Shown in pieces: positions 1-64,000 of a stretch of DNA of 64,000 nucleotides (its first letter is position 1; every line of letters starts with the position of its first letter). The stretch lies in contig CALJOK010000044.1 of the NCBI GenBank assembly GCA_937981555.1, forward strand, positions 124,001 to 188,000, in the 5' to 3' direction. A model generated the notes under the pieces. The model did no database searches and was not told where the DNA came from. It was given only the letters and a program-made list of their open reading frames with translations. Both the position numbers and the translations under genes were made by a program. The DNA comes from an uncultured Saprospiraceae bacterium (lineage in GTDB: Bacteria; Bacteroidota; Bacteroidia; Chitinophagales; Saprospiraceae).

Positions 1-1998
1 GCGTAATTTTGTCGATTTCAAATTAATCAAAAAACATTCCTGCGTTTCTAAATTGATCCAAACCCTGGGAGCTTCTTCTTTATAAAGTGGTTCGTAAACC
101 ATTTGATCTTGCAACTTACTTTGAATCTCCAAAAGGCTTTTCAATTTTTGCTTCTCTTCCAAATTGCCTTTTTGATAATCAATTTTGGATGTAGAAAATT
201 TGTTGGAAAAAATAGTTCGGTCTAATGAATTATATTTGATGGGATAAAATTCCATCTCCTTTAAAAGTCCTTGCTGTTGAAGTTTTTTCAAAGTAGACTT
301 TAAAGGATTACCTTTAATTTTTTCATTGTCAAAAAACAACCAAAGCATTTCCTCTCCTCCTGAAAATCCAATTCCCGAAACAGTTCTAAAAAAAGGGATT
401 TCAATCATTACTTCATTTCCTTTTTTGTCTTTTGTAAAAATAAGTTTCTGTCCTGTCGAGTCTTCGTTAAAATTATATTGAATCAAAAAATCATTTTCTA
501 GGATATGTTGATAGCGATTCTCTTTTAAATCTTGACTAGCAGCTAAGTTTAATTTATTAAATCTTTCTCCATAAAAATCATAGCGGTATTGTTCTGGGTT
601 TTCCTTTGTTCCAATTTCTTTTCCATTGGAATCCAAAACAATTATTTCGTCATTCTTTTTTCCTAATATTTCAGTTGTTCTTTTTGCAAAATTTGATTTA
701 ACAATAATTTCATCATAGATAAAAGGAGTAATTTCTTTTCCTGCTTGATTAAGCATTGCAAATTTTAAGGCAGCTGGTTTTCTAACAAATGTGTACTCCT
801 TTCCTTTTTTCACCTGAGAATAAGTCGGTGGAGTGATCTCTCTTCCTGCTTGATTGTAAGCGGCAAAAAGTGGTTGACCTTTTTTGTTAGCAAAAAATAA
901 ATGATCATTCGCGTATATTATTTCATCAAATTCAAGCGGTAAAATTTCTTTCCCTAAATAGTCCTTCACGCCAGATTTTCTTATTGACAACCATTGACTT
1001 CTATGCTTATAAATTTTCGTGTCTAGATAAAAATCTGGCGTCACCGTTTTCATTGCTTGATTTTCCAATTCAACTATTTCTTGAAAATCATTTCGAAAAA
1101 TAAATTGTTTTCTAGATATATTAAAGGTGTAAATTCCTTTGACTAAATTCTTAACATCGACACTATCTTTTTGAAAAACTAATTTTCCATTTTGATCAAA
1201 CATCCTTGACATTTGACCATCAAAAGCAATTATATAATTTCCATCATTTGATAATTCTATGTTTCTATAAATAGGTTGAGCGAGTTCTTTTCCTTCTAAG
1301 TCAATACAACCAACTCTTCGAATTACACTATTATCTTTTATTGTTTTAACACCAACTCTGTAGAATTTTTCATTTAATAATTTAATACCATCATTGTATT
1401 TGCACTCCGTAAATGTATTAGCGGAAGCGTTATTCAAATTCGCTAAACCAATTTTTTCTTCCATATTTTCAATAGTAAAAAGATCGGGAGCAATCTCTTT
1501 AATTTTTTTATATTCGATTGGAATAATGACCTCTCCAGTAAAATCAAGAAGTCCCATTTTTTTTCCAATCCATGCTTTCAAATATTTATTTTCCATCAAA
1601 GGAATTTCCTGATTCATTGGTGAAAGCGAACTGTAAATCATTGGGATGATAAAATTATTCAAGCTATCAATAACTCCAGCTTTTTGATTTTTCACGATCA
1701 TATAATTACTATATGTTCTTGGCAACAAATAATATTCGAAAGGAATGATCGTTTCCGTGTCACTAAAAAAACCTTGATAATATTCACCCGTAAAATAACC
1801 AAAATTTCGCCCCACACTTGATCTATAAAGTCCTGGACGAATCGTATCAATTTCATTTAAAACTTCGAGCGGAGGTAATTCTTTTGGGTAAGATGCCTTC
1901 CACGGTTCGATAGCCATTTCGACAGAAAGGTTTTCAGTTTGACCGCTTGACCAAAAAAAGAGAAGAAGAAAAAAGAGAAGTAAAGGTAATTTTCTCAC
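1..1998 (-). CDS. WG-repeat secreted protein, 3' end cut by window edge
   Basis: The frame is open on the minus strand from a GTG at 1998 to the window edge (666 codons visible). An in-frame TGA lies just upstream and there is no ATG, so GTG is the best start. The first ~21 residues (VRKLPLLLFFLLLFFWSSGQ) look like a signal peptide. After residue ~40 the protein is built of repeating units with the pattern 'G.(I/L)D..G..I.P..Y' (for example KMGLLDFTGEVIIPIEYKKI, KAGVIDSLNNFIIPMIY, GREITPPTYSQV). This is the WG (KWG_Leptospira-type) beta-repeat signature. Such proteins are common in Bacteroidota envelopes; their function is generally unknown, and binding or scaffolding is only a guess. The remainder of the gene lies to the left of base 1. 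Confidence 0.8.
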   Translation of the reverse strand, partial: MRKLPLLLFFLLLFFWSSGQTENLSVEMAIEPWKASYPKELPPLEVLNEIDTIRPGLYRSSVGRNFGYFTGEYYQGFFSDTETIIPFEYYLLPRTYSNYMIVKNQKAGVIDSLNNFIIPMIYSSLSPMNQEIPLMENKYLKAWIGKKMGLLDFTGEVIIPIEYKKIKEIAPDLFTIENMEEKIGLANLNNASANTFTECKYNDGIKLLNEKFYRVGVKTIKDNSVIRRVGCIDLEGKELAQPIYRNIELSNDGNYIIAFDGQMSRMFDQNGKLVFQKDSVDVKNLVKGIYTFNISRKQFIFRNDFQEIVELENQAMKTVTPDFYLDTKIYKHRSQWLSIRKSGVKDYLGKEILPLEFDEIIYANDHLFFANKKGQPLFAAYNQAGREITPPTYSQVKKGKEYTFVRKPAALKFAMLNQAGKEITPFIYDEIIVKSNFAKRTTEILGKKNDEIIVLDSNGKEIGTKENPEQYRYDFYGERFNKLNLAASQDLKENRYQHILENDFLIQYNFNEDSTGQKLIFTKDKKGNEVMIEIPFFRTVSGIGFSGGEEMLWLFFDNEKIKGNPLKSTLKKLQQQGLLKEMEFYPIKYNSLDRTIFSNKFSTSKIDYQKGNLEEKQKLKSLLEIQSKLQDQMVYEPLYKEEAPRVWINLETQECFLINLKSTKLR

Positions 1999-2137
1999 AG
2001 GTTTTATTTTTATTTTTCAGACTATTTGACCTCCAAATTTACTACACAAAAAATGAAAATTTGAATCCAAAAAGTAATTCTTTATTAAAATATTAAAAGA
2101 GTATATTCGTTTTTTTTAAATCAAAAAATAAACAATT

Positions 2138-2848
2138 ATGAAAAAAGTAACCTTAATGGTTCTCGTCTTTAGCTTCATTGCAAGCTTCTCTGTTCAAGCT
2201 CAAAAATTTTTAAAACCCTTCGAATCTGTTTCTCATAAAAAGACAACTTATATCGTGAAGGAAGATGGATCTGAGATGGAAGGAACGGTAAAAAAACTTA
2301 ATCGTAAAAAAGGATTAGTTAAGAGAGTGAAAATTAAAAACGAAGCAGGAGATAAAATGGAGGTGCCAATTGAAGAAATCAACTATGCATATCTTCCTCA
2401 AAGTGGGATTGACAAATTCTTTAAATTCGATGAATTTCTTACAGATGCAACTCAATGGGATGCTGGACTTTATGATCTTGATCGAATCAAAGATGGTTAT
2501 GCTTTTTTTGAAAAAGCACAAGTAAAAGTAAAAAAGAAAGAACGGACTTTATTGATGCAATTATTAAACCCTGGAACTTGTAGCCGAATCAAAGTTTATC
2601 ACAATCCTTTTGCTGGTGAAACCGCTGGTATTGGAGTTGCTGGAATTAAAGTAGCTGGAGGAAAAGACAAATCTTACTATATTAGAATTGATAATGGTGT
2701 TGCATTTAAATTGACAAAAAAGTCTTATAAAAAAATGTTTAAAGAAGTTTTTGGCGATTGCAAAGAAGTGAAGAAAGAATATGGAAAAGCAAAATGGTCT
2801 CAATTTGAAAAAGCAGTATTTGCTTATAACGCAGCATGCGCGAAATAA
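2138..2848 (+). CDS. secreted basic protein of unknown function
   Basis: 236 aa. The N-terminus (MKKVTLMVLVFSFIASFSVQAQ) is a classic Sec signal peptide with a probable AQ|K cleavage site near residue 22. The mature part is lysine-rich and soluble. Residues ~35-85 have alternating polar/hydrophobic residues like a small beta-barrel or sheet domain (YIVKEDGSEMEGTVKKLNRK...). A glycine-rich turn occurs near residue 165 (GETAGIGVAGIKVAGGK), and two cysteines lie in the second half. I do not recognise a family. It stands alone, divergent from the WG-repeat gene, and is followed by a strong terminator. Periplasmic or surface location is inferred from the signal peptide. Confidence 0.75.
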   Translation: MKKVTLMVLVFSFIASFSVQAQKFLKPFESVSHKKTTYIVKEDGSEMEGTVKKLNRKKGLVKRVKIKNEAGDKMEVPIEEINYAYLPQSGIDKFFKFDEFLTDATQWDAGLYDLDRIKDGYAFFEKAQVKVKKKERTLLMQLLNPGTCSRIKVYHNPFAGETAGIGVAGIKVAGGKDKSYYIRIDNGVAFKLTKKSYKKMFKEVFGDCKEVKKEYGKAKWSQFEKAVFAYNAACAK

Positions 2849-2881
2849 AATTTTAGCTTAATTTATTTAAGTAAAAAAAAT

Positions 2882-2919
2882 CCCCGTTTGCATTAATTTG
2901 CAAATGGGGTTTTTTTTTT
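2882..2919 (+). terminator. Rho-independent terminator, likely bidirectional
   Basis: An 11-bp stem with one G-U pair (CCCCGTTTGCA / TGCAAATGGGG, loop TTAAT) is followed by ten T residues and preceded by eight A residues. It sits between two genes that converge on it (ends at 2848 and 3011) and can serve both. Confidence 0.9.
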
Positions 2920-3010
2920 GCCTCATAATACAACATCATAAATTTATTACCAGATAAGCAGTTTAATGTTGGAGGCACAGACGAGAGAGATTAGAATACC
3001 CCCTCAGACC

Positions 3011-3436
3011 TTAATAGTTATAAGCGTCAATCATAAAATTAGACACCCATCGCTGATACTCTTCAAAATTAAAATTTCTCCAATGTTGATTTAATTCCAT
3101 ATCACTTTCTACAGCCTGATTAAAATTCCGAACAGGGTTCTTCCGATTTAAAGCGTTTGATAATTGTTTGCGAATAGATTTATCTGGAAGCTCTTCTAGA
3201 AAATCTTTCATGATTCTCATTTCGTTTTCCGCAGTAAGCTTTTCTATTTTTACATATTTTTCTATTTTCTTTTCTAATTCAGCTTGCGTTTGTTCTTGGG
3301 CAACTAGCTTCTCAGGATCTTCAATTGAATGATCAATGGTGGTGATTTTTGCAGATCTCTTATTAATATAGCAAGTGTTACCATTGAATATTTCTCTGGC
3401 TATTTCTTTTATTGTTACTGGCTGTAATCTTGACAT
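3011..3436 (-). CDS. UPF0158-family protein
   Basis: 141 aa, cytoplasmic, no signal peptide. The C-terminal half has the UPF0158 look: a helix with 'MKDFLEELPDKSIRKQLSNAL', then 'PVRNFNQAV', then 'WRNFNFEEYQRWVSNFM'. The N-terminal part 'VTIKEIAREI' plus a short Tyr/Ser strand is also family-like. The family's biochemical role is unknown; members are small cytoplasmic proteins. Family membership is by pattern memory, so a Pfam search would confirm it. It is a single gene, convergent with its neighbour across a shared terminator. Confidence 0.6.
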   Translation of the reverse strand: MSRLQPVTIKEIAREIFNGNTCYINKRSAKITTIDHSIEDPEKLVAQEQTQAELEKKIEKYVKIEKLTAENEMRIMKDFLEELPDKSIRKQLSNALNRKNPVRNFNQAVESDMELNQHWRNFNFEEYQRWVSNFMIDAYNY

Positions 3437-3553
3437 TAATTTTTTTATTTTAAAATACTTTACAAAAGTAAGTTTTATTCATTTCTAAAAGTAAACCATC
3501 AAGTCACTTTATCTAAATTCGATCGGGATAACTTTTACTCAAAAAAAAAAACG

Positions 3554-3561
3554 TAATTTTG
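3554..3561 (+). promoter_or_regulatory. Bacteroidota -7 promoter element for the gene at 3621
   Basis: TAATTTTG matches the TAnnTTTG consensus exactly, about 60 bases before the start codon at 3621. A T-rich stretch (TTTTA) lies about 16 bases upstream, but a clean TTTG -33 box is absent. Confidence 0.45.
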
Positions 3562-3620
3562 ACTAAGTTCTAAAACGAAAGTACTTCTTTACTTTTTTTC
3601 AAAATTGAGTATTACCGACT

Positions 3621-4319
3621 ATGATAGATTTATCTCATGCTGAGGATCAAATTCAATGTGTCACGAATTTTCAAGACCTAGTTTCCATTCCTTTTCACGG
3701 AAAAATAAATGCGATGTGCTGGACTCGTCAACTAATTGGTGACTTTTCTGAGATTGTTGAAAAGATAGAATTAAACGAGAATATAGCAACTCTTGATACA
3801 AATGAACTTCGTGAACTTAAGTTGAGTGAACAAGGGCAGCTTGCCCGTGAAATTCTTTTAAATGATTTAAAGCTGTTGAAGGCTCATGGCGCATCTCCAA
3901 TTCTTAATCTAATCAAGTGCTATGATAGAGATGATTCCTACCCATTTTTTCCTACTGATGTTTATTCCTTTCATGTAGATCGCTCTCCTATTCCTGTCGA
4001 TACTTTTTTATGTACTTATTATGGAGAGTCGAGTGAAATATTACCCAATTCGCAAGCCAACCAAAAAGTACTTATTCCCGAAATTCGGGAGGAACTCAAA
4101 AAATTATATGGTGAAGGTGAGGAAGGTTTTGAATCTTTTTTAAGTGAATATTTCTTTGATCTACATTATCAAGCTAAGCCTCTGGCACAGCCTATCAACT
4201 TAGGTATTGGCCACTTATGGCGATTGGCTATTGATCATCCTGAAAGTCAAGTTCCTCCTTGTGTTCACCGTGCACCAAAGGAAAAAACTGGACAGAATCG
4301 ATTGATGATAATCTGTTGA
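3621..4319 (+). CDS. DUF1826-like protein
   Basis: 232 aa, soluble. The middle and end resemble the DUF1826 pattern: a 'D.YSFHVDR' metal-ligand-like segment, then 'DTFLCTYYGESSEILPNSQA', and a C-terminal 'CVHRAPKEKTGQNRLMIIC' where the family has an 'HRSP...RLLL' ending. The His/Asp pair and the late His-Arg suggest a cupin or 2-oxoglutarate-oxygenase-like fold, but this is inference. No operon partner: the next gene converges on it 18 bases away. The assignment is tentative; it could be another small beta-fold family. Confidence 0.5.
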   Translation: MIDLSHAEDQIQCVTNFQDLVSIPFHGKINAMCWTRQLIGDFSEIVEKIELNENIATLDTNELRELKLSEQGQLAREILLNDLKLLKAHGASPILNLIKCYDRDDSYPFFPTDVYSFHVDRSPIPVDTFLCTYYGESSEILPNSQANQKVLIPEIREELKKLYGEGEEGFESFLSEYFFDLHYQAKPLAQPINLGIGHLWRLAIDHPESQVPPCVHRAPKEKTGQNRLMIIC

Positions 4320-4337
4320 AATAAGACAACTTAAAGG

Positions 4338-5582
4338 TTATCGCTTCTTCTTTTTATTTTTTTTACGCCTTCCTTTTTCATGCTCCTCAATTTCCTTTAG
4401 CATCGATTTAATGTCGCCTGAAGTATCATTTGAAAAATCTATCGTCTCGAAATATTCTTTTTTTCCAATGTCTAAAACTTCAATTTTTTCTCCTAAAAAC
4501 TCTTGAATATCAGCAAGCATTTCTTCTTCTTCTTTACTGCAAAATGTATAAGCATTTCCTTTATTTTTTCCTCGACCAGTTCGACCAACTCGGTGTACGT
4601 AATTTTCATCTTTGTCTGGCAAATCATAATTAATCACGATGTCCACATCTGGAATATCAATTCCACGTGCGCTGACATCAGTTGCGATGAGTAACATTAC
4701 ATCGCCAGATTTGAATTGATTCATGACTAGATTTCGATCGCGTTGATCTTTGTCTCCGTGAATGGTGATGCTTTCGATAGCAACTCTTCCCATGGCTTTT
4801 TTTACTCGTTCCGCACGTACTTTTGTTCGGACAAAAACTAAGATTTTACTATCTGCATTTTCGTTGATTATTCGTTCTAAGAAAAATCGTTTATCATCCA
4901 TAGATACAAAAATGACTTTGTGATTGACATTTTTAGCAACTGGATTTTTTGGAGAAATCTGAATTCGAATGGCATTGGTAACTAGCGAGTACGCCAGTTT
5001 TTTAATCTTTTGATTGATGGTCGCTGAGAAAAAAAGTGTCTGTCTTTTTTTAGGTAAGTGTTGCATCAAATCTTGAATGTCTCCGATAAATCCCAAATCC
5101 AACATATGATCCGCTTCATCCAAAATCAGAATTTCTATTCGTTCCAAATTCAAATGCCGCTGACTTCGCAAGTCAAACAATCGTCCTGGAGTAGCAATCA
5201 AAATATCAACACCTTTTTCTAATTTCTCAATCTGAGGATCTTGCTCCACCCCTCCGTATATCCCAAAAGTAGTTACTCTTGTATGGCGACTTAATTTGAT
5301 AAAAACCTCGGTCAATTGAATCACCAACTCATGCGTCGGAACCATCACCAAACATTTAATTCCATCAGGTCGTTTGATTCGTTTTTTCTCGTCAATCATA
5401 TTGATGACGGGAATGGCGAAAGCTGCCGTTTTACCTGTTCCAGTTTGCGCAATCGCTAGCACGTCTTCTCCTTTCAAAATCGAAGGGATCGATTTGAATT
5501 GAATATCGGTTGGTCTTTTGAAACCAAGTTTCGCAAGGTTCTTTTTGATTTCAGGAGAAATACTGTATTCTTCGAATCTCAT
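4338..5582 (-). CDS. DEAD-box ATP-dependent RNA helicase, RhlE/CshA-like
   Basis: 414 aa. All core helicase motifs are visible in order: Q-motif with 'GFKRPTDIQ' (~19-27), Walker A 'AQTGTGKT' (~45-52), 'PTHELVIQL', 'TPGRL', 'DEAD' (~155), 'SAT' and the C-terminal 'HRVGRTGRG' (~333). The tail is short and very basic (KGRRKKNKKKKR), as expected for RNA contact. It unwinds RNA duplexes with ATP in ribosome assembly or mRNA turnover. The start codon overlaps the stop of the upstream gene by four bases (ATGA at 5579-5582), so the two are translationally coupled. It is the last gene of a three-gene leftward operon. Confidence 0.93.
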   Translation of the reverse strand: MRFEEYSISPEIKKNLAKLGFKRPTDIQFKSIPSILKGEDVLAIAQTGTGKTAAFAIPVINMIDEKKRIKRPDGIKCLVMVPTHELVIQLTEVFIKLSRHTRVTTFGIYGGVEQDPQIEKLEKGVDILIATPGRLFDLRSQRHLNLERIEILILDEADHMLDLGFIGDIQDLMQHLPKKRQTLFFSATINQKIKKLAYSLVTNAIRIQISPKNPVAKNVNHKVIFVSMDDKRFFLERIINENADSKILVFVRTKVRAERVKKAMGRVAIESITIHGDKDQRDRNLVMNQFKSGDVMLLIATDVSARGIDIPDVDIVINYDLPDKDENYVHRVGRTGRGKNKGNAYTFCSKEEEEMLADIQEFLGEKIEVLDIGKKEYFETIDFSNDTSGDIKSMLKEIEEHEKGRRKKNKKKKR

Positions 5583-6169
5583 TTTTTCTTTTTTAAAATT
5601 AAAATCTTTTTCAATCTCGCTAGTCTTCCACGATGATGCCGTTGCAATAAAATTGGATAAAAATTAAAAATCACATTTACCAAAGTCGTAAAAAACACCG
5701 CCCACCAAAAACCTCTCATAGCAAAATAAACACAAAGTAAAGAAATGATGACAAATGGAATCAGATGACCAAATTCTGATTTTTGTGTTTGTACCTCAAA
5801 GTTATTTATTCCGCTAATTGTTCCATCGAAAAACTTTTTTTGAGCGGTCTTTTTTCGCCAAACAGTTTTTAATAAGAAATTTCGGAACCATTCGCCTTTT
5901 AATTTTTTAAACCAAAAATTTATTTTCTTAGCATCTTTGATTTCATAATATTTCGATGGCATTAATTTTTCTGTAGGTAAAACAAATCCTGCAAAGGCAA
6001 AAACCCCTGTAATAAATAAATTAAAAACCAACGCAAAAATCAATTGCGTAATCCAAGAAGGATTATCAACAAATTCCAATCCCATAAAAATCCAATACGA
6101 TTGCAAAATCAAAAATATTGACATTCCAACAAAAAGGATTCTTTGAATTATAGTTGGATTTTGAACCAT
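5579..6169 (-). CDS. small membrane protein, CrtO acyltransferase-like
   Basis: 196 aa with four predicted membrane segments (about residues 10-30, 40-62, 135-152, 155-172) and a basic loop between pairs. The C-terminal 'NFYPILLQRHHRGRL' matches the 'N.YP(I/F).LQR.NR.R' signature of the glycosyl-4,4'-diaponeurosporenoate acyltransferase (CrtO) family. That family in Bacteroidota is broad, so carotenoid acylation is not implied here. It overlaps the helicase by four bases and follows the lipoprotein gene by six bases, so all three are likely cotranscribed. Confidence 0.55.
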   Translation of the reverse strand: MVQNPTIIQRILFVGMSIFLILQSYWIFMGLEFVDNPSWITQLIFALVFNLFITGVFAFAGFVLPTEKLMPSKYYEIKDAKKINFWFKKLKGEWFRNFLLKTVWRKKTAQKKFFDGTISGINNFEVQTQKSEFGHLIPFVIISLLCVYFAMRGFWWAVFFTTLVNVIFNFYPILLQRHHRGRLARLKKILILKKKK

Positions 6170-6175
6170 GCTTTT

Positions 6176-6964
6176 TTAGTTTTCTATCCAAGCGCCCTCA
6201 GGGATATCAAAAATCGTTTCCTCCATTTTCTCTTCCGAGAAACTCACTTTTTCAAATGGCGACTCATATCGAATTTCTCCTAATTCTTCATTTTCCCATT
6301 TGTAACCGATATATTTTTCTGGAAATAACAAACCATTTACATTTTGCCATTCGTATTTTAAAGCATTGTATTTCGTCGCTTTTGTTTTATCAAAATAGGT
6401 AACGGAGTAATTGATAAAATCAATTTTATCGGTATTTGGATTGATGTAAAGTAGATATTGATCTTCTGAGGCATCACCAACTCCTTCGCCGAATGTGGCT
6501 TTTATAACATTGTATTTACGGTCGTTCACTTCTTTGCTTCCGAGGTCAGTTAGATTCACTCCATCATCTGCTAAAACGAAAGGGATCGCTACAAAATAGA
6601 AAGTCAAATTTTTCATAAACCGTGGATTCTTCCCAGGAAAAGAATCTCTTGCAGGACTCACCCAAACTGTTTTTCCATCATTTCCTAAAGTGTATTTTCC
6701 TTCAGCTTCGATGATTTCTTTTCGATTTTTTAAATCAATGGTATAGTTCGTTATTGGTGCTCTTCGAGTACTTGAAAATTTTAAAGTATTCATTTTATTC
6801 CATGTTTCTAATCCTCCATGAGCATCTAAAACTTTTTGGAAAAATGCTGGAAATTCTTTTTGCTCAACAGTTGTAGTTTCAGTTTTTGAAGTTGGCTCGT
6901 TGCAAGCATTTATCGATAAAAATGTTGCGGCTAATACGATTAGGTAGATGTAATTAAATTTCAT
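6176..6964 (-). CDS. outer-membrane lipoprotein, DUF6503-like
   Basis: 262 aa. It has a lipoprotein signal peptide with lipobox 'LSINAC' (Cys at ~21) followed by a flexible Ser/Thr/Glu stretch. The body has strand-rich text: 'VLDAHGGLETWNKMNTLKF', 'DGKTVWV', 'YLLYINPNTDKIDFI', 'GLLFPEKYIGYKW'. This is typical of LolA/outer-membrane-lipoprotein-sorting-like beta-barrel sheets annotated DUF6503 in Bacteroidota. The function is unknown; lipid or lipoprotein binding is inferred from the fold. It is the first gene of the operon with the CrtO-like and helicase genes. Confidence 0.65.
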   Translation of the reverse strand: MKFNYIYLIVLAATFLSINACNEPTSKTETTTVEQKEFPAFFQKVLDAHGGLETWNKMNTLKFSSTRRAPITNYTIDLKNRKEIIEAEGKYTLGNDGKTVWVSPARDSFPGKNPRFMKNLTFYFVAIPFVLADDGVNLTDLGSKEVNDRKYNVIKATFGEGVGDASEDQYLLYINPNTDKIDFINYSVTYFDKTKATKYNALKYEWQNVNGLLFPEKYIGYKWENEELGEIRYESPFEKVSFSEEKMEETIFDIPEGAWIEN

Positions 6965-7011
6965 TTTGTCTATTTTTTTAAATCAAAAATAACATTTTAT
7001 AAATCAAAAAA

Positions 7012-7036
7012 AGCTGTTGAATTAGATTCAACAGCT
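7012..7036 (-). terminator. terminator downstream of lepA
   Basis: A perfect 10-bp stem AGCTGTTGAA / TTCAACAGCT with loop TTAGA has A-runs on its left side, giving a U-tract on the minus strand. It lies 35 bases past the lepA stop codon. Confidence 0.9.
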
Positions 7037-7070
7037 TTTTTTGTTTTTTTAAAGACAAGTTTTATAAAAA

Positions 7071-8870
7071 TTACGTGTCTAATTTCAAAACTTGTAAAAA
7101 TGCTTTTTGCGGCACTTCTACATTTCCGATGGAACGCATTTTCTTTTTACCTTTTTTCTGCTTCTCGAGGAGTTTACGTTTACGTGAAATATCACCTCCA
7201 TAACATTTGGCAGTTACATCTTTTCGAAGTGCAGAGATCGTTTCTCTCGCCACAACTTTTGCTCCAATGGATGCTTGGATGGCAATTTTAAATTGTTGTC
7301 GAGGTAATAAATCTTTTAATCGAGAACATATTTTTTTACCAAATGCTTGCGCTTTATCTCTGTGTACCAAAGCTGAAAGTGCATCCACAGGTTCTCCATT
7401 AAGCAACATATCTAACTTTACTAAACTCGATTGACGATAATCCAAAGGAGAATAATCGAAAGAAGCATAACCTCTAGTAATCGATTTTAATTTATCATAA
7501 AAATCAAAAACGATTTCAGCCAAAGGCATATGGAACGTCAATTCCACTCGAGTTTCTGATAGATAAATTTGCTTTTGCATCTCTCCCCTTTTGTCCATAC
7601 ACAATGACATGATGGATCCAATATATTCTGGCTTGGTAATAATCTGAGCTATAATGTAAGGCTCTTCTACAAAATCTAACAAAGAAGGATCTGGCAAATC
7701 AGCAGGTGTGTTTACTAAAAACTTTTCACTATTTCTTTTGGTCGTCTTGGCAAAGTAAGTAACGTTGGGAATCGTTGTAATTACCTCCTGGTTAAACTCT
7801 CTGGATAAACGTTCTTGAATAATCTCCAAGTGCAACATTCCCAAGAATCCACATCTAAAACCAAATCCTAAGGCGATAGACGTTTCCGGTTCAAAAACTA
7901 GAGAGGCATCATTCAATTGTAATTTTTCCAAACTATCTCGCAAGTCTTCAAAGTCTTCATTTTCGATTGGAAAGATCCCCGCAAAAACCATCGGCTTCAC
8001 ATCTTCGAATCCTTGAATACCTTCTTCACATGGATTCTCAGTCAAAGTGATCGTATCTCCAACTTTAATTTCTTTGGAAGTTTTGATACCGGTTACGACG
8101 TAACCTACATTTCCAGCACTTAATTCTTTTTTAGGAATTTGCTTGAGTTGCAAAACACCAATTTCATCAGCGTTATAATCATTATCAGTATTGACAAAAT
8201 GAATTTTGTCGCCCTTTTTCATTGTACCATTTAAGATTCTAAAATAAGCAATTACCCCTCGGTAAGAGTTAAATTCTGAATCAAAAATCAATGCTTGAAG
8301 TGGTGCATCCACACTACCTTTTGGAGCTGGAATTCGATCAACAATAGCATTCATAATATCTTGAACACCCAATCCTGTTTTTCCACTTGCCAATACAATT
8401 TCTTCTTTGTCGCAACCAATCAAGTCTATAATTTGATCCGAGACTTCGTCGATCATCGCACTTTCCATATCTACTTTATTCAGAATAGGAATGATTTCTA
8501 AATCATGTTCTATTGCTAAATATAGATTGGAAATAGTTTGCGCTTGAATTCCTTGAGAAGCATCGACTAACAAAAGTGCTCCTTCACAGGCTGCAATGGA
8601 TCGTGATACTTCGTAGGAAAAATCTACGTGTCCAGGAGTATCTATAAGGTTGAAGGTATATTTTTCGCCATCAGAGTGGTTATAATATAGTTGGATCGCA
8701 TGGCTTTTAATCGTAATACCACGTTCTCTTTCAATGTCCATATCATCCAATGCTTGGTCTTGCATATTCCGCTCGGAGATGGTCTGAGTAAATTCTAACA
8801 GTCTGTCAGAAAGGGTACTTTTCCCATGATCGATATGGGCTATCACACAAAAATTTCTAAAGTTCTTCAT
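7071..8870 (-). CDS. lepA: elongation factor 4 (LepA), ribosomal back-translocase
   Basis: 599 aa, the normal EF4 length. The GTPase signatures are intact: P-loop 'AHIDHGKST' (residues 11-19), switch '[11 protein letters not shown]', '[12 protein letters not shown]' and 'NKVD'. The EF4-specific C-terminal domain is present, with '[20 protein letters not shown]' and '[10 protein letters not shown]' at the very end. EF4 binds stalled or pre-translocation ribosomes and affects translation under ionic stress. It is a single gene with its own terminator. A perfect -7 element lies only nine bases before the start, which would make the mRNA nearly leaderless. Confidence 0.98.
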
Positions 8871-8878
8871 ATTGGGCG

Positions 8879-8886
8879 CAAAGATA
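8879..8886 (-). promoter_or_regulatory. -7 promoter element for lepA
   Basis: On the minus strand this reads TATCTTTG, an exact TAnnTTTG match. A TTTC box lies about 22 bases upstream. The start site would fall about two bases before the ATG at 8870. Confidence 0.4.
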
Positions 8887-9052
8887 AGCTTTTTTGGATT
8901 TTTTACCTGAAAAATTTATTATTTGAAATTCTTTTAAAAAACGTTGAAAATGAAGGATTGTTGAGGTTTTTTTAGGAAAATAAAAAAAATGATTGGTACT
9001 CGGTTTTGGCTATTTTATCAAACCCATTTTATCTTTCGTTGAAAAAGAGAAA

Positions 9053-9082
9053 AACCAAGCCTCCATCTCTGGAAACTTGGTT
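9053..9082 (-). terminator. terminator downstream of the 1514-aa protease
   Basis: A 12-bp stem with two G-U pairs (minus strand AACCAAGTTTCC / GGAGGCTTGGTT, loop AGAGAT) is followed by TTTTTCTCTTTTT. It lies 27 bases after the stop codon. Confidence 0.85.
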
Positions 9083-9109
9083 CTCTTATTTCTAAAAAGT
9101 ATTTTATCT

Positions 9110-12100
9110 CTACATTTTTACAAACCTAGCTCTTCCAAACATTTCTCCATCAGATAGCATCACCTCATAACTTCCCGCTGCTAATCGCGAAACATCTACT
9201 TGTGCTTTCAAATAAGAATTGTTTTTAGAGAATTGAACCTCTTGAACTAATTTACCCGCTACATCAAAGATCTGGAAGGATAATTTTTGTTCCGTCAGTT
9301 GATTTAATTCGATGGTCAATTGAGCTTGTGTTGGATTTGGAAATAAATCAAATGACAAGTCAAAATCAATTTCATTAAGACTTGTATAGTCAATTAAAAT
9401 TTCTCCAGAAACAGACGTACATCCATTTTCATCAATCACCGTAATAATGTAAGTCTCATTTGGCAAGTTTAGAAATTCTGGACTTGCTTGAAAATCAGTA
9501 CCATTAATACTGTATTGTAATGTTCCAGTTCCTCCTAATCCTGTTGCAGTAAGATTATTATCATTTGCCATTCCTGTTACAGAAAGTGAAGGTGCACTTC
9601 CTACTAAATAAGAACCAGCATTGAAAGTGTTTCCATTTGAATCCATCACATAAACGGTATAATTCCCTGCAGTCAATCCTGTAAATTCAGCACTTCCTCC
9701 AAAGTTATTATTATCAATACTATACAAATATGGAGCATCTCCTCCTACGACATTACTTACCGTTAACGTTCCATCTGATCCATTTTCACAAGAAGTACCT
9801 GTTGTCGCAACAGCAGCACTTTGAATCAAATTAATTGTTTCCATAGTTGTAACCGTACAACCATTTTCATCCATAACAGTAAATGTGTAGGTGTTATTCG
9901 CTAAATCCGAAAAGATATTACTCGCTTGAAAATTGGTTCCATCACTACTATAAGTTAATGTTCCAGTTCCTCCCATCGCAGTAATCGTAACAGTATTGAC
10001 AGCTAGATTGGAAGAAGCAACTATCTCATCAGGATTATTAATAATCACAGAATTGGTTATGATTATATTCCCCATTGCATCTTTTACTTCTACGGTATAA
10101 GTATCTGCAGAAAGACCTGAGAAAGTATTATCTGTTTGATAAGTTCCTCCATTTAAACTATACTCCAATGGTGGATTTGCACCTGTTGCATTAACGGTAA
10201 TCATACCATCTGTTCCATTGAAACAAACAACCTGTGAATCGATAACTGTAATTGCAGAAATAGTTACTGCTCCTATTACAATGTTAAATGGTTCATTTTG
10301 AATCCATCCGCCATCAGGAGTTACAATGTCAAAATTAAATTGGTCAGTTGTAGCCGCTCCATTCGTATTAGTATAAACTAAAATATTATTATCAATATCT
10401 GCTTGTGTAAAAGTCGAACCAATTCCTACAGCCATTCCATTAATCGTCAAATTTCCTTCCGTTGGTAGACTTAAAATAATAAAAGTAATTTCTAAAGAAG
10501 TACTTGTTGGAGATGTTGCTACCAAGTTACTATTTGGTACAGCTGAAAATCCATTTGGTGCCACAGTCAAAGTATTATTGATCAAACTTGGTGCTGCTGC
10601 GGCAGGTGCTGCAAAGCAAATTTCCAAACTCCATGTTTCCAATGCTCCTCCATCTTGATCAAATGCATCTGACATTTCTAAATCCCAAGCTCCCATAGAA
10701 CTTTGACCTTCAAAAATTGACATCGCATCAATAGGTTGAAAAGTACCTGAAATAGCAGTTCCTGAGGTTTCACAAGTACCTTCTAAATCATCTGCTGTAT
10801 TTGAAGCTGCATCGTCAAAAGTTAATAGCAAATTATCCTCTCCACATCCATACTGAGATCCAGGCACACCAGGTTGATCAAATAAAGAAACATTCAATCC
10901 TCCAGGTGAAGTTAAAATAGCATTCAAATCTCCAATCCAAGTATGTGATACTTCCATTGAAACTTTGACATCAGTAATTACAAAATCATCCGCAATAGAT
11001 AATCCTGAATTAATCGTTACTGCACTATTTTCAGAAATAATTACTGGTATATCTGTACTAGTGTATGTATTACATATGTCGCCTGCTGTTTGGAAAGAAT
11101 ACCAGCTAGAAGAAACTCCTTCTCCACAAATATTTATTCCTCTCACTCTCCAAAAGTAAACAGTCAAAGATTCTAAATTTTGAGGCGTGTACATATTGTT
11201 ATTGACAGGTGAAGTTTCCACAATATCACTTCCAAATCCAGGCGTTGTAGAAATCTCAATTAAATAACTTGATGCACTTGTCATGGCATCCCACATCAAA
11301 GTGGTATTCAACATTTGATCATTCGACCCACTTGCAGGCGAAGTCAAAACTGCTACTGATGGCGAAGTATTATTTACAATCAAAGTAACCATTTGTTCAA
11401 CCGTAACAGAAGCAGCAGTTCCCGTAATTGTAATGTTATAAGTTCCGTCTGTGATACCAGCTAAGTTTCCAATAGATAATGTTGTAGTCCCTGTTGGTAC
11501 AAAATTATTTTGAGAAAAAGCTTCCGTTGCTCCAGCAGGAACTCCCATCGTTGCCAAAGTAACTGTTTCATTAAATCCAGCTAATGAGGTCAAATCAAAA
11601 ACATAATCAACTGATCCAACCGTTCCACATACATCGTACATAGCAGGCGCAGCTCCCATTACAAAAGTCGGTGCCGACGGTGCTTCTATAGTGAAATTCT
11701 CATCCGAAATATCAAAGAAAATATTATCAGAACATACTACCATCACTCTCGCTGTTGTTGACACTTCATTTGGAACCATTACAGCAAATGAACCAGTATT
11801 TGGAACTCCAGTTGCTAAAGTAATTGGATAAGTAAATCCACCATCTGTTGATAAAATAATATCCACGTTCGCACAACTAACTGGAGCTGCATCAGTTCCT
11901 GCTACATCCCAAGTTACAGTCTCTGTTGTTCCTACCAACCATGACAAAGCCATATTGGGATTTTGAACCAAAAATGGTCCAGCAGCATCTGTAAATATCA
12001 ACTCAACATCATCCTCCGTAGTACATCCTCCTCCCATATGATTATCTCTAACAGTTACTCTAAAATTCATATCTCTAGATACACTTGGTAACTCTTCCCA

Positions 12101-13654
12101 TTCATCATCTATTCCATTTACGATATCATTTAATTTTGGAAAATAACGAAACTCATCTTCTGTTGGATCATAAGTTCTAAAAGCTGGTCCGCCAGTATTT
12201 GTTGATACAGGAGGCATATCTGCCACTTCATTATCCATTTGTTCCCAACAATAAGTTATAGCATCTCCATCTGCATCTGTTCCTACAGCAGTCAATTTAA
12301 ATGGAGTAGAAATCGGTAAAGTATAATTCGCTACATCAGCTACTGCTGGAGGAGTATTTCCAATATCTGTGGTAACAGGACAATTATTCCCTGTACCATT
12401 ATTGATATAATTAGAAATTTCTTGAATACTAATCGCATGAAAATAATCATCACTATTAAATTGAACATTAGGATTGCAAATACCTGCATACCCCATAATC
12501 GTAGAAGCACTTCCTGGTTCCATTGCCGTTGAACCATTTCTGTTACAGCTATTATTTTGAGTATGATTTGCACCAAATTGATGTCCCATCTCATGTGCTA
12601 CATAATCAATATCAAATGGATCTCCTACTGGATTATTAGTTCCTGTTACACCACGTCCTTTGCCATTATTACTACAAACTACACCAAGTCCTGCAATTCC
12701 TCCTCCTCCAGTACTGAACACATGCCCTATATCAAAATTTGCTGAACCAATAATATTTATACATTGAGTATGGCACTCTCCTAACATTTGGTTAGAGTTA
12801 TTATTTTGGTATGGATCAGTTCCTGAATCCAAAAAAATCAAATCTTCATTATTATCAACAATCACCATGTTTACATTTACTTCTCTTTCGTAAACTCCAT
12901 TCACTCGAGTCATCGATGTATTAAATGCAGCTACCACACTTGCTGTATCTCCTCCATGAAATGTAGCATACTCTCCAGTACAGGTCAAAGCCAATCGATA
13001 AGTTCGCAACATACAATCACCTTGTAAAAGACTACTCGCATTTGAATCCATCATGCCTGTCCCATCATCAACATTGTTATCATCAGATTCGACATGACAT
13101 TCAAATTTTGAATTTTCTTTTTCAAAATCATTTTTGTAATAAGAAATATAATGCTCTGTATCTGATTTCGAATAGGGATCAATAAAGACAGAACTATGCC
13201 TTGCCGAAATTACCATCGCATGAAACCCAAATTGAGTTACATCAAATCGTATACTTGCAGTCGCATCATCTAGTCCAACTCCTGCATAAGAATGTATCAT
13301 AGGAAATTTCGCAGCCAAACCTGGTTCCATAATTGGCGCATCAAAAATTTGGAAACGAGCCATCTCACCATTTGGCATCGGTATCTGAAGTACAACTGGT
13401 TCCTGAGCATCAGCTTCTGCTGAAAATCGCATAGGAGCAGTATTCAACAACTCTTGCAATTCAGGTAAATTCAAATGAAAGGTTTTGTATTTTTTTGGAA
13501 CGATCTGTCGGTCCATGTTTTTTGTCGCAAATACTCGCTCGGTTTTAGGTGACCAAGGATTTGAGTTATTAGCAATCGCTAATTGAAAAGAGAAAGCGAA
13601 AAATGCCATCAATAGTCCAATTGATTTAAAAGTTGGTTTTGTTCGGTACAACAT
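9110..13654 (-). CDS. T9SS-exported reprolysin-like zinc metalloprotease with P domain and SprB-like repeats
   Basis: 1514 aa. Signal peptide (~1-28), a prodomain, then a metzincin domain with the zinc motif HEMGHQFGANH near residue 354 (HExxHxxGxxH) and a downstream 'IMGYAG' Met-turn. After that come a fibronectin-III-like segment (~785-870), a proprotein-convertase P domain (~870-1010, 'SHTWIGDLNAILTSPGG'), a cadherin-like segment (~1035-1130), three or more SprB-type repeats ('YSLNGGTYQTDNTFSGL', 'YSSDGTNFQASNIFSDL') and a C-terminal T9SS domain from 'DLFPNPTQAQL' to 'RARFVKM'. It is presumably secreted through the outer membrane and cell-surface attached, degrading extracellular protein. 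A shorter paralogue lies at 60281. Confidence 0.93.
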   Translation of the reverse strand: MLYRTKPTFKSIGLLMAFFAFSFQLAIANNSNPWSPKTERVFATKNMDRQIVPKKYKTFHLNLPELQELLNTAPMRFSAEADAQEPVVLQIPMPNGEMARFQIFDAPIMEPGLAAKFPMIHSYAGVGLDDATASIRFDVTQFGFHAMVISARHSSVFIDPYSKSDTEHYISYYKNDFEKENSKFECHVESDDNNVDDGTGMMDSNASSLLQGDCMLRTYRLALTCTGEYATFHGGDTASVVAAFNTSMTRVNGVYEREVNVNMVIVDNNEDLIFLDSGTDPYQNNNSNQMLGECHTQCINIIGSANFDIGHVFSTGGGGIAGLGVVCSNNGKGRGVTGTNNPVGDPFDIDYVAHEMGHQFGANHTQNNSCNRNGSTAMEPGSASTIMGYAGICNPNVQFNSDDYFHAISIQEISNYINNGTGNNCPVTTDIGNTPPAVADVANYTLPISTPFKLTAVGTDADGDAITYCWEQMDNEVADMPPVSTNTGGPAFRTYDPTEDEFRYFPKLNDIVNGIDDEWEELPSVSRDMNFRVTVRDNHMGGGCTTEDDVELIFTDAAGPFLVQNPNMALSWLVGTTETVTWDVAGTDAAPVSCANVDIILSTDGGFTYPITLATGVPNTGSFAVMVPNEVSTTARVMVVCSDNIFFDISDENFTIEAPSAPTFVMGAAPAMYDVCGTVGSVDYVFDLTSLAGFNETVTLATMGVPAGATEAFSQNNFVPTGTTTLSIGNLAGITDGTYNITITGTAASVTVEQMVTLIVNNTSPSVAVLTSPASGSNDQMLNTTLMWDAMTSASSYLIEISTTPGFGSDIVETSPVNNNMYTPQNLESLTVYFWRVRGINICGEGVSSSWYSFQTAGDICNTYTSTDIPVIISENSAVTINSGLSIADDFVITDVKVSMEVSHTWIGDLNAILTSPGGLNVSLFDQPGVPGSQYGCGEDNLLLTFDDAASNTADDLEGTCETSGTAISGTFQPIDAMSIFEGQSSMGAWDLEMSDAFDQDGGALETWSLEICFAAPAAAAPSLINNTLTVAPNGFSAVPNSNLVATSPTSTSLEITFIILSLPTEGNLTINGMAVGIGSTFTQADIDNNILVYTNTNGAATTDQFNFDIVTPDGGWIQNEPFNIVIGAVTISAITVIDSQVVCFNGTDGMITVNATGANPPLEYSLNGGTYQTDNTFSGLSADTYTVEVKDAMGNIIITNSVIINNPDEIVASSNLAVNTVTITAMGGTGTLTYSSDGTNFQASNIFSDLANNTYTFTVMDENGCTVTTMETINLIQSAAVATTGTSCENGSDGTLTVSNVVGGDAPYLYSIDNNNFGGSAEFTGLTAGNYTVYVMDSNGNTFNAGSYLVGSAPSLSVTGMANDNNLTATGLGGTGTLQYSINGTDFQASPEFLNLPNETYIITVIDENGCTSVSGEILIDYTSLNEIDFDLSFDLFPNPTQAQLTIELNQLTEQKLSFQIFDVAGKLVQEVQFSKNNSYLKAQVDVSRLAAGSYEVMLSDGEMFGRARFVKM

Positions 13655-13989
13655 AATTGTTTTTAATAAATTAGATAGTTAAAAAAAATATAACTAATAA
13701 AAGTAATATATAAAATACTGATTAACAAGAAGCTAATCAATAGTTTAGTTTTTCAGTCTTAATTTTAATTATGAAAATAGAGGGGAAATTTCTTCTATGA
13801 AACTACTCCTTTCTTAGAGTGGCTACAAATATATATTAAATGGAAAAAGTATTCCAATAAATCTAAATAAGATGGAAGGAATCTGACATTTAGTGACCTG
13901 ACATTTACTTCTTTTTAGAAAAAAAAATTAACCAGATATGATTAATTTTATTTTACGATTTAAATTGTCTTTCATTTAAGATTTTACTC
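13655..13989. other. intergenic region between divergent genes
   Basis: 335 bases, very AT-rich, separating the two divergent start codons at 13654 and 13990. It should hold both promoters, but I see no exact TAnnTTTG element, no hairpin and no credible ORF. Confidence 0.5.
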
Positions 13990-15243
13990 ATGAAAAAACC
14001 ACTACTATTCATACTCGTCATTTGTCTTTTCGGAGGCAAAATAAATGCTCAAACTACTTCAACAATCGGAGGAATCATTGTCGATGCTAAAAATAATTTG
14101 CCTTTAGAAAAAGTAAATATTTTTAATCAAACTTCTACTCTTGGAGATTTTTCAAATCTAGATGGAACCTTCCAGATGGAAATAAAAAAATATCCTTCCG
14201 TCATTATTTTTTCCTACATCGGCTATGAAAATTTTCTTTTAAAATTAGAACAAAAACCTACTGAAACAATTACCATTAAACTTCAACCCTCCTCTTTCGG
14301 GCTTCCTGAAGTAGAAATTAATGCACAACCAAAGATTGAGAAACTGACAAATAAATCTTTTACCGTAAAAGATTTCCTCCTCGTTGAGGATAAAATTTTG
14401 ATCTTAACTTATGCTGATATTTTCACCGGTAATAAATTAATCCTTCAAAATTGGCAAGGTGAACTTTTGGATGAGCTTCCCTTGAAAAAGGTAAAAGTCA
14501 ATAATTTGCATCAAGGTTGTTTGGGTAATATTCACCTGCTTGGAAAAAGTCATGGCTATGAAATTAGTTTAATAGAAAATAAAATTTTGTTCTTAGCAAA
14601 ATATCCCAAAAAGCAATTTGAAAAATTAATTGAACCATGTATTGAGTCTTCCAAAGAATTTATTTACCGAAGAAAACATACCGCACGAGATCAAATTCTC
14701 ACCTATCAAATTGTTTCCAAAAAAGAAAAAAACATTCTCCATACTTTGCGAGTGATCGACGAACTTAATTTGAGCAGAAGTAAAGATGATTTTGTTTTAC
14801 AACGACAGGTTGGACTTCCTATTACTTGGGGACAAATTCAAGCATGGAATAATTTGATGTACAAACCACTCTATTCTCCACTCATCAAAATCGACGATGA
14901 ACTTTGCTTGTTTAATCACACCGTTGGTTATTTAGAATTTTTAACCTTGGAAGGAAAAAATAAAAGATACACTCCAATCACTTATCACAAAAATAAGAAG
15001 TGGCATCAACAAATTCTTTTTGATAAAAAAAATAACAAGGTGTACACGGCCTATAATACTAAAAAAGGAAAGACGATTCATCTCATTAATTTAATAGATG
15101 GTACTACTCAATCAGCCTTATTCTTGGATTGTTCTTTTGTAGAAAAAATGTTAATTGAAGATGGATATTTATTTTATTTAGAATCGGGGAAAATTAGTGC
15201 GGAGCGAAATCGAATTTTGCAACGAGTGAAACTGGAGGAATGA
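13990..15243 (+). CDS. carboxypeptidase-regulatory-like domain protein, secreted
   Basis: 417 aa. A signal peptide (MKKPLLFILVICLFGGKINAQ) is followed by a CarboxypepD_reg-like beta-sandwich at ~25-100: 'IGGIIVDAKNNLPLEKVNIF', 'GDFSNLDGTFQMEI', 'IIFSYIGYENF', 'ITIKLQP'. This domain begins many TonB-dependent receptors, but here no plug or barrel follows. The rest (~110-417) is a strand-rich region reading like a beta-propeller ('GNIHLLGKSHGYEIS', 'NNKVYTAYNTKKGKTIHLI') without a recognised family. The location is probably the periplasm or outer membrane. It is a single gene, convergent with the M1 peptidase. Confidence 0.75.
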   Translation: MKKPLLFILVICLFGGKINAQTTSTIGGIIVDAKNNLPLEKVNIFNQTSTLGDFSNLDGTFQMEIKKYPSVIIFSYIGYENFLLKLEQKPTETITIKLQPSSFGLPEVEINAQPKIEKLTNKSFTVKDFLLVEDKILILTYADIFTGNKLILQNWQGELLDELPLKKVKVNNLHQGCLGNIHLLGKSHGYEISLIENKILFLAKYPKKQFEKLIEPCIESSKEFIYRRKHTARDQILTYQIVSKKEKNILHTLRVIDELNLSRSKDDFVLQRQVGLPITWGQIQAWNNLMYKPLYSPLIKIDDELCLFNHTVGYLEFLTLEGKNKRYTPITYHKNKKWHQQILFDKKNNKVYTAYNTKKGKTIHLINLIDGTTQSALFLDCSFVEKMLIEDGYLFYLESGKISAERNRILQRVKLEE

Positions 15244-15248
15244 ACTAA

Positions 15249-15284
15249 GAATATCCAATCTCCAATTATTGAGATTGAATATTC
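15249..15284. terminator. hairpin between convergent genes, likely bidirectional terminator
   Basis: A 14-bp stem with one mismatch (GAATATCCAATCTC / GAGATTGAATATTC, loop of 8) starts six bases after the stop at 15243 and 28 bases before the converging stop at 15312. The U-tract is weak. Confidence 0.55.
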
Positions 15285-15311
15285 CCTGATCAAAATTATT
15301 TTTTCAAAATA

Positions 15312-17801
15312 TTACCGCACTACTTCTAAAGTCTGACTCCCCCACTCTCTTCCATTCTCATCACGAATAACCGCCACATAAATCCCATTCGATAATTTCT
15401 GTAAATTCATTGTTATAGAAAATTGCTCATTAGCTACTTCCATATTTTTTCCTAAAATATTATTTCCTCGAATGTCATAAATCGACACCTCGTAAATTCC
15501 ATTTTGAGGAAGTGATCCTTGCAATTCTATTTGATCAGAAGTTGGATTGGGGAAAAGTGTCCAATCTATTTTTTCACTTAAAATATTTTCATTCGCTACC
15601 ATTGGGATATCTGCATTCGCTAAAGTGTATTCTCCCAGTTGCATATTTTCAATAAAAATAAAACCATTCCCATCAACCGAGTTCCCCAAAGTTTTAACTT
15701 CATAATCATCATATTCCGACCAATCATCTTCAGGATTTGCTCGGTATAAAACGACTAAACTATCCTCCGTAATATTAACTAAGTCATAATCCAAATCTTC
15801 TGGATCACCTCCAGAATAAGAAAGCGAACCTCGTATTTCTGTATCCGGATTCAAGATTCCAGCCACTCTAAAATATCTTCCCGTTGCAATTCTCGCATCA
15901 TAAATATTAGTTGGAGAAGGATCCGCTGCTACTCTATATTCTTCGAGCCGAATAAATGAAGAGTCAACATTAGATTGTACACTTGCACCAATACCTCCAT
16001 ATACGATTCCTGATGGACCATCATCGATCAACATTTTTTGATCTCCGATAACCGCTAGATTTAATTGATGATCACCATTCATAAATACGGTTGATGGTTC
16101 AAATGGAACAGAAACCGTAACAGTAGAAAATTCTCCATCTGTCATAATTAGATCATGATGAACATTAAAATTTTCATCCATAAAAGTTACTGCCAAAGGA
16201 GTTTGTTTGTGAAAGACAGTAGCAGCATGTAATTTCTGCTGCACTTCTAATTCCACATCAAAATTAGTTCCAGCAGCCGTCGAAGTCATTTTATCAATTT
16301 CATAGGAAGAATATCCTGGTGCAAAAATCCAAGCATCAAAATATGGCCCCATATCTATACCTGTTGCAGTAGTCAGGTGATCTCGGAATTGTTGCGCATC
16401 CATATGTCCATAAGCAAACTCAGCTAATACTGATTGCATCCCAACTCGAAATAAAGAGTCCCCTAAATATCCTCTCAAATTATGAATCACCAATGCTCCT
16501 TTTTGATAAGTGTGCGTTCCATAAGTTTGTTCATAAGGCATCGGCGACAATGCTTGATAACCATTGTCATTAATATGTGCTTCTTCTATCACCAACAATA
16601 AATTATTCTTAGTCACCGTCAAAAACTCGTCTCTACCAAAAACATGTTCATAAAAAAGATGCGAACTATACTCTGCTGGCCCTTCTTTGATCCACATGTT
16701 TTGAGGACCATTTAGTGTCACCACATTTCCCCACCAATGATGTCCTAACTCATGAGCCATCACTTCATTATGAACTGGAACTGGTCCATCATCCGCCAAC
16801 GATAGCGGGTAAGCTACATTCGTCGGATGCTCCATTGCACCATTGCCAGTCATGACATATCCAACTCTTTCCCATGGATATTCTCCCCACCAATATTCCA
16901 AATTGTCAACTGACTCATCAAGATATTGAAACGAATTTACCACAGTTGCAAGGTCATTTGGTCTTGCTAAAATTTCTAACTCCACATCACCAAATGCTCC
17001 AGTATGTGTAGACTGCCAACTATCATAATCACCAACTGCAATTCCAGCTAAGTAAGTCGGAAGTTGCTGATTCATTTCATAACTACGTAGCAAATCACCA
17101 TTCGCCAAAGTATCTTGTCCCATAAAAGTCCCGACACAATAAGCTCTTTTTCCAGCACTAGAAATAATATTAAATTCAAAAGTTGATCGCTCCACAAATG
17201 TATCAAAACATGGAAACCATCCTCGACCATAGTTATAAGGTGTTGCTCCTAAACCGATTCCTAAATTATAAGCAATTCCACCTTGCCAAACTAAGCCTCC
17301 AAAACCAGAAGCTGCAGGTGTAGGACTTCCATTATAAAAAACAGTAAAAGTTAATTCTTCATCAACATCTAATGCATCTGAAAATTCAACAATTAAAAAA
17401 TCTCCATCGTAAGAATAATTCAACAACGTATTTTGAGCCGATACAGAATCAATATTTAACGCCAATAAATCGAGCGTAATCGAATTCACATCACTCATTT
17501 TTGATTGGATAGAAATTTCGCAATTACCAGAAATTTCTTGTTGGTTAAATTGTGTAAAATCTAAACTGATGTTGTAATGTAAAATATCAATCGTATCACT
17601 TCGTTCATTGCTAAAAGTAATATTTACCAATTCTTCAGGAGTAAGTTCTGGTGCTTTACTTAGGTGATGATGGTGTGAATTTTTGCAACCATAATATTGC
17701 TTTTCAGGTTGTGCTTGTACATTTGAAAATGTAAAAACCAAAAGCATAACAATACTTACACGTAGTATAGATTGAATGGTGTAGAGGTTATTTTTTTTCA
17801 T
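15312..17801 (-). CDS. T9SS-exported M1-family aminopeptidase
   Basis: 829 aa. A signal peptide (~1-30) is followed by an odd His-rich stretch (NSHHHH, ~42-47), then an M1 peptidase fold. The substrate motif reads 'GNGAMEHP' (GAMEN variant with His) and the zinc site is HELGHHWWGN near residue 350, with the third ligand Glu in 'KEGPAEYSS' about 18 residues later. The end is a T9SS sorting domain ('WTLFPNPTSDQIEL' to 'SQTLEVVR'). It is predicted to trim N-terminal residues from peptides outside the cell or on its surface. It is a single gene, leftward. Confidence 0.92.
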   Translation of the reverse strand: MKKNNLYTIQSILRVSIVMLLVFTFSNVQAQPEKQYYGCKNSHHHHLSKAPELTPEELVNITFSNERSDTIDILHYNISLDFTQFNQQEISGNCEISIQSKMSDVNSITLDLLALNIDSVSAQNTLLNYSYDGDFLIVEFSDALDVDEELTFTVFYNGSPTPAASGFGGLVWQGGIAYNLGIGLGATPYNYGRGWFPCFDTFVERSTFEFNIISSAGKRAYCVGTFMGQDTLANGDLLRSYEMNQQLPTYLAGIAVGDYDSWQSTHTGAFGDVELEILARPNDLATVVNSFQYLDESVDNLEYWWGEYPWERVGYVMTGNGAMEHPTNVAYPLSLADDGPVPVHNEVMAHELGHHWWGNVVTLNGPQNMWIKEGPAEYSSHLFYEHVFGRDEFLTVTKNNLLLVIEEAHINDNGYQALSPMPYEQTYGTHTYQKGALVIHNLRGYLGDSLFRVGMQSVLAEFAYGHMDAQQFRDHLTTATGIDMGPYFDAWIFAPGYSSYEIDKMTSTAAGTNFDVELEVQQKLHAATVFHKQTPLAVTFMDENFNVHHDLIMTDGEFSTVTVSVPFEPSTVFMNGDHQLNLAVIGDQKMLIDDGPSGIVYGGIGASVQSNVDSSFIRLEEYRVAADPSPTNIYDARIATGRYFRVAGILNPDTEIRGSLSYSGGDPEDLDYDLVNITEDSLVVLYRANPEDDWSEYDDYEVKTLGNSVDGNGFIFIENMQLGEYTLANADIPMVANENILSEKIDWTLFPNPTSDQIELQGSLPQNGIYEVSIYDIRGNNILGKNMEVANEQFSITMNLQKLSNGIYVAVIRDENGREWGSQTLEVVR

Positions 17802-17939
17802 AAAAAATGTTTTTTGTAAAAAAGGATTTGAAATGTTTTTTCCAAAAATAATAAAAAAGTGGGGAAGGTAAGTAGCGAATTAGAGACAGAGCTGTTTTTT
17901 TTGATAATTCTAATGTAGCAGACCGCTACGTATTATTTT

Positions 17940-18629
17940 TTACACTTTTTGTTTTAGTCTCGTTTCTAATTTCCACAAACCCACCGCCTGATACAATAGA
18001 CAAAGTATCTGCGAATAAACCACCACCTTCTGACTCGTCGCTTGTAATAACAAGGCATTTGGTGAAGTCCAAGATCTCGGTCCATAAATCATAATCAAAA
18101 TCTGCGGAAATAAAATCATCATAAATATCAAAAATGCCCAACCATATTTATTCGGATAAATTTCATCTTGAAAAATCGCAATTGAATAAAAAAGACTCAT
18201 CATTAGAAATGAAATAAATCCCGCTTGCACAAAATACCGATGTTCCCAAAAAGCAACATCATAAGGCAACCAAGACAAACCGATGTAACATGCTCCTGCA
18301 ATGATTCCAAAAAAAGTGGCTAAAATTGCCATCACCTTGGTAAATCCATTTTCAAAAAAAGATTGCAAAGTGATAAAAAATAACATGATGCAAATTCCTG
18401 AAATCGTCAAAGCTGTTTTGAATAAAGTATGGCAAGCCCAATTCGATGTACCATCAAAAGTTCGAGTTCGTCCGAGGTCGCTAAAGTAATTTGTAAAAAA
18501 AGAATAAACTTCTAGGCTATGATTATGAATCGTCCCGCCTGGATAAATAGTCATGGCATAGGTTGTAAAAACCAAGAATTGGATAGCACCAAAAATGCCA
18601 AGAAGAAGAAATAGTTTTTTTATTTTCAC
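17940..18629 (-). CDS. DUF998-like membrane protein
   Basis: 229 aa with about six membrane helices. After the first helix comes 'FTNYFSDLGRTRTFDG', close to the 'FLSDLG' loop typical of DUF998 proteins. The later helices have 'GIIAGACYIGLSWLPYD' and 'FPQILIMIYGPRSWTSP'. DUF998 proteins are uncharacterised multi-pass membrane proteins. It stands alone, 138 bases upstream of the M1 peptidase start, and no shared regulation is visible. Confidence 0.7.
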   Translation of the reverse strand: MKIKKLFLLLGIFGAIQFLVFTTYAMTIYPGGTIHNHSLEVYSFFTNYFSDLGRTRTFDGTSNWACHTLFKTALTISGICIMLFFITLQSFFENGFTKVMAILATFFGIIAGACYIGLSWLPYDVAFWEHRYFVQAGFISFLMMSLFYSIAIFQDEIYPNKYGWAFLIFMMILFPQILIMIYGPRSWTSPNALLLQATSQKVVVYSQILCLLYQAVGLWKLETRLKQKV

Positions 18630-18778
18630 AAGTCAAAAGTAGGAATTTTGTTTTGTACTGGCGAATTCAATTTTCTATAATTCAACCATTATTATTTTTC
18701 TTTTGTTAACCTTCGTTTTGCATTAAATTAATGCATCTCATTTTGACGTAAAAAAAAGGTTTCAAAGTTAATTTCGAT

Positions 18779-18786
18779 TAGCTTTG
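18779..18786 (+). promoter_or_regulatory. -7 promoter element for the helicase gene
   Basis: TAGCTTTG is an exact TAnnTTTG match. It overlaps a possible TTG start at 18784, so that codon would lie upstream of the transcription start. This favours the ATG at 18817, about 25 bases downstream of the expected start site. Confidence 0.55.
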
Positions 18787-18816
18787 TGTTTTCATTATAC
18801 TTCACTAAATCAATTT

Positions 18817-19959
18817 ATGTCTTTTACCAAATTAGGTTTACCTGCTTCTTTAGTTGCTGCCTTAGCTGAACAACAATATCAAACTGCTTATCCTATTCAA
18901 TCTGCAGCCATTCCTGCCATCTTGGATAAAAAAAATATATTGGGAATTGCTAAAACAGGATCTGGAAAAACCGCCAGTTTTGTCTTACCCATCTTATCCA
19001 ACTTACAAGGAAGTGTTTTAACTAAAAATAGACATCCTTTAGTTTTGGTGTTAGTACCTACTCGTGAATTAGCGGTGCAAGTCAACGAAGTTTTTCAATT
19101 ATTTAGAAATGCACTTCCTGAGCGAATCAAGACTTTAGCGGTCTATGGAGGAGTTTCGATTAATCCTCAAATGATGGCAATGAATGGCGTCCAAGTTTTA
19201 GTAGCGACACCAGGTAGGTTATTAGATTTAATTGATTCTAAAGCAGTTCATTTGTCAAATGTAAAAACTTTAGTTTTAGACGAAGCGGACAAAATGTTGA
19301 ATATGGGTTTTAAGGATGAGATGAATCGACTCCTTGAATTTTTACCAAAAAAACGACAGAACCTTTTATTCTCGGCAACCTTGAGTCCCGATTTAGATAG
19401 CCTTTCTACTATTTTAATGAAAGATCCTTTGATCATAAAAATTGAAACGGAAGAATCGAATATTGGCCAAATTCAACAATCTGGCTATTTTGTACCTGAT
19501 GAAAAGAAAGGCCCTTTACTTCGATATTTGATAAAAACCAATGATTTAAAACAAGTCCTAGTTTTTACTTCTTCAAGTTACAAAGCAGATAATGTGGCTA
19601 GTAAACTCCGTAAAAATGGAGTGAAGGCAGAAGCTATTCATGGTAAAAAAAGTCAATCCGCAAGGAACAATGCTTTAAATCAATTTAAAGCAGGGAATCT
19701 TCCAGTATTAGTTGCGACGGATTTATTGTCAAGAGGTATTGACATTGCCTTTTTACCTTCTGTAGTTAATTACGAATTACCTCGGTCTCCGAAAGATTAT
19801 ATTCATCGAATAGGAAGAACCGGACGAGCCGATAATTCAGGAGTGGCTATTTCTTTTGTCAATCCTGAAAGCGTTCAACACTTCAAAGTCATTCTAAAAA
19901 AAGGAAAGCAATGGATAGAAATGATCGATAGTTCAACTCTTGATTTGCAAGGGTATTGA
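18817..19959 (+). CDS. DEAD-box RNA helicase, RhlE family
   Basis: 380 aa from the ATG at 18817 (MSFTKLGLPASLV, the usual RhlE opening). An 11-residue in-frame extension to a TTG at 18784 is rejected because a promoter element covers it. Motifs: Q-motif 'YPIQ', Walker A 'AKTGSGKT', 'PTRELAVQ', 'TPGRLLDL', 'DEAD', 'SAT', 'HRIGRTGRAD'. The C-terminus is short, with no extra RNA-binding tail. It is likely an RNA-remodelling enzyme. This is the second helicase of this class in the window, about 40% similar by eye to the one at 4338. It is convergent with the histidine kinase gene. Confidence 0.93.
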   Translation: MSFTKLGLPASLVAALAEQQYQTAYPIQSAAIPAILDKKNILGIAKTGSGKTASFVLPILSNLQGSVLTKNRHPLVLVLVPTRELAVQVNEVFQLFRNALPERIKTLAVYGGVSINPQMMAMNGVQVLVATPGRLLDLIDSKAVHLSNVKTLVLDEADKMLNMGFKDEMNRLLEFLPKKRQNLLFSATLSPDLDSLSTILMKDPLIIKIETEESNIGQIQQSGYFVPDEKKGPLLRYLIKTNDLKQVLVFTSSSYKADNVASKLRKNGVKAEAIHGKKSQSARNNALNQFKAGNLPVLVATDLLSRGIDIAFLPSVVNYELPRSPKDYIHRIGRTGRADNSGVAISFVNPESVQHFKVILKKGKQWIEMIDSSTLDLQGY

Positions 19960-19978
19960 GATCATTTTTTTTTGAAAT

Positions 19979-21343
19979 TTAATTCTGATTAAAAGCTAAT
20001 TTTTCTTTGATTTGCTTCGTCTTGACTTCAGCTTCTGACACTTGCTCTTTATCTATGGTCAAGAGAAATGTAGTTCCCTCATTTAATTTAGATTCCCAAA
20101 TAATTAAATTCCCCTTCATTTTTTGAGCTAATTTTTGAGCAATATTTAACCCCATTCCAGAACCTTTATATTCTTTTCTATTATTCAATCTTTTAAAAAG
20201 AATAAAGATTTTATCAAAATATTCTTTTTCGATTCCTATTCCATTGTCTTTAAAAAAGATACAATATTGAGTGGAAGTCTCTTTGCCTTCAATATGAATA
20301 TGTGGAGATTCATTCTCATTATACTTCATCCCATTTTCAATTAAGTTTTTAATAATGATAAAGAGTGCACTTTTCGAAGACATTAAAGTGGGTAAATTTT
20401 TAATCGAAATTTCAGCATTTTTATCCTTAATATAAACACTAAGCGCGTTTCTTACTTCTTGTACAATATCTTCAAATGCCACATATTTTTGATTCTGATT
20501 TACTTTTTCTAGATCTTGAAAAACGCTGATATCTTCTACCAAATTATGCAGCTGCTTTCCTGAATTAATGATAAATTCTAAATATTCATTATTCGCTGAA
20601 TCTTCCGACGATTTCCTTTTTAGTAAACTTGAAAAACTAACAATCGATCTAATCGGCTCACGAAGATCATGAGATACGATGTAATTAAATCTTTTGAGTT
20701 CTTCATTTTTGACATTTAGCTCTTCGTTTTTATCATTTAGTTTTTGATTTTTATTAAAAACCATTTTATTAAAAGCACGATTCTCTTTGATCACCTTTTG
20801 AGTTAAAGCCACCAAAAATAAAATACAAATGATTAGATACGTAGGATGTTTTCGGGAAGGAAAACTATTGATAAAAGATATGGAATCTTGTTGAATAAGA
20901 GTGTAGGCTGCGATATAACTGAGTAAAATAAAACCTATCATCATATAAGCCACTTTCGAATCGAAATAATAAATACTACATACGATCAGAAATAAAAACA
21001 TGGGTTCGAATTTGGGCAAATCGCCATAAAGTAGCGCTAAACAAAAGACATAGAAAGTGCAATATATTACCAAATAAAATCTAGCAGATTGATGCTTTTG
21101 AAGATAGTTAAGAACTAAAACTAAAGAATGTAACCCTATCCAAATAATTGCAATTATGTTTTCTGGAAATATATTTTGACCTAAAGAATTTATGATTAAA
21201 TGTAGGCAGGCCATTACTATACCTATCGTAACAAATTGATTACTTAATTCAATTCTCAACTTCTCGTCAAATGTATGATTGGGCCGAACTCCAGTTTTAA
21301 TTATCCTTGAAAAAAAATTCGATAACAGCTTATACCTTTCCAT
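19979..21343 (-). CDS. membrane sensor histidine kinase
   Basis: 454 aa. Residues ~35-190 hold about six membrane helices and no recognised ligand domain. A short coiled coil with near-repeats ('KNQKLNDKNEELNVKNEELK') leads to the H-box 'HDLREPIRSIVSFSSLL' (phospho-His ~225). The HATPase part has 'ENGMKYNENE', 'DNGIGIEKEYFDKIF' and 'GSGMGLNIAQKLA'. The HDLxEP / 'FKRLNNRKEYKGSGMGL' style matches the Bacteroidota phytochrome-like HK class. No response regulator is adjacent, so the partner is unknown. The membrane part probably senses a signal within the bilayer. Confidence 0.88.
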   Translation of the reverse strand: MERYKLLSNFFSRIIKTGVRPNHTFDEKLRIELSNQFVTIGIVMACLHLIINSLGQNIFPENIIAIIWIGLHSLVLVLNYLQKHQSARFYLVIYCTFYVFCLALLYGDLPKFEPMFLFLIVCSIYYFDSKVAYMMIGFILLSYIAAYTLIQQDSISFINSFPSRKHPTYLIICILFLVALTQKVIKENRAFNKMVFNKNQKLNDKNEELNVKNEELKRFNYIVSHDLREPIRSIVSFSSLLKRKSSEDSANNEYLEFIINSGKQLHNLVEDISVFQDLEKVNQNQKYVAFEDIVQEVRNALSVYIKDKNAEISIKNLPTLMSSKSALFIIIKNLIENGMKYNENESPHIHIEGKETSTQYCIFFKDNGIGIEKEYFDKIFILFKRLNNRKEYKGSGMGLNIAQKLAQKMKGNLIIWESKLNEGTTFLLTIDKEQVSEAEVKTKQIKEKLAFNQN

Positions 21344-21413
21344 TAAGTAGATTGTTAATAATTAATAATAATTATAGGTATCTAAAAGGTGTTAGCGTAG
21401 AAGAATAAATAGT

Positions 21414-21437
21414 GGGAAATCATTAATGATTTATCCC
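21414..21437. repeat. inverted repeat upstream of the histidine kinase
   Basis: A 16-base perfect palindrome (AAATCATTAATGATTT) is flanked by GGG and, after two unpaired bases, CCC. It lies ~70 bases before the kinase start codon and could be an operator. There is no T-tract, so it is not a good terminator. Confidence 0.35.
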
Positions 21438-21634
21438 AATAAAACTTAAAAAAGGGAATACTTTAAATTAAAATATTCAAAAACAATGCTAAGTATCTTT
21501 GACTCTATTATTTTAACATTTAATCACACTTCAATTCTTTTTGAAATGTCAAATATTTTTGATTTTCATCAACTATGGGCTTTTTTTAATAAAGAAGTTG
21601 TTATAAAAAATAAAGTTCATAATTCAAATAAAAA

Positions 21635-21662
21635 AACGCTCTTAGAAATATCCAAGAGCGTT
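21635..21662 (-). terminator. terminator downstream of the CotH-domain gene
   Basis: A 9-bp perfect stem AACGCTCTT / AAGAGCGTT with a 10-base loop has an A-run on the left (U-tract on the minus strand). It lies 31 bases after the stop at 21694. The remaining ~290 bases between 21344 and 21634 show nothing else convincing. Confidence 0.88.
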
Positions 21663-21693
21663 TTTCATTTCCATAAAAGAAAAATAAAAATCA

Positions 21694-23976
21694 TCATTTC
21701 TGCACCACCACTCTACCCAAAATCCTCCCTCTCGAACTCAACCAATACATCCCATTTCCAAAGTCAGCAATATCCAACTGCATTTTTTCATTCAATTGAA
21801 AGCTACGAATTCGTTGACCTAAAGTATTAAAAATATCCACTTCTAAATCTTCCCCTTCCTTAATTTCCAATGTCAAAAAGTCTTGTGTCGGGTTTGGATA
21901 AATTTTAATTCCTAATTCTTTAGCCAAGTCAATCGTCGCACTCCCTAATCCATTACTCATATTAAAGGTAGGTACCTTTGCCACAAACTCTCCGATACCA
22001 TTTGGAAAACGAGCATAACTTACATCAGTTGTTTGTGCTCCAAAAACTACTTTATCTACCACTTGCAAATTAGCATTCACCAAAAGTAACTCCTCACCAC
22101 TTGCTGACAATTTAAAATCTGCATGCAAGCCTTGCTGCAAAGGATCGTTATCCAACCAAATGATAATGTACCCTTCTCCATCAATTGTCACATTAGGGAA
22201 TTGATATTTCATCAAGTCATTAGCATCATCAGTCAAGTAATATCCATTCAAATTAATACTTGTAGATGTATTGTTATAAAGTTCTACCCAATCTTCATAT
22301 TCGCCATCTTGATCGGTCACCGTGGTTGAATTAGAAGCCATCAACTCATTAATAACAACATCTCCAAAAGTGGTCAAGTTGTAATATTCTTCCTCTGCTC
22401 GTTTCGGTGAAAATGCACCAACATCTGAACCTGAATTCTCTGCATAAATATAATATTCCGCCCCTTCCTGACCTACAAAAATATCTCCTCCATAAACGCC
22501 ATCACCTGCTGTACCATCATTATGATTTCCATCATCAAACATCTCTGTCTTTTGAAAAATCTCCGTCAAGTTGCTTCGGTAACCAACATAAACATAATCG
22601 GCATTTGAAATTTCAGCCGTAATTGTATTGTTAGAATTTGGTGTTACATCCAAAGGAAAATGTCCAATACTACTAATACTCGGAGGCGTTTTCATAAATT
22701 CAGCATGCGCTAATAAATATGTCAACCGTTGATTCATCAACTCTGCCACTCCCGGAATATCAATCATTGCACCATTATAATCTATCGTCGTTGTGCTATT
22801 CAAGTTGGCATTAAACTGCGCCTCAGAATAAATTTTATTTGGGTCACTCGTCACTTCTGCCGAAATCATATTCACCAATTCTTGCGCACGAGTAGCGTAC
22901 CAACCGCTATTGATAATTTCTTGCAACATCGTTCGATAGTGAGCTACGTACTGACGTTTATATCTAGCATCTTGTAATATTAATTTCAACAAAGGACGGG
23001 TATCATCATTCAATCTTAAAAGTGGATCCAAATTTTGTAATTCACTCAAAGTCAAATCTGCTTGTCCTTCTTCCAGCTCTGCATCTCCACCAAACGTCTC
23101 ATTAAAGTCGGTTGGCAAAGTATTAAATCGATCATTCTCATCTCGAAATAAATAATAATTTTCAGGAGCTGCACCAATATAACTTTCTAAATTCACCACC
23201 AAATTCTGCATCGCCAACATCCAAATCGCTCGATCAATATTTATTGACGTTTCGATATCCCCAGCATTTGTTCCAATAGCATTAGTCAAATTAACTAATT
23301 CATTCCAACCTCCAATCGCATCAGAAGTTTTGTCATAATAATCTTTATAACACTCTACTGACGCACCTAAATATTCTAACGACGATCCAATTCCTTCCGT
23401 ACAACCTGCTCCTGGAGGATCAATCGTCCCATCAGGACTGCAATCAAAAAATGTATTTTCTCTATTCGAATTAAAACTCAAAGCCATAAAATCTTTATCT
23501 ACATTTTCCACATTCACATATAATCCATGATAACTTCCATTGACAAAAACCTTGGCATAATTCGCTCTTGGTGAAGGCATATATTGATTGGCAATATCGT
23601 GTGATAAGACTTCTCGAACAAAGGATGGATCTTTTGCACCATTGTTCAAAATCAAAGTTTCCGTTCCTTCATAATCATGGTTCTTGATATAGTCTAATTT
23701 GATGTTCAAAGGATTTTTCCCTTGAGCAGCATCGTAGGTCGCGCCACCTCTATATCGAATACCTACACTATCAAAACTTTCTCCATTTATTTCGACAGTA
23801 GCCAATAATCTTTCATTCAAATCCGCTGCGTAAAAATCATCCAACTGCTGATCCCAATTCGAATTTTCGAAGGTAACTTCAATCAAAGTAAGTCCATCTG
23901 GATTAAACAGAGATTGGGAAAATGAAGTTTGTAAAAAGACTATGATAAAAACTAAAATGCAAAAGAATTTTTTCAT
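21694..23976 (-). CDS. T9SS-exported CotH-kinase-like protein with lamin-tail domain
   Basis: 760 aa. A signal peptide (~1-20) is followed by a CotH-type domain (~30-390) with 'GIRYRGGATYDAAQGKNPL' and 'YLFRDENDRFNTLPTDFNETFGGD'. A lamin-tail (LTD) beta-sandwich lies at ~535-650: 'VVINELMASNSTTVTDQDGE', 'DWVELYNNTS', 'LNGYYLTDDAND'. It ends with a T9SS domain ('IKIYPNPTQDFLTLEI' to 'RILGRVVVQK'). CotH proteins of Bacillus spores are atypical protein kinases; extracellular Bacteroidota members of this architecture are uncharacterised. The likely location is the cell surface or medium. Confidence 0.88.
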   Translation of the reverse strand: MKKFFCILVFIIVFLQTSFSQSLFNPDGLTLIEVTFENSNWDQQLDDFYAADLNERLLATVEINGESFDSVGIRYRGGATYDAAQGKNPLNIKLDYIKNHDYEGTETLILNNGAKDPSFVREVLSHDIANQYMPSPRANYAKVFVNGSYHGLYVNVENVDKDFMALSFNSNRENTFFDCSPDGTIDPPGAGCTEGIGSSLEYLGASVECYKDYYDKTSDAIGGWNELVNLTNAIGTNAGDIETSINIDRAIWMLAMQNLVVNLESYIGAAPENYYLFRDENDRFNTLPTDFNETFGGDAELEEGQADLTLSELQNLDPLLRLNDDTRPLLKLILQDARYKRQYVAHYRTMLQEIINSGWYATRAQELVNMISAEVTSDPNKIYSEAQFNANLNSTTTIDYNGAMIDIPGVAELMNQRLTYLLAHAEFMKTPPSISSIGHFPLDVTPNSNNTITAEISNADYVYVGYRSNLTEIFQKTEMFDDGNHNDGTAGDGVYGGDIFVGQEGAEYYIYAENSGSDVGAFSPKRAEEEYYNLTTFGDVVINELMASNSTTVTDQDGEYEDWVELYNNTSTSINLNGYYLTDDANDLMKYQFPNVTIDGEGYIIIWLDNDPLQQGLHADFKLSASGEELLLVNANLQVVDKVVFGAQTTDVSYARFPNGIGEFVAKVPTFNMSNGLGSATIDLAKELGIKIYPNPTQDFLTLEIKEGEDLEVDIFNTLGQRIRSFQLNEKMQLDIADFGNGMYWLSSRGRILGRVVVQK

Positions 23977-24281
23977 ATTAAAAATGGTTGTTTGTTAAAT
24001 TTTATTTTGAAGCTTTCGAATTACACACAAGTTAAAAATGGAATACAGATTCCTTAAAATATATAAAACGTAAAAATAACTTTTACTTTCCTATTATTTC
24101 AAAAATGGTTAGTCAGTAATTTAGCATAATACAAAAAAGAAAACCACTTCTAACTGATACGAAATAGAATGTCAATTTACATGCTTTTCTTCTGTAAATA
24201 GTTTCTCTAGAACAAACTTTCATTTTTTACTGAAAGTTGTGAACTTTATAAGTTGTTCAATGTTTAAAAAGAAAAAAACTG
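23977..24281. other. intergenic region between divergent genes
   Basis: 305 bases, AT-rich, between divergent starts at 23976 and 24282. It presumably carries both promoters. No exact TAnnTTTG, hairpin or ORF was recognised. Confidence 0.4.
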
Positions 24282-25199
24282 ATGAGATCAAAAATAATTA
24301 TCCCAGGAGGTTCAGGTTTTATTGGAAAATATGTTGCTGGTTTTTTCCATAAAAAGAAATATAATATCATCATTCTTACTCGTGGCAAAGCGCGAATTGA
24401 AGATGGAATTACTTATCTAAATTGGGATGGAAAAAAATTTGGCCATTGGATCAAAGAATTGGAAGGGGCTGAAATGGTTCTCAACTTAGCAGGCAAATCT
24501 GTTGATTGCAGATACAATGAAAGAAACAAAAAAGAGATTTTAAGTTCCCGAATTGATAGTACAAAAATCATAGGCGAAGCAATTGACAATTGTACTATTC
24601 CACCCAAACTTTGGGTCAATATGAGTACTGCTACAATTTATGAACACACACTTGAAGGCATAGCAAACGACGAAAAGAATGGAATTATTGGAAATGATTT
24701 TTCCATGAATATTGCCAAATCTTGGGAAAAAACTTTCAACAATTTCACCCTATTTGCTACGCGAAAAATTGCCATGCGAACTTCTATCGTTTTGGGAAAA
24801 GAAGGAGGCGCATTGACTCATCTTGCACCGCTTGTCAAATATGGATTAGGTGGAAAAAATGGCTCAGGCAACCAATTCGTCAGCTGGATTCATATTGAAG
24901 ACTTAGCCAGAATCATTGAATGGTTTATGGAAAATAAAAAGGCAACCAATGCTTATAATTGCACTAGCCCCACTCCTATTACCAATAAATTTTTTATGCA
25001 AAAAATAAGAGAAACATTTGGTATTTCATTTGGTTTGCCTGCTACAAAGTGGATGATTGAAATCGGAACTTTTTTACTAAGATCAGAATCAGAGTTGGTT
25101 TTAAAAAGTAGAAAAGTTATTCCTAGGAAATTATTAGAAGAAGGATTTAAATTCAAATTCGAAAAGCTAGACAAAGCATTAAAAAATATAAATATTTAA
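24282..25199 (+). CDS. TIGR01777-family NAD(P)-dependent epimerase/oxidoreductase (YfcH-like)
   Basis: 305 aa. The Rossmann nucleotide motif 'IIPGGSGFIGKYV' (GGxGFIG) is at the N-terminus. Other family marks are 'VLNLAGKSVDCRYNERNKK', 'SSRIDSTKIIGEAI', 'VNMSTATIYEH', 'RTSIVLGKEGGAL' and 'FVSWIHIEDLARII'. This extended SDR family is widespread, and its substrate is not established. The length is normal. It is a single gene, followed after ~90 bases by the first structured noncoding segment. Confidence 0.87.
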   Translation: MRSKIIIPGGSGFIGKYVAGFFHKKKYNIIILTRGKARIEDGITYLNWDGKKFGHWIKELEGAEMVLNLAGKSVDCRYNERNKKEILSSRIDSTKIIGEAIDNCTIPPKLWVNMSTATIYEHTLEGIANDEKNGIIGNDFSMNIAKSWEKTFNNFTLFATRKIAMRTSIVLGKEGGALTHLAPLVKYGLGGKNGSGNQFVSWIHIEDLARIIEWFMENKKATNAYNCTSPTPITNKFFMQKIRETFGISFGLPATKWMIEIGTFLLRSESELVLKSRKVIPRKLLEEGFKFKFEKLDKALKNINI

Positions 25200-25295
25200 T
25201 ATTTTCCTATTTATAAAACATCTATTTTTTTAATATAAAAAATACACATAATAAGGTATTGGTTGCTGATCGGTGTTTTTGTAATTTTAGATCAA

Positions 25296-25452
25296 CAAAC
25301 AAAAATAAAATTCCCATGGTTGTTAATTTACTTAGTTTTAAAATCCCATTTATAACCTAAGACGATGATTAACAATAGGTGATTTGAACTAAAATTTTTA
25401 GTTCAATGAAATTAGATTTAACCTTCTTCCTTGTGAAGAAGGTTTTTTTTGT
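25296..25452 (+). ncRNA. candidate structured small RNA 1
   Basis: No ORF is credible here, but the + strand folds well by eye. TTGTTAAT (25320-25327) pairs with ATTAACAA (25368-25375), enclosing an inner hairpin in which CTTAG+TTTTAAA (25331-25342) pairs with TTTATAA+CTAAG (25349-25361) around loop ATCCCA. Next comes a 10-bp hairpin TTGAACTAAA / TTTAGTTCAA (25384-25406), then a terminator (25420-25450). A promoter-like TAATTTTA (25282-25289) with TTGG 19 bases upstream would start transcription near 25296. The structure plus its own promoter and terminator suggests an independent sRNA of ~155 nt. No Rfam family is recognised. Attenuation of the downstream region is an alternative. Confidence 0.5.
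25420..25450 (+). terminator. terminator of candidate RNA 1
   Basis: A 10-bp perfect stem AACCTTCTTC / GAAGAAGGTT with loop CTTGT is followed by eight T residues in total. Confidence 0.9.
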
Positions 25453-25511
25453 TTCCACATGTAGTATAAATGTAGTGTTTCAAATAGTAAAAATTTATTA
25501 TATTTACAGCC

Positions 25512-25652
25512 ACATTAAATTTTAAAGTAATGAATACACCTAACACGCTCTATTAAAATGGTAGCCTCCCTCAAGATGAGGCAAACGCCAGAAATTTTTT
25601 AGAGATACAAAAAACTAAAATAGTCAAGTTGCCGCTTGGCTATTTTTTTTTG
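25512..25652 (+). ncRNA. candidate small RNA 2 or leader RNA
   Basis: A promoter-like pair (TTTC at 25478-25481, then TATATTTA at 25499-25506, spacing 17) is followed by ~130 bases ending in a strong terminator at 25620-25651. The segment holds a GC-richer hairpin GCCTC / GAGGC (25564-25582) with an alternative CCTC / GAGG pairing. It also has two tiny ORFs: a nine-residue one at 25530 beginning MNTPNTLY, and a 14-residue one at 25558. It may be an sRNA, or a leader peptide/attenuator in front of dapF, whose start is at 25786. No known riboswitch class is recognised. Confidence 0.45.
25620..25651 (+). terminator. terminator between candidate RNA 2 and dapF
   Basis: A 9-bp stem with one G-U pair (ATAGTCAAG / CTTGGCTAT, loop TTGCCG) is extended by A/T pairs and followed by nine T residues. 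Transcription reading into dapF from upstream would be stopped here unless antiterminated. Confidence 0.88.
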
Positions 25653-25785
25653 TAAACAACCGAACAGTTCGCAGTTGAACAATTGGAAATGAATTTCCCT
25701 TACAAATCACTTCTTTTAAATTTAAAATTCTTCCTTCAAAATTAATTCTACTGGTTTGAATCCCTTAATTTCGCCAAAAAAAATC

Positions 25786-26571
25786 ATGATTCCCTTCTTT
25801 AAATATCAAGGTACTGGTAACGACTTCGTGATGATTGATCAACGAAAAAGAAAGTACATCCGCAAAAAAGATACTGCGCTTATTAATAAAATCTGTGACC
25901 GACGATTTGGAATCGGAGCGGATGGTTTAATTCTTTTGGAAAATTGCAAAGGATATGATTTTCGCATGGTTTATTTTAATGCCGATGGTCGGGAGAGTAG
26001 CATGTGTGGGAATGGAGGAAGGTGCATCGCTGCATTCGCCAATCATCTTGGTATCGTAAAATCTAAATGCCATTTCCTAGCCATAGATGGGCCACATGAA
26101 GCGATGATAAAGAAAGATGATTGGGTCGAACTCAAAATGTCTGATGTCAAAAATATCGAAATTGGAGAAGACTATTTTTTGATGAATACAGGCTCTCCTC
26201 ATTATGTTGTTTTTGTAGAAGATATTGATGATATAAATGTTTTTGAAAATGGACAAGCAATTAGATATTCGAGTCGATTTAAAAAAGAAGGAGTGAATGT
26301 CAATTTTGTAGAACGAACTAAAGAAAATATTATCGTGGCAACTTACGAACGTGGTGTAGAAGATGAAACATTGTCTTGTGGAACTGGAGTTACCGCGGCT
26401 GCTATTGCAAATTTTCTAAAAAAATCCAACCGTAGAAAAAAACAAAATACTCCGATCAAATCGAAAGGTGGGAATTTGGCGGTGAGGTTTGAGCCGAATG
26501 GAAAAACGGAGGCGAGTAATATTTGGTTATGTGGAAAAGCGGAATCGGTATTTGAAGGTATTTTTAAATAA
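25786..26571 (+). CDS. dapF: diaminopimelate epimerase
   Basis: 261 aa from the ATG at 25786 (MIPFFKYQGTGNDFVMID, the standard DapF opening). An in-frame TTG ten codons upstream is rejected because family members begin at this motif. Both catalytic cysteines are present, in 'SMCGNGGRC' and 'LSCGTGVTA'. The enzyme converts LL- to meso-diaminopimelate for lysine and peptidoglycan synthesis. A short basic insertion (KKSNRRKKQNTPIKSKGG) lies near the C-terminus. The gene is not in a lysine operon here; two terminator-closed RNA segments precede it. Confidence 0.96.
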   Translation: MIPFFKYQGTGNDFVMIDQRKRKYIRKKDTALINKICDRRFGIGADGLILLENCKGYDFRMVYFNADGRESSMCGNGGRCIAAFANHLGIVKSKCHFLAIDGPHEAMIKKDDWVELKMSDVKNIEIGEDYFLMNTGSPHYVVFVEDIDDINVFENGQAIRYSSRFKKEGVNVNFVERTKENIIVATYERGVEDETLSCGTGVTAAAIANFLKKSNRRKKQNTPIKSKGGNLAVRFEPNGKTEASNIWLCGKAESVFEGIFK

Positions 26572-27054
26572 AAATACTATAGGTACAAATTTGTTAAACA
26601 TTGAAATATATATTCGTAAGCTTTTCTCTAGAACTTAAAGCTATCAATAATATCAAAATTACAATCCTTCCACTTTTGTTAGTAGAAGGTATCTCTTCAT
26701 AAAGTCTAGGTCTCTTACTGGGTATACATTAACCGATTAATCATATGCTTTTAGAGTTTTCTCAGTTTCCCTTTTGCTTTTACAAAAAATATTGGCATAG
26801 TATTGCCTAGTTAAATACATGAAATATTTTTTAATATGTTAATTCTATGATGCAATCTTAGGCTAGCCAGAATTTCGATTCTTTTATTGAAAGTTGTTTT
26901 AAAATAAAAAACAATTTTCTTGGTAAAAGCAGAACAATAAATTGCGATTTGGTTTTTATGATAAAAATTATTTCAAAAAATCTAACACAGATTAAACTAA
27001 CAGTTTATCAAATACGTCCAAAATTTTTAATAATCCTTTTAAATTTTGAAAAAC
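26572..27054. other. intergenic region, nothing recognised
   Basis: 483 bases, AT-rich, between dapF and a T9SS protein gene, both on the + strand. No terminator with a T-tract, no exact promoter element and no credible ORF was seen. Confidence 0.4.
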
Positions 27055-28194
27055 ATGTACGTATACTACAGACTGATACTTCCTACAATACTTTTTTGCT
27101 TTTTTACGCCTTTATTTGTGTCTGGACAAATAGATTGGGTTACTGCTACTGGATTAAATTTAGGTGATACATTTATAGATGGAGCAGTTTATAATAACTT
27201 CGCAGGTACAGGATTGAATGTTAGAATAAATGCAAATATAGTCTCAGGTGAACCGTCAATTGATGCCACAGATCCAACAAAAGTATATATTAGAGATGCT
27301 AATCAAGCTTCTATCACATTAACCTTTTTGAATGGTTCTGGAAATGTTGTGCTAACAAACTACCTGAACCTCCGCGACGTAGAAAAAGTCACGGTTTCTA
27401 ACCTTGACGGGGAGAATATAACAATTACAGAAATTTCTAATAATGGAGGGGAAGCAATGACGGTTGATGGTGTAAATATGCCAACTGGAGGAGCACCAAA
27501 TGCAGTAATCGGAGATGACTCCGTAATATTAACAGAAAAGGAAGGTCTGCCTAACACTCTTCATAATATTTCAATGAATAATGTAACTGGTTTTATATGG
27601 CTTTATGAATCATCATCAAGTTCAACAGAAGGGTTCGAATTGACATCATTAAGCGGAATTGTTCTTCCCATTGAATTAATTTCTTTTGATGCAATTCCAT
27701 TGTTAAACGATAATATACAACTTGATTGGACAACCGCTTCCGAAACCAACAATGATTATTTTACAATTGAGCGATCAAAAGATGGGATAAACTGGGAGCA
27801 ACTAGCTAAAGTAGATGGCAAAGGTACTTCAGCTTCAACAAGTTTTTACCGACATATAGATCAAGAACCATATGCTCAACTATCCTATTATCGCTTAAAA
27901 CAAACTGATTTTGATGGGGAATTTTCCTACTCTGCGATTGAATCAATCCACTTTATAAAAAATGCAGAGATTAAAATATACCCCAATCCTGTTTTAAATG
28001 TCCTAACTATTTCAAATTTTAATGCAAAGCCAAGCGAATTAATAATCACAGATATTTTTGGAAAAACCTTTAACCATTTAGTAAATATAAACAGTCTGGA
28101 CGAAGCAAATCATCAATTTGAAATGTCAAACCTTCCAAGAGGAATATATTTTATAAAAACTGCTGGTTCAGTTAGAAAAATTTTCAAAGAATAG
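27055..28194 (+). CDS. T9SS-exported protein of unknown function
   Basis: 379 aa from the ATG at 27055; an upstream in-frame TTG at 27046 adds only three residues. A signal peptide (MYVYYRLILPTILFCFFTPLFVSGQ) is followed by a beta-rich region (~30-205) with 'VYIRDANQASITLTFLNGSG' and 'VEKVTVSNLDGENITITEI'. This resembles right-handed parallel beta-helix or cell-surface repeats, but no family is certain. Residues ~205-300 are the linker domain that often precedes sorting signals ('PIELISFDA', 'DWTTASETNNDYFTIERSKD'). A T9SS domain follows ('IKIYPNPVLNVLTI' to 'VRKIFKE'). It is a secreted or surface protein. Confidence 0.82.
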   Translation: MYVYYRLILPTILFCFFTPLFVSGQIDWVTATGLNLGDTFIDGAVYNNFAGTGLNVRINANIVSGEPSIDATDPTKVYIRDANQASITLTFLNGSGNVVLTNYLNLRDVEKVTVSNLDGENITITEISNNGGEAMTVDGVNMPTGGAPNAVIGDDSVILTEKEGLPNTLHNISMNNVTGFIWLYESSSSSTEGFELTSLSGIVLPIELISFDAIPLLNDNIQLDWTTASETNNDYFTIERSKDGINWEQLAKVDGKGTSASTSFYRHIDQEPYAQLSYYRLKQTDFDGEFSYSAIESIHFIKNAEIKIYPNPVLNVLTISNFNAKPSELIITDIFGKTFNHLVNINSLDEANHQFEMSNLPRGIYFIKTAGSVRKIFKE

Positions 28195-28237
28195 GATTTC
28201 ATAAAATACATTCCTTTGCATATTGTCAGAATAAAAA

Positions 28238-28263
28238 AACATTCAACTAATCGGTTGAATGTT
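28238..28263. terminator. bidirectional terminator
   Basis: A 10-bp perfect stem AACATTCAAC / GTTGAATGTT (loop TAATCG) has A-runs before and T-runs after, between convergent genes ending at 28194 and 28319. Confidence 0.92.
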
Positions 28264-28318
28264 TTTTTATTCTTAAGTATTTTTACCTCAGAAAATACAA
28301 TTAATATTGCTTTATTAC

Positions 28319-28639
28319 TTAATCATCACTTATCATTTCATGCGCTCCTCGCAACTCACCAAAAGCATGTTTATCTCCAACTGATTTCGCAACCTCCATT
28401 CCTTTTTCGTAAATTTCAGTTGCTGAATCGAAATCTTCATCACGCTCATATAATTTCCCCAAATGATAATAAGTGCCGACATAATTAGCATGATCGGTCG
28501 TTAATTTCAAATAATATTCTTTAGCTTTTTCCTCATTTCCCAACTTCTCATATTCCTTAGCTACTGCAAAAAGTAAAAACTCATCCTCAGGACGGTCTTT
28601 CAAAAATTGATATAATTGTTGAAGTCGATTAGAACTCAT
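28319..28639 (-). CDS. small TPR protein
   Basis: 106 aa, cytoplasmic. It contains about two and a half tetratricopeptide units: 'EFLLFAVAKEYEKLGNEEKA', 'YVGTYYHLGKLYERDEDFDS', with the usual A/Y/L spacing, and a short acidic tail. TPRs mediate protein contacts, but the partner is unknown. A near-consensus promoter element (TAATATTTG) is seen on the minus strand just upstream of the ATG. It is a single gene, divergent from etfB. Confidence 0.75.
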   Translation of the reverse strand: MSSNRLQQLYQFLKDRPEDEFLLFAVAKEYEKLGNEEKAKEYYLKLTTDHANYVGTYYHLGKLYERDEDFDSATEIYEKGMEVAKSVGDKHAFGELRGAHEMISDD

Positions 28640-28808
28640 GGTTTCAAATATTATTTTAAATTCTATGTGATTTAAGATTAAACTAGTTTATTAAACTTAT
28701 AATAAGTTATTACAAAATCCATAAACAACTGATAGTCAACAAATTAGATTACTTTCAATGGAAAAATCCAAACTTCTTTTTGCACTCGCTTTTTCGTCGA
28801 AAATTATC

Positions 28809-28816
28809 TATATTTG
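28809..28816 (+). promoter_or_regulatory. -7 promoter element upstream of etfB
   Basis: TATATTTG matches TAnnTTTG exactly, ~104 bases before the etfB ATG. The nearest TTTG (28779-28782) is 26 bases upstream, longer than usual. Confidence 0.5.
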
Positions 28817-28919
28817 CAGCGTTTTTGAAAAACTTTCCATTGATTTTGAGAACAATTTCAAAGGAAAACCATTTTAATCAAAAAACACATTTTATCACAA
28901 AAAAAATCTTATCTCAATA

Positions 28920-29660
28920 ATGAAGTTATTAGTATGTGTTACTCAAACACCAGAAACTACGGCTAATATTTCTTTCAATGCAGATAATACTGAATTCAAT
29001 ACAACAGGGGTTAATTTTATTATGAACCCGTATGATGAATGGTATGCTTTGGTACGTGCATTGGAATTAAAAGAAACGGCAGGTGGATCGGTTACGATTA
29101 TAAATGTTGGGCCTACGGCGAACGATACTGTTATTCGAAAAGGATTGGCTATCGGAGCTGATGATGCAGTTCGAATCAATGCGGAACCTAAAAGTTCCAT
29201 GTTTGTAGCTAAACAAATTGCTGAATATGCCAAAGAAGGAAACTTTGATATGGTTATTTTAGGAAAAGAATCCATTGATTATAATGGTGCTTCTGTCGGT
29301 GCAATGGTTGCAGAATATCTGGATATGCCTTTTATTTCTTTTGGAACAAAAATGGAAGTAGCTGGAAATACTGCTACCATCAATCGAGATATTGAAGGTG
29401 GTGAGGAAGTAGTAGAGGTTGCCACTCCATTTGTATTAAGTGCTGCCAAAGGAATGGCAGAACAACGAATTCCAAACATGAGAGGTATCATGATGGCAAA
29501 ACGTAAACCACTTAATGTAATAGAGCCTGTTGCTTTTGATGATCCAACGGCTGTAGTTAGTTACACTTTACCTTCAGCAAAATCTGCTGTAAAAATGGTA
29601 GATCCAGAAGATATGGATGAGTTGGTAAGATTGCTACATGAAGAAGCTAAAATTATTTAA
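28920..29660 (+). CDS. etfB: electron transfer flavoprotein subunit beta
   Basis: 246 aa, normal length. The start 'MKLLVCVTQTPET' and the body segments 'NPYDEWYALVRALELKE', 'IRKGLAIGADDAVRI' and 'VILGKESIDYNGASVGAMVAEYLD' are characteristic of EtfB, which binds AMP and, with EtfA, carries electrons from acyl-CoA and other dehydrogenases to the respiratory chain. The EtfB signature region 'GMAEQRIPNMRGIMMAKRKPL' is present. It forms an operon with etfA, 95 bases downstream. Confidence 0.95.
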   Translation: MKLLVCVTQTPETTANISFNADNTEFNTTGVNFIMNPYDEWYALVRALELKETAGGSVTIINVGPTANDTVIRKGLAIGADDAVRINAEPKSSMFVAKQIAEYAKEGNFDMVILGKESIDYNGASVGAMVAEYLDMPFISFGTKMEVAGNTATINRDIEGGEEVVEVATPFVLSAAKGMAEQRIPNMRGIMMAKRKPLNVIEPVAFDDPTAVVSYTLPSAKSAVKMVDPEDMDELVRLLHEEAKII

Positions 29661-29697
29661 AAAAATTCATGATTATGGATTTAGAATTATGGGTTAA

Positions 29698-29735
29698 GGA
29701 TTTTTGAAAAATCAATAATCTTTAATCAAAAATCC
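29698..29735 (+). repeat. inverted repeat between etfB and etfA
   Basis: A 10-bp perfect inverted repeat GGATTTTTGA / TCAAAAATCC with an 18-base spacer. It could form a hairpin in the etfBA message that protects or partly terminates it. The tail (TCAATCAAAA) is not a U-tract. Confidence 0.4.
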
Positions 29736-29755
29736 TCAATCAAAAAAAATATATC

Positions 29756-30712
29756 ATGGTTCTAGTATATGCAGAAAGCCCAAAAGGGCAATTTAAAAAA
29801 TCCGCTTTAGAAGCGGTGACCTACGGAAAAATGGTAGCTGATGCAATGGGAACATCTTGTACTGCATTAGTTATTGGAAATGCTGAGAATGCAGGTCAAT
29901 TAGGAAAGTATGGTGCTTCAAAAGTAGTTCAAGCTAATGGTGCTTTCGAAAATTTTGACAGCCAAGTTTTTGCTACTGTAATTGCTAATGCTGCCAAAGA
30001 AATGGGAGCTGGAGTAGTTATCGTTAATCATTCTTCTTCTGGAAAATCTCTACTTGGAAGGTTAGCAGTAAAATTGGACGCAGGTTCAGTTTCAGGTGTT
30101 AATTCTCTTCCTACTGTTGACGGAGGTTTTAAAGTAAAGAAAAATGTTTTCTCTGGAAAAGCAATAGCGGAATTTGAAATTAAAACTGCAGTTAAGGTAC
30201 TTTCATTAATGGGAAATTCTTTCCCTCCTGCAGAATCAGGTGCTGATGTTGCAGTTGAGTCTATGGATGCAAATGCTCCAGCAGCAAAGATAACTGTCAA
30301 AGCAGTTCAAACAGTTGATGGAACAGTTCCACTACCTGAAGCAGAATTAGTTGTTTCAGCAGGACGAGGAATGAAAGGACCAGAAAACTGGGGAATCATT
30401 GACGAATTGGCCAATGTAGTAGGTGCTACAACCGCTTGTTCTCGACCAGTTGCGGATATTGGTTGGAGACCTCACCACGAGCACGTTGGACAAACTGGAG
30501 TTGCGATTAGACCGAACCTTTATTTCGCTATCGGAATCTCAGGTGCGATACAGCACTTAGCTGGTGTGAATAGTTCAAAAGTTATTGTAGTAATAAATAA
30601 AGATCCTGAAGCGCCATTTTTCAAAGCGGCGGACTATGGAGTTTGTGCTGACTTATTTGATGTAGTTCCAAAATTAACGGAAGCATTCAAAAAATTTAAT
30701 GCGGCACAATAA
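29756..30712 (+). CDS. etfA: electron transfer flavoprotein subunit alpha
   Basis: 318 aa, normal length. The N-terminal domain ('MVLVYAESPKGQFKKSALEA') is followed by the FAD-binding C-terminal domain with 'GRGMKGPENWGIIDELANVV', 'CSRPVADIGW', 'QTGVAIRPNLYFAIGISGAI' and 'VVINKDPEAPFFKAADYGV', the EtfA signature. It pairs with EtfB to hold FAD and transfer electrons to ETF-quinone oxidoreductase. It follows etfB in the same operon and precedes a bifunctional-nuclease-domain gene by 80 bases. Confidence 0.95.
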   Translation: MVLVYAESPKGQFKKSALEAVTYGKMVADAMGTSCTALVIGNAENAGQLGKYGASKVVQANGAFENFDSQVFATVIANAAKEMGAGVVIVNHSSSGKSLLGRLAVKLDAGSVSGVNSLPTVDGGFKVKKNVFSGKAIAEFEIKTAVKVLSLMGNSFPPAESGADVAVESMDANAPAAKITVKAVQTVDGTVPLPEAELVVSAGRGMKGPENWGIIDELANVVGATTACSRPVADIGWRPHHEHVGQTGVAIRPNLYFAIGISGAIQHLAGVNSSKVIVVINKDPEAPFFKAADYGVCADLFDVVPKLTEAFKKFNAAQ

Positions 30713-30792
30713 TGGTGAATAGTTAACCATTAAGAAATTATTATAATAATTCGTATTTTTAGAAAATTGTCTCTTATTAGGAAAAGGAAAGT

Positions 30793-31425
30793 ATGAAAAA
30801 AATTGAATTGGACATCGTTGCTTTATCTCATAGTGTTACTCAATCACACAACTATGCAGTTGTACTTGGAGAGCAAGATGGATCTCGAAGATTGCCTATT
30901 GTAATCGGAGGATTTGAAGCACAAGCGATCGCAGTAGCAATGGAAAGGATGACTCCTAACCGTCCACTTACGCATGATCTTTTTAAAAATACATTGGAAA
31001 CTTTTGAGGTAGAACTCAAAGAAGTTATCATCAATAATTTATTGGATGGTATTTTTTATGCAAGATTAATCTGCTTAAAAGATGGAGAAGAATTCGAAAT
31101 AGATAGTCGAACTTCTGATGCCTTAGCTATGGCTGTTAGATTTAACTGTCCAATTTTTACTTATGAGTTTATTTTGGATGCTGCAGGCGTAATTTTAGAA
31201 GATTCAGAAGAAGGTGGTGGAGATGAACAAACTCCAGCTGAAAAACCAAAAGCAACTTCAAGTAAGAAAAGTAAACGTAAAAGAACCGTTTCTGGAAATA
31301 CTCTTTCGAGTTACACAGCTGATGAATTATCCAAAATGTTAGAAGAAGTTCTAGCGGATGAAGATTATGAAAGAGCTGCTAAAATCAGAGATGAAATTAC
31401 TAGAAGAGAAGGACGTGATTCATAA
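30793..31425 (+). CDS. bifunctional nuclease (BFN/DUF151) domain protein with UVR motif
   Basis: 210 aa. The BFN domain spans ~1-135: 'LPIVIGGFEAQAIAVAMERM', 'PLTHDLFKNTLETF', 'FEIDSRTSDALAMAVRF'. A low-complexity basic linker (~150-170) is followed by a UvrB/UvrC-type helix hairpin at the C-terminus ('DELSKMLEEVLADEDYERAA', ~177-205). Plant BFN proteins have RNase/DNase activity; the bacterial role is unclear. The BFN-UVR fusion is common in Bacteroidota. It is probably cotranscribed with etfBA and is followed by a terminator. Confidence 0.9.
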   Translation: MKKIELDIVALSHSVTQSHNYAVVLGEQDGSRRLPIVIGGFEAQAIAVAMERMTPNRPLTHDLFKNTLETFEVELKEVIINNLLDGIFYARLICLKDGEEFEIDSRTSDALAMAVRFNCPIFTYEFILDAAGVILEDSEEGGGDEQTPAEKPKATSSKKSKRKRTVSGNTLSSYTADELSKMLEEVLADEDYERAAKIRDEITRREGRDS

Positions 31426-31448
31426 CTTCTTCTTTATATAAAAAACAA

Positions 31449-31480
31449 AACCTCCAAGACTTTAATTTGTCTTGGAGGTT
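31449..31480 (+). terminator. terminator after the etfB-etfA-BFN group
   Basis: A 12-bp perfect stem AACCTCCAAGAC / GTCTTGGAGGTT with an 8-base loop is followed by T residues, 23 bases after the stop at 31425. Confidence 0.93.
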
Positions 31481-31590
31481 TTTTCATTTTAAGAACCAAC
31501 CTTTCTTGCTTTACTTACTGTCTTATAATTTGAAAGCTATGAAAATTATTTTTTTCAAACCAATTCAGATTTTCTGATAAAAATTAAATT

Positions 31591-31986
31591 ATGAAAACTT
31601 CTTTTTTGAACTACACCCTTTTCTTTTTTGCCCTAATATTACTCTCTACTTCATGTGAAAAGGACAAACCAACGATTTATTCAGGTGGAATTGTTGTTAC
31701 TACCTGCACCGTCCAAAATCCATTAGAAACGATTCAATGGCTTAAAGAAATCAGAGATGGATTTGACATGCAAGCGAATCCTTTACCAAAAAGGATTACT
31801 CAATATTTTTATCAAGGAGAATGTGTTTTCTTAATTGATGGATGTGTTGGATGCGATGATAATTTGACGACAGTTTATAATGTAGACCAAGAAGTCATTT
31901 GTGAGTTTGGTGGAATTGCGGGTGTAAATACTTGTCCTGATTTTGATACCGTAGCAACTGGACAAGTGATTCTTTATGGGAGTTAA
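31591..31986 (+). CDS. small lipoprotein of unknown function
   Basis: 131 aa. The signal peptide ends in the lipobox 'LLSTSC' (Cys at ~22), so it is probably anchored in the outer membrane facing the periplasm. The mature part is small and cysteine-rich: five further Cys, including 'DGCVGCDD', which could form disulfides or bind a metal. No family was recognised. It is a single gene with its own terminator. Confidence 0.7.
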   Translation: MKTSFLNYTLFFFALILLSTSCEKDKPTIYSGGIVVTTCTVQNPLETIQWLKEIRDGFDMQANPLPKRITQYFYQGECVFLIDGCVGCDDNLTTVYNVDQEVICEFGGIAGVNTCPDFDTVATGQVILYGS

Positions 31987-32017
31987 GTAGTTTTTACAAA
32001 AAAGAATATTCCTAAAA

Positions 32018-32047
32018 AAGCCTTCATACTTAATGGTATGGAGGCTT
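32018..32047 (+). terminator. terminator after the small lipoprotein gene
   Basis: A 12-bp stem with one G-U pair (AAGCCTTCATAC / GTATGGAGGCTT, loop TTAATG) is followed by a short T-run, 31 bases past the stop. Confidence 0.88.
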
Positions 32048-32161
32048 TTCTATAGAACCCAATATTTATTTTGTAAATCTTTCTCAAAAGATATTTAATG
32101 GCTAAAAAATTGCATTGTATACCTCTACCCAATACACTCAACACAATTATACTTTTGATTT

Positions 32162-32569
32162 ATGAAAAAAATAGACAATACCCAATCCATAACTTTAGAT
32201 CTGAAAGGGAATATTATTTCTAGTGATAATGTGTTATTTTTAACCAATTCGCTACCTAGCCAATGTGTTCTCGATTGGTCCCCTTTCCTCGAAAGCATTT
32301 TCCCAGCTATGTTAGAAAAAATCAATCATAAAAAAATAACTTTTGAGAAAGTGAAAACTATCCATAGTTTTTTAAAAGGTTCGTACGATTATTCTTTTTA
32401 TCAACTCGAGAAAAAAGATCAAGTTATTTGGGTTATTTCTGATTGTTCTACATACTACTCAAATTTTCATCGAAGGCAACAATTCCATCATGAATGTGTA
32501 ATTTTCAAACAGAATAATCTCGTTTACAAAAATAACTCTACTCCTCGTTTACCAATTCTTATAAGGTAA
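32162..32569 (+). CDS. stand-alone PAS-like sensory domain protein (tentative)
   Basis: 135 aa, no signal peptide or membrane helix. The sequence 'YDYSFYQLEKKDQVIWVISD' followed by 'YYSNFHRRQQFHHECVIFKQ' resembles the end of the PAS-like input domain that precedes the coiled coil of many Bacteroidota histidine kinases ('..W.I.D.T..Y...QQ.RNE..I..E'). The protein stops soon after, so no kinase follows. It could be a free-standing sensor, an adaptor or the remnant of a kinase. Its last 21 bases overlap the 3' end of the convergent CYTH gene. Confidence 0.5.
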   Translation: MKKIDNTQSITLDLKGNIISSDNVLFLTNSLPSQCVLDWSPFLESIFPAMLEKINHKKITFEKVKTIHSFLKGSYDYSFYQLEKKDQVIWVISDCSTYYSNFHRRQQFHHECVIFKQNNLVYKNNSTPRLPILIR

Positions 32570-33013
32570 CTTCACCAAACTAGAATTAAAATATCGATTA
32601 TCAAAAGTTACTTCCTCTCCTATCCAATCAGGAATTTCAACAGTTTGATTTTCATCTTCCAACTCAACTTCCGCTAATTCCAATCCTTCATTATCACCTT
32701 CGAAAATATCAATTTCCCATTTTATTTTCTCCATCGAAACAATAAAGCGTTCTTTTTCAATGAATGGTTTTTCACAAAGCAAGAGTAATTCTTTAGCCTC
32801 TTGAACTGGAATTTCATATTCAAATTCTAAACGAGTCATTCCTACTGTTTCGCCTTTGATGGTCAAAAATCCTTTTTCTCCAAAAATTCGAACTCGTACC
32901 GTTCGCTCTTTTTTAGTGCTTAAATAACCTTGCTTGATAATGGTTCGGGAAGTGAATCTGGATTTCCAATTACCGTTTTTGAGGAGAAATTTTCTTTCTA
33001 TTTCTTTTGGCAT
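32549..33013 (-). CDS. CYTH-domain triphosphate tunnel metalloenzyme
   Basis: 154 aa, a single CYTH domain. It begins with the signature ExExK as 'EIERKFL' (residues 4-10). Further charged tunnel strands are 'RTVRVRIFGEKGFLTIKGE', 'RLEFEYEIP', 'KWEIDIFEG' and 'LELAEVELED'. Short bacterial CYTH proteins like this (CthTTM, NeuTTM) are mostly inorganic tripolyphosphatases rather than adenylate cyclases, so tripolyphosphatase is the preferred guess. The 3' end overlaps the convergent PAS-like gene by 21 bases. Confidence 0.9.
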   Translation of the reverse strand: MPKEIERKFLLKNGNWKSRFTSRTIIKQGYLSTKKERTVRVRIFGEKGFLTIKGETVGMTRLEFEYEIPVQEAKELLLLCEKPFIEKERFIVSMEKIKWEIDIFEGDNEGLELAEVELEDENQTVEIPDWIGEEVTFDNRYFNSSLVKLPYKNW

Positions 33014-33066
33014 TACTTTATATATTTTTTCTTCAAATAAAGTTCAACAACTTTACAACAAGACAT

Positions 33067-34080
33067 TTACAACTTCTCCAGAATCTCGATCACCTCCTCT
33101 ACCATCTCTTTCGTTACATCCAAATGCGTCACAAATCTCACCGTCTGCGGCCCAAAAGGTGCAGCCGCAATTCCTGCTTCTCCAACTTTTTCCAAAAAAG
33201 AATTAGCTGTCCAAGGGTTTTTCACATCAAAAATTAAAATATTCGTTTGTACTCGTCTGATGTTTTTTACAAAATCTAACCTTTCTAAAACACTACTAAT
33301 CAGTCGTGCATTTTCATGATCTTCTTTCAATCGATCTACATTATTATCTAAAGCATAAATTCCTGCTGCCGCTAAAAATCCAGCTTGCCGCATGCCTCCA
33401 CCCATTACCTTCCGTTGACGACGAGCTTGTTTCATCATCTTTTCATTTCCCAAAAGCAATGAACCAACAGGCGCTCCTAATCCTTTTGATAAACAAATCG
33501 AAATGCTATCAAACTCTGCTCCCCAATCTGCAGGAGCATTCCCCAACTCCACCAAGGCATTAAAAAATCTAGCACCATCCATGTGTAAACCCAATCCTTG
33601 TTCTACACACAACTTTCGGATCGGTCGAATTTCTTCCAACGTATAATAACTTCCACCACCCTTGTTCGTCGTATTTTCGAGTACAACCAATTTACTTTTC
33701 GGCAACCAATCATAATCAGGTCGAATCGCTGCAGCAATTTGATCCGCATTTAATTTCCCAAAATCACCTGGCAAAAGATTCATTGGAATGCCAGAATTCG
33801 CTGCGTAGCCACCAGTTTCATATTGATATACATGCGAATATTCATGACAAATAACTTCTTCCAATCTGCCTGTGTGAACATTCATGGCAATCTGATTAGT
33901 CATCGTTCCTGACGGACAAAACAATGCCGCCTCCATTCCAAAAAGTTTAGCCGCTTTTTCCTCCAAAGCATTTACTGTTGGATCAGTTCTAAAAACATCA
34001 TCTCCTACTTCAGCCTGCATCATGGCTTGAAGCATTCCTTCGGAAGGTTTGGTAACAGTATCACTCGTAAGATTTATCAT
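33067..34080 (-). CDS. ltaE: low-specificity L-threonine aldolase
   Basis: 337 aa, a PLP fold-type I enzyme. It has 'MINLTSDTVTKPSEGMLQAM', 'EVGDDVFRTDPTVNALEEKA' and 'LFCPSGTMTNQIA', all typical. The PLP-lysine motif is 'ICLSKGLGAPVGSLL' (Lys ~196). The enzyme cleaves L-threonine and L-allo-threonine to glycine and acetaldehyde. It is divergent from the NrtR-like regulator at 34255, with a 174-base shared upstream region containing an inverted repeat, which suggests but does not prove regulation by that protein. Confidence 0.93.
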   Translation of the reverse strand: MINLTSDTVTKPSEGMLQAMMQAEVGDDVFRTDPTVNALEEKAAKLFGMEAALFCPSGTMTNQIAMNVHTGRLEEVICHEYSHVYQYETGGYAANSGIPMNLLPGDFGKLNADQIAAAIRPDYDWLPKSKLVVLENTTNKGGGSYYTLEEIRPIRKLCVEQGLGLHMDGARFFNALVELGNAPADWGAEFDSISICLSKGLGAPVGSLLLGNEKMMKQARRQRKVMGGGMRQAGFLAAAGIYALDNNVDRLKEDHENARLISSVLERLDFVKNIRRVQTNILIFDVKNPWTANSFLEKVGEAGIAAAPFGPQTVRFVTHLDVTKEMVEEVIEILEKL

Positions 34081-34131
34081 AAAATTAGTATTAATGTTTA
34101 ATAAGTATATATGTGTTTAAATTAAGCGAGA

Positions 34132-34186
34132 ATGTGAATATTTGACAAAAAGAGATAGACTTGGCCTCAAGGACACCTATTCACAT
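34132..34186. promoter_or_regulatory. spaced inverted repeat between ltaE and the Nudix regulator
   Basis: A 9-bp perfect inverted repeat, ATGTGAATA (34132-34140) and TATTCACAT (34178-34186), is separated by 37 bases in the divergent promoter region. The half-site TATTCACA recurs in the palindrome at 34968-35000. These could be regulator-binding half-sites; this is inference only. Confidence 0.35.
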
Positions 34187-34254
34187 ATCTTGCGCTAAAT
34201 TTATGAAAAAACCTCAGAAAGCCCTATTTTCGAGCCAAATACAAACAAAACTGA

Positions 34255-34953
34255 ATGACGAATTTTGATAATTACGCGAAATCAGCCTTTACTGTTGATA
34301 ATATCATTTTTGGATTTGATGAAGGAGATTTAAAGGTCTTGGTCATCAAAAGAGGAGAACAACCTTACGAAAATCAATGGGCTTTACCTGGAAACTTTGT
34401 TTACCCAAACGAAGATCTGGATACTTCTGCCAATCGAGTTTTACAAGAATTGACTGGTTTAAAAGATGTTTATCTGGAACAAGTTCGCACTTTTGGAGCA
34501 GTAAATCGTCACCCGATGGGACGAGTTATCACCGTTGCTTATTTTTCTTTGATAAAAATTAAAGACTATAAATTACAAGGTACTGCAGCTCTTTCGCAAA
34601 AAACAGAATGGGTTTCGATCAAAGAAGCCAAGAATCTCGCCTTTGATCATGATGAAATTTTGGAAGCTTGTTTTCGTCGACTCAAGCGACGAGTTAAGAT
34701 GCGACCAGTGGGTTTCGAATTACTTCCTCGGAAATTTACGTTGACAGAATTACAACATCTTTACGAAGCCATTTTGGAACCTTCTAAAGAAATTGATAAA
34801 AGGAATTTTAGGAAAAAAATCCTTTCCATGAAAATCTTAGTTGACCTCGGTGAAGCGCAAGAAGGTGTTGCTCATCGTCCTGCTAAGTTGTATAAATTTG
34901 ACAAAAAGAAATATGAAAAATTTGTAGCGGAAGGATATATTTTTGAAATATAG
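34255..34953 (+). CDS. NrtR-like Nudix-domain transcriptional regulator
   Basis: 232 aa. An N-terminal Nudix fold (~8-150) contains 'VLVIKRGEQPYENQWALPGN', but the Nudix box is degenerate: 'ANRVLQELTGL' replaces the catalytic REUxEE with RVLQEL. The C-terminal part (~155-232) is a winged-helix region ('LLPRKFTLTELQHLYEAILE', 'FRKKILSMKIL') as in NrtR/AraR-type regulators, which sense ADP-ribose or sugars and bind DNA. Loss of catalytic Glu fits a sensor rather than an enzyme. The target is unknown; the divergent threonine aldolase gene is the nearest candidate. Confidence 0.87.
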   Translation: MTNFDNYAKSAFTVDNIIFGFDEGDLKVLVIKRGEQPYENQWALPGNFVYPNEDLDTSANRVLQELTGLKDVYLEQVRTFGAVNRHPMGRVITVAYFSLIKIKDYKLQGTAALSQKTEWVSIKEAKNLAFDHDEILEACFRRLKRRVKMRPVGFELLPRKFTLTELQHLYEAILEPSKEIDKRNFRKKILSMKILVDLGEAQEGVAHRPAKLYKFDKKKYEKFVAEGYIFEI

Positions 34954-34967
34954 AATCTATGTTTCTT

Positions 34968-35000
34968 ATTCACAAGGTGACTTGAAGTCACCTTGTGAAT
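34968..35000 (+). repeat. long perfect palindrome after the Nudix regulator
   Basis: Perfect 16-base arms (ATTCACAAGGTGACTT / AAGTCACCTTGTGAAT) lie around a single central G, 15 bases after the stop at 34953, followed by ATTTTAA. It may act as a terminator. However, the near-zero loop and lack of a strong T-tract also fit a protein-binding site. Confidence 0.6.
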
Positions 35001-35050
35001 ATTTTAACTCTTAAAGTCAACACTATTCGATTTCATCCAACAGCTAATAA

Positions 35051-36307
35051 TCACTCCACTTTTTTAGGTGTTTCAGTTTGCAAATGAAATGCCTTTCCAT
35101 AATCTCCTTTCTCTGCTCCTCCATTCACATGAATAAAACTTAATAAACAAATACTGATAAATAATTGAACGGCAATAAGTATCGTAAGTATTTTTTTATG
35201 AGAAAAAAGTAACTTAACAACATACAGAAAAAGAAACGGGTAAGCAATAATCAAATAATGTGGCCTGATCTTAACACCACTAAAACTCATCAAAATTCCT
35301 AAGCTAAAAAGCGTGGCAAGTAAGTACAATTCAGTCGCACTACTTTTATATAACAATCTATTTACAAGTTCTTTTTCTTGACGAAGTTTAAATATTTTTT
35401 TGAATAAATAAAAAATCTGCTGCAATAACTTCAACGCGACACCTACCAAAATCAAATGTCCAACTGCCACCAAATAAGTCGGCACACCAAACACAAAAGG
35501 CATTTTGATAAAATCCCAAAAATGTTCTCGTAAGGAATACGTCGTATTTAATCCCAATGGATCAATAAAACTATAAATATAAAAATCGAATTTATACAAG
35601 TTCTCCCAACTTGTTGAAGAGGCTCCTCTGTTATAAATCATTTCATAAATCCAAGGCAATAATCCAATACTTCCAAGTACACTTCCCACGAACCAAAACG
35701 GCCATTGCCATTTTACTTTTCTTTTATAATCAAAAAAGGTAGACAACAAAAACATTCCAAAGGCAAAGAAAAATCCACTCATGTGAATTTGTCCCAGCAT
35801 CGCTCCGACCATTCCCCAAGTGAAGGCTCCCCATTTTTTTTCTCGATAAAAATGCCCCACGACAAATAACAAACAGAAAATCGGTAACACATCTTGCGCC
35901 CATATTTTTCTTGAAAAAAGAATGTACAATGGGTTTGCTGCCAAAAGTGCTAATGCCCAATACCATTTTTGTTGTTCCTCCTCTTGCAAACTTTTTTTGG
36001 CAAAAAAGATAAAACCTAACAATGCTATTACATTTAATATCTGTACACCTCGAGCCATTCCTAAAGGTGTTTCCACAAAATATCCTATCAATGAAAATAC
36101 CCAAACACTTAATCCTGGGTTTATGATTCCGGCACCACTTTTCATTCCGACGCTTTGCCAAATTCCTTCGAGCGGGGCAAGCATAGCATGAGTGTACATC
36201 CACCATTCGTCGTATTTCCATTCCATGTCTTCTACCCAAATAAGGCGGAGGAGGCATCCGATGAAAACGACGAAGGTTAAAAAATAAGTGTATGTTTTAG
36301 AGGTCAT
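35051..36307 (-). CDS. multi-pass glycosyltransferase-like membrane protein (GT39/ArnT type)
   Basis: 418 aa with about ten membrane helices. The first loop carries an acidic 'EDMEWKYDEWW', matching the conserved Asp/Glu loop of GT-C fold enzymes that use polyprenyl-phosphate sugars. Later come 'SRKIWAQDVLPIFCLLFVVG' and 'GVKIRPHYLIIAYPFLFLYV', also GT39-like. It probably transfers a sugar to lipid or protein at the periplasmic face of the inner membrane; donor and acceptor are unknown. It lies 100 bases downstream of kdsB on the same strand, separated by a giant inverted repeat. Proximity to kdsB hints at envelope glycan work. Confidence 0.78.
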   Translation of the reverse strand: MTSKTYTYFLTFVVFIGCLLRLIWVEDMEWKYDEWWMYTHAMLAPLEGIWQSVGMKSGAGIINPGLSVWVFSLIGYFVETPLGMARGVQILNVIALLGFIFFAKKSLQEEEQQKWYWALALLAANPLYILFSRKIWAQDVLPIFCLLFVVGHFYREKKWGAFTWGMVGAMLGQIHMSGFFFAFGMFLLSTFFDYKRKVKWQWPFWFVGSVLGSIGLLPWIYEMIYNRGASSTSWENLYKFDFYIYSFIDPLGLNTTYSLREHFWDFIKMPFVFGVPTYLVAVGHLILVGVALKLLQQIFYLFKKIFKLRQEKELVNRLLYKSSATELYLLATLFSLGILMSFSGVKIRPHYLIIAYPFLFLYVVKLLFSHKKILTILIAVQLFISICLLSFIHVNGGAEKGDYGKAFHLQTETPKKVE

Positions 36308-36321
36308 TCAATTTTGTTCTT

Positions 36322-36408
36322 GCCACAGACTTTCGCTGACAAAACTGACTTCTCCACAATGGAATCTACCCAATGGGGAAGTCAGTTTTGTCAGCGAAAG
36401 TCTGTGGC
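36322..36408. repeat. perfect 31-base inverted repeat overlapping the kdsB stop codon
   Basis: Left arm 36322-36352 (starts GCCACAGACTTTCGC) and right arm 36378-36408 are exact reverse complements. Three more pairs (one G-U) extend into the loop, leaving about 19 loop bases. The right arm ends on the third base of the kdsB stop codon. There is no T-tract, so it is an unusual terminator; it could instead be a mobile palindromic repeat (REP/MITE-like). No second copy is seen in this window. Confidence 0.9.
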
Positions 36409-37154
36409 TAATTTTCTTTTTTCAAAAAATCTTCCGCTTTTTCTAAATCCTCAGGCGTATCAATTCCAAAAGAATCAAAAGGCAATTCCGTCGTAAATAT
36501 CTCCAATCCATTTTCCAACCATCGAAGTTGCTCAAGTGATTCTAATTTTTCTAGTCTGCTGGGAGCTAGTTTTGTAATTTTCAAAAGTGTACTTTTCCGA
36601 AAAGCGTACATCCCGATATGTTTGTAAAAATTAGTAACTGACCAATTTTCTTTTTCTTCATTTCTCAAAAAAGGAATTGGGCTTCTGGAAAATAACAATG
36701 CTTTCCCATTTTTTCCAAAAACACATTTCACCACATTTGGATTAAAAATATCTGCTTGATTCTCGATCAATTTCACTCCAGTTGCAATCTCTGCTTTTTC
36801 ATTTTTTTCAAAAATATTAATAACCGACTCGATTTGTTGAGGATGGATAAATGGTTCATCTCCCTGAATATTTACGATAATATCAAAACCTTCCATTGAG
36901 GCAGCCACTTCAGCAATTCGATCGGTTCCCGTTGGATGATTGGAGGAAGTCATTTTTACTTTTCCTCCAAAAGAAATCACGTGATCGAAAATTCTAGAAT
37001 CGTCAGTTGCCACAATTACCTCTGTCAAAGTAGCTGCTTTTTGGCATTGTTCATAGACGCGTTGAACCATAGTTTTGCCACCAATTTTCACCAAAGGTTT
37101 ACCTGGAAAACGACTAGATTCAAATCTAGCGGGTATTATACCTAGAGATTTCAT
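36408..37154 (-). CDS. kdsB: 3-deoxy-manno-octulosonate cytidylyltransferase
   Basis: 248 aa, normal KdsB length. The nucleotidyltransferase signature is 'GIIPARFESSRFPGKPLVKI' (residues ~5-24). 'VIVATDDSRI', 'HPTGTDRIAEVA' and 'NIQGDEPFIHPQQI' follow, as does 'HIGMYAFRKSTLLK'. It makes CMP-Kdo from CTP and Kdo for lipopolysaccharide core assembly, confirming a Gram-negative envelope. Only the glycosyltransferase-like gene follows on the same strand, past the long inverted repeat. No other kds/lpx gene is nearby. Confidence 0.96.
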   Translation of the reverse strand: MKSLGIIPARFESSRFPGKPLVKIGGKTMVQRVYEQCQKAATLTEVIVATDDSRIFDHVISFGGKVKMTSSNHPTGTDRIAEVAASMEGFDIIVNIQGDEPFIHPQQIESVINIFEKNEKAEIATGVKLIENQADIFNPNVVKCVFGKNGKALLFSRSPIPFLRNEEKENWSVTNFYKHIGMYAFRKSTLLKITKLAPSRLEKLESLEQLRWLENGLEIFTTELPFDSFGIDTPEDLEKAEDFLKKEN

Positions 37155-37340
37155 ATTTTTGTATTGAATTTAATAACACTAGAGAAAACAGAGTAGCTAT
37201 TTTTTTTCAAGAAAAACTATTCACACGAGTCACGTTTTTCACAAATAACTCGAAATAACATTTGTAAATAACTGACAGTCAGAAACTTAAATAAACACAA
37301 TTTCACATTAGCGCTCTGTGATCTTAAAATTTTTCGTACT

Positions 37341-38201
37341 ATGAAATTTTTAACAACACTCACTTTACTACTTTTTTCCTGCTCAATTTTTGCTCATCAC
37401 GGAGATAGTTTGACGTATTTGACGCCGCAAGATAGTGTATTCCTCACCGTCAATGAAAGTAACCAAAAAATAATTATTCATCAATTTGAGAAAAAACAAA
37501 CCTTGTATTCCTTGGCGAAATTCTACGGATTGGAATTCAATGAAGTGATGTATTATAATGAAAATTTAGAAAAAGTTTCTGATATCTCAGTCGGTACTTT
37601 TATTAATATTCCTATTCCTAACAAGGCGATCAAACGTTATCAACGAAGTGATTTTGATGTAACAAAACACGCTTCTATCTTTTATAAAGTAAAGAAAGGA
37701 GACACGCTTTATGGCGTTGCCAAACGTATGTTTAGGATGCCTGTGGCAGATGTTCAACAACGGAATAATTTGATGGATAATAATATTCAACCTGGACAAC
37801 TTTTACATGTTGGTTGGATTAGCACAGAAGGTATTCCAAGAGAATATCGAAAGCTAAAACCAGTACCTCCAGAATGGCAAGCAAGCCAATTAAATGAGCG
37901 ACATTACTTGCAAGCAAAAGGAATAAAAATTCAAAAAACTCAAAGTGGTGTAGCTGCTTGGAATAAAAATTCTAAAAATGAAGGGAAACTTACCGCTCTT
38001 CATAGTTCTGCTCCAATTAACTCAATCATTGAAGTAACCAATCCAATGAACAAACGTTCTATTTTTGTAAAAGTGATTGGACGGCCTTCGAGTAAAGTCT
38101 ATTATGGACCAAATGTCAAAGTAGTTTTGACTCCAAAAGTAGCAAAAATGCTGGGTGCTCGTGATCCGAGATTTTATGTTAATATAAATTTCTTAAGATA
38201 G
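37341..38201 (+). CDS. LysM / RlpA-like (DPBB) cell-wall protein
   Basis: 286 aa. A signal peptide (MKFLTTLTLLLFSCSIFAHH) is followed by two LysM modules: 'HQFEKKQTLYSLAKFYGLEF' (~48-90) and 'YKVKKGDTLYGVAKRMFRMP' (~113-160). The C-terminal ~80 residues resemble a double-psi beta-barrel: 'SGVAAWNKNSKNEGKLTALH', 'APINSIIEVTNPMNKRSIFV', 'VIGR'. LysM binds peptidoglycan. RlpA-type barrels can be lytic transglycosylases, but the catalytic residues are not clear here, so this may be structural. It is a single gene in the periplasm. Confidence 0.83.
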   Translation: MKFLTTLTLLLFSCSIFAHHGDSLTYLTPQDSVFLTVNESNQKIIIHQFEKKQTLYSLAKFYGLEFNEVMYYNENLEKVSDISVGTFINIPIPNKAIKRYQRSDFDVTKHASIFYKVKKGDTLYGVAKRMFRMPVADVQQRNNLMDNNIQPGQLLHVGWISTEGIPREYRKLKPVPPEWQASQLNERHYLQAKGIKIQKTQSGVAAWNKNSKNEGKLTALHSSAPINSIIEVTNPMNKRSIFVKVIGRPSSKVYYGPNVKVVLTPKVAKMLGARDPRFYVNINFLR

Positions 38202-38299
38202 AAGTTGTTTAAAAAATAACTTAAATAGATTGCTTTTCTAGGTCAAAAAATAAGACCTTTGCAGCTTCAAATTATATTTTTAAATCCTTAACCAATTTA

Positions 38300-39658
38300 A
38301 TGAACTACTATAATAATATCCTCGAAACGATTGGAAATACTCCTCTCGTAAAAATAAATAAAGTGAATGAAGATTGTCCTGCTTTGGTACTATGCAAAGT
38401 AGAAACTTTCAATCCTGGTCATTCTATCAAAGATCGAATGGCGATCAAAATGCTCGAAGATGCTGAAAAGCGTGGAGACATTAAACCAGGCGGAACTATC
38501 ATCGAATGTACTTCTGGTAATACTGGAATGGGTTTGGCTTTAGCTGCTTGTGTAAAAGGTTACCGAACTATTTTCACGACGAGTGACAAACAATCGAAAG
38601 AGAAATTCGATATTTTAAGAGCACATGGAGCAGAAGTAATTGTTTGTCCAACCAACGTAACACCTGATGATCCACGATCATACTATTCAGTTGCGGAAAA
38701 ATTAAGTAAAGAAATTCCGAATTCTTATTGGTTTAATCAATATGATAATTTGTCAAATCGACAAGCACATTATGAAAGTACTGGCCCTGAAATTTGGGCT
38801 CAGACAGAAGGAAAAGTAACTCACATTATCGTTGGTGTTGGTACAGGAGGAACGATTTCTGGAACTGGAAAATACTTGAAGGAGAAAAACCCAGATATTA
38901 AAATGTGGGGAATCGATACTTACGGTTCTGTCTTCAAAAAATATCATGAGACAGGTGAGTTCGATGAAAAAGAAATTTATCCATATATCACCGAAGGTAT
39001 TGGAGAAGATATTTTACCTAAAAATGTTGACTTCTCAGTAATTGATCATTTCGAAAAAGTATCTGATAAAGCTGGTGCGGTGATGGCTCGACGATTGGCT
39101 CGAGAGGAAGGTTTATTCTTAGGATATTCTGCGGGATCGGCTTTTGCAGGTTTGCTGCAATTGAAAGATCAATTGACTAAAGATGATGTGGTGGTAGTTT
39201 TAATTCACGATCATGGAAGTCGATATGTTGGAAAATTATACAATGATGATTGGATGAGAGATAGAGGATTTTTGGAAGATGAATTGAAAGTAAAAGATGT
39301 CATCTCTAAAAAATCTGATAAAGAATTTTTATCTATCACAAAAGATATAACCGTTCGGGAGGCTTTCAAAATGATGAAAGATCGAGATATTTCTCAAATG
39401 CCTGTGATGGAAGGAAATGAAATTATTGGATCAATAACGGAGACTACTGTCTTAAATTATTTGTTGGAAAATCCGATGAATAACTCTGAAAATAGAATTG
39501 AGTCAATTATGGAACCTGCTTTTCCAATGGTAGAAGTTGATTTGCCTTGTAAGCAATTGAGTAAATATTTTTCTAAAAAAACTTCTGCGGTGATTGCGAA
39601 AGATAAAGCGGGGATGCTTCATATTTTGACGCAGTACGATATTATTCAAGCAGTATAG
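38300..39658 (+). CDS. cystathionine beta-synthase / cysteine synthase with C-terminal CBS domains
   Basis: 452 aa. The PLP part (~1-325) has 'TIGNTPLVKINKV', the PLP lysine in 'GHSIKDRM' (Lys44), 'CTSGNTGMGLALAACVKGY' and 'GVGTGGTISGTGKYLKEKNP'. Two CBS motifs follow (~335-450: 'DISQMPVMEGNEIIGSITET'). This matches human-type cystathionine beta-synthase architecture without the haem N-terminus. It joins serine (or O-acetylserine) with homocysteine or sulfide; the CBS domains may sense adenosyl compounds. It is a single gene, ending before a shared terminator. Confidence 0.93.
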   Translation: MNYYNNILETIGNTPLVKINKVNEDCPALVLCKVETFNPGHSIKDRMAIKMLEDAEKRGDIKPGGTIIECTSGNTGMGLALAACVKGYRTIFTTSDKQSKEKFDILRAHGAEVIVCPTNVTPDDPRSYYSVAEKLSKEIPNSYWFNQYDNLSNRQAHYESTGPEIWAQTEGKVTHIIVGVGTGGTISGTGKYLKEKNPDIKMWGIDTYGSVFKKYHETGEFDEKEIYPYITEGIGEDILPKNVDFSVIDHFEKVSDKAGAVMARRLAREEGLFLGYSAGSAFAGLLQLKDQLTKDDVVVVLIHDHGSRYVGKLYNDDWMRDRGFLEDELKVKDVISKKSDKEFLSITKDITVREAFKMMKDRDISQMPVMEGNEIIGSITETTVLNYLLENPMNNSENRIESIMEPAFPMVEVDLPCKQLSKYFSKKTSAVIAKDKAGMLHILTQYDIIQAV

Positions 39659-39720
39659 CACGTGATGGTCTGCTTCAGCTGACCTGGAAAAAGAGCGCAG
39701 CGAGTTTTTTCAATAAAAAA

Positions 39721-39756
39721 AATGAGTGGTGAGTACCAAGGTATTTATCACTCATT
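39721..39756. terminator. long bidirectional terminator hairpin
   Basis: A 17-bp stem with three G-U pairs (AATGAGTGGTGAGTACC / GGTATTTATCACTCATT, loop AA) is extended by A/T runs on both sides. It lies between convergent genes and overlaps the last codons of the DUF6881 gene (stop at 39748). Confidence 0.9.
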
Positions 39757-40065
39757 TTTTTTAAACATAAATAAGTTCCAAACCATATTGAATTCCCTAA
39801 TAGGTATTGAGTAGGCTTGAGGACCTTCCGCCCAATTAATTTGTAATTTTGAATCCATCGTATTATATACTTCAAGAGATGGAAAAGCATCCTTGAACAA
39901 ATAAGTATTATTGAATGATTGATTTTTATCAGCAAATCCAAATTTGTCCTTTCTGTACAATTCAATCTTTCTTGTATTAAATCTATTTATATCTAATTCT
40001 AAATAAATTACAGTCGGTTTATCTTCATTATCATGATCCCAAACTATCTTAACATATTCTTTCAT
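39748..40065 (-). CDS. DUF6881-domain protein
   Basis: 105 aa, cytoplasmic, no signal peptide. It matches the DUF6881 pattern across its length: 'YVKIVWDHDNEDKPTVIYLE', 'NRFNTRKIELYRKDKFGFAD', then 'FPSLEVYN' and a C-terminal 'REFNMVWN'. The family function is unknown; members are often stand-alone small proteins, sometimes near toxins. It starts five bases after the stop of the CHAP-amidase gene, so the two are cotranscribed. A role as partner or immunity protein is possible but unproved. Confidence 0.75.
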   Translation of the reverse strand: MKEYVKIVWDHDNEDKPTVIYLELDINRFNTRKIELYRKDKFGFADKNQSFNNTYLFKDAFPSLEVYNTMDSKLQINWAEGPQAYSIPIREFNMVWNLFMFKKNE

Positions 40066-40070
40066 AACTT

Positions 40071-40670
40071 TTAATTATTTACATTTTTTGATAACCTTCC
40101 AAGAATTTTAGGATTCACAATTTCCCATTTCCACTTTTCAAAAATCAATTTCAACTTCTCCCTCGAACTTCCAAAGTAGCCCATATTCTGCTGAATAATT
40201 TCAATCTTATCATCACTCACTTTTGAAATAATTGCAACATGTCCAAATGCATTGGAACTCGTTTCGCCAAAAATTAAAATATCATATTTTTGTGGTCTAG
40301 CTAAACTTGGATTAAAATGTTGAATCAAATTTCTCACTTTATTTAATTCTCCATCCCTTATTTTTTTATCAAAAAAATCTTTTGCATGTCCGTAGGAATC
40401 AGGCATTTTATGATTGAAAAAATCTAAATAAAATCGTTTGATAAATTCGACACATTGCCAACGAAGGCCGAGGTTGTAACCATCTTTCGATACATTCCTA
40501 TTCTCAACATGACCAATTGAACCATTGAAAAAAACTTCGACACCTTCCAAATCGTCGATGGATTCTCCAATTTGATATATTGGATTAATATTGATGCTTT
40601 TTCTTTTTTTATAAAAAAATAAGGAAATAACTACAAGGAGGGAAAATAGAAGAATAGTTCTTTTTCTCAT
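40071..40670 (-). CDS. CHAP-domain amidase/peptidase with N-terminal membrane anchor
   Basis: 199 aa. Residues ~5-20 form one hydrophobic helix (signal anchor). The CHAP domain has the catalytic Cys in 'LRWQCVEFIKRFY' (Cys73) and His in 'FGHVAIISKV' (His144). The 'GLRWQCVEF' text is closest to the amidase half of glutathionylspermidine synthetase/amidase. It may cleave peptidoglycan cross-peptides or a glutathionylspermidine-like amide. The next gene, five bases downstream, encodes a DUF6881 protein; the NlpC/P60 gene lies 39 bases upstream on the same strand. Together they form a small hydrolase cluster. Confidence 0.85.
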   Translation of the reverse strand: MRKRTILLFSLLVVISLFFYKKRKSININPIYQIGESIDDLEGVEVFFNGSIGHVENRNVSKDGYNLGLRWQCVEFIKRFYLDFFNHKMPDSYGHAKDFFDKKIRDGELNKVRNLIQHFNPSLARPQKYDILIFGETSSNAFGHVAIISKVSDDKIEIIQQNMGYFGSSREKLKLIFEKWKWEIVNPKILGRLSKNVNN

Positions 40671-40709
40671 TTAAAATCAAATGGTGTAGCGTATTTACAT
40701 TTTACAACT

Positions 40710-41558
40710 TTAAAAGATCTCAATCTGATTCGTCACTTCATCTTCACTTGACAAATCTTTTTTTATTGTTTTAGGTAAGGTAGGAAGTACTCGTTTAGCC
40801 ACTCTCAATTTGTGTGTATACTTTTCAGTATCCACATTAAAAATTCCAAAGTGATCTATTTTATCAATTCGAACTTGTCCGGAAGAATGGATAATTTTTC
40901 CATCTTCTAACAATAAACCTACGTGAGTGATCGCCCCTTTTCTATTTTCAAAAAAAGCTAAATCTCCCGCTTGTGCTTGTTCAACAAAATCAACTATCTC
41001 TCCTGCCTCAACTTGTTGAGCAGCATCGCGAGGTAATTTTATCCCGATCATCTTAAAAATAATTTGAGTGAAACCAGAACAGTCTATTCCAAAAGGACTA
41101 CGTCCACCCCATTGGTAAGGTGCGTACAAATATCGGCGAGCAATCTTGGTCAATAAATCTGAATTTGGTTCAAGTTCACCTGGAACTACCGCTTGACCGC
41201 TAAAAGTAAAACTCGTTCCATTTAAACTAAAATTCATTCCATCATATTTCGGAAGCGAAGCACCAATCGTCACAGGAACGGAATGTTCCTTCGTCATTGC
41301 TCCTTGCATTAGTTCGATACTGCAAGCAAAATTATTTTGGTATTCCTCAAATTCAGTCTGAGTAATTGGTTTGATTTGTTTGGTGTCCACCCAACCAATA
41401 TAATTGTCCCAAGCACATCGCACCTTAGTCCAATTTTTTCCTTTTCGACCAATCACTTCTACCATTTCGCCAAATAGCAATTGAGAAACCATCTCGCTGG
41501 AGTCAGAAGAAGCGCTTCGAATTGGGACCACACTTAAAGGGCATATGCCATAGTTCAT
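40710..41558 (-). CDS. NlpC/P60 peptidoglycan endopeptidase with SH3 domains
   Basis: 282 aa. No signal peptide is seen, so it may act in the cytoplasm on recycled muropeptides, as the YkfC group does. The SH3b region (~5-65, 'ASSDSSEMVSQLLFGEMVEV') and a second SH3-like segment are followed by NlpC/P60 with Cys in 'PFGIDCSGFTQII' (~163) and His in 'THVGLLLEDGKIIHSSG' (~209). It likely cleaves gamma-D-glutamyl-DAP bonds. It heads a possible three-gene transcript with the CHAP and DUF6881 genes. Confidence 0.92.
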   Translation of the reverse strand: MNYGICPLSVVPIRSASSDSSEMVSQLLFGEMVEVIGRKGKNWTKVRCAWDNYIGWVDTKQIKPITQTEFEEYQNNFACSIELMQGAMTKEHSVPVTIGASLPKYDGMNFSLNGTSFTFSGQAVVPGELEPNSDLLTKIARRYLYAPYQWGGRSPFGIDCSGFTQIIFKMIGIKLPRDAAQQVEAGEIVDFVEQAQAGDLAFFENRKGAITHVGLLLEDGKIIHSSGQVRIDKIDHFGIFNVDTEKYTHKLRVAKRVLPTLPKTIKKDLSSEDEVTNQIEIF

Positions 41559-41629
41559 AAACTGAATTTTTAGATGCCCTAAAAATAGTTGAATTGAAGG
41601 AAATTACATAATTTAATTTTTCCAAAAAA

Positions 41630-41662
41630 AAAGTCAAAACACCTAACTGATGTTTTGACTTT
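41630..41662 (-). terminator. terminator downstream of the sortilin-type gene
   Basis: A 12-bp perfect stem AAAGTCAAAACA / TGTTTTGACTTT with a 9-base loop has A-runs on the left (U-tract on the minus strand), 20 bases after the stop at 41683. Confidence 0.93.
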
Positions 41663-41682
41663 TTTTTTGAACTAAAATCTTC

Positions 41683-44559
41683 CTAAAAAATGATTAATTG
41701 ACCAGCTTGGATTGACTCTTTGGATTGAGTATTTTTTATTTGATAAAAATAACTGCCGCCTAAAAGTCCAGTTGTTGAGATAGAAGCATTTTTTTCTAAT
41801 AATTCTTCTTTGACCAATCGACCATTGACATCAAATATTTGTACCAACATATTTATATTCGAATTTTCGATAAAAATATTACTTCTACTTCGAACTGGAT
41901 TTGGATAAACAGAAACTGTTGGGAAGGCTTCTTTTACCTCAATTGATTTTATTTCAGAATATTCAAATTTCTCATTATAATCCACTTGCTTTAAGCGATA
42001 ATAATTTATTCCAATCTTAGGATTTGAGTCATAGATTTGATAATCATTTTGAGTTATTCCATTTCCTTTTGATGACACCTGATCGATCTCTTCAAAATTA
42101 ATTCCATCAATACTCCTTTCTATTTCAAAATAATCATTATTGGTCTCACTAGCTGTAGCCCAACCAATTTCAACTCTCTGATCATCAATCAATTGTACAT
42201 CAAAAGAAATTAATTCTACCGGCAACGGTTGAGAGATAATTTTAAAATCCCATATCCCTCTTCCATGAGTTCCGAACCGAACGAGTTGATCACTACTCAC
42301 ATATTCTACAGAATAATATCGTTGCAAAGGAGCTGATACTCCCATCATGGAATACCACATATTATCAGCTACGACATAAACATATGGTCCAACATCTGTC
42401 GCAGCAAAAAGTAAACTTTCTGTATCATTCGCAACTATTTCATGCACTAGTAAACTTGGTAAACCAGCGCTCATCGAAGTGAATGTATTACCTCCATCAG
42501 TTGATTTCCAGACAGGGTTATTACTATATCCACTTCCTCCAAAATAAACTAAATTCGAAGTAGCTTGGGAAGCGAAAATAGTTGCTCCATATAACCAATA
42601 TTCTCCTGGCCCAGAAAAACTTGCTGTCTTACTCCATGACGTCCCATCATTATTTGAATAGAAAAAAGTTCCATCATCTGTAGCAACATACAAGCGATCC
42701 GCATCAACATAAGATGGTTCGATAGCTGAAATGGCAGATGATCCGGTATTGGAGTTGGTATAAAAATCATAACTAAATTGGGTAGCTGAAATTGAATTGC
42801 CAGAAGCATTGGCAGTTAAAGTAACCAAGTGAGAACCAGCTCCTCCGCTCACTTCACCACCAGCTATATAAATAGAATTATCGCCAGCATCTACCGTTTC
42901 AGAAGTAGGATAAATCCAATCTGATACCGGAGGATTGGTTCCGTCTAATGTGTATGTAGCTGAGTATCCACTCGTCTGAGGATTATGATAATAAGTTACC
43001 CACCCAAATGGATAGACCGTCCACAGACTTTGATCATTTCTAGAAAAAGAAGTATGTCCATAATCTCCAGAAATGACTTGAGTAAAGTTAATTGGTCCAG
43101 TCGCTCCACTTGCTACTGAGGTTCGTTGATGTCCTTGATCTTGAGTTCCACCATAAACATAATTAGAGTTTAATGGATCAGTCCTTACATCATAAAATTG
43201 ACCAACATTTAATCCTGCAGCTCCAGCATTCGTTGTAGTCAAAAGGTCATCATAAGATGCATGAAGTCCTCCATGATTAGCTACTAAAGTAAATTCAGTT
43301 CCATCAGTTTTTTTATAAGATTCAATATCCATAATATCTGCATGAATATAATCATTGTCTCCATAGTAATCCTGCCATGTATTTACTTTTGTCCACGTTG
43401 AACCTGAATTATAGGAGCGATAACATTCAACCTCCCCCATATACATTTTAGTTGCATCAAATGGCGAAACCGAAAATCCAACACCCCAAGTTTCTTTAGG
43501 AGTAGAACCTTGCATGTTCCAATTTGCTCCCATATCCTCTGACTTGTACACATCGGATTTTTCCATCAACACAAATAAGGTAGTATCTGTTCCTGTAATG
43601 TTACCTTCCAAATCCAACCAAACTCCTTGAGTCAAATCTGTATTTGAATTTCGTAGAGTTACCGTATTTCCATTTACAGTATATAATTCCTTTCCTTGGT
43701 GAAGAACAAAAACAGTTGTACCTCCGAGTGGCAACCATAATTTAGTGTGATTAGAATTAACTGTACTTGAACCAACTGGGTCAAGTTTTTTGATCAAAGT
43801 AAAATTAACACCAAAGTCAACTGAACGATAAATAAACATTTTCGCGCCCCAAGGAGAACTACTCCAAGCTCGTCGTAAATAATAAATAGTTCCATCTTCC
43901 AACCCAACTATTTCCGTAGGCTCTCCCCAATTATCAACAGAAGGAATATCCATAATCGAAGCTGTCCACGTCACTCCATTATCAGAGGAATAATATAAAT
44001 CCTTACCCTGAGCAGCCACTATAAACTTAGTTCCTGAGCCATTATCTACTACTTTCAAAATTCCATTCCGAAATTGAATATCTTCATTAAGTGGTGTCCA
44101 TGAACTTCCATCTAGATTCGCTTGCCAAATAGTTCCACCTCCTGATATTCCATATACCTGATTGGCAGTTTTGTCGTAATCAAGAGTTCCGAGATTTCCA
44201 GCATTGTTATTACTTCCTAGTTCTATCCATTCTCCTGTCAAATTTCCATTTCCAAATGTTTCAGAGGTACGAGTTGCAACGTTAACTCCATTTCTCTCTT
44301 GAAAAATTTGCTGGCGAGTCTGTTGATCTATTGCTTCCCAATCTGTTCCAGGAGCAGCACGGTGAATCATCTGATGCCATTTTTCTTTAGCATCACTTCC
44401 TTCACCTTCTTGCTGACCTTCAAATATTTCGATTTCTCCTTTGGTTGGTTGGGGATGAAAAATTTCTTGTTGATTAGTTTTATTTAGGAAAAGCACCAAT
44501 GCACCTAATGATAAAATCATTAACCCAATAATAATTTTGGAAATAAAATTAAATTTCAT
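41683..44559 (-). CDS. T9SS-exported sortilin/BNR-repeat (beta-propeller) protein
   Basis: 958 aa. The N-terminal hydrophobic segment (~8-27) is a signal peptide. From ~110 to 780 it has repeated BNR/VPS10-type Asp-box units such as 'YYSSDNGVTWT', 'YKSEDMGANWN', 'YRSYNSGSTWT', 'FYSNNDGTSWS' and 'WKSTDGGNTFT', giving a large beta-propeller. Then comes the linker domain 'PVELISFDVQ', 'WATASETNNDYFEIERSIDG' and a T9SS domain ('VSVYPNPVRSRSNIFI' to 'IQAGQLIIF'). Sialidase catalytic residues are not evident, so it is probably an adhesin or glycan binder rather than an enzyme. It is a single gene with its own terminator. Confidence 0.87.
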   Translation of the reverse strand: MKFNFISKIIIGLMILSLGALVLFLNKTNQQEIFHPQPTKGEIEIFEGQQEGEGSDAKEKWHQMIHRAAPGTDWEAIDQQTRQQIFQERNGVNVATRTSETFGNGNLTGEWIELGSNNNAGNLGTLDYDKTANQVYGISGGGTIWQANLDGSSWTPLNEDIQFRNGILKVVDNGSGTKFIVAAQGKDLYYSSDNGVTWTASIMDIPSVDNWGEPTEIVGLEDGTIYYLRRAWSSSPWGAKMFIYRSVDFGVNFTLIKKLDPVGSSTVNSNHTKLWLPLGGTTVFVLHQGKELYTVNGNTVTLRNSNTDLTQGVWLDLEGNITGTDTTLFVLMEKSDVYKSEDMGANWNMQGSTPKETWGVGFSVSPFDATKMYMGEVECYRSYNSGSTWTKVNTWQDYYGDNDYIHADIMDIESYKKTDGTEFTLVANHGGLHASYDDLLTTTNAGAAGLNVGQFYDVRTDPLNSNYVYGGTQDQGHQRTSVASGATGPINFTQVISGDYGHTSFSRNDQSLWTVYPFGWVTYYHNPQTSGYSATYTLDGTNPPVSDWIYPTSETVDAGDNSIYIAGGEVSGGAGSHLVTLTANASGNSISATQFSYDFYTNSNTGSSAISAIEPSYVDADRLYVATDDGTFFYSNNDGTSWSKTASFSGPGEYWLYGATIFASQATSNLVYFGGSGYSNNPVWKSTDGGNTFTSMSAGLPSLLVHEIVANDTESLLFAATDVGPYVYVVADNMWYSMMGVSAPLQRYYSVEYVSSDQLVRFGTHGRGIWDFKIISQPLPVELISFDVQLIDDQRVEIGWATASETNNDYFEIERSIDGINFEEIDQVSSKGNGITQNDYQIYDSNPKIGINYYRLKQVDYNEKFEYSEIKSIEVKEAFPTVSVYPNPVRSRSNIFIENSNINMLVQIFDVNGRLVKEELLEKNASISTTGLLGGSYFYQIKNTQSKESIQAGQLIIF

Positions 44560-44780
44560 TTTAATATGTGTGTTTTGTTTGAAAAATATATTTTCAAAAG
44601 GTCTTTTAGAGGAAGGGTGCTTATTTTTATATAGAGGTAAGTATAAAGAGAGGTTTCAAAAATAATAAAATTAATGAATATTCTTATATTAAGAATTCAT
44701 ATAAATAAAAAGGTGACCCTTGTTTTCTAAAATAAAAATCACCTTTCAGTTCTTTCCTAAAATTTAAAAACGTGGAGTAG

Positions 44781-46106
44781 TTATTTTCTCACGCGCTTTA
44801 CTACTTGTTTATAATTATCTTGAGCAAAAATAAATGAGTTCACTTTTCCATTTTCATCTTTGGTAAATTCTAATTCAATATTTACGCCTAGCATAAAAAA
44901 TAAAGTTTCAGATTCAGGATAAATTCGATAAGCTGGTTGTCCAAAAGGTTGAAAATATAGTTTCCCATCTTTAGTAGAAATCTCAACTGCCATCATTCCA
45001 CCTATTACATATTTGCCAACATAATCCTCATAGATTTTAGAATCGACTTTTGCAATGGCTCTAGGTTTTTGTAATTTTTCACTTTCATCTAAAAGATGTA
45101 ATCCTAAGTCATCAGCCGAATATGTCGAATTTGTCAAAACAACCACTCCCCTATTTTTCTCTAAATCAATTCCGCAAAAACTTTTGTAGCCCCCTGTTCC
45201 GCCATTATGCCATCGAATATTATCTTTAAAGAAATGCCAGCCTAAACCCATTTTAGTATCTACATGAGCTTGTAATTTTTGAGTTGATTTTACTGCCGAA
45301 GAAAGTTCATTGCCATCCAAAAGCAACTGTAATTTCAAGAAAGAAAGCATCTCCACTACATTAGACTTGAAAGCTCCTCCTCCAGCAAGTGCATCTTGAT
45401 AATCCCAATTAGAAACAATATCACCTCCCATATGACCAATTGCTAAATTCTCTTTTTGTGAAGCAGAAAGTGTCGTTACAGTATTTTCAAATTTCAATCT
45501 ATCACCTACTTTCTTTTGAAATAAATCTTCTAAACTCATCCTGCTTTCTTTAGTTAGTATATACCCAAGCAGGCCTGCACCAAGATTAGAATACTCATGT
45601 TTTGTTCCAGGTTCACTTGATAATTTATATTTTCCTAAAAAATCGAAAAGCATTTTTTCATCATAATGAGCATAAGGATTATCAGGATCCTCTCCAAGAT
45701 TAAGATTAACAGGTAGTCTTGGCAAACCTGAATTATGAGTTGCCAAATGTTTTAAGGTGATTTTAATTCCTTTGTAATCAGGCACTTGCACATTAGGTAA
45801 ATATTTCTCTATTGGATCATCTAGGTTCATTTTTTCCTCTGCAACCATTTCTGCTAAGAGTAATGAAGTGAATACTTTTGAGATGGAACCAATTTCATAT
45901 ATTGTTCTTTCATCTACATTCTTTCCATCTTCATTTTTAGTTTTTCCATAATTATAAAAATGCATTCCGCTAGAATCGATTATTCCAACAGCAATGCTTG
46001 GAGTATATTCAAGCTCTACACGTTCTTGAATACTTGCTTTAATTTCTTCTGTAAATTGTGCATTCATCGAGATAGAGATTAATAGTAGAAATAAGATAAT
46101 TCGCAT
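44781..46106 (-). CDS. serine hydrolase, beta-lactamase class C / PBP-like
   Basis: 441 aa from the ATG at 46106, where a proper signal peptide begins (MRIILFLLLISISMNAQ). An in-frame ATG 20 codons upstream would put a basic stretch before it and is rejected. The catalytic motif is 'GSISKVFTSLL' (Ser74, Lys77), the Tyr motif is 'EYSNLGAG' (~170) and the third box is 'WHNGGTGGY'. The C-terminal ~100 residues form a small beta-domain as in esterase/amidohydrolase members. It is probably a periplasmic D-aminopeptidase or esterase; resistance to beta-lactams is not implied. Confidence 0.9.
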   Translation of the reverse strand: MRIILFLLLISISMNAQFTEEIKASIQERVELEYTPSIAVGIIDSSGMHFYNYGKTKNEDGKNVDERTIYEIGSISKVFTSLLLAEMVAEEKMNLDDPIEKYLPNVQVPDYKGIKITLKHLATHNSGLPRLPVNLNLGEDPDNPYAHYDEKMLFDFLGKYKLSSEPGTKHEYSNLGAGLLGYILTKESRMSLEDLFQKKVGDRLKFENTVTTLSASQKENLAIGHMGGDIVSNWDYQDALAGGGAFKSNVVEMLSFLKLQLLLDGNELSSAVKSTQKLQAHVDTKMGLGWHFFKDNIRWHNGGTGGYKSFCGIDLEKNRGVVVLTNSTYSADDLGLHLLDESEKLQKPRAIAKVDSKIYEDYVGKYVIGGMMAVEISTKDGKLYFQPFGQPAYRIYPESETLFFMLGVNIELEFTKDENGKVNSFIFAQDNYKQVVKRVRK

Positions 46107-46198
46107 AATTTTTATTTTTTGTAAAAAAACTAAAAGTTCTTTCCTTAAAAAAAGAACACAGACCAACGGTAAAAATACACAGACTAATTTTCATAAAA

Positions 46199-46230
46199 AA
46201 AGGAGTTAACCGTTTCCGATTAACTCCTTT
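46199..46230 (-). terminator. terminator downstream of the Omp28-like gene
   Basis: An 11-bp perfect stem AAAGGAGTTAA / TTAACTCCTTT with a 10-base loop has an A-run on the left (U-tract on the minus strand), 23 bases after the stop at 46254. Confidence 0.92.
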
Positions 46231-46253
46231 CTCTTAAAATGAAAAACAACTAC

Positions 46254-47300
46254 TTAGTTAAAAACAATTCTTTTCGTAATCACTTTTCCTTCAGATTTTA
46301 AAACTATGAAATACATTCCTTGAGTGACAACTGAATTTCTTTCAATCGTAAATTGAGAATTCCCATTTGGCAATTTCCCTTGAAAGATATCAGTTACTTT
46401 TTTTCCGTCCAAATCAAATAACTCAATTGTTGCATTTTGTAATTCTTCTTCCAAATCAATATTGACAGTAGCTTGCGAAGAAATCACGTTAGGTAAAATT
46501 TCCATTGACGCATTTTCTAACAATATATTTACATTTGCCACAGGTGGCTCAAAAGTAGTTGACAGATTAGTATTAATTGCGACAAAAGTGTCTCCTTCTT
46601 TTTTCCAAACGACAGTAACAATTTCTAAATGATCAGTATTCCAATCCGCACTTAATGTTGCAGAAAAAGATTTATCAAATTCACTCGAAGCATCAATATC
46701 TCCACTTGTGATAAGTTCTCCAAAAATTTCAGCATTAAGTTTACCTCTTAACACCTTCTCATGAATTGCATTACTTCCTTGACCTTGTTGAAAATTCACT
46801 ACTTCATTTTCTACTGCATAAATACCTAAATAATATTCTCCTGAAGTTGATTGAAAAAATTTCGTCTTTGTTTCAATCTGTAATTCAGTACCATCCAAAG
46901 TTAAAATCATTCCAGCATTTACAACAGGTGATTTTGCTGCCTCTACATCTACCATATCTTTAATTTCTGTTCTCTTTGTTGTCGCATTGGAAGACGTTAC
47001 ACCTACATCACCATTATACATATAAAAAAATGGTTGATAAGGAGAGTTAAAGTTTGATGAAAATGCATCTCCTGATGCCGTCACTAATTGGCCATCATGA
47101 TGAGCCACAATCAAAGTTGCCTTTTCTTCATTATCCATAACCATATTTTCCATCATAGTCCATCCCCAACCGCCACATGGAGGACACCAAGTTGCAGAAA
47201 TTTTAGTTAATAAAGGACGCTGCACTTCAGGCACATCTTGAGCAAAGAATGAGTTTGAAAAAAGGAAAATAAAAACTAATTGTAGAAATATTTTTTTCAT
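46254..47300 (-). CDS. T9SS-exported Omp28-like thioredoxin-fold protein
   Basis: 348 aa. A signal peptide (~1-20) is followed by a thioredoxin-like fold with the CxxC motif 'ISATWCPPCGGWGW' (~34-47), then 'ATLIVAHHDGQLVTAS' and a C-terminal Omp28-type beta-region with 'NEVVNFQQGQGSNAIHEKVL', typical of this family. It ends with a short T9SS-like sorting sequence ('MEILPNVISSQATVNI' to 'ITKRIVFN'), where the usual 'YPNP' is 'LPNV'. It may be a surface thiol-redox protein; the substrate is unknown. It is a single gene. Confidence 0.83.
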   Translation of the reverse strand: MKKIFLQLVFIFLFSNSFFAQDVPEVQRPLLTKISATWCPPCGGWGWTMMENMVMDNEEKATLIVAHHDGQLVTASGDAFSSNFNSPYQPFFYMYNGDVGVTSSNATTKRTEIKDMVDVEAAKSPVVNAGMILTLDGTELQIETKTKFFQSTSGEYYLGIYAVENEVVNFQQGQGSNAIHEKVLRGKLNAEIFGELITSGDIDASSEFDKSFSATLSADWNTDHLEIVTVVWKKEGDTFVAINTNLSTTFEPPVANVNILLENASMEILPNVISSQATVNIDLEEELQNATIELFDLDGKKVTDIFQGKLPNGNSQFTIERNSVVTQGMYFIVLKSEGKVITKRIVFN

Positions 47301-47599
47301 GTTTTTAAAATTTGATTAAAAGTTAATTTACATTTTAAAGAAATAAAAGACTGCATAAATCACGCCCTCTTTTACTGTCCGACAAAAGTAATTTTTTATT
47401 ACATTCGTGGATGTCAATCTCAAGACTCTTTCAAAATTAGATTTGATTCCCACTTTACAAAGCGATCATTTTTACTCAAAAAGCAGACACCAATATCTAT
47501 TTTTAATTACATATATATATTCTCCAAGAATTACTTTTATTCATTAAATTTACTTTTATTAAATTTGAAGTTCTACTTACAAAAACCAAAGCACACCCG

Positions 47600-47800
47600 A
47601 TGAAAATTCTTTATACACTTCTGATTGGAATTAATAATGACCTAATTGATCTTCATAAATTGAATGGTTGTATCAATGATCGAGAAGCCAATCAATTTAA
47701 AATATTAATCACCTTTACTGCTCTATGGAGACTGCTTCTTGAAAAGAAAGCATTGACTTCAATTAATCTATGTGGGCTGCAACTATTTCTCTTATTTTAA
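47600..47800 (+). pseudogene. remnant of a caspase-like (metacaspase) gene, N-terminal part
   Basis: A 66-codon ORF whose first ~35 residues, 'MKILYTLLIGIN' and 'LHKLNGCINDREANQF', match the opening of Bacteroidota caspase-family (peptidase C14) proteins ('KIYALLIGIN..L.GC.ND...F'). The later residues no longer resemble the fold. The His-Gly and Cys catalytic blocks are absent, and no other frame before 47933 restores them. This looks like a decayed gene with a large internal deletion. It lies 133 bases upstream of the patatin-receiver gene on the same strand, where an intact caspase would be a plausible functional partner. A chance ORF is the alternative. Confidence 0.4.
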
Positions 47801-47933
47801 TAATGGTGAAGAAATGAAATAGTCCATGCTAAATTTATTTGCATTGGAAAAAAAGGGTAATTAAAATTTTAATCAATTACTGTACGTTTTACGTTTTCTC
47901 AATACCTATTTTATTGTTTTAATAATTAAAAAA

Positions 47934-49682
47934 ATGAACAAAAAATATTTTACTCTTAACTCTGAAGTCGTGAATTTGATCCACGATTTAAAGTTACAAT
48001 TCCCAGATAACAGTTTAAAAATTTCAGATGTCGTCGATGAAGAAGGACATCAATATATCGATATAGTGCAAGAAGGTGGCGGTGTACTTGGAATTGCTTT
48101 GCTTGGCTACACTTATGTTTTGGAAAAAATGGGTATCCGATTTTTGAATATTGGAGGAACTTCTGCAGGAGCAATCAATGCACTCTTGTTGGCAGCAAGT
48201 GGAAAACCTGAAGAAGCAAAAACGGAAAAAATCATTGAAATCATCGCCAAAAAAAATATTGCTGACTTCATGGATGGCGATGAAGATGCTTTGGAATTTA
48301 TCCAAACTATACTTTCCAAAGAACCAAGCAAGCTAGAATTATTGTATCATGGTGTTCAAGTGATTGATAATTTCTCGCAAGATTTAGGACTTAATTTAGG
48401 GGAGAGTTTTCTGAATTGGTTAACTGATGTTTTAAAAGATTTTGAAGTTCATGACACCGCCAAATTGGAAAAACGAATGAATGAACTTTCTCCAACGATC
48501 CAGTTTCGAAAAGATTCAAAAGATATTCACGCATTCGAAGGACGAAAGATTTCGGCGGAATTGGCGATCATTGCAGCTGAATTAGCAACCGAAACCAAAG
48601 TCATTTTTCCAAGAATGCGAAACCTCTTTTTTAAAAATATCGACGAACCGAATCCAGCAAAATATGTTCGAGCATCGATGTCGATTCCTCTTTTTTTTAA
48701 ACCTTATGAATTGACCGATTTACCTGCTGATGAAAATGCTATCATTCGTTGGAATCGAATTGGAAAACACCGAGGCGCAATTCCTGAAAAAGCGATTTTT
48801 GTAGATGGAGGAATTATGTCAAATTTTCCTATCGATATTTTTCATCTCAAAGGAAGCATTCCTTCTCGTCCAACTTTTGGTGTAAAACTAGGTTTGGAAA
48901 GAGTCAAAACTAACCGCATCAATAATGTTGGAGATTTGTTGTACTCCTGTTTTGATGCTGCTCGAAATTTGCGTGACTTTGAGTTCATTAAAGAAAATAT
49001 GGACTTCCAACGACTAGTTGCCTACATCGATATTCAAGATCAAAATTGGTTAGACTTTAATATTTCTGATGAAAAAAAATTAGAATTATTTATTGCGGGG
49101 GCAAAAGAAGCAAAAGATTTTTTACAAAAATTCGATTGGGAAGGTTACAAAAAAATTCGAAAAACCATAAAAAAAACAGACTACTCTCCAAAAGTCTTAG
49201 AAGGTTTACAAAAGTCTTTAACGAAAATAATTGAAGAAAAAAATCAACCAACGACAACCAATGATATCAACGCATTAAAAGATCGACTTTTTTATCTAGG
49301 CAAAACTAAATCTCTTCGAGTACTTTGGATTGATGATAACCCAAAATTAATTAAAAAAGAAAGATCCTTATTGCGGAAATTAGGTGTCAACTCAACCTTA
49401 GTTCCTTCTACTCAAGCTGCCAAAAATTTTATTAAAAATAATAAAGATGAAATTGACTTTATCATTTCAGATATAAGTCGGAATGATAGCTTTACTGAAG
49501 GCGTTGATTTCACCAAACAATTGTATGCCATCAATCCAAAATATAATCGCAAAGTAATTTTTTATATAACTGATTTAGATATTTCGAGAGGTGTTCCTGC
49601 CTATGCATTTGGGATTACTAATTCGGCGGTGGAATTGATCCAATTGGTGATAGATTTAGGGCAGCGAAAAGAAGGAGAGTGA
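47934..49682 (+). CDS. patatin-like phospholipase fused to a receiver-like domain
   Basis: 582 aa, soluble. The patatin domain (~40-340) has the oxyanion loop 'EGGGVLGIALLG' (48-58), nucleophile elbow 'GGTSAGAI' (Ser77) and dyad Asp in 'VDGGIMSNFP' (Asp291). After a helical linker, residues ~458-580 form a receiver-like domain: acidic pair in 'LRVLWIDDNP' (467-468), 'DFIISDISR' with a possible phospho-Asp513, and a C-terminal 'GITNSAVELIQLVIDL'. This kind of receiver is seen attached to TIR and other conflict effectors and often is not a true two-component output. The enzyme should hydrolyse phospholipids and may attack the cell's own membrane on a signal. No cyclase or CBASS gene is adjacent. 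Confidence 0.88.
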   Translation: MNKKYFTLNSEVVNLIHDLKLQFPDNSLKISDVVDEEGHQYIDIVQEGGGVLGIALLGYTYVLEKMGIRFLNIGGTSAGAINALLLAASGKPEEAKTEKIIEIIAKKNIADFMDGDEDALEFIQTILSKEPSKLELLYHGVQVIDNFSQDLGLNLGESFLNWLTDVLKDFEVHDTAKLEKRMNELSPTIQFRKDSKDIHAFEGRKISAELAIIAAELATETKVIFPRMRNLFFKNIDEPNPAKYVRASMSIPLFFKPYELTDLPADENAIIRWNRIGKHRGAIPEKAIFVDGGIMSNFPIDIFHLKGSIPSRPTFGVKLGLERVKTNRINNVGDLLYSCFDAARNLRDFEFIKENMDFQRLVAYIDIQDQNWLDFNISDEKKLELFIAGAKEAKDFLQKFDWEGYKKIRKTIKKTDYSPKVLEGLQKSLTKIIEEKNQPTTTNDINALKDRLFYLGKTKSLRVLWIDDNPKLIKKERSLLRKLGVNSTLVPSTQAAKNFIKNNKDEIDFIISDISRNDSFTEGVDFTKQLYAINPKYNRKVIFYITDLDISRGVPAYAFGITNSAVELIQLVIDLGQRKEGE

Positions 49683-49847
49683 AAATTAAAAAAGAGATTC
49701 CTATGAGAAAAGGTATATCGTATCGTATACTGATAAAGTTATTACCATATAAACTAGGATTACCTTACCACAACAAAATAAAAAATTAATTCTTAATATA
49801 AAAACGAAGATCCATTTCTAGCTCTAAAGAAAAGAAGAAATAAATAA

Positions 49848-51911
49848 TTAAGCCATTTCCAAAGTCGACTCTTCAAGTGACTCAGAGTTAGTTTTCGAGA
49901 TGTTATTTTCTAAATTTGACTTCGGTAAAGTAAAGGAAAAGCAAGCACCATTCCCTTTCTCAGATTTCACCCAAATTCGCCCACCATGGTCTTCCACAAT
50001 TTTTTTGCAAGTAGCTAATCCAATTCCAGATCCAGAGTACATTCCTCTATTATGCAATCTTTTGAAGACCACGAAGATATCTTTTTGATATTCAGCATCG
50101 ATTCCAATTCCTTTGTCTTGGATAGAGAATTGGAATTCATTACCTAAATCTTTAACACTAACGGTTATTAAATTCCCTTCTGGCTTTCCAAATTTTATAG
50201 CATTAGCAATTAAGTTCTGAAAAACCTGACTTAACTGAGTAGGTCGACATAGAACATTTGGAAGAGGATTAATTATTACATCGCATTTCTTTTCATCCAG
50301 TTGAATCTTCAAACTATTTTTCACTTGGTGAGCAATGTTTTCCAGATTGGATAATTCTCTTTCACTTTTATCAACACCTATTTTTGAATAATCTAATAAA
50401 CCATTTAATAAATCTCCCATCTGCTTAGTGCCATTGGTAATGAAAGAAGCATATTCAAAAATATTCTTTTTAGCATCATATTGTTTTAACTCCTTGATGA
50501 GTAATTTCGTAAATCCATTGATATTCCTGAGTGGTTCTTTCAAATCGTGAGAAATGATGTAAGCAAATTTTTCTAAATCTCGATTCGAGTCAGCTAATAT
50601 TTGATTTTGTCTTACAATCTCATCATTCTTTGCTTCCAATATTTCATTCTTTTCAAAAGCAGATTTATTTCTACTGTACATCAAAATCAATAATAAAAAT
50701 GAAATGATAATTGCTCCACAAGTAATTGACATCGTGGTATAATTATTCGCTTTAGTTACTTCTTTATCCTTGGTAAGTAAAGCAATTTCATTTTCTCTTT
50801 CGATTTTATGGATTTCAAAATCTTGTTTTAAACTCGACATCGTCTCCATCATTTCATTAGAAAATATAGAATCTTTTAATGAGACATATTTATCGGTGTA
50901 CTCTTTATATTTTGCAAATTCTTTTTGTTTATAATAAATCTCTGCGTACTTCTTAGTCGCACTTTTCACACTACTAGTTTGTCCTAACTCTTTAAAAATA
51001 TTATAACTTTCGTCAAGAGCTAATAAGGCATCATCTAACTTATTTTGTTTAAAATGAATATCTGACATTTGCTCCAACGAGTATGCTGTCAAAAGTTTAT
51101 TTCCAAGAATAAAACTCAATTCATAGGCTTGTTTAAGAAAAGATTCAGCCTCCTCAAATCTATTAAGAAGTCCTAAGATGTGCCCCGCATTAACCGATGC
51201 CCAAGCCAACTCCTCCTGATCTTCAATCTTCTTAGCTAGCCCAATACTTTCATTAATATATTTCAATGCTTTCTCGTAGTCTTTAAGGGAAGCCCAACTA
51301 TTACCTAGGGCTGTAATCCCTAAGATGGTCATTTTTACATCCTTCATTGACTTCGCAATGGTAATTCCTTTTTCATAGTATTTTAATGCTAATTCGCTTT
51401 GTCCTTGAGTTCCAAAGTTAGATCCAAGGTCATAATGCACATTCATCATCCCAGTAGAATCTGAAATATCAATGTAATATTTCAGAGCATCCATTTGATA
51501 TTTATATCCTTCAGAAAATTTATTTTTGAACACGAGTGTCATCCCAATAATCTGATTTACCTCCGCTCTCAATTTTAATTCCGAAGGTTTTATATTTGGT
51601 AAAACTTCTAGTAGTATAGAATAGGAATTTTGGATGTCACCATTTTTATATAGTGCAATTCCATAACCTATAGTAATATCAATAAAATGTTGGTTAGATA
51701 TATTTTGAGCATTTCCAAACTCATAAGCTGTTTTGAAGATGTTTACAGCTTTGTCAAATTCTTGATTCTTTTTTAAGAAATCTTGACCTAAGGTATTTTG
51801 TTCTTCCAACCATAAAATTGGAGTTTTCACACTATCCACTCCCATTCCATAAGAGTTCAATGCAAGCAGAGAAAAGAAAAACAAAAAGAATTTGAAAAGA
51901 AATAGTCTCAT
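49848..51911 (-). CDS. TPR-containing sensor histidine kinase
   Basis: 687 aa. Signal peptide (~1-20), then about seven TPR-like repeats in the periplasm (~60-330: 'ALKYYEKGITIAKSM', 'ALKYINESIGLAKKI', 'AESFLKQAYELSFIL'), one membrane helix (~390-410, 'TMSITCGAIIISFLLLILMY'), a coiled coil, the H-box 'ISHDLKEPLRNINGFTKLL' (His ~450) and HATPase motifs 'DKGIGIDAEYQKDIF', 'GSGIGLATCKKIVEDHGG'. TPRs outside the membrane could bind a peptide or protein ligand. Two small peptide ORFs lie upstream on the same strand. No response regulator gene is adjacent. Confidence 0.9.
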   Translation of the reverse strand: MRLFLFKFFLFFFSLLALNSYGMGVDSVKTPILWLEEQNTLGQDFLKKNQEFDKAVNIFKTAYEFGNAQNISNQHFIDITIGYGIALYKNGDIQNSYSILLEVLPNIKPSELKLRAEVNQIIGMTLVFKNKFSEGYKYQMDALKYYIDISDSTGMMNVHYDLGSNFGTQGQSELALKYYEKGITIAKSMKDVKMTILGITALGNSWASLKDYEKALKYINESIGLAKKIEDQEELAWASVNAGHILGLLNRFEEAESFLKQAYELSFILGNKLLTAYSLEQMSDIHFKQNKLDDALLALDESYNIFKELGQTSSVKSATKKYAEIYYKQKEFAKYKEYTDKYVSLKDSIFSNEMMETMSSLKQDFEIHKIERENEIALLTKDKEVTKANNYTTMSITCGAIIISFLLLILMYSRNKSAFEKNEILEAKNDEIVRQNQILADSNRDLEKFAYIISHDLKEPLRNINGFTKLLIKELKQYDAKKNIFEYASFITNGTKQMGDLLNGLLDYSKIGVDKSERELSNLENIAHQVKNSLKIQLDEKKCDVIINPLPNVLCRPTQLSQVFQNLIANAIKFGKPEGNLITVSVKDLGNEFQFSIQDKGIGIDAEYQKDIFVVFKRLHNRGMYSGSGIGLATCKKIVEDHGGRIWVKSEKGNGACFSFTLPKSNLENNISKTNSESLEESTLEMA

Positions 51912-51940
51912 AAATTTTTGAAATAATGTTAGGTATAGAA

Positions 51941-51973
51941 GCAGAGCTATTCAACAAAATCAAATAGCTCTGC
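51941..51973 (-). repeat. strong hairpin between the micro-ORF and the TPR kinase
   Basis: An 11-bp perfect inverted repeat GCAGAGCTATT / AATAGCTCTGC with an 11-base loop. On the minus strand it is followed by TTCTATAC, a weak U-tract. It could be a partial terminator that lets some transcripts read into the kinase gene. Confidence 0.55.
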
Positions 51974-51998
51974 ATTGGAATTTCTAATTCTAAATCCA

Positions 51999-52094
51999 TT
52001 AATTACAGGAACAAAACATTACCATCTCTTTTCCGCTAAGATTAGCATAAATGTGGTGTTGTATTGATTTCTCTATTTTATCTTTATTAATCAT
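51999..52094 (-). CDS. 31-aa micro-ORF ending in a Cys-rich tail
   Basis: The minus strand encodes a 31-aa peptide from the ATG at 52094: it begins MINKDKIEKSIQHHIY and ends EMVMFCSCN. It has charged N-terminal and Cys-containing C-terminal halves like a small precursor peptide, but lacks a Gly-Gly motif. It lies 138 bases downstream of the Gly-Gly leader peptide gene and 87 bases upstream of the TPR kinase. It could easily be a chance ORF; its support is position, length and composition only. Confidence 0.3.
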   Translation of the reverse strand: MINKDKIEKSIQHHIYANLSGKEMVMFCSCN

Positions 52095-52232
52095 CCTTTA
52101 TTTCAGCATATAAAAATAGGCGTCCAAGAGTAGATGTTGATAAAAATCAAATAGATTTTATTATCTCGATAATTATGTATTATAAAACTAGAAGGAAATA
52201 ATCTATTGCTAACATGAAATAGCAATGATCAT

Positions 52233-52370
52233 TTAATATTGAATCCATCTATTTCGAGTGCAGCAGAAATAAGCACCTCCTCCTTTAATTTTTGCACACT
52301 TATTGGCATCCATTACTTGATCAAGGTTAAAAGATAATGCTGAAATCTTTTTTGATTCTTTTTTACTCAT
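52233..52370 (-). CDS. Gly-Gly leader peptide (RiPP/bacteriocin-like precursor)
   Basis: 45 aa, too short for most gene finders. It starts with a charged Lys/Ser/Glu segment (MSKKESKKISALSFN), then a leader-like helix 'LDQVMDANKCAKIKGG', and after the Gly-Gly a short core 'GAYFCCTRNRWIQY' with two adjacent Cys and aromatic residues. Bacteroidota natural-product precursor families of the double-glycine type have this layout (K-rich start, '..K.I.KGG', short core). It would be exported and cut by a C39-type ABC transporter; the ABC exporter at 53230 lacks such a peptidase. An exact promoter element lies upstream, and a TPR histidine kinase follows on the same strand. No modification enzyme is adjacent. 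Confidence 0.7.
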   Translation of the reverse strand: MSKKESKKISALSFNLDQVMDANKCAKIKGGGAYFCCTRNRWIQY

Positions 52371-52477
52371 GGTTATGATTGTTTAAATGAAAAAATATTT
52401 GAATAGTTATTAAATTGCATAATTAGGTGGGAGGATAAACATGGGATGGGTTAGTACCCGAAATACAAAAATGATTC

Positions 52478-52485
52478 CAAAACTA
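52478..52485 (-). promoter_or_regulatory. -7 promoter element for the Gly-Gly peptide gene
   Basis: The minus strand reads TAGTTTTG, an exact TAnnTTTG match, with CTTG 19 bases upstream as a weak -33 box. The start site would be ~100 bases before the peptide ATG. Apart from this and the two peptide ORFs, the 51912-52614 region shows nothing else convincing. Confidence 0.45.
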
Positions 52486-52614
52486 AATTGATTGGTTAGG
52501 ACAGCAAGAAAGGTATAGTTATAAACAATATTTCGAAAAAATAATCGTGATTCAATTAGAGGCCAGAAGGGAGAGTAGTAAAGATGGGAATATTCAGTTT
52601 GTCATAAAAAAAGA

Positions 52615-52642
52615 AAAAGCACTCTGTTCTCAGAGCGCTTTT
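52615..52642 (-). terminator. terminator downstream of the DUF3276 gene
   Basis: A 12-bp stem with one mismatch (AAAAGCACTCTG / CAGAGCGCTTTT, loop TTCT) has an A-run on the left (U-tract on the minus strand), 33 bases after the stop at 52675. Confidence 0.85.
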
Positions 52643-52674
52643 CAAATAACCTATTTAAAATCAAATCACATTTC

Positions 52675-53127
52675 TTACCAAGAAATATCGTCTTCTGATT
52701 CAATCTCCTTCTCCTCTACTACTTCCTCTGACGATGTTTCAGTTGTTGCTGCTGTTGCAGTTTCAGTTGTTGTACCTTCTTCTTCTGGTTCAACCCAAGT
52801 ACCTGCTTCCATTGCAGCTCTTTTTTCTTCCCACTCAGCCTGTCTTCTGTCGAATTCTTCGTAATCATAATCAGGCATCAAATCAGTTTTGATATAATTA
52901 ATAGCCTCATCTAATCCACCTTGAAATCTGTTGAAGTCTTCTTTGTACAGAAAAATCTTGTGCCTCTCATATCCGTCACCATTGATTCTTCTGGTGCTTT
53001 CGGTGAGAGTTAAGTAATAATCATCACCTTTTGTTTGGCGCACATCAAAAAAATAAGTTCTTCGCTTACCAGCTCTTACTTTCTTGGAAAACACACTTTC
53101 GAACTTTTTTTGGTTTTCGTTATCCAC
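52675..53127 (-). CDS. DUF3276 / PUR-alpha-like nucleic-acid-binding protein
   Basis: 150 aa, cytoplasmic. Residues ~8-95 match DUF3276: 'VFSKKVRAGKRRTYFFDVRQ', 'DDYYLTLTESTRRINGDGYE', 'RHKIFLYKEDFNRFQGGLDE'. This is the bacterial PUR-repeat fold that binds single-stranded RNA/DNA. The tail (~110-150) is very acidic and Thr/Ala/Glu-rich, likely disordered. It is conserved across Bacteroidota, usually as a single gene. It has an exact -7 element (53179-53186) and its own terminator, so it is probably transcribed alone. Confidence 0.88.
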   Translation of the reverse strand: MDNENQKKFESVFSKKVRAGKRRTYFFDVRQTKGDDYYLTLTESTRRINGDGYERHKIFLYKEDFNRFQGGLDEAINYIKTDLMPDYDYEEFDRRQAEWEEKRAAMEAGTWVEPEEEGTTTETATAATTETSSEEVVEEKEIESEDDISW

Positions 53128-53178
53128 GATTCGTTAGTTTGGTTGAAAAAATAGTTTTAGAATATTATCTAATCTCTA

Positions 53179-53186
53179 CAAATGTA
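53179..53186 (-). promoter_or_regulatory. promoter for the DUF3276 gene
   Basis: The minus strand reads TACATTTG (exact TAnnTTTG), with TTTG at 53204-53207, 17 bases upstream. The expected start site is ~45 bases before the ATG at 53127. Confidence 0.6.
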
Positions 53187-53229
53187 AATATTTGAACTTA
53201 AAACAAAAAAAATATCACACTTTTATTTC

Positions 53230-55173
53230 TCACTCTTCTAAACGTTGTTTTTCGTACATTTCATAGTAGAATCCATTATTCTCCAAAAGTTCATCATGAG
53301 TTCCTGCTTCTGAGATACTTCCATCTTCCAAAACAATTATTTTATCAAAGTTCAAAAGCCCATATATTCTATGGGTAATCGTGATACTTGTACGGTCAGC
53401 AATCGCGCCATTTATATAACCAAGTATCTGTTGTTCTGTGTTAGTATCGACTGCAGAAAGACAATCATCAAGAATAACGATGTCTGGATCTTTGATAAAT
53501 GCACGAGCGATAGAGATCCGTTGTTTTTGTCCACCAGAGAGTGTAACCCCTCGTTCACCAACCATTGTATCAAAGCCTTCTGGCAAAACCTTGATGTCAT
53601 CATAGATCGCTGCATATTTGGTATACTCTTCAATTTTTGCTTGACTAGCTTCTCGATTTCCAAAAGCTACATTGCCTCCTATCGTATCTGAAAAAAGAAA
53701 AACATCTTGTGGTACATATCCAACTCTCTCACGCAAGTTAGCCAAATCCATTTTTTCAATAGGCGTCCCATCAATCAATATTTCTCCCGAATCAATATCA
53801 TACATTCTTACTAAAAGATCAGCAATGGTTGTTTTCCCAGAACCCGTTTTTCCAATGATTGCCATTTTTTCTCCTCGCTTCAAATGGAAAGACACATTTT
53901 CCAAACCAACAATTCCTGAGTCAGGATAGGTGAAAGACACATTTTTAAATTCAATATCTCCTTGCAACCTTTTCGGTACTCCATTTTTTATTGGATTAAT
54001 AATGTCAGGTTTAATTTCTAAAAACCCATTAATTCGACTTTGAGAAGCAGCAGCTTGTTGGATAATTGAAGTCACCCACCCTACCGCAGTAACTGGCCAA
54101 GTCAACATATTTACATAAATTACAAACTCCGCAATATTCCCCGGTGTAACCGTTCCTCGAGCTACTAAAACTCCTCCCATAAATACAGTCAAAATATTAC
54201 TGATCCCTATTAGAAGTACCATCAAAGGAAAAAAGAAAGCATTCGTCTTAGCAAGGTCAAGCGATTTGTCCATGTAAGTTTGGCTTTCTCCCAAAAAGAA
54301 TTTTCCCATTTGTGCTTCTTGTACATAAGATTTGACCACTCGGATTCCAGAATAAGCTTCTTGAGCAGTACTATTTAAAGTCGCCAATTGAACCTGGATG
54401 CCCATACTTTTTTTGTTGATCAAATTACTAACGTAATAAATAGAAATCGATAAAATAGGCATCGGAGCCAATGCATAAAGTGTCAACTCAGGACTCACAC
54501 TCAGCATCGAAGTCACCACCATGATTACCAATGTCGTCAAATTAAATCCATATAAAATTGCTGGTCCGACATACATTCTCACCTTCGTCACGTCTTCCGT
54601 GATTCGAGACATCAAGTCACCTGTATTATTTTTTTTGTAAAAAGCGAGACTTAGATTTTCATAGTGCTCAAAAATTTCCTTCCGCATATCATACTCTATC
54701 AACCTTGACATCACAATAATCGTTTGCCTCATGAAATACATAAAAACACCTTGAATCAAAGCTAAAATCAAAACCAACACCCCAAAAAACAAAAGTGTTT
54801 TTCCAAACTCTTCAAAGAAAGTCGTTTGTAAATCAAACCCATCATACAAATGAAATATTTGCAAATTGTCCACTACTAAGTCCAATGCATTCCGAACCAT
54901 TTGAGGTTTGAGTACATTAAAAAAGTTAGCGGCGGTGACCATCAGGAAACCAATCACCAAATGCCATTTGTATTTGAAAAAATATTTATTGAGGACAAAT
55001 AATGGTTTCAATAGATTGAGATTATTTTGTGGAAATTTAATACTAAACACTCTTTTTTTGAAAGGGTTCAAAGGTAATGAATGAAGTGGAAATAAATGTA
55101 CTCGATTTGTTAAGAAATAAAAAACGCCAAATCCTTCCAGCGAAGAATTTGGCATTTTCATTTTCAAAATCAT
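53230..55173 (-). CDS. ABC exporter, fused permease and ATPase (MsbA/MdlB-like)
   Basis: The longest frame gives 647 aa, but the start is uncertain. The first ~18 codons (55121-55173) lie in the terminator of the upstream gene, and likely starts are downstream non-ATG codons (TTG 55071, GTG 55050, TTG 55011), giving ~590-613 aa. The permease (~70-370) has six helices. The ATPase has Walker A 'IGKTGSGKTT', signature 'TLSGGQKQRISIARA', Walker B 'IVILDDCLSAVD' and H-loop 'ITHRIYG'. The catalytic Glu after Walker B is Asp, as in one half of heterodimeric exporters, yet no partner gene is adjacent. The substrate is unknown: lipid, drug or peptide. No C39 peptidase domain is present. Confidence 0.85.
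   Translation of the reverse strand: MILKMKMPNSSLEGFGVFYFLTNRVHLFPLHSLPLNPFKKRVFSIKFPQNNLNLLKPLFVLNKYFFKYKWHLVIGFLMVTAANFFNVLKPQMVRNALDLVVDNLQIFHLYDGFDLQTTFFEEFGKTLLFFGVLVLILALIQGVFMYFMRQTIIVMSRLIEYDMRKEIFEHYENLSLAFYKKNNTGDLMSRITEDVTKVRMYVGPAILYGFNLTTLVIMVVTSMLSVSPELTLYALAPMPILSISIYYVSNLINKKSMGIQVQLATLNSTAQEAYSGIRVVKSYVQEAQMGKFFLGESQTYMDKSLDLAKTNAFFFPLMVLLIGISNILTVFMGGVLVARGTVTPGNIAEFVIYVNMLTWPVTAVGWVTSIIQQAAASQSRINGFLEIKPDIINPIKNGVPKRLQGDIEFKNVSFTYPDSGIVGLENVSFHLKRGEKMAIIGKTGSGKTTIADLLVRMYDIDSGEILIDGTPIEKMDLANLRERVGYVPQDVFLFSDTIGGNVAFGNREASQAKIEEYTKYAAIYDDIKVLPEGFDTMVGERGVTLSGGQKQRISIARAFIKDPDIVILDDCLSAVDTNTEQQILGYINGAIADRTSITITHRIYGLLNFDKIIVLEDGSISEAGTHDELLENNGFYYEMYEKQRLEE
55121..55158 (-). 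terminator. terminator of the second TPR kinase gene, inside the next ORF's 5' end
   Basis: On the minus strand AAAATGCCAAATTCTTC pairs with GAAGGATTTGGCGTTTT (two mismatches, loop of four) and is followed by TTATTTC. It lies 28 bases after the stop at 55186 and is covered by the ABC exporter's longest frame, arguing for a later start of that gene. Confidence 0.88.
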
Positions 55174-55185
55174 TTTTACAAAAAA

Positions 55186-57390
55186 TCAGACAGCAATGTC
55201 TGCTAACAATTCTTTATCCTTCTCTACTCCTAAAGTCGAAAGAATCGTAAAATAAAAAGTAGTTCCTTTCCCTTCTTCACTTTCAAAATAAATATCTCCG
55301 CCGTGCTTCTCTACTATTTTTTTACAAATTGCTAAGCCCATTCCGGTACCTTCATATTTGTCTTTGGTGTGCAATTGTTTGTAAGGTTTGAAAATCTTTT
55401 CCCGATATTCATCAGAAATTCCGATTCCATTATCTTGAATAGAAAATTTCCAAAATCCATTTTCTGGAATACAATTAATATTAATTTCAGGAGTCTTGTC
55501 TGCTGTCATAAATTTCAAACTATTAGCAATTAAATTTTGGAAAACTTGTCGCACTTTTGTTTCGTCAACCATTATTTTTGCAGGTAAATTTGCCACCTTT
55601 ATTTTTGCATTTTTTTCATTGATGGAAAAATCTAAATTACCCAAAACTTCTTTCACTAAATGATTCGCATCGTGAGCCGTTAAGTTCATTTGCAACGAAT
55701 TGACTTGCGAATAAGTCATCAAGTCATCCACCAAGTTCCACATTAATTTAGCGGCATTGCTAATCATATCAAGATATTCCAATTCATTCTCATTCAATTT
55801 ATCCTTTGCCCGTCGCTTTAATAAACTAGAAAAACTTCCAACTGTTCGCAATGGAGATTTTAAATCATGTGATGCAATATGAGCAAATTGTTCTAGTTGA
55901 ATATTAGATTCAATATATTTTTCGAGCATCTTATTTTTCTTTTCCAATTCGCCCTCTGCCATTCTTTTTGCTTTGAAATTTTTATACATGACAAATGCAG
56001 CTAGCCCTAAAACTAAAAAACCAACAATAAGAAATATTGAAATTAATCGTTGAAAATCTAATTTTGCCTCCCAAGATAATTTGTCTTTTTCCTGTTGAAT
56101 AATTTGAGCTCGTTTTTGTTTTTCCAACTGGTATTCAAAATCTTTTGACAAAGGAATTTTCATTCTGCTTTCATTGAAAAGACTGTCTCGATAAACCTTG
56201 TTAAGTTCTAAAAAATCAAGACTTTTCTCAAATTGATTGATAGCCTTATAGTTTGAATATAAAATTTTAGAAGCATCAGAGAGTACAACTAGATGATTAT
56301 TTTTAACCGCTTCTTCATAAGCAATCTTAGCCAGTTGAATACTTTTTTTATATTCCTTTTTTCGAAGATTCATTTCAGCTGCCAACAAATTAGCACTCAT
56401 TATTTCCGCTTTATTCCTATTCATCGAAGCGGACTGTTCGGCCATTTTATTGTTTTGCTCAGCGAGTTCATAATTTCCTAAATTGATATGACAAGCGGTA
56501 ATATTATTATAAATTACTGGAAGCGGATGAACGAAACCAGTATTCTTTGCATCCCCAAGAGCCTTATATAATATTTGAATAGCTTGGTCATAATTCTCTT
56601 CATCTAAGTACGTTGAACCAATATTTAGATTGACATTTATTATTTGCAAACTATCTTTATCTATTTGATATGATTGGCTGGCTTTCTCATAATGTTCATA
56701 TGCTTTTTTATAATTTTGGTTTTCCTTATAGATATTTCCAATATTATTATTAGCCATTCCGATATAACGATGAAGGTTGAGTTCCTCATAAATTTTCAAC
56801 GCATTGTAATAATATTGAATTCCTTGAGCGTATCGAAATTGTTCGATATAAACATTTCCAAGATTCAAATTGCAATGTGCAAAACCAGTTTTGTAATTAG
56901 CTTTATCGTAAGCCTCGATTCCTTTTTGATAAAAATGTTCGGCTTCATCGAAATTATTTTGATGTAATTGAATCGTACCTAAATCCTTAAAACAATCTCC
57001 AAATTCTTTGTAGTTTTTATTTTTAGAAAAATACTCTTTAGCTTGGTTGAGGTAAGAAGTTGATTTTTCAAAATCAGTAATTAGCAAATGAGCTCGTCCC
57101 ATTAAATACAAACTCTTAGCTTTTAGTTTTGGAAAATCTTCAATTCTAGAAGAATTCAAATTTTCACTTAAATGTCCAATTGATTTATTGACATTATATT
57201 TGAAATTGTACTCTGCTAAATTATTTCTAGTTCTAATTCTTTGTTCTTCAGAAATATCAGATTCTAGCACAGTTTCTAAACTATCTGATTCCGATGTGTA
57301 AAAAGCAGTCAAATTTGTATTGATAGAAATAATAAAAAACAGGAAAAGTATAGAGTGATAAGTCACTTTCATAAAAATTGAATTATTCAC
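55186..57390 (-). CDS. TPR-containing sensor histidine kinase (second copy type)
   Basis: 734 aa; a start six codons later (57372, MKVTYHSILFLFFIISIN) would give a cleaner signal peptide. About eight TPR-like units follow (~85-400: 'AEHFYQKGIEAYDKANY', 'GIQYYYNALKIYEELNL', 'AYEHYEKASQSYQID'), then a membrane helix (~455-475), a coiled coil, the H-box 'ASHDLKSPLRTVGSFSSLL' (His ~515) and HATPase motifs 'DNGIGISDEYREKIF', 'GTGMGLAICKKIVEKHGG'. The architecture is like the kinase at 49848 but the sequence is diverged. The signal, partner and outputs are unknown. It is a single gene with its own terminator. Confidence 0.9.
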   Translation of the reverse strand: MNNSIFMKVTYHSILFLFFIISINTNLTAFYTSESDSLETVLESDISEEQRIRTRNNLAEYNFKYNVNKSIGHLSENLNSSRIEDFPKLKAKSLYLMGRAHLLITDFEKSTSYLNQAKEYFSKNKNYKEFGDCFKDLGTIQLHQNNFDEAEHFYQKGIEAYDKANYKTGFAHCNLNLGNVYIEQFRYAQGIQYYYNALKIYEELNLHRYIGMANNNIGNIYKENQNYKKAYEHYEKASQSYQIDKDSLQIINVNLNIGSTYLDEENYDQAIQILYKALGDAKNTGFVHPLPVIYNNITACHINLGNYELAEQNNKMAEQSASMNRNKAEIMSANLLAAEMNLRKKEYKKSIQLAKIAYEEAVKNNHLVVLSDASKILYSNYKAINQFEKSLDFLELNKVYRDSLFNESRMKIPLSKDFEYQLEKQKRAQIIQQEKDKLSWEAKLDFQRLISIFLIVGFLVLGLAAFVMYKNFKAKRMAEGELEKKNKMLEKYIESNIQLEQFAHIASHDLKSPLRTVGSFSSLLKRRAKDKLNENELEYLDMISNAAKLMWNLVDDLMTYSQVNSLQMNLTAHDANHLVKEVLGNLDFSINEKNAKIKVANLPAKIMVDETKVRQVFQNLIANSLKFMTADKTPEININCIPENGFWKFSIQDNGIGISDEYREKIFKPYKQLHTKDKYEGTGMGLAICKKIVEKHGGDIYFESEEGKGTTFYFTILSTLGVEKDKELLADIAV

Positions 57391-57547
57391 TAATGAGAGG
57401 GGAAATAACTAATGAGCTAGTCAAATTCATCTGTGGAAAATTTTGAGAAATCTCAATAATATATTTACTAAATTTAGTGCCTAAAGTTGTTTTTTGGGTA
57501 CTTTTAACTAATTATGATCACTTTTTTTTTACAAAAAAATTAAAAAC

Positions 57548-58474
57548 ATGGGTTGGAAAGCATCAATGTTAATTATTCAAAATACTTCAGGAGTGAAAAC
57601 TGCAGAAGAAGTTATAGAAAAAATTGAGCATGATTATTATGAATTAGCAGGTGAAACGACCTTGGAAAGTTGTATAAACCCACACGATAAATCAATTTAT
57701 ATTGGATTTTACAATGATAATATTATCGTGACTTTGGATGCCGAATATGTTTTAATGTCAATTATTGATGGCGGAGGAAGTATCGAAAACCGACTCCATG
57801 AGTTGTGTCCAGATGGAGAAATCATGGGTACGTTTTGTCAAAGTACGACCAATATGCATGGCTATTTTTTGAATAAAGATGGCGACCGAGTACGACATAA
57901 AATGGTTTCATTTGAAGGTCCTCGATTTGAATCAGGAGAAAGATTTGAGGAAGAAATAGAGATTTACAAGAATGCAAAAAAAGATGAAAATGGATTAGAA
58001 TACTGGCCATATGGAGAAAATGAAAGTGGTCGATATGAAGAAAATCAACTAATGGAAAATTTCACTTTTGGAGTGGCGAAAAGATTATTAGGCGTACAAT
58101 TAGATCATACTGAAGGGGAAGATTTAATGTTTCAAGTGAAATTTAAAAAATTCATCAAAGCTGAAAGACCAACTCCTGAGACTGAAAAGGAAGCTGAAAA
58201 ACCAAGTAAAAACCCAACAGCTTCTGACACATCAAATACGACTTATCAACGTCCTGAAAGAACAATAGAGCGAAAAAAAAGAACTCCTCCTCAATCAGCT
58301 GAACAAAGTTCCCCCAATAATTTTGAACAGCCAAGTTCACATGCTGAACCAAAACCAATTTCTTCAAAAACAACTCCGCCAAAACCAAAAAATGAAAACG
58401 GATTAAATCTTTCTTGGTCTACGATTGCAATGTTTATAGCAGGATTGTATTTACTTTATAAACTTTTGAATTAA
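57548..58474 (+). CDS. DUF6928-like protein with C-terminal membrane anchor
   Basis: 308 aa. Residues ~1-200 resemble DUF6928: 'MGWKASMLII' opening, 'INPHDKSIYIGFYNDNIIVT', 'QSTTNMHGYFLNKDGDRVRH', 'VSFEGPRFESGERFEEE'. A Pro/Ser/Thr/Lys-rich disordered linker (~205-285) leads to one C-terminal membrane helix (~289-305, 'STIAMFIAGLYLLYKLL'), so the main domain is tethered on the cytoplasmic side. The family function is unknown. It is nine bases upstream of the oxygenase gene, so they are cotranscribed; a role in membrane lipid metabolism is possible. Confidence 0.55.
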   Translation: MGWKASMLIIQNTSGVKTAEEVIEKIEHDYYELAGETTLESCINPHDKSIYIGFYNDNIIVTLDAEYVLMSIIDGGGSIENRLHELCPDGEIMGTFCQSTTNMHGYFLNKDGDRVRHKMVSFEGPRFESGERFEEEIEIYKNAKKDENGLEYWPYGENESGRYEENQLMENFTFGVAKRLLGVQLDHTEGEDLMFQVKFKKFIKAERPTPETEKEAEKPSKNPTASDTSNTTYQRPERTIERKKRTPPQSAEQSSPNNFEQPSSHAEPKPISSKTTPPKPKNENGLNLSWSTIAMFIAGLYLLYKLLN

Positions 58475-58483
58475 AAAAACATT

Positions 58484-59755
58484 ATGGAAGCCTACGCAAC
58501 AGCATTAACTTATGCAATTCCTGGATTTGTGCTTTTGGTAATCATTGAAGCCATTGCTGCTAGGATAATGGGAAAAAAAGTCAATCAAGCGATGGATACT
58601 ATTTCAAGTTTGAGCTCAGGAATGACCAATACTTTGAAAAATTTATTAGGATTATCTGTTGTTTTAGTAACTTATGGTTGGATGGAATCTAAGGTTGGAA
58701 TATTTGACATTCAATCTACAATTTGGTTATATGTTATTGCTTTTATAGGAACTGATTTCGCAAGTTACTGGGCGCATCGATTTAATCATTCGATCAATAT
58801 TTTTTGGAATCGACATATCGTACATCATTCGAGTGAAGAGTTTAATTTGTCTTGCGCCTTACGGCAAGAAATATCTGCGATAGTTGGAATTTATTTTTTC
58901 TTATACATTCCTTTGGCATTTATTGGAATTCCCTACGAAGTGATTTTAGTAACTGCACCAATACATTTATTTGCACAATTTTGGTATCACACTCGCCTCA
59001 TCGGCCGGATGGGATTTTTGGAAAATATACTCATGACACCTTCTCATCATCGAGTGCATCATGCGATTAATGATATTTATATTGATAAAAATTTCTCAGC
59101 GATATTTATTTTTTGGGACAAATGGTTTGGTACATTTCAAGAAGAATTAGAAGAGGAGTCTCCCGTTTATGGCACCTTAAAACCTGCCAATACGTGGAAT
59201 CCAGTTTTGATAAATTACCAACATGCTTGGCAAATTTTAAAAGATGCTTGGCGAACCAATAATTGGAAAGATAAAGTTAAGGTTTGGTTTATGCCCACAG
59301 GTTGGCGACCAAAAGATGTGCAAGAAAAATTCCCCATTACAATTGAAGGAGTACATACTCGGGCAAAATATGACTCAAATCCTTCTGGTTTTTTAAAAGG
59401 CTGGTCATGGTTTCAATTGATTTTTCATAATTTATTAATGTATTTTTTACTCACCCAATTTGGAAAATTAGAAGCGATAGACATTATATGGTACTCTATC
59501 TTTTTATTTGTTTCGGTATTTTCATATACTACATTAATGGATCGTCATGTCTTTGCTATACCTGCAGAAGTTATCAAATTAGCTATGGGTTCATGGATTA
59601 TTTATCAAGTTGGAGGATGGTACAATTTGGATGAAATTATTTCAGGAGGGACAATGCTAATAATGATTTATTTAGGGATTTCGATTTTATTGACTTTTTA
59701 TTTTATTCTTTTTGAAAAAGTTAGAAGCGAAAATGACGTGAGTATATCAATTTAA
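58484..59755 (+). CDS. sterol-desaturase / fatty-acid-hydroxylase superfamily membrane oxygenase
   Basis: 423 aa with about eight membrane helices. Three histidine clusters of the diiron superfamily are present: 'YWAHRFNHS' (~102), 'NRHIVHHSSEEFN' (~113) and 'TPSHHRVHHAIND' (~185). The length and the two-part helix layout are closest to alkylglycerol monooxygenase-like members. It probably hydroxylates or desaturates a membrane lipid using O2; the substrate is unknown. It follows the DUF6928-like gene by nine bases in the same operon. Confidence 0.9.
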   Translation: MEAYATALTYAIPGFVLLVIIEAIAARIMGKKVNQAMDTISSLSSGMTNTLKNLLGLSVVLVTYGWMESKVGIFDIQSTIWLYVIAFIGTDFASYWAHRFNHSINIFWNRHIVHHSSEEFNLSCALRQEISAIVGIYFFLYIPLAFIGIPYEVILVTAPIHLFAQFWYHTRLIGRMGFLENILMTPSHHRVHHAINDIYIDKNFSAIFIFWDKWFGTFQEELEEESPVYGTLKPANTWNPVLINYQHAWQILKDAWRTNNWKDKVKVWFMPTGWRPKDVQEKFPITIEGVHTRAKYDSNPSGFLKGWSWFQLIFHNLLMYFLLTQFGKLEAIDIIWYSIFLFVSVFSYTTLMDRHVFAIPAEVIKLAMGSWIIYQVGGWYNLDEIISGGTMLIMIYLGISILLTFYFILFEKVRSENDVSISI

Positions 59756-59818
59756 TTTTTTGTAAAAAAAAATGTAGAAACTAATAATTGTAGTTTCACA
59801 AACAGAATTAGCAAATTA

Positions 59819-59850
59819 TTTGGGGGTATTATAAATACTTTGTATATTTG
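59819..59850 (+). promoter_or_regulatory. full-consensus Bacteroidota promoter
   Basis: TTTG (59819-59822), 20 bases, TATATTTG (59843-59850): both boxes match exactly. The start site would be ~59857, about 424 bases before the protease gene at 60281. A hairpin TAGTATTGA / TCAATACTA (59916-59937) and a terminator-like GAGTCAAG / CTTGGCTC (60004-60038) lie in the transcript, so it may make a short RNA or a long leader. In the 59756-60280 gap I see nothing else strong. Confidence 0.5.
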
Positions 59851-59938
59851 AAGTGTACATATACTTGATTTCCCAATCTGATCTTAAATTTCCCACGAAT
59901 ATTTTAAAAATTAAATAGTATTGACCTATCAATACTAC

Positions 59939-60079
59939 TCAGATATATTGATCTCCAATAAAACCAAAAGAATAAAGAAGTATTCCCAATAACCGTTTAG
60001 AAGAGTCAAGGCTATGCCCAATCTTAGTTCTTGGCTCTCTTTTATTAGGAAGATTATTCAAAGGTTCACTTTCTTCCAT
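59939..60079 (-). CDS. 46-aa ORF with hydrophobic C-terminus (doubtful)
   Basis: On the minus strand, an ATG at 60079 opens a 46-aa frame: a charged N-terminal half (MEESEPLNNLPNKREP) and a hydrophobic end (LLGILLYSFGFIGDQYI), resembling a small membrane protein. It lies opposite the promoter and hairpins at 59819-60038, in an intergenic region. There is no family match and no promoter is seen, so it may be chance. Confidence 0.25.
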   Translation of the reverse strand: MEESEPLNNLPNKREPRTKIGHSLDSSKRLLGILLYSFGFIGDQYI

Positions 60080-60280
60080 TTTTCATTTATTAATATTGTA
60101 GTTGATTGAATATTAAAAAATCATTTATTAAATAAATGATTCGATAAGTATGCAAATTCTCACCCTTAAATCTTAAAGCTAAAATATCGAGACTAACTTT
60201 TGTTTTTCAAGGATTTGAAAAGACAGAGATAGCCTTGTGAAGAATATTTTTTTACTCACAGTTGAACAAAACAAAATAGC

Positions 60281-63200
60281 ATGAAATTTTTTAACCTCTT
60301 ACTTCTCTCTTTTTTAGTAATTAGTACAGTAAATTCTCAAACAATTTTTGTGGATCTAGATCAAAGTACAAATGATGATAACACATTATTACTTGAAAAA
60401 AATATCCCATTAGAAAATTCCTTTGTCACCGAAATCAACCTAACTCAATTGGTATCTGATCTAACTTCCGTTCCGATGGAAAAGCAACATGATTCTGAAA
60501 ATTGGGGCGAAATCAGTATTCCTTTTCCTGATGGAAGTTTCAAAACAGTAAAGATTGAAGAAGCTCCAGTATTTGAACAAGCTATGTCAGATGCTTATCC
60601 TGAAATAAAATCCTATCGGATAACAGGTAAATATATTTCAGGTCGTATAGCGGTTACGCCAAAAGGCTTGGAGGGATTAATTTTTGCGGATGGTTATTCC
60701 TTTTTTATTGAACCATTGGAAGGAGATTTACATGTAAGTTATAAAATGGCAAAATCTCACACTGATAATATTTCTTGTGGAGTTACTGAGTTAGAAGTGA
60801 ATCCAAATTATCAAGATAATTATTCTGGAACTACTAATTTACAAATGCCTCCATCCAATGGAGCAGATCTTAGAACTTATCGGATAGCCATCGCAAGTGC
60901 AGGTGAATTCTCTAACGAAAGAGGAAATGATTTAGCAGTTATCAATGCGGATATTGCTTCTTATTTAGCTGCAGTAAATGCCCTTTACGAAAGAGAATTG
61001 TCAATGACATTTACATTAATTGCTGCTAATAATACCATTATCTTTTTTGATCCTGCTACGGATGGATTAGACCCTAGCAATAGAACTAGTTCTGCACAAA
61101 CCGTTATTAGTGGTGCAATCCCAGCAGCAGATTATGATATTGGACACGTTTTTTATGAAATATTAACCATCACTTCAGGTTGGGGAACTAGTGGTGTAGC
61201 AGGTGTAAGTGTAGTTTGTAACAATAATCAAAAGGCAAGAGGATGGACAGGTGCAGGAGGAAATTATAATGCTTCTAACTTCTTAGGAACATTTGGTCAT
61301 GAGATAGGACATCAATTTAGCGCTAGACATTCATACTACGGAACTGCTCGAAATTGTAATCAAAGAACCCCTAATAATGGTTATGAGCCAGGATCAGGAA
61401 GTTCGATTATGAGCTATGAAGGATCATGTAATGCTACAACTGGTACTTGTATCGCTAATCATAATATTACACCACAAGTAAGTACAGTTTATTTCCATGT
61501 TCATAGTTTAGAACAAATTCTAAATTTTGCAGATAATAGTGCAACATGTAATTCATCTACAGCAACAGGAAATAATCTCCCAGTAGTAACAGTACCTGCT
61601 AATACAACTATTCCTAAAGGAACTCCTTTTGAACTAGTAGGTAGTGCAACAGATGGAGATAATGATCCATTAGTTTATATTTGGGAACAATTTGATACAG
61701 ATGGGCTTAGTTTAAGTTGCCCTGACGGTCATCCAAATGATGCAGCAACTAGTACAACTGCTCCATTATTTAGAAGTTTTGATCCTTCTTCTGGAGGTGC
61801 TGCTAGAACTTTTCCACAACTTTCTGATATCCTTGCTAATTCTCAAACTCAAGGAGAGATTATGGCGCAAGTAGGTAGAACGTTACATTTTAGATTGACC
61901 GCTAGAGATTTTAGAGCTGGGGGAGGTGGAATAGATTACGAAGAAACAGAAGTAGTTATTGATGGTTCTTCTGGTCCTTTTGAAGTACTTACAGGTAATT
62001 CTGCTCTAGGTTTCCCTTCAGGTTCTAGTCAAACAATCACTTGGGATGTAGCAGGAACTGGAAGTGGTACAACTGTGAACTGTGGAACTGTAAATATTCT
62101 ATTCTCTGCAGATGGTGGTCAAACATTTCCTACTACGTTACTTACTGCAACTAACAATGATGGATCAGCATCTGTTACGATTCCTTCAGTTATTACTACT
62201 CAAGGAAGGATTAAAATCGAATGTGCCAATAATATCTTTTTTGATATTAATAATGTAGATATTGCTGTGGTAGCTGGTTGTTCAGCGGATGCACAAACTA
62301 TTTCAAATGATGATGCAGTAAATGAAGAAGAAGGAGCTGCAGCCTTAAATCTTTCCTTATTTTCAGGAACGGCGGTGACTTCTACTTCTGGAACAGTTGA
62401 TACTAATGACCCAAATTCGAGAATAGCGCTCGATGATAATGGTGGAGGAACTTGTATCGCTCCATATAGTAATAGTCCTCGACATCACTTATTCTCATTT
62501 GCAGTAGATAGTGATGAAACTTATACATTTGCAACGGGATCAGGAACATTGTCTTCAAAATTAATTACTTTATACGAAACTAGTTTTTCCACCACATCAG
62601 TCTGTAATAATTGGTTAGCTTGTAATGGTACTTTTAATACTGGAGCTAACCCAAGTTTATCTAACTCATTTAACATCTCATTACAAAAAGGGAAACAATA
62701 TGTCTTAGTTATTTCGGGTTTCAGTACTTCAAATACAGGAACTTATATTGTTAATTTTTCTAGTAGTGGATCAGGACAAGTATATGATAACTCTAACTTC
62801 CCTGGCTCAGGATATGAGAGTACTTATGCTATCGTAAATAATACAACTGGAAACATTGTAGCATTTGATGCAAATACAGATTTATCAAATGGATCAATTT
62901 ACCCAGCTGAATCTTATACTATTCATGGAGTTGTAAATTTAGGAGGAACAAGTTTAGCAAGTTATGTTGGAGGTAATTTCTCTACTTTCCAAACTGCAAT
63001 TTCTAATTCAACTATCTGTGCAGCTTTAAGTTCCAATAATGTTCCTGTGACTATTATTCCAACCGCACTCCCTATTGAACTCCTCTCCTTCACCGGCAAA
63101 CAACAAAACGAATCTATCCTCCTTAATTGGAAAACCTCTTCTGAAGAAAACAACGACTTCTTCACTTTGGAGCATTCATTGGATGGATACGAATTCGAAT

Positions 63201-63622
63201 TCTTGACAGAAGTAGATGGAAAAGGAAATTCTACGATTACAAATGATTATCGTTTTAATCATAAAGATCCAACAGTTGGAACAAACTACTACCGATTATC
63301 TCAAACTGATTTTGATGGAACGACCAAAGATGCAGGTGTCATTGCAGTTGATTACAAATCAGATAAAATCGTAGCGACTGTAATGCCTAATCCAATTCGT
63401 CAAAATGAAATAAACTTAAATTACATTTCTCCTCAAGACGCAGAGATCGAAATCGAAGTAATTGATATGACTGGAAAAGTATTAATTCAAACAACTGTTT
63501 CAGTTTCTGAAGGCGAAAATAATATTCAATTGCCCATTCAAAATTGGGCTAGCGGAGTTTATTACTTACGAACCATTCAAAATCAAACGAGCAAAAGTAT
63601 CAAGTTTGTAAAAACGAATTAA
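60281..63622 (+). CDS. T9SS-exported reprolysin-like zinc metalloprotease
   Basis: 1113 aa. A signal peptide (MKFFNLLLLSFLVISTVNSQ) is followed by a prodomain with the same layout as the protease at 9110 ('GEISIPFPDGSFKTVKIEEA'). The catalytic domain has the zinc motif HEIGHQFSARH near residue 338 and Met-turn 'IMSYEG'. Then come a cadherin-like segment ('LVGSATDGDNDPLVYIWEQF'), a pre-peptidase C-terminal-like beta-domain (~715-840, 'HHLFSFAVDSDETYTF'), the linker 'PIELLSFTGKQ' with 'WKTSSEENNDFFTLEHSLDG' and a T9SS sorting domain ('TVMPNPIRQNEINL' to 'SKSIKFVKTN'). It is a secreted or surface protease, a paralogue of the first. Confidence 0.92.
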   Translation: MKFFNLLLLSFLVISTVNSQTIFVDLDQSTNDDNTLLLEKNIPLENSFVTEINLTQLVSDLTSVPMEKQHDSENWGEISIPFPDGSFKTVKIEEAPVFEQAMSDAYPEIKSYRITGKYISGRIAVTPKGLEGLIFADGYSFFIEPLEGDLHVSYKMAKSHTDNISCGVTELEVNPNYQDNYSGTTNLQMPPSNGADLRTYRIAIASAGEFSNERGNDLAVINADIASYLAAVNALYERELSMTFTLIAANNTIIFFDPATDGLDPSNRTSSAQTVISGAIPAADYDIGHVFYEILTITSGWGTSGVAGVSVVCNNNQKARGWTGAGGNYNASNFLGTFGHEIGHQFSARHSYYGTARNCNQRTPNNGYEPGSGSSIMSYEGSCNATTGTCIANHNITPQVSTVYFHVHSLEQILNFADNSATCNSSTATGNNLPVVTVPANTTIPKGTPFELVGSATDGDNDPLVYIWEQFDTDGLSLSCPDGHPNDAATSTTAPLFRSFDPSSGGAARTFPQLSDILANSQTQGEIMAQVGRTLHFRLTARDFRAGGGGIDYEETEVVIDGSSGPFEVLTGNSALGFPSGSSQTITWDVAGTGSGTTVNCGTVNILFSADGGQTFPTTLLTATNNDGSASVTIPSVITTQGRIKIECANNIFFDINNVDIAVVAGCSADAQTISNDDAVNEEEGAAALNLSLFSGTAVTSTSGTVDTNDPNSRIALDDNGGGTCIAPYSNSPRHHLFSFAVDSDETYTFATGSGTLSSKLITLYETSFSTTSVCNNWLACNGTFNTGANPSLSNSFNISLQKGKQYVLVISGFSTSNTGTYIVNFSSSGSGQVYDNSNFPGSGYESTYAIVNNTTGNIVAFDANTDLSNGSIYPAESYTIHGVVNLGGTSLASYVGGNFSTFQTAISNSTICAALSSNNVPVTIIPTALPIELLSFTGKQQNESILLNWKTSSEENNDFFTLEHSLDGYEFEFLTEVDGKGNSTITNDYRFNHKDPTVGTNYYRLSQTDFDGTTKDAGVIAVDYKSDKIVATVMPNPIRQNEINLNYISPQDAEIEIEVIDMTGKVLIQTTVSVSEGENNIQLPIQNWASGVYYLRTIQNQTSKSIKFVKTN

Positions 63623-63642
63623 TCGTATTTTCTATAAAAGAG

Positions 63643-63672
63643 AAGCCCCACTTACGATTGTAAGTGGGGCTT
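63643..63672 (+). terminator. terminator after the second reprolysin-like gene
   Basis: A 13-bp perfect stem AAGCCCCACTTAC / GTAAGTGGGGCTT with tetraloop GATT is followed by further T residues, 20 bases after the stop. Confidence 0.95.
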
Positions 63673-63813
63673 TTTTTATGCCCTAAACACTCCTACTTAA
63701 TAAGTACTTCCAAAATATTTTTTCAGTTTTTTCGAATTTGGGAAAATTTAGCAATGTTATTGCATAAGTCTTTAATATATCTGCCCATTTACCAAAACTT
63801 GAAAAATAAACTT

Positions 63814-64000
63814 ATGTATTTTATTAAAAGTTACACAAACTTAATTTACCTAATTGGCTTCTGCTCCCTATTTTTTATTCAAGACCTAACTGCTCAGAGT
63901 CCTCAACACAGTTGTGGATATGACGACTTTCATAAAAATAATCTCCAAAAAAAGAGAGAATATTTAGAAGGAACTAAACGCTCCAATGAGGATGCTTATC
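63814..64000 (+). CDS. secreted protein, 5' part only (cut by window edge)
   Basis: 62 codons visible from the ATG at 63814. The N-terminus is hydrophobic ('LIYLIGFCSLFFIQDLTAQ', a signal peptide), followed by 'SPQHSCGYDDFHKNNLQKKR' with a Cys-Gly and charged residues. This opening resembles the propeptide of Bacteroidota M43 (cytophagalysin-type) metalloproteases ('CG.DE.H...'), but too little is visible to be sure. It is on the same strand as the reprolysin-like gene but separated by a strong terminator. Confidence 0.6.
   Translation, partial: MYFIKSYTNLIYLIGFCSLFFIQDLTAQSPQHSCGYDDFHKNNLQKKREYLEGTKRSNEDAY

Follow-up and report, generated by a model that had tools for sequence, protein, structure and literature searches.

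A double-glycine-leader peptide gene paired with a TPR-sensor histidine kinase gene in Saprospiraceae: a candidate peptide-signalling module

Introduction

What does a histidine kinase sense when its predicted sensor is an array of tetratricopeptide repeats (TPRs) outside the membrane, and when a small ORF with a double-glycine (GG) leader lies directly upstream of its gene? The question is raised by a locus in a 64,000-nucleotide stretch (the window) of the draft genome (7,254,626 bases) of an uncultured Saprospiraceae bacterium. A sequence-only reading had suggested that the kinase senses the processed peptide and that a hairpin between the two genes sets the ratio of peptide to kinase message. 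According to the accessible part of one source, peptide and receptor genes of ComC/ComD systems lie in one locus, and RRNPP receptors act in the cytoplasm as regulators to which re-imported peptides bind (PMC7595303). FimS of Porphyromonas gingivalis is described, in the part of the paper at hand, as a histidine kinase with eight predicted TPRs in its periplasmic sensor and an unknown signal, and a polypeptide has been suggested as a possible ligand of these repeats (PMC11053733).

Results

On the minus strand of the window, a terminator-like site is followed by a sigma-54-like element, the peptide ORF, about 250 nt of extra DNA, a hairpin and the kinase gene:

52614-52643, minus strand: intrinsic-terminator-like site, 13-pair stem and T-rich tail (terminator scan)
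52464-52481, minus strand: sigma-54-like promoter element TTTGGAATCATTTTTGTA, GG-N10-GT (GG-N10-GC in relatives)
52233-52370, minus strand: 45-aa double-glycine-leader peptide, predicted mature core GAYFCCTRNRWIQY (ORF and homologues)
51941-51973, minus strand: hairpin with stem GAGCTA/TAGCTC between peptide and kinase, kept in relatives, without a T-run behind it in the window
49848-51911, minus strand: 687-aa histidine kinase with signal-like helix, 8-TPR sensor, membrane helix, HisKA and HATPase_c

The terminator-like site (one found, against a shuffle mean of 0.1) comes after the upstream gene at 52675-53127 and marks the upstream border of the peptide-kinase unit. At the level of sequence, the gene order behind the sigma-54-like element is established as GG-leader peptide, hairpin and TPR histidine kinase.

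The 45-aa ORF, previously noted for its leader ending in KIKGG and its Cys-Cys core, was borne out by its homologues. It occurs once in its own genome; among 199 family genomes (own included), homologues were found in five others (E 3.7e-13 to 9.1e-9), with all remaining matches at E >= 0.03, and a scan of species genomes returned six loci, of which one, on a MAG contig (L070), was new. The named records that carry it are uncultured Saprospiraceae MAGs. All seven peptides share a C-x2-IKGG leader end and a Y-[FYW]-CC-x-RN-x-W core, with 12-15 residues after the GG, and the window peptide (P0002) matched no NCBIfam or Pfam model at E 10. The sequence-only reading had proposed looking for homologous peptides upstream of TPR kinases; indeed, an orthologous TPR histidine kinase gene follows directly downstream of the peptide, on the same strand, in 7/7 loci. 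In the closest pair (G068-G161), dN is 0.044 and dS 2.48, a value so near saturation that only the direction of the difference counts. The constant position next to the orthologous kinase, dN below dS and the kept hairpin together amount to more than chance, and, judged from the DNA, peptide and kinase are real and belong together.

Weak peptide matches were inspected at 20 loci, and at 16 of them no GG ORF lay close to the match. Two matches (L088 and L097) look spurious. Those in L078 and L082 resemble genuine GG peptides, and the stretches retrieved around them show no large ORF in the same orientation; L078 (G239:C173, about 200 kb) has two adjacent GG-leader peptides with YPPPF cores and no large same-strand ORF in the 3 kb retrieved.

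The description of the kinase as carrying a TPR array also stood: the 687-aa product has an N-terminal signal-like helix and matches to TPRs, HisKA and HATPase_c. Its sensor comprises eight TPRs (about residues 29-349) and is followed by a predicted membrane helix. Among the matches listed for 198 family genomes, orthologues with 62-66% identity occur in the same five other genomes, and the next-best kinase has only 34% identity. The sensor is predicted to fold into a superhelix of eight TPRs; among bacterial folds it best matches the pheromone receptors Rap and NprR, so that the likeness to RRNPP receptors noted earlier holds for the predicted fold; in the Foldseek comparison with the PDB, the best 50 matches listed were kinase parts and LGN/Pins only, and Rap and NprR came from a second look. 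The sign of a conserved inner face of the sensor was weak: 40/138 versus 23/136 (p 0.02), while of three comparison groups one had the same odds without significance (10 versus 5) and the other two none. Reading ORFs by eye, we recognised none for a separate response regulator next to the kinase, either in the window or in L046-L050.

Flanking genes, also named by eye, differ between the seven loci: the window has a DUF-like gene and an ABC transporter, G168 a peptidase, G066 and L070 an ABC permease, and G186 and G068/G161 have others. Convergent with the window kinase is a gene for a patatin-like phospholipase (47934-49682, plus strand; Pfam E 3.3e-27) that resembles a receiver in a stretch at its C-terminus (Response_reg 23.4 bits, under the cut-off of 30.2); by eye, no such gene was seen adjoining the kinase in the relatives' loci. 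The window also holds a second TPR histidine kinase gene (55186-57390, minus strand), 3 kb upstream of the first; a divergent gene begins 158 bases ahead of it, and on the strand of the kinase no GG-leader ORF was seen there.

The hairpin at 51941-51973 was confirmed as a shared feature: its stem, GAGCTA/TAGCTC, is present between peptide and kinase in 7/7 loci, with compensatory changes on both sides at 4/11 pairs. T-rich stretches lie behind it in several relatives; in the window no T-run follows, and the terminator scan does not call a terminator. From the peptide stop to the kinase ATG there are 68-72 nt in 5/6 relatives, 167 nt in G186 and 321 nt in the window. The short gap in the five relatives, largely taken up by the hairpin, would leave little room for a separate kinase promoter, which we rejected; most simply, the kinase is transcribed by read-through from the peptide promoter. 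As the hairpin is conserved, the earlier idea that it sets the peptide:kinase ratio appears plausible.

The 31-aa ORF at 51999-52094 exists as the sequence-only reading had it. It sits in about 250 nt present in the window only, when compared with the six relatives, whose gaps hold no counterpart; its membership of the unit found no support. It was also rejected as a second or decayed peptide, showing no significant similarity to four of the seven peptides (shuffle fractions 0.19-0.71).

The promoter required a new reading. TAGTTTTG is present at 52478-52485, but its interpretation as a TAnnTTTG promoter failed, given that the TA is not kept in relatives. What relatives keep is a GG-N10-GC element overlapping TAGTTTTG, at window position 52464-52481; GG-N10-GC precedes the peptide in 5/7 loci, with GT instead of GC in the window and GA in G168. 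With a simple promoter score, 5/7 upstream regions beat their shuffles (0-2 of 300 as good), while the window and G168 gave no significant result (shuffles as good in 59/300 and 60/300, respectively).

We also examined spacing over the 600 nt that precede 96 TPR kinases. TGGAAY-N5-TTGC, which has the spacing of sigma-54 sites, occurred 14 times, as compared with 0 or 1 occurrence at each other spacing tested and 0 on the reverse strand. Three of the 14 sites precede CC peptides, one precedes another peptide (L139) and ten precede kinases without a detected peptide. These ten (L035, L036, L041, L120, L124, L125, L137, L138, L141 and L146) have the site 63-110 nt before the start codon. The genome-wide count speaks against the sigma-54 reading, since sigma-54 spacing was not richer than a spacing one base longer: with at most one mismatch, 55 sites were found at sigma-54 spacing (reversed control 21) and 81 for TTTGGAAY-N5-TTTGCW, one base longer (reversed control 17). 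The preference for sigma-54 spacing is thus present over the 96 kinase upstream regions and absent genome-wide. RpoN is present in the window's own genome, and 5/6 NtrC-type activators examined there have a receiver match, one of them over part of the domain.

How general the pairing is was addressed in a survey of these 96 TPR kinases, in which a GG-leader ORF was sought within 600 nt upstream by regular expression. The best five candidates per genome were scored from the matches listed; contig-end entries (G186:C814, G196:C618, G108:C452 and G074:C145) and matches starting after query residue 255 were left out, and L033 (already known to have a peptide), L035 and L040 were added. The surveyed genomes are drafts, many of them incomplete, and L150, L117, L118 and L176 have less than 600 nt upstream. 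A small GG-leader ORF was found upstream of 27/96 kinases (19 by a stricter motif), and the residue before the GG is K, R or N in all 27. The remaining 69 lack a detected GG ORF, with a detector that does not recognise GA or GS leaders or any peptide encoded elsewhere; L038 was counted among them despite a GG peptide further upstream.

Six of the 27 kinases are orthologues of the window kinase. The others, 21/90, compare with 2/130 control ORFs (p 1.7e-7), the controls being 137 ORFs minus seven TPR kinases with peptides, a set that still includes some other TPR kinases and perhaps shadow ORFs. In a second control, drawn from the same loci, the count was 3/44 (p 0.03), two of the three being GG peptides near TPR kinases. 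In addition, GG-leader ORFs were found in 3/96 cases on the reverse strand and in 47/1920 shuffles. A class-level kinase search added 28 loci, and none of the 25 examined had a GG ORF upstream; most of these matches lie in the kinase part only, and several have little upstream DNA.

The cores of the 21 peptides fall into eight DPPPW cores with acidic tails, four CPPP, two GNPPDWD tandem repeats, two P[IM]RP and five others. In L123 and L129, tandem repeats of GNPPDWD-x-H or similar lie upstream of TPR kinases; these precursors possibly contain several copies of a short peptide. In each of L034, L038 and L171, a single TPR kinase has more than one GG-leader ORF nearby, with CPP or CPPP cores.

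Peptide types were mapped on a tree of 53 kinases, two of them (L116 and L252) truncated at the first ATG. For six of 58 loci (L118, L034, L123, L129, L033 and L270) the filter found no protein, so that the tandem-repeat cores are not on the tree. All peptide labels together required 9 changes versus a shuffled mean of 22.9 (0/200 as low). The CC type (support 100/100) and the DPPPW type (82/68; six genera) each required one change and are each confined to one kinase group; the two kinases with P[IM]RP peptides form the sister lineage of the CC group (100/100). The CPPP type required three changes and showed no clear clustering (44 of 500 shuffles). Saprospiraceae have several pairs of this kind, which differ in peptide type, and the window pair is one of them.

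Export machinery was present outside the locus. The window's own genome has three C39 matches, two in full-length ABC transporters and one adjoining an ORF with an HlyD match; none is on the window's contig. C39 matches occur in 5/5 relatives, with only a fragment in G161 (71% complete).

Discussion

We suggest, with a probability of about 0.6, that the locus is a two-gene peptide-signalling module, similar to ComC/ComD in its genes and with an RRNPP-like sensor placed outside the membrane. Expression, export, cleavage and binding of the peptide are steps that we infer. An unlinked C39-peptidase ABC exporter would cut after KGG and export the core (CC-x-RN-x-W), which may bind to the extracytoplasmic 8-TPR domain on its inner face. 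The kinase would then phosphorylate an unlinked regulator, plausibly an NtrC-type activator, which could act back on the sigma-54-like promoter, and the hairpin might pass only part of the transcripts into the kinase gene, yielding more peptide than receptor. The observations of the sequence-only reading are thus partly confirmed and its interpretation is partly supported.

Like streptococcal ComC/ComD-ComE and BlpC/BlpH-BlpR, the locus has a GG-leader peptide gene beside a histidine kinase gene (7/7 loci), and, as for ComCD-type pairs, C39 ABC exporters are found in the same cell. ComD is a polytopic membrane sensor, whereas the sensor here is a predicted extracytoplasmic TPR domain. Also unlike ComCDE, no linked response regulator gene was recognised and the promoter may be sigma-54-dependent; unlike ComC, the peptide belongs to a Gram-negative phylum and its core does not resemble CSP. 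Among RRNPP receptors (Rap, NprR, PlcR and PrgX), the predicted TPR superhelix resembles Rap and NprR, but here the TPRs precede a predicted membrane helix and histidine kinase domains rather than belonging to a cytoplasmic regulator. As no response regulator gene was recognised next to it and the kinase is not a cytoplasmic regulator, we do not assign the pair to either group. The kinase (P0001) matches NF053520 (HK_Porph_FimS) with 141.3 bits, mostly in the kinase part and far short of the 600 bits set as the NCBIfam cut-off. We found no description of a GG peptide-TPR kinase pairing in Bacteroidota in the open-access literature, which leaves most subscription journals and preprints outside. 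Dirix et al. (2004) reportedly screened Gram-negative bacteria for GG peptides and could hold related peptides. The accessible parts of PMC10945367 and PMC5524665 contain nothing on such a pairing.

Alternatively, the peptide could be a secreted effector, a bacteriocin or RiPP, and as such an output rather than a ligand, with the kinase regulating its production or sensing its effects. GG leaders also mark bacteriocins and RiPPs, and the leaders of some paralogous peptides match TIGR04149 (GG RiPP precursors) or ComC models below cut-off, unlike the window peptide, which has a GG-type leader and no NCBIfam match; moreover, putative RiPP precursors of Bacteroidales have been observed with histidine kinase and TPR genes in their vicinity, according to the part of that report available (PMC10352776). 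We nevertheless consider an effector unlikely, as in the loci that were read by eye no modification or immunity gene was recognised next to the peptide, conservation of the core between genera is high and different cores go with different kinase groups.

Less likely still is a small protein that stays in the cell or periplasm, where it would regulate or stabilise the kinase in cis, or whose translation would control read-through into the kinase gene. Such a role would fit the tight linkage and the conserved hairpin, but not the KGG, RGG or NGG leader end of 27/27 detected ORFs, its retention while cores differ widely between kinase groups, or the presence of C39 exporters. That the linkage is incidental, the kinase sensing something else and GG ORFs being merely common near such genes, is very improbable. 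In its favour, 69/96 kinases lack a detected GG ORF and two kinase loci (L038 and L171) have GG ORFs elsewhere as well; against it, linkage holds in 7/7 loci while neighbours change, frequencies differ (21/90 versus 2/130) and the CC and DPPPW peptides each go with their own kinase group.

On the peptide-signalling reading, Saprospiraceae, and perhaps Bacteroidota more widely, might possess diversified cognate pairs of GG pheromones and outward-facing, RRNPP-like TPR kinases, whose peptide types (CC-RN-W, DPPPW, PxRP and others) follow kinase groups like pherotypes; the phylum's TPR kinases with unknown signals, FimS included, might then be peptide receptors. We put this wider proposal forward tentatively, at somewhat less than even odds. 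An apparently exported peptide and a predicted pheromone-receptor-like sensor point to peptide signalling in some Saprospiraceae. With a 14-residue candidate ligand, GAYFCCTRNRWIQY, named for one receptor and further candidates for paralogous receptors, what the sensors of TPR kinases sense becomes directly testable.
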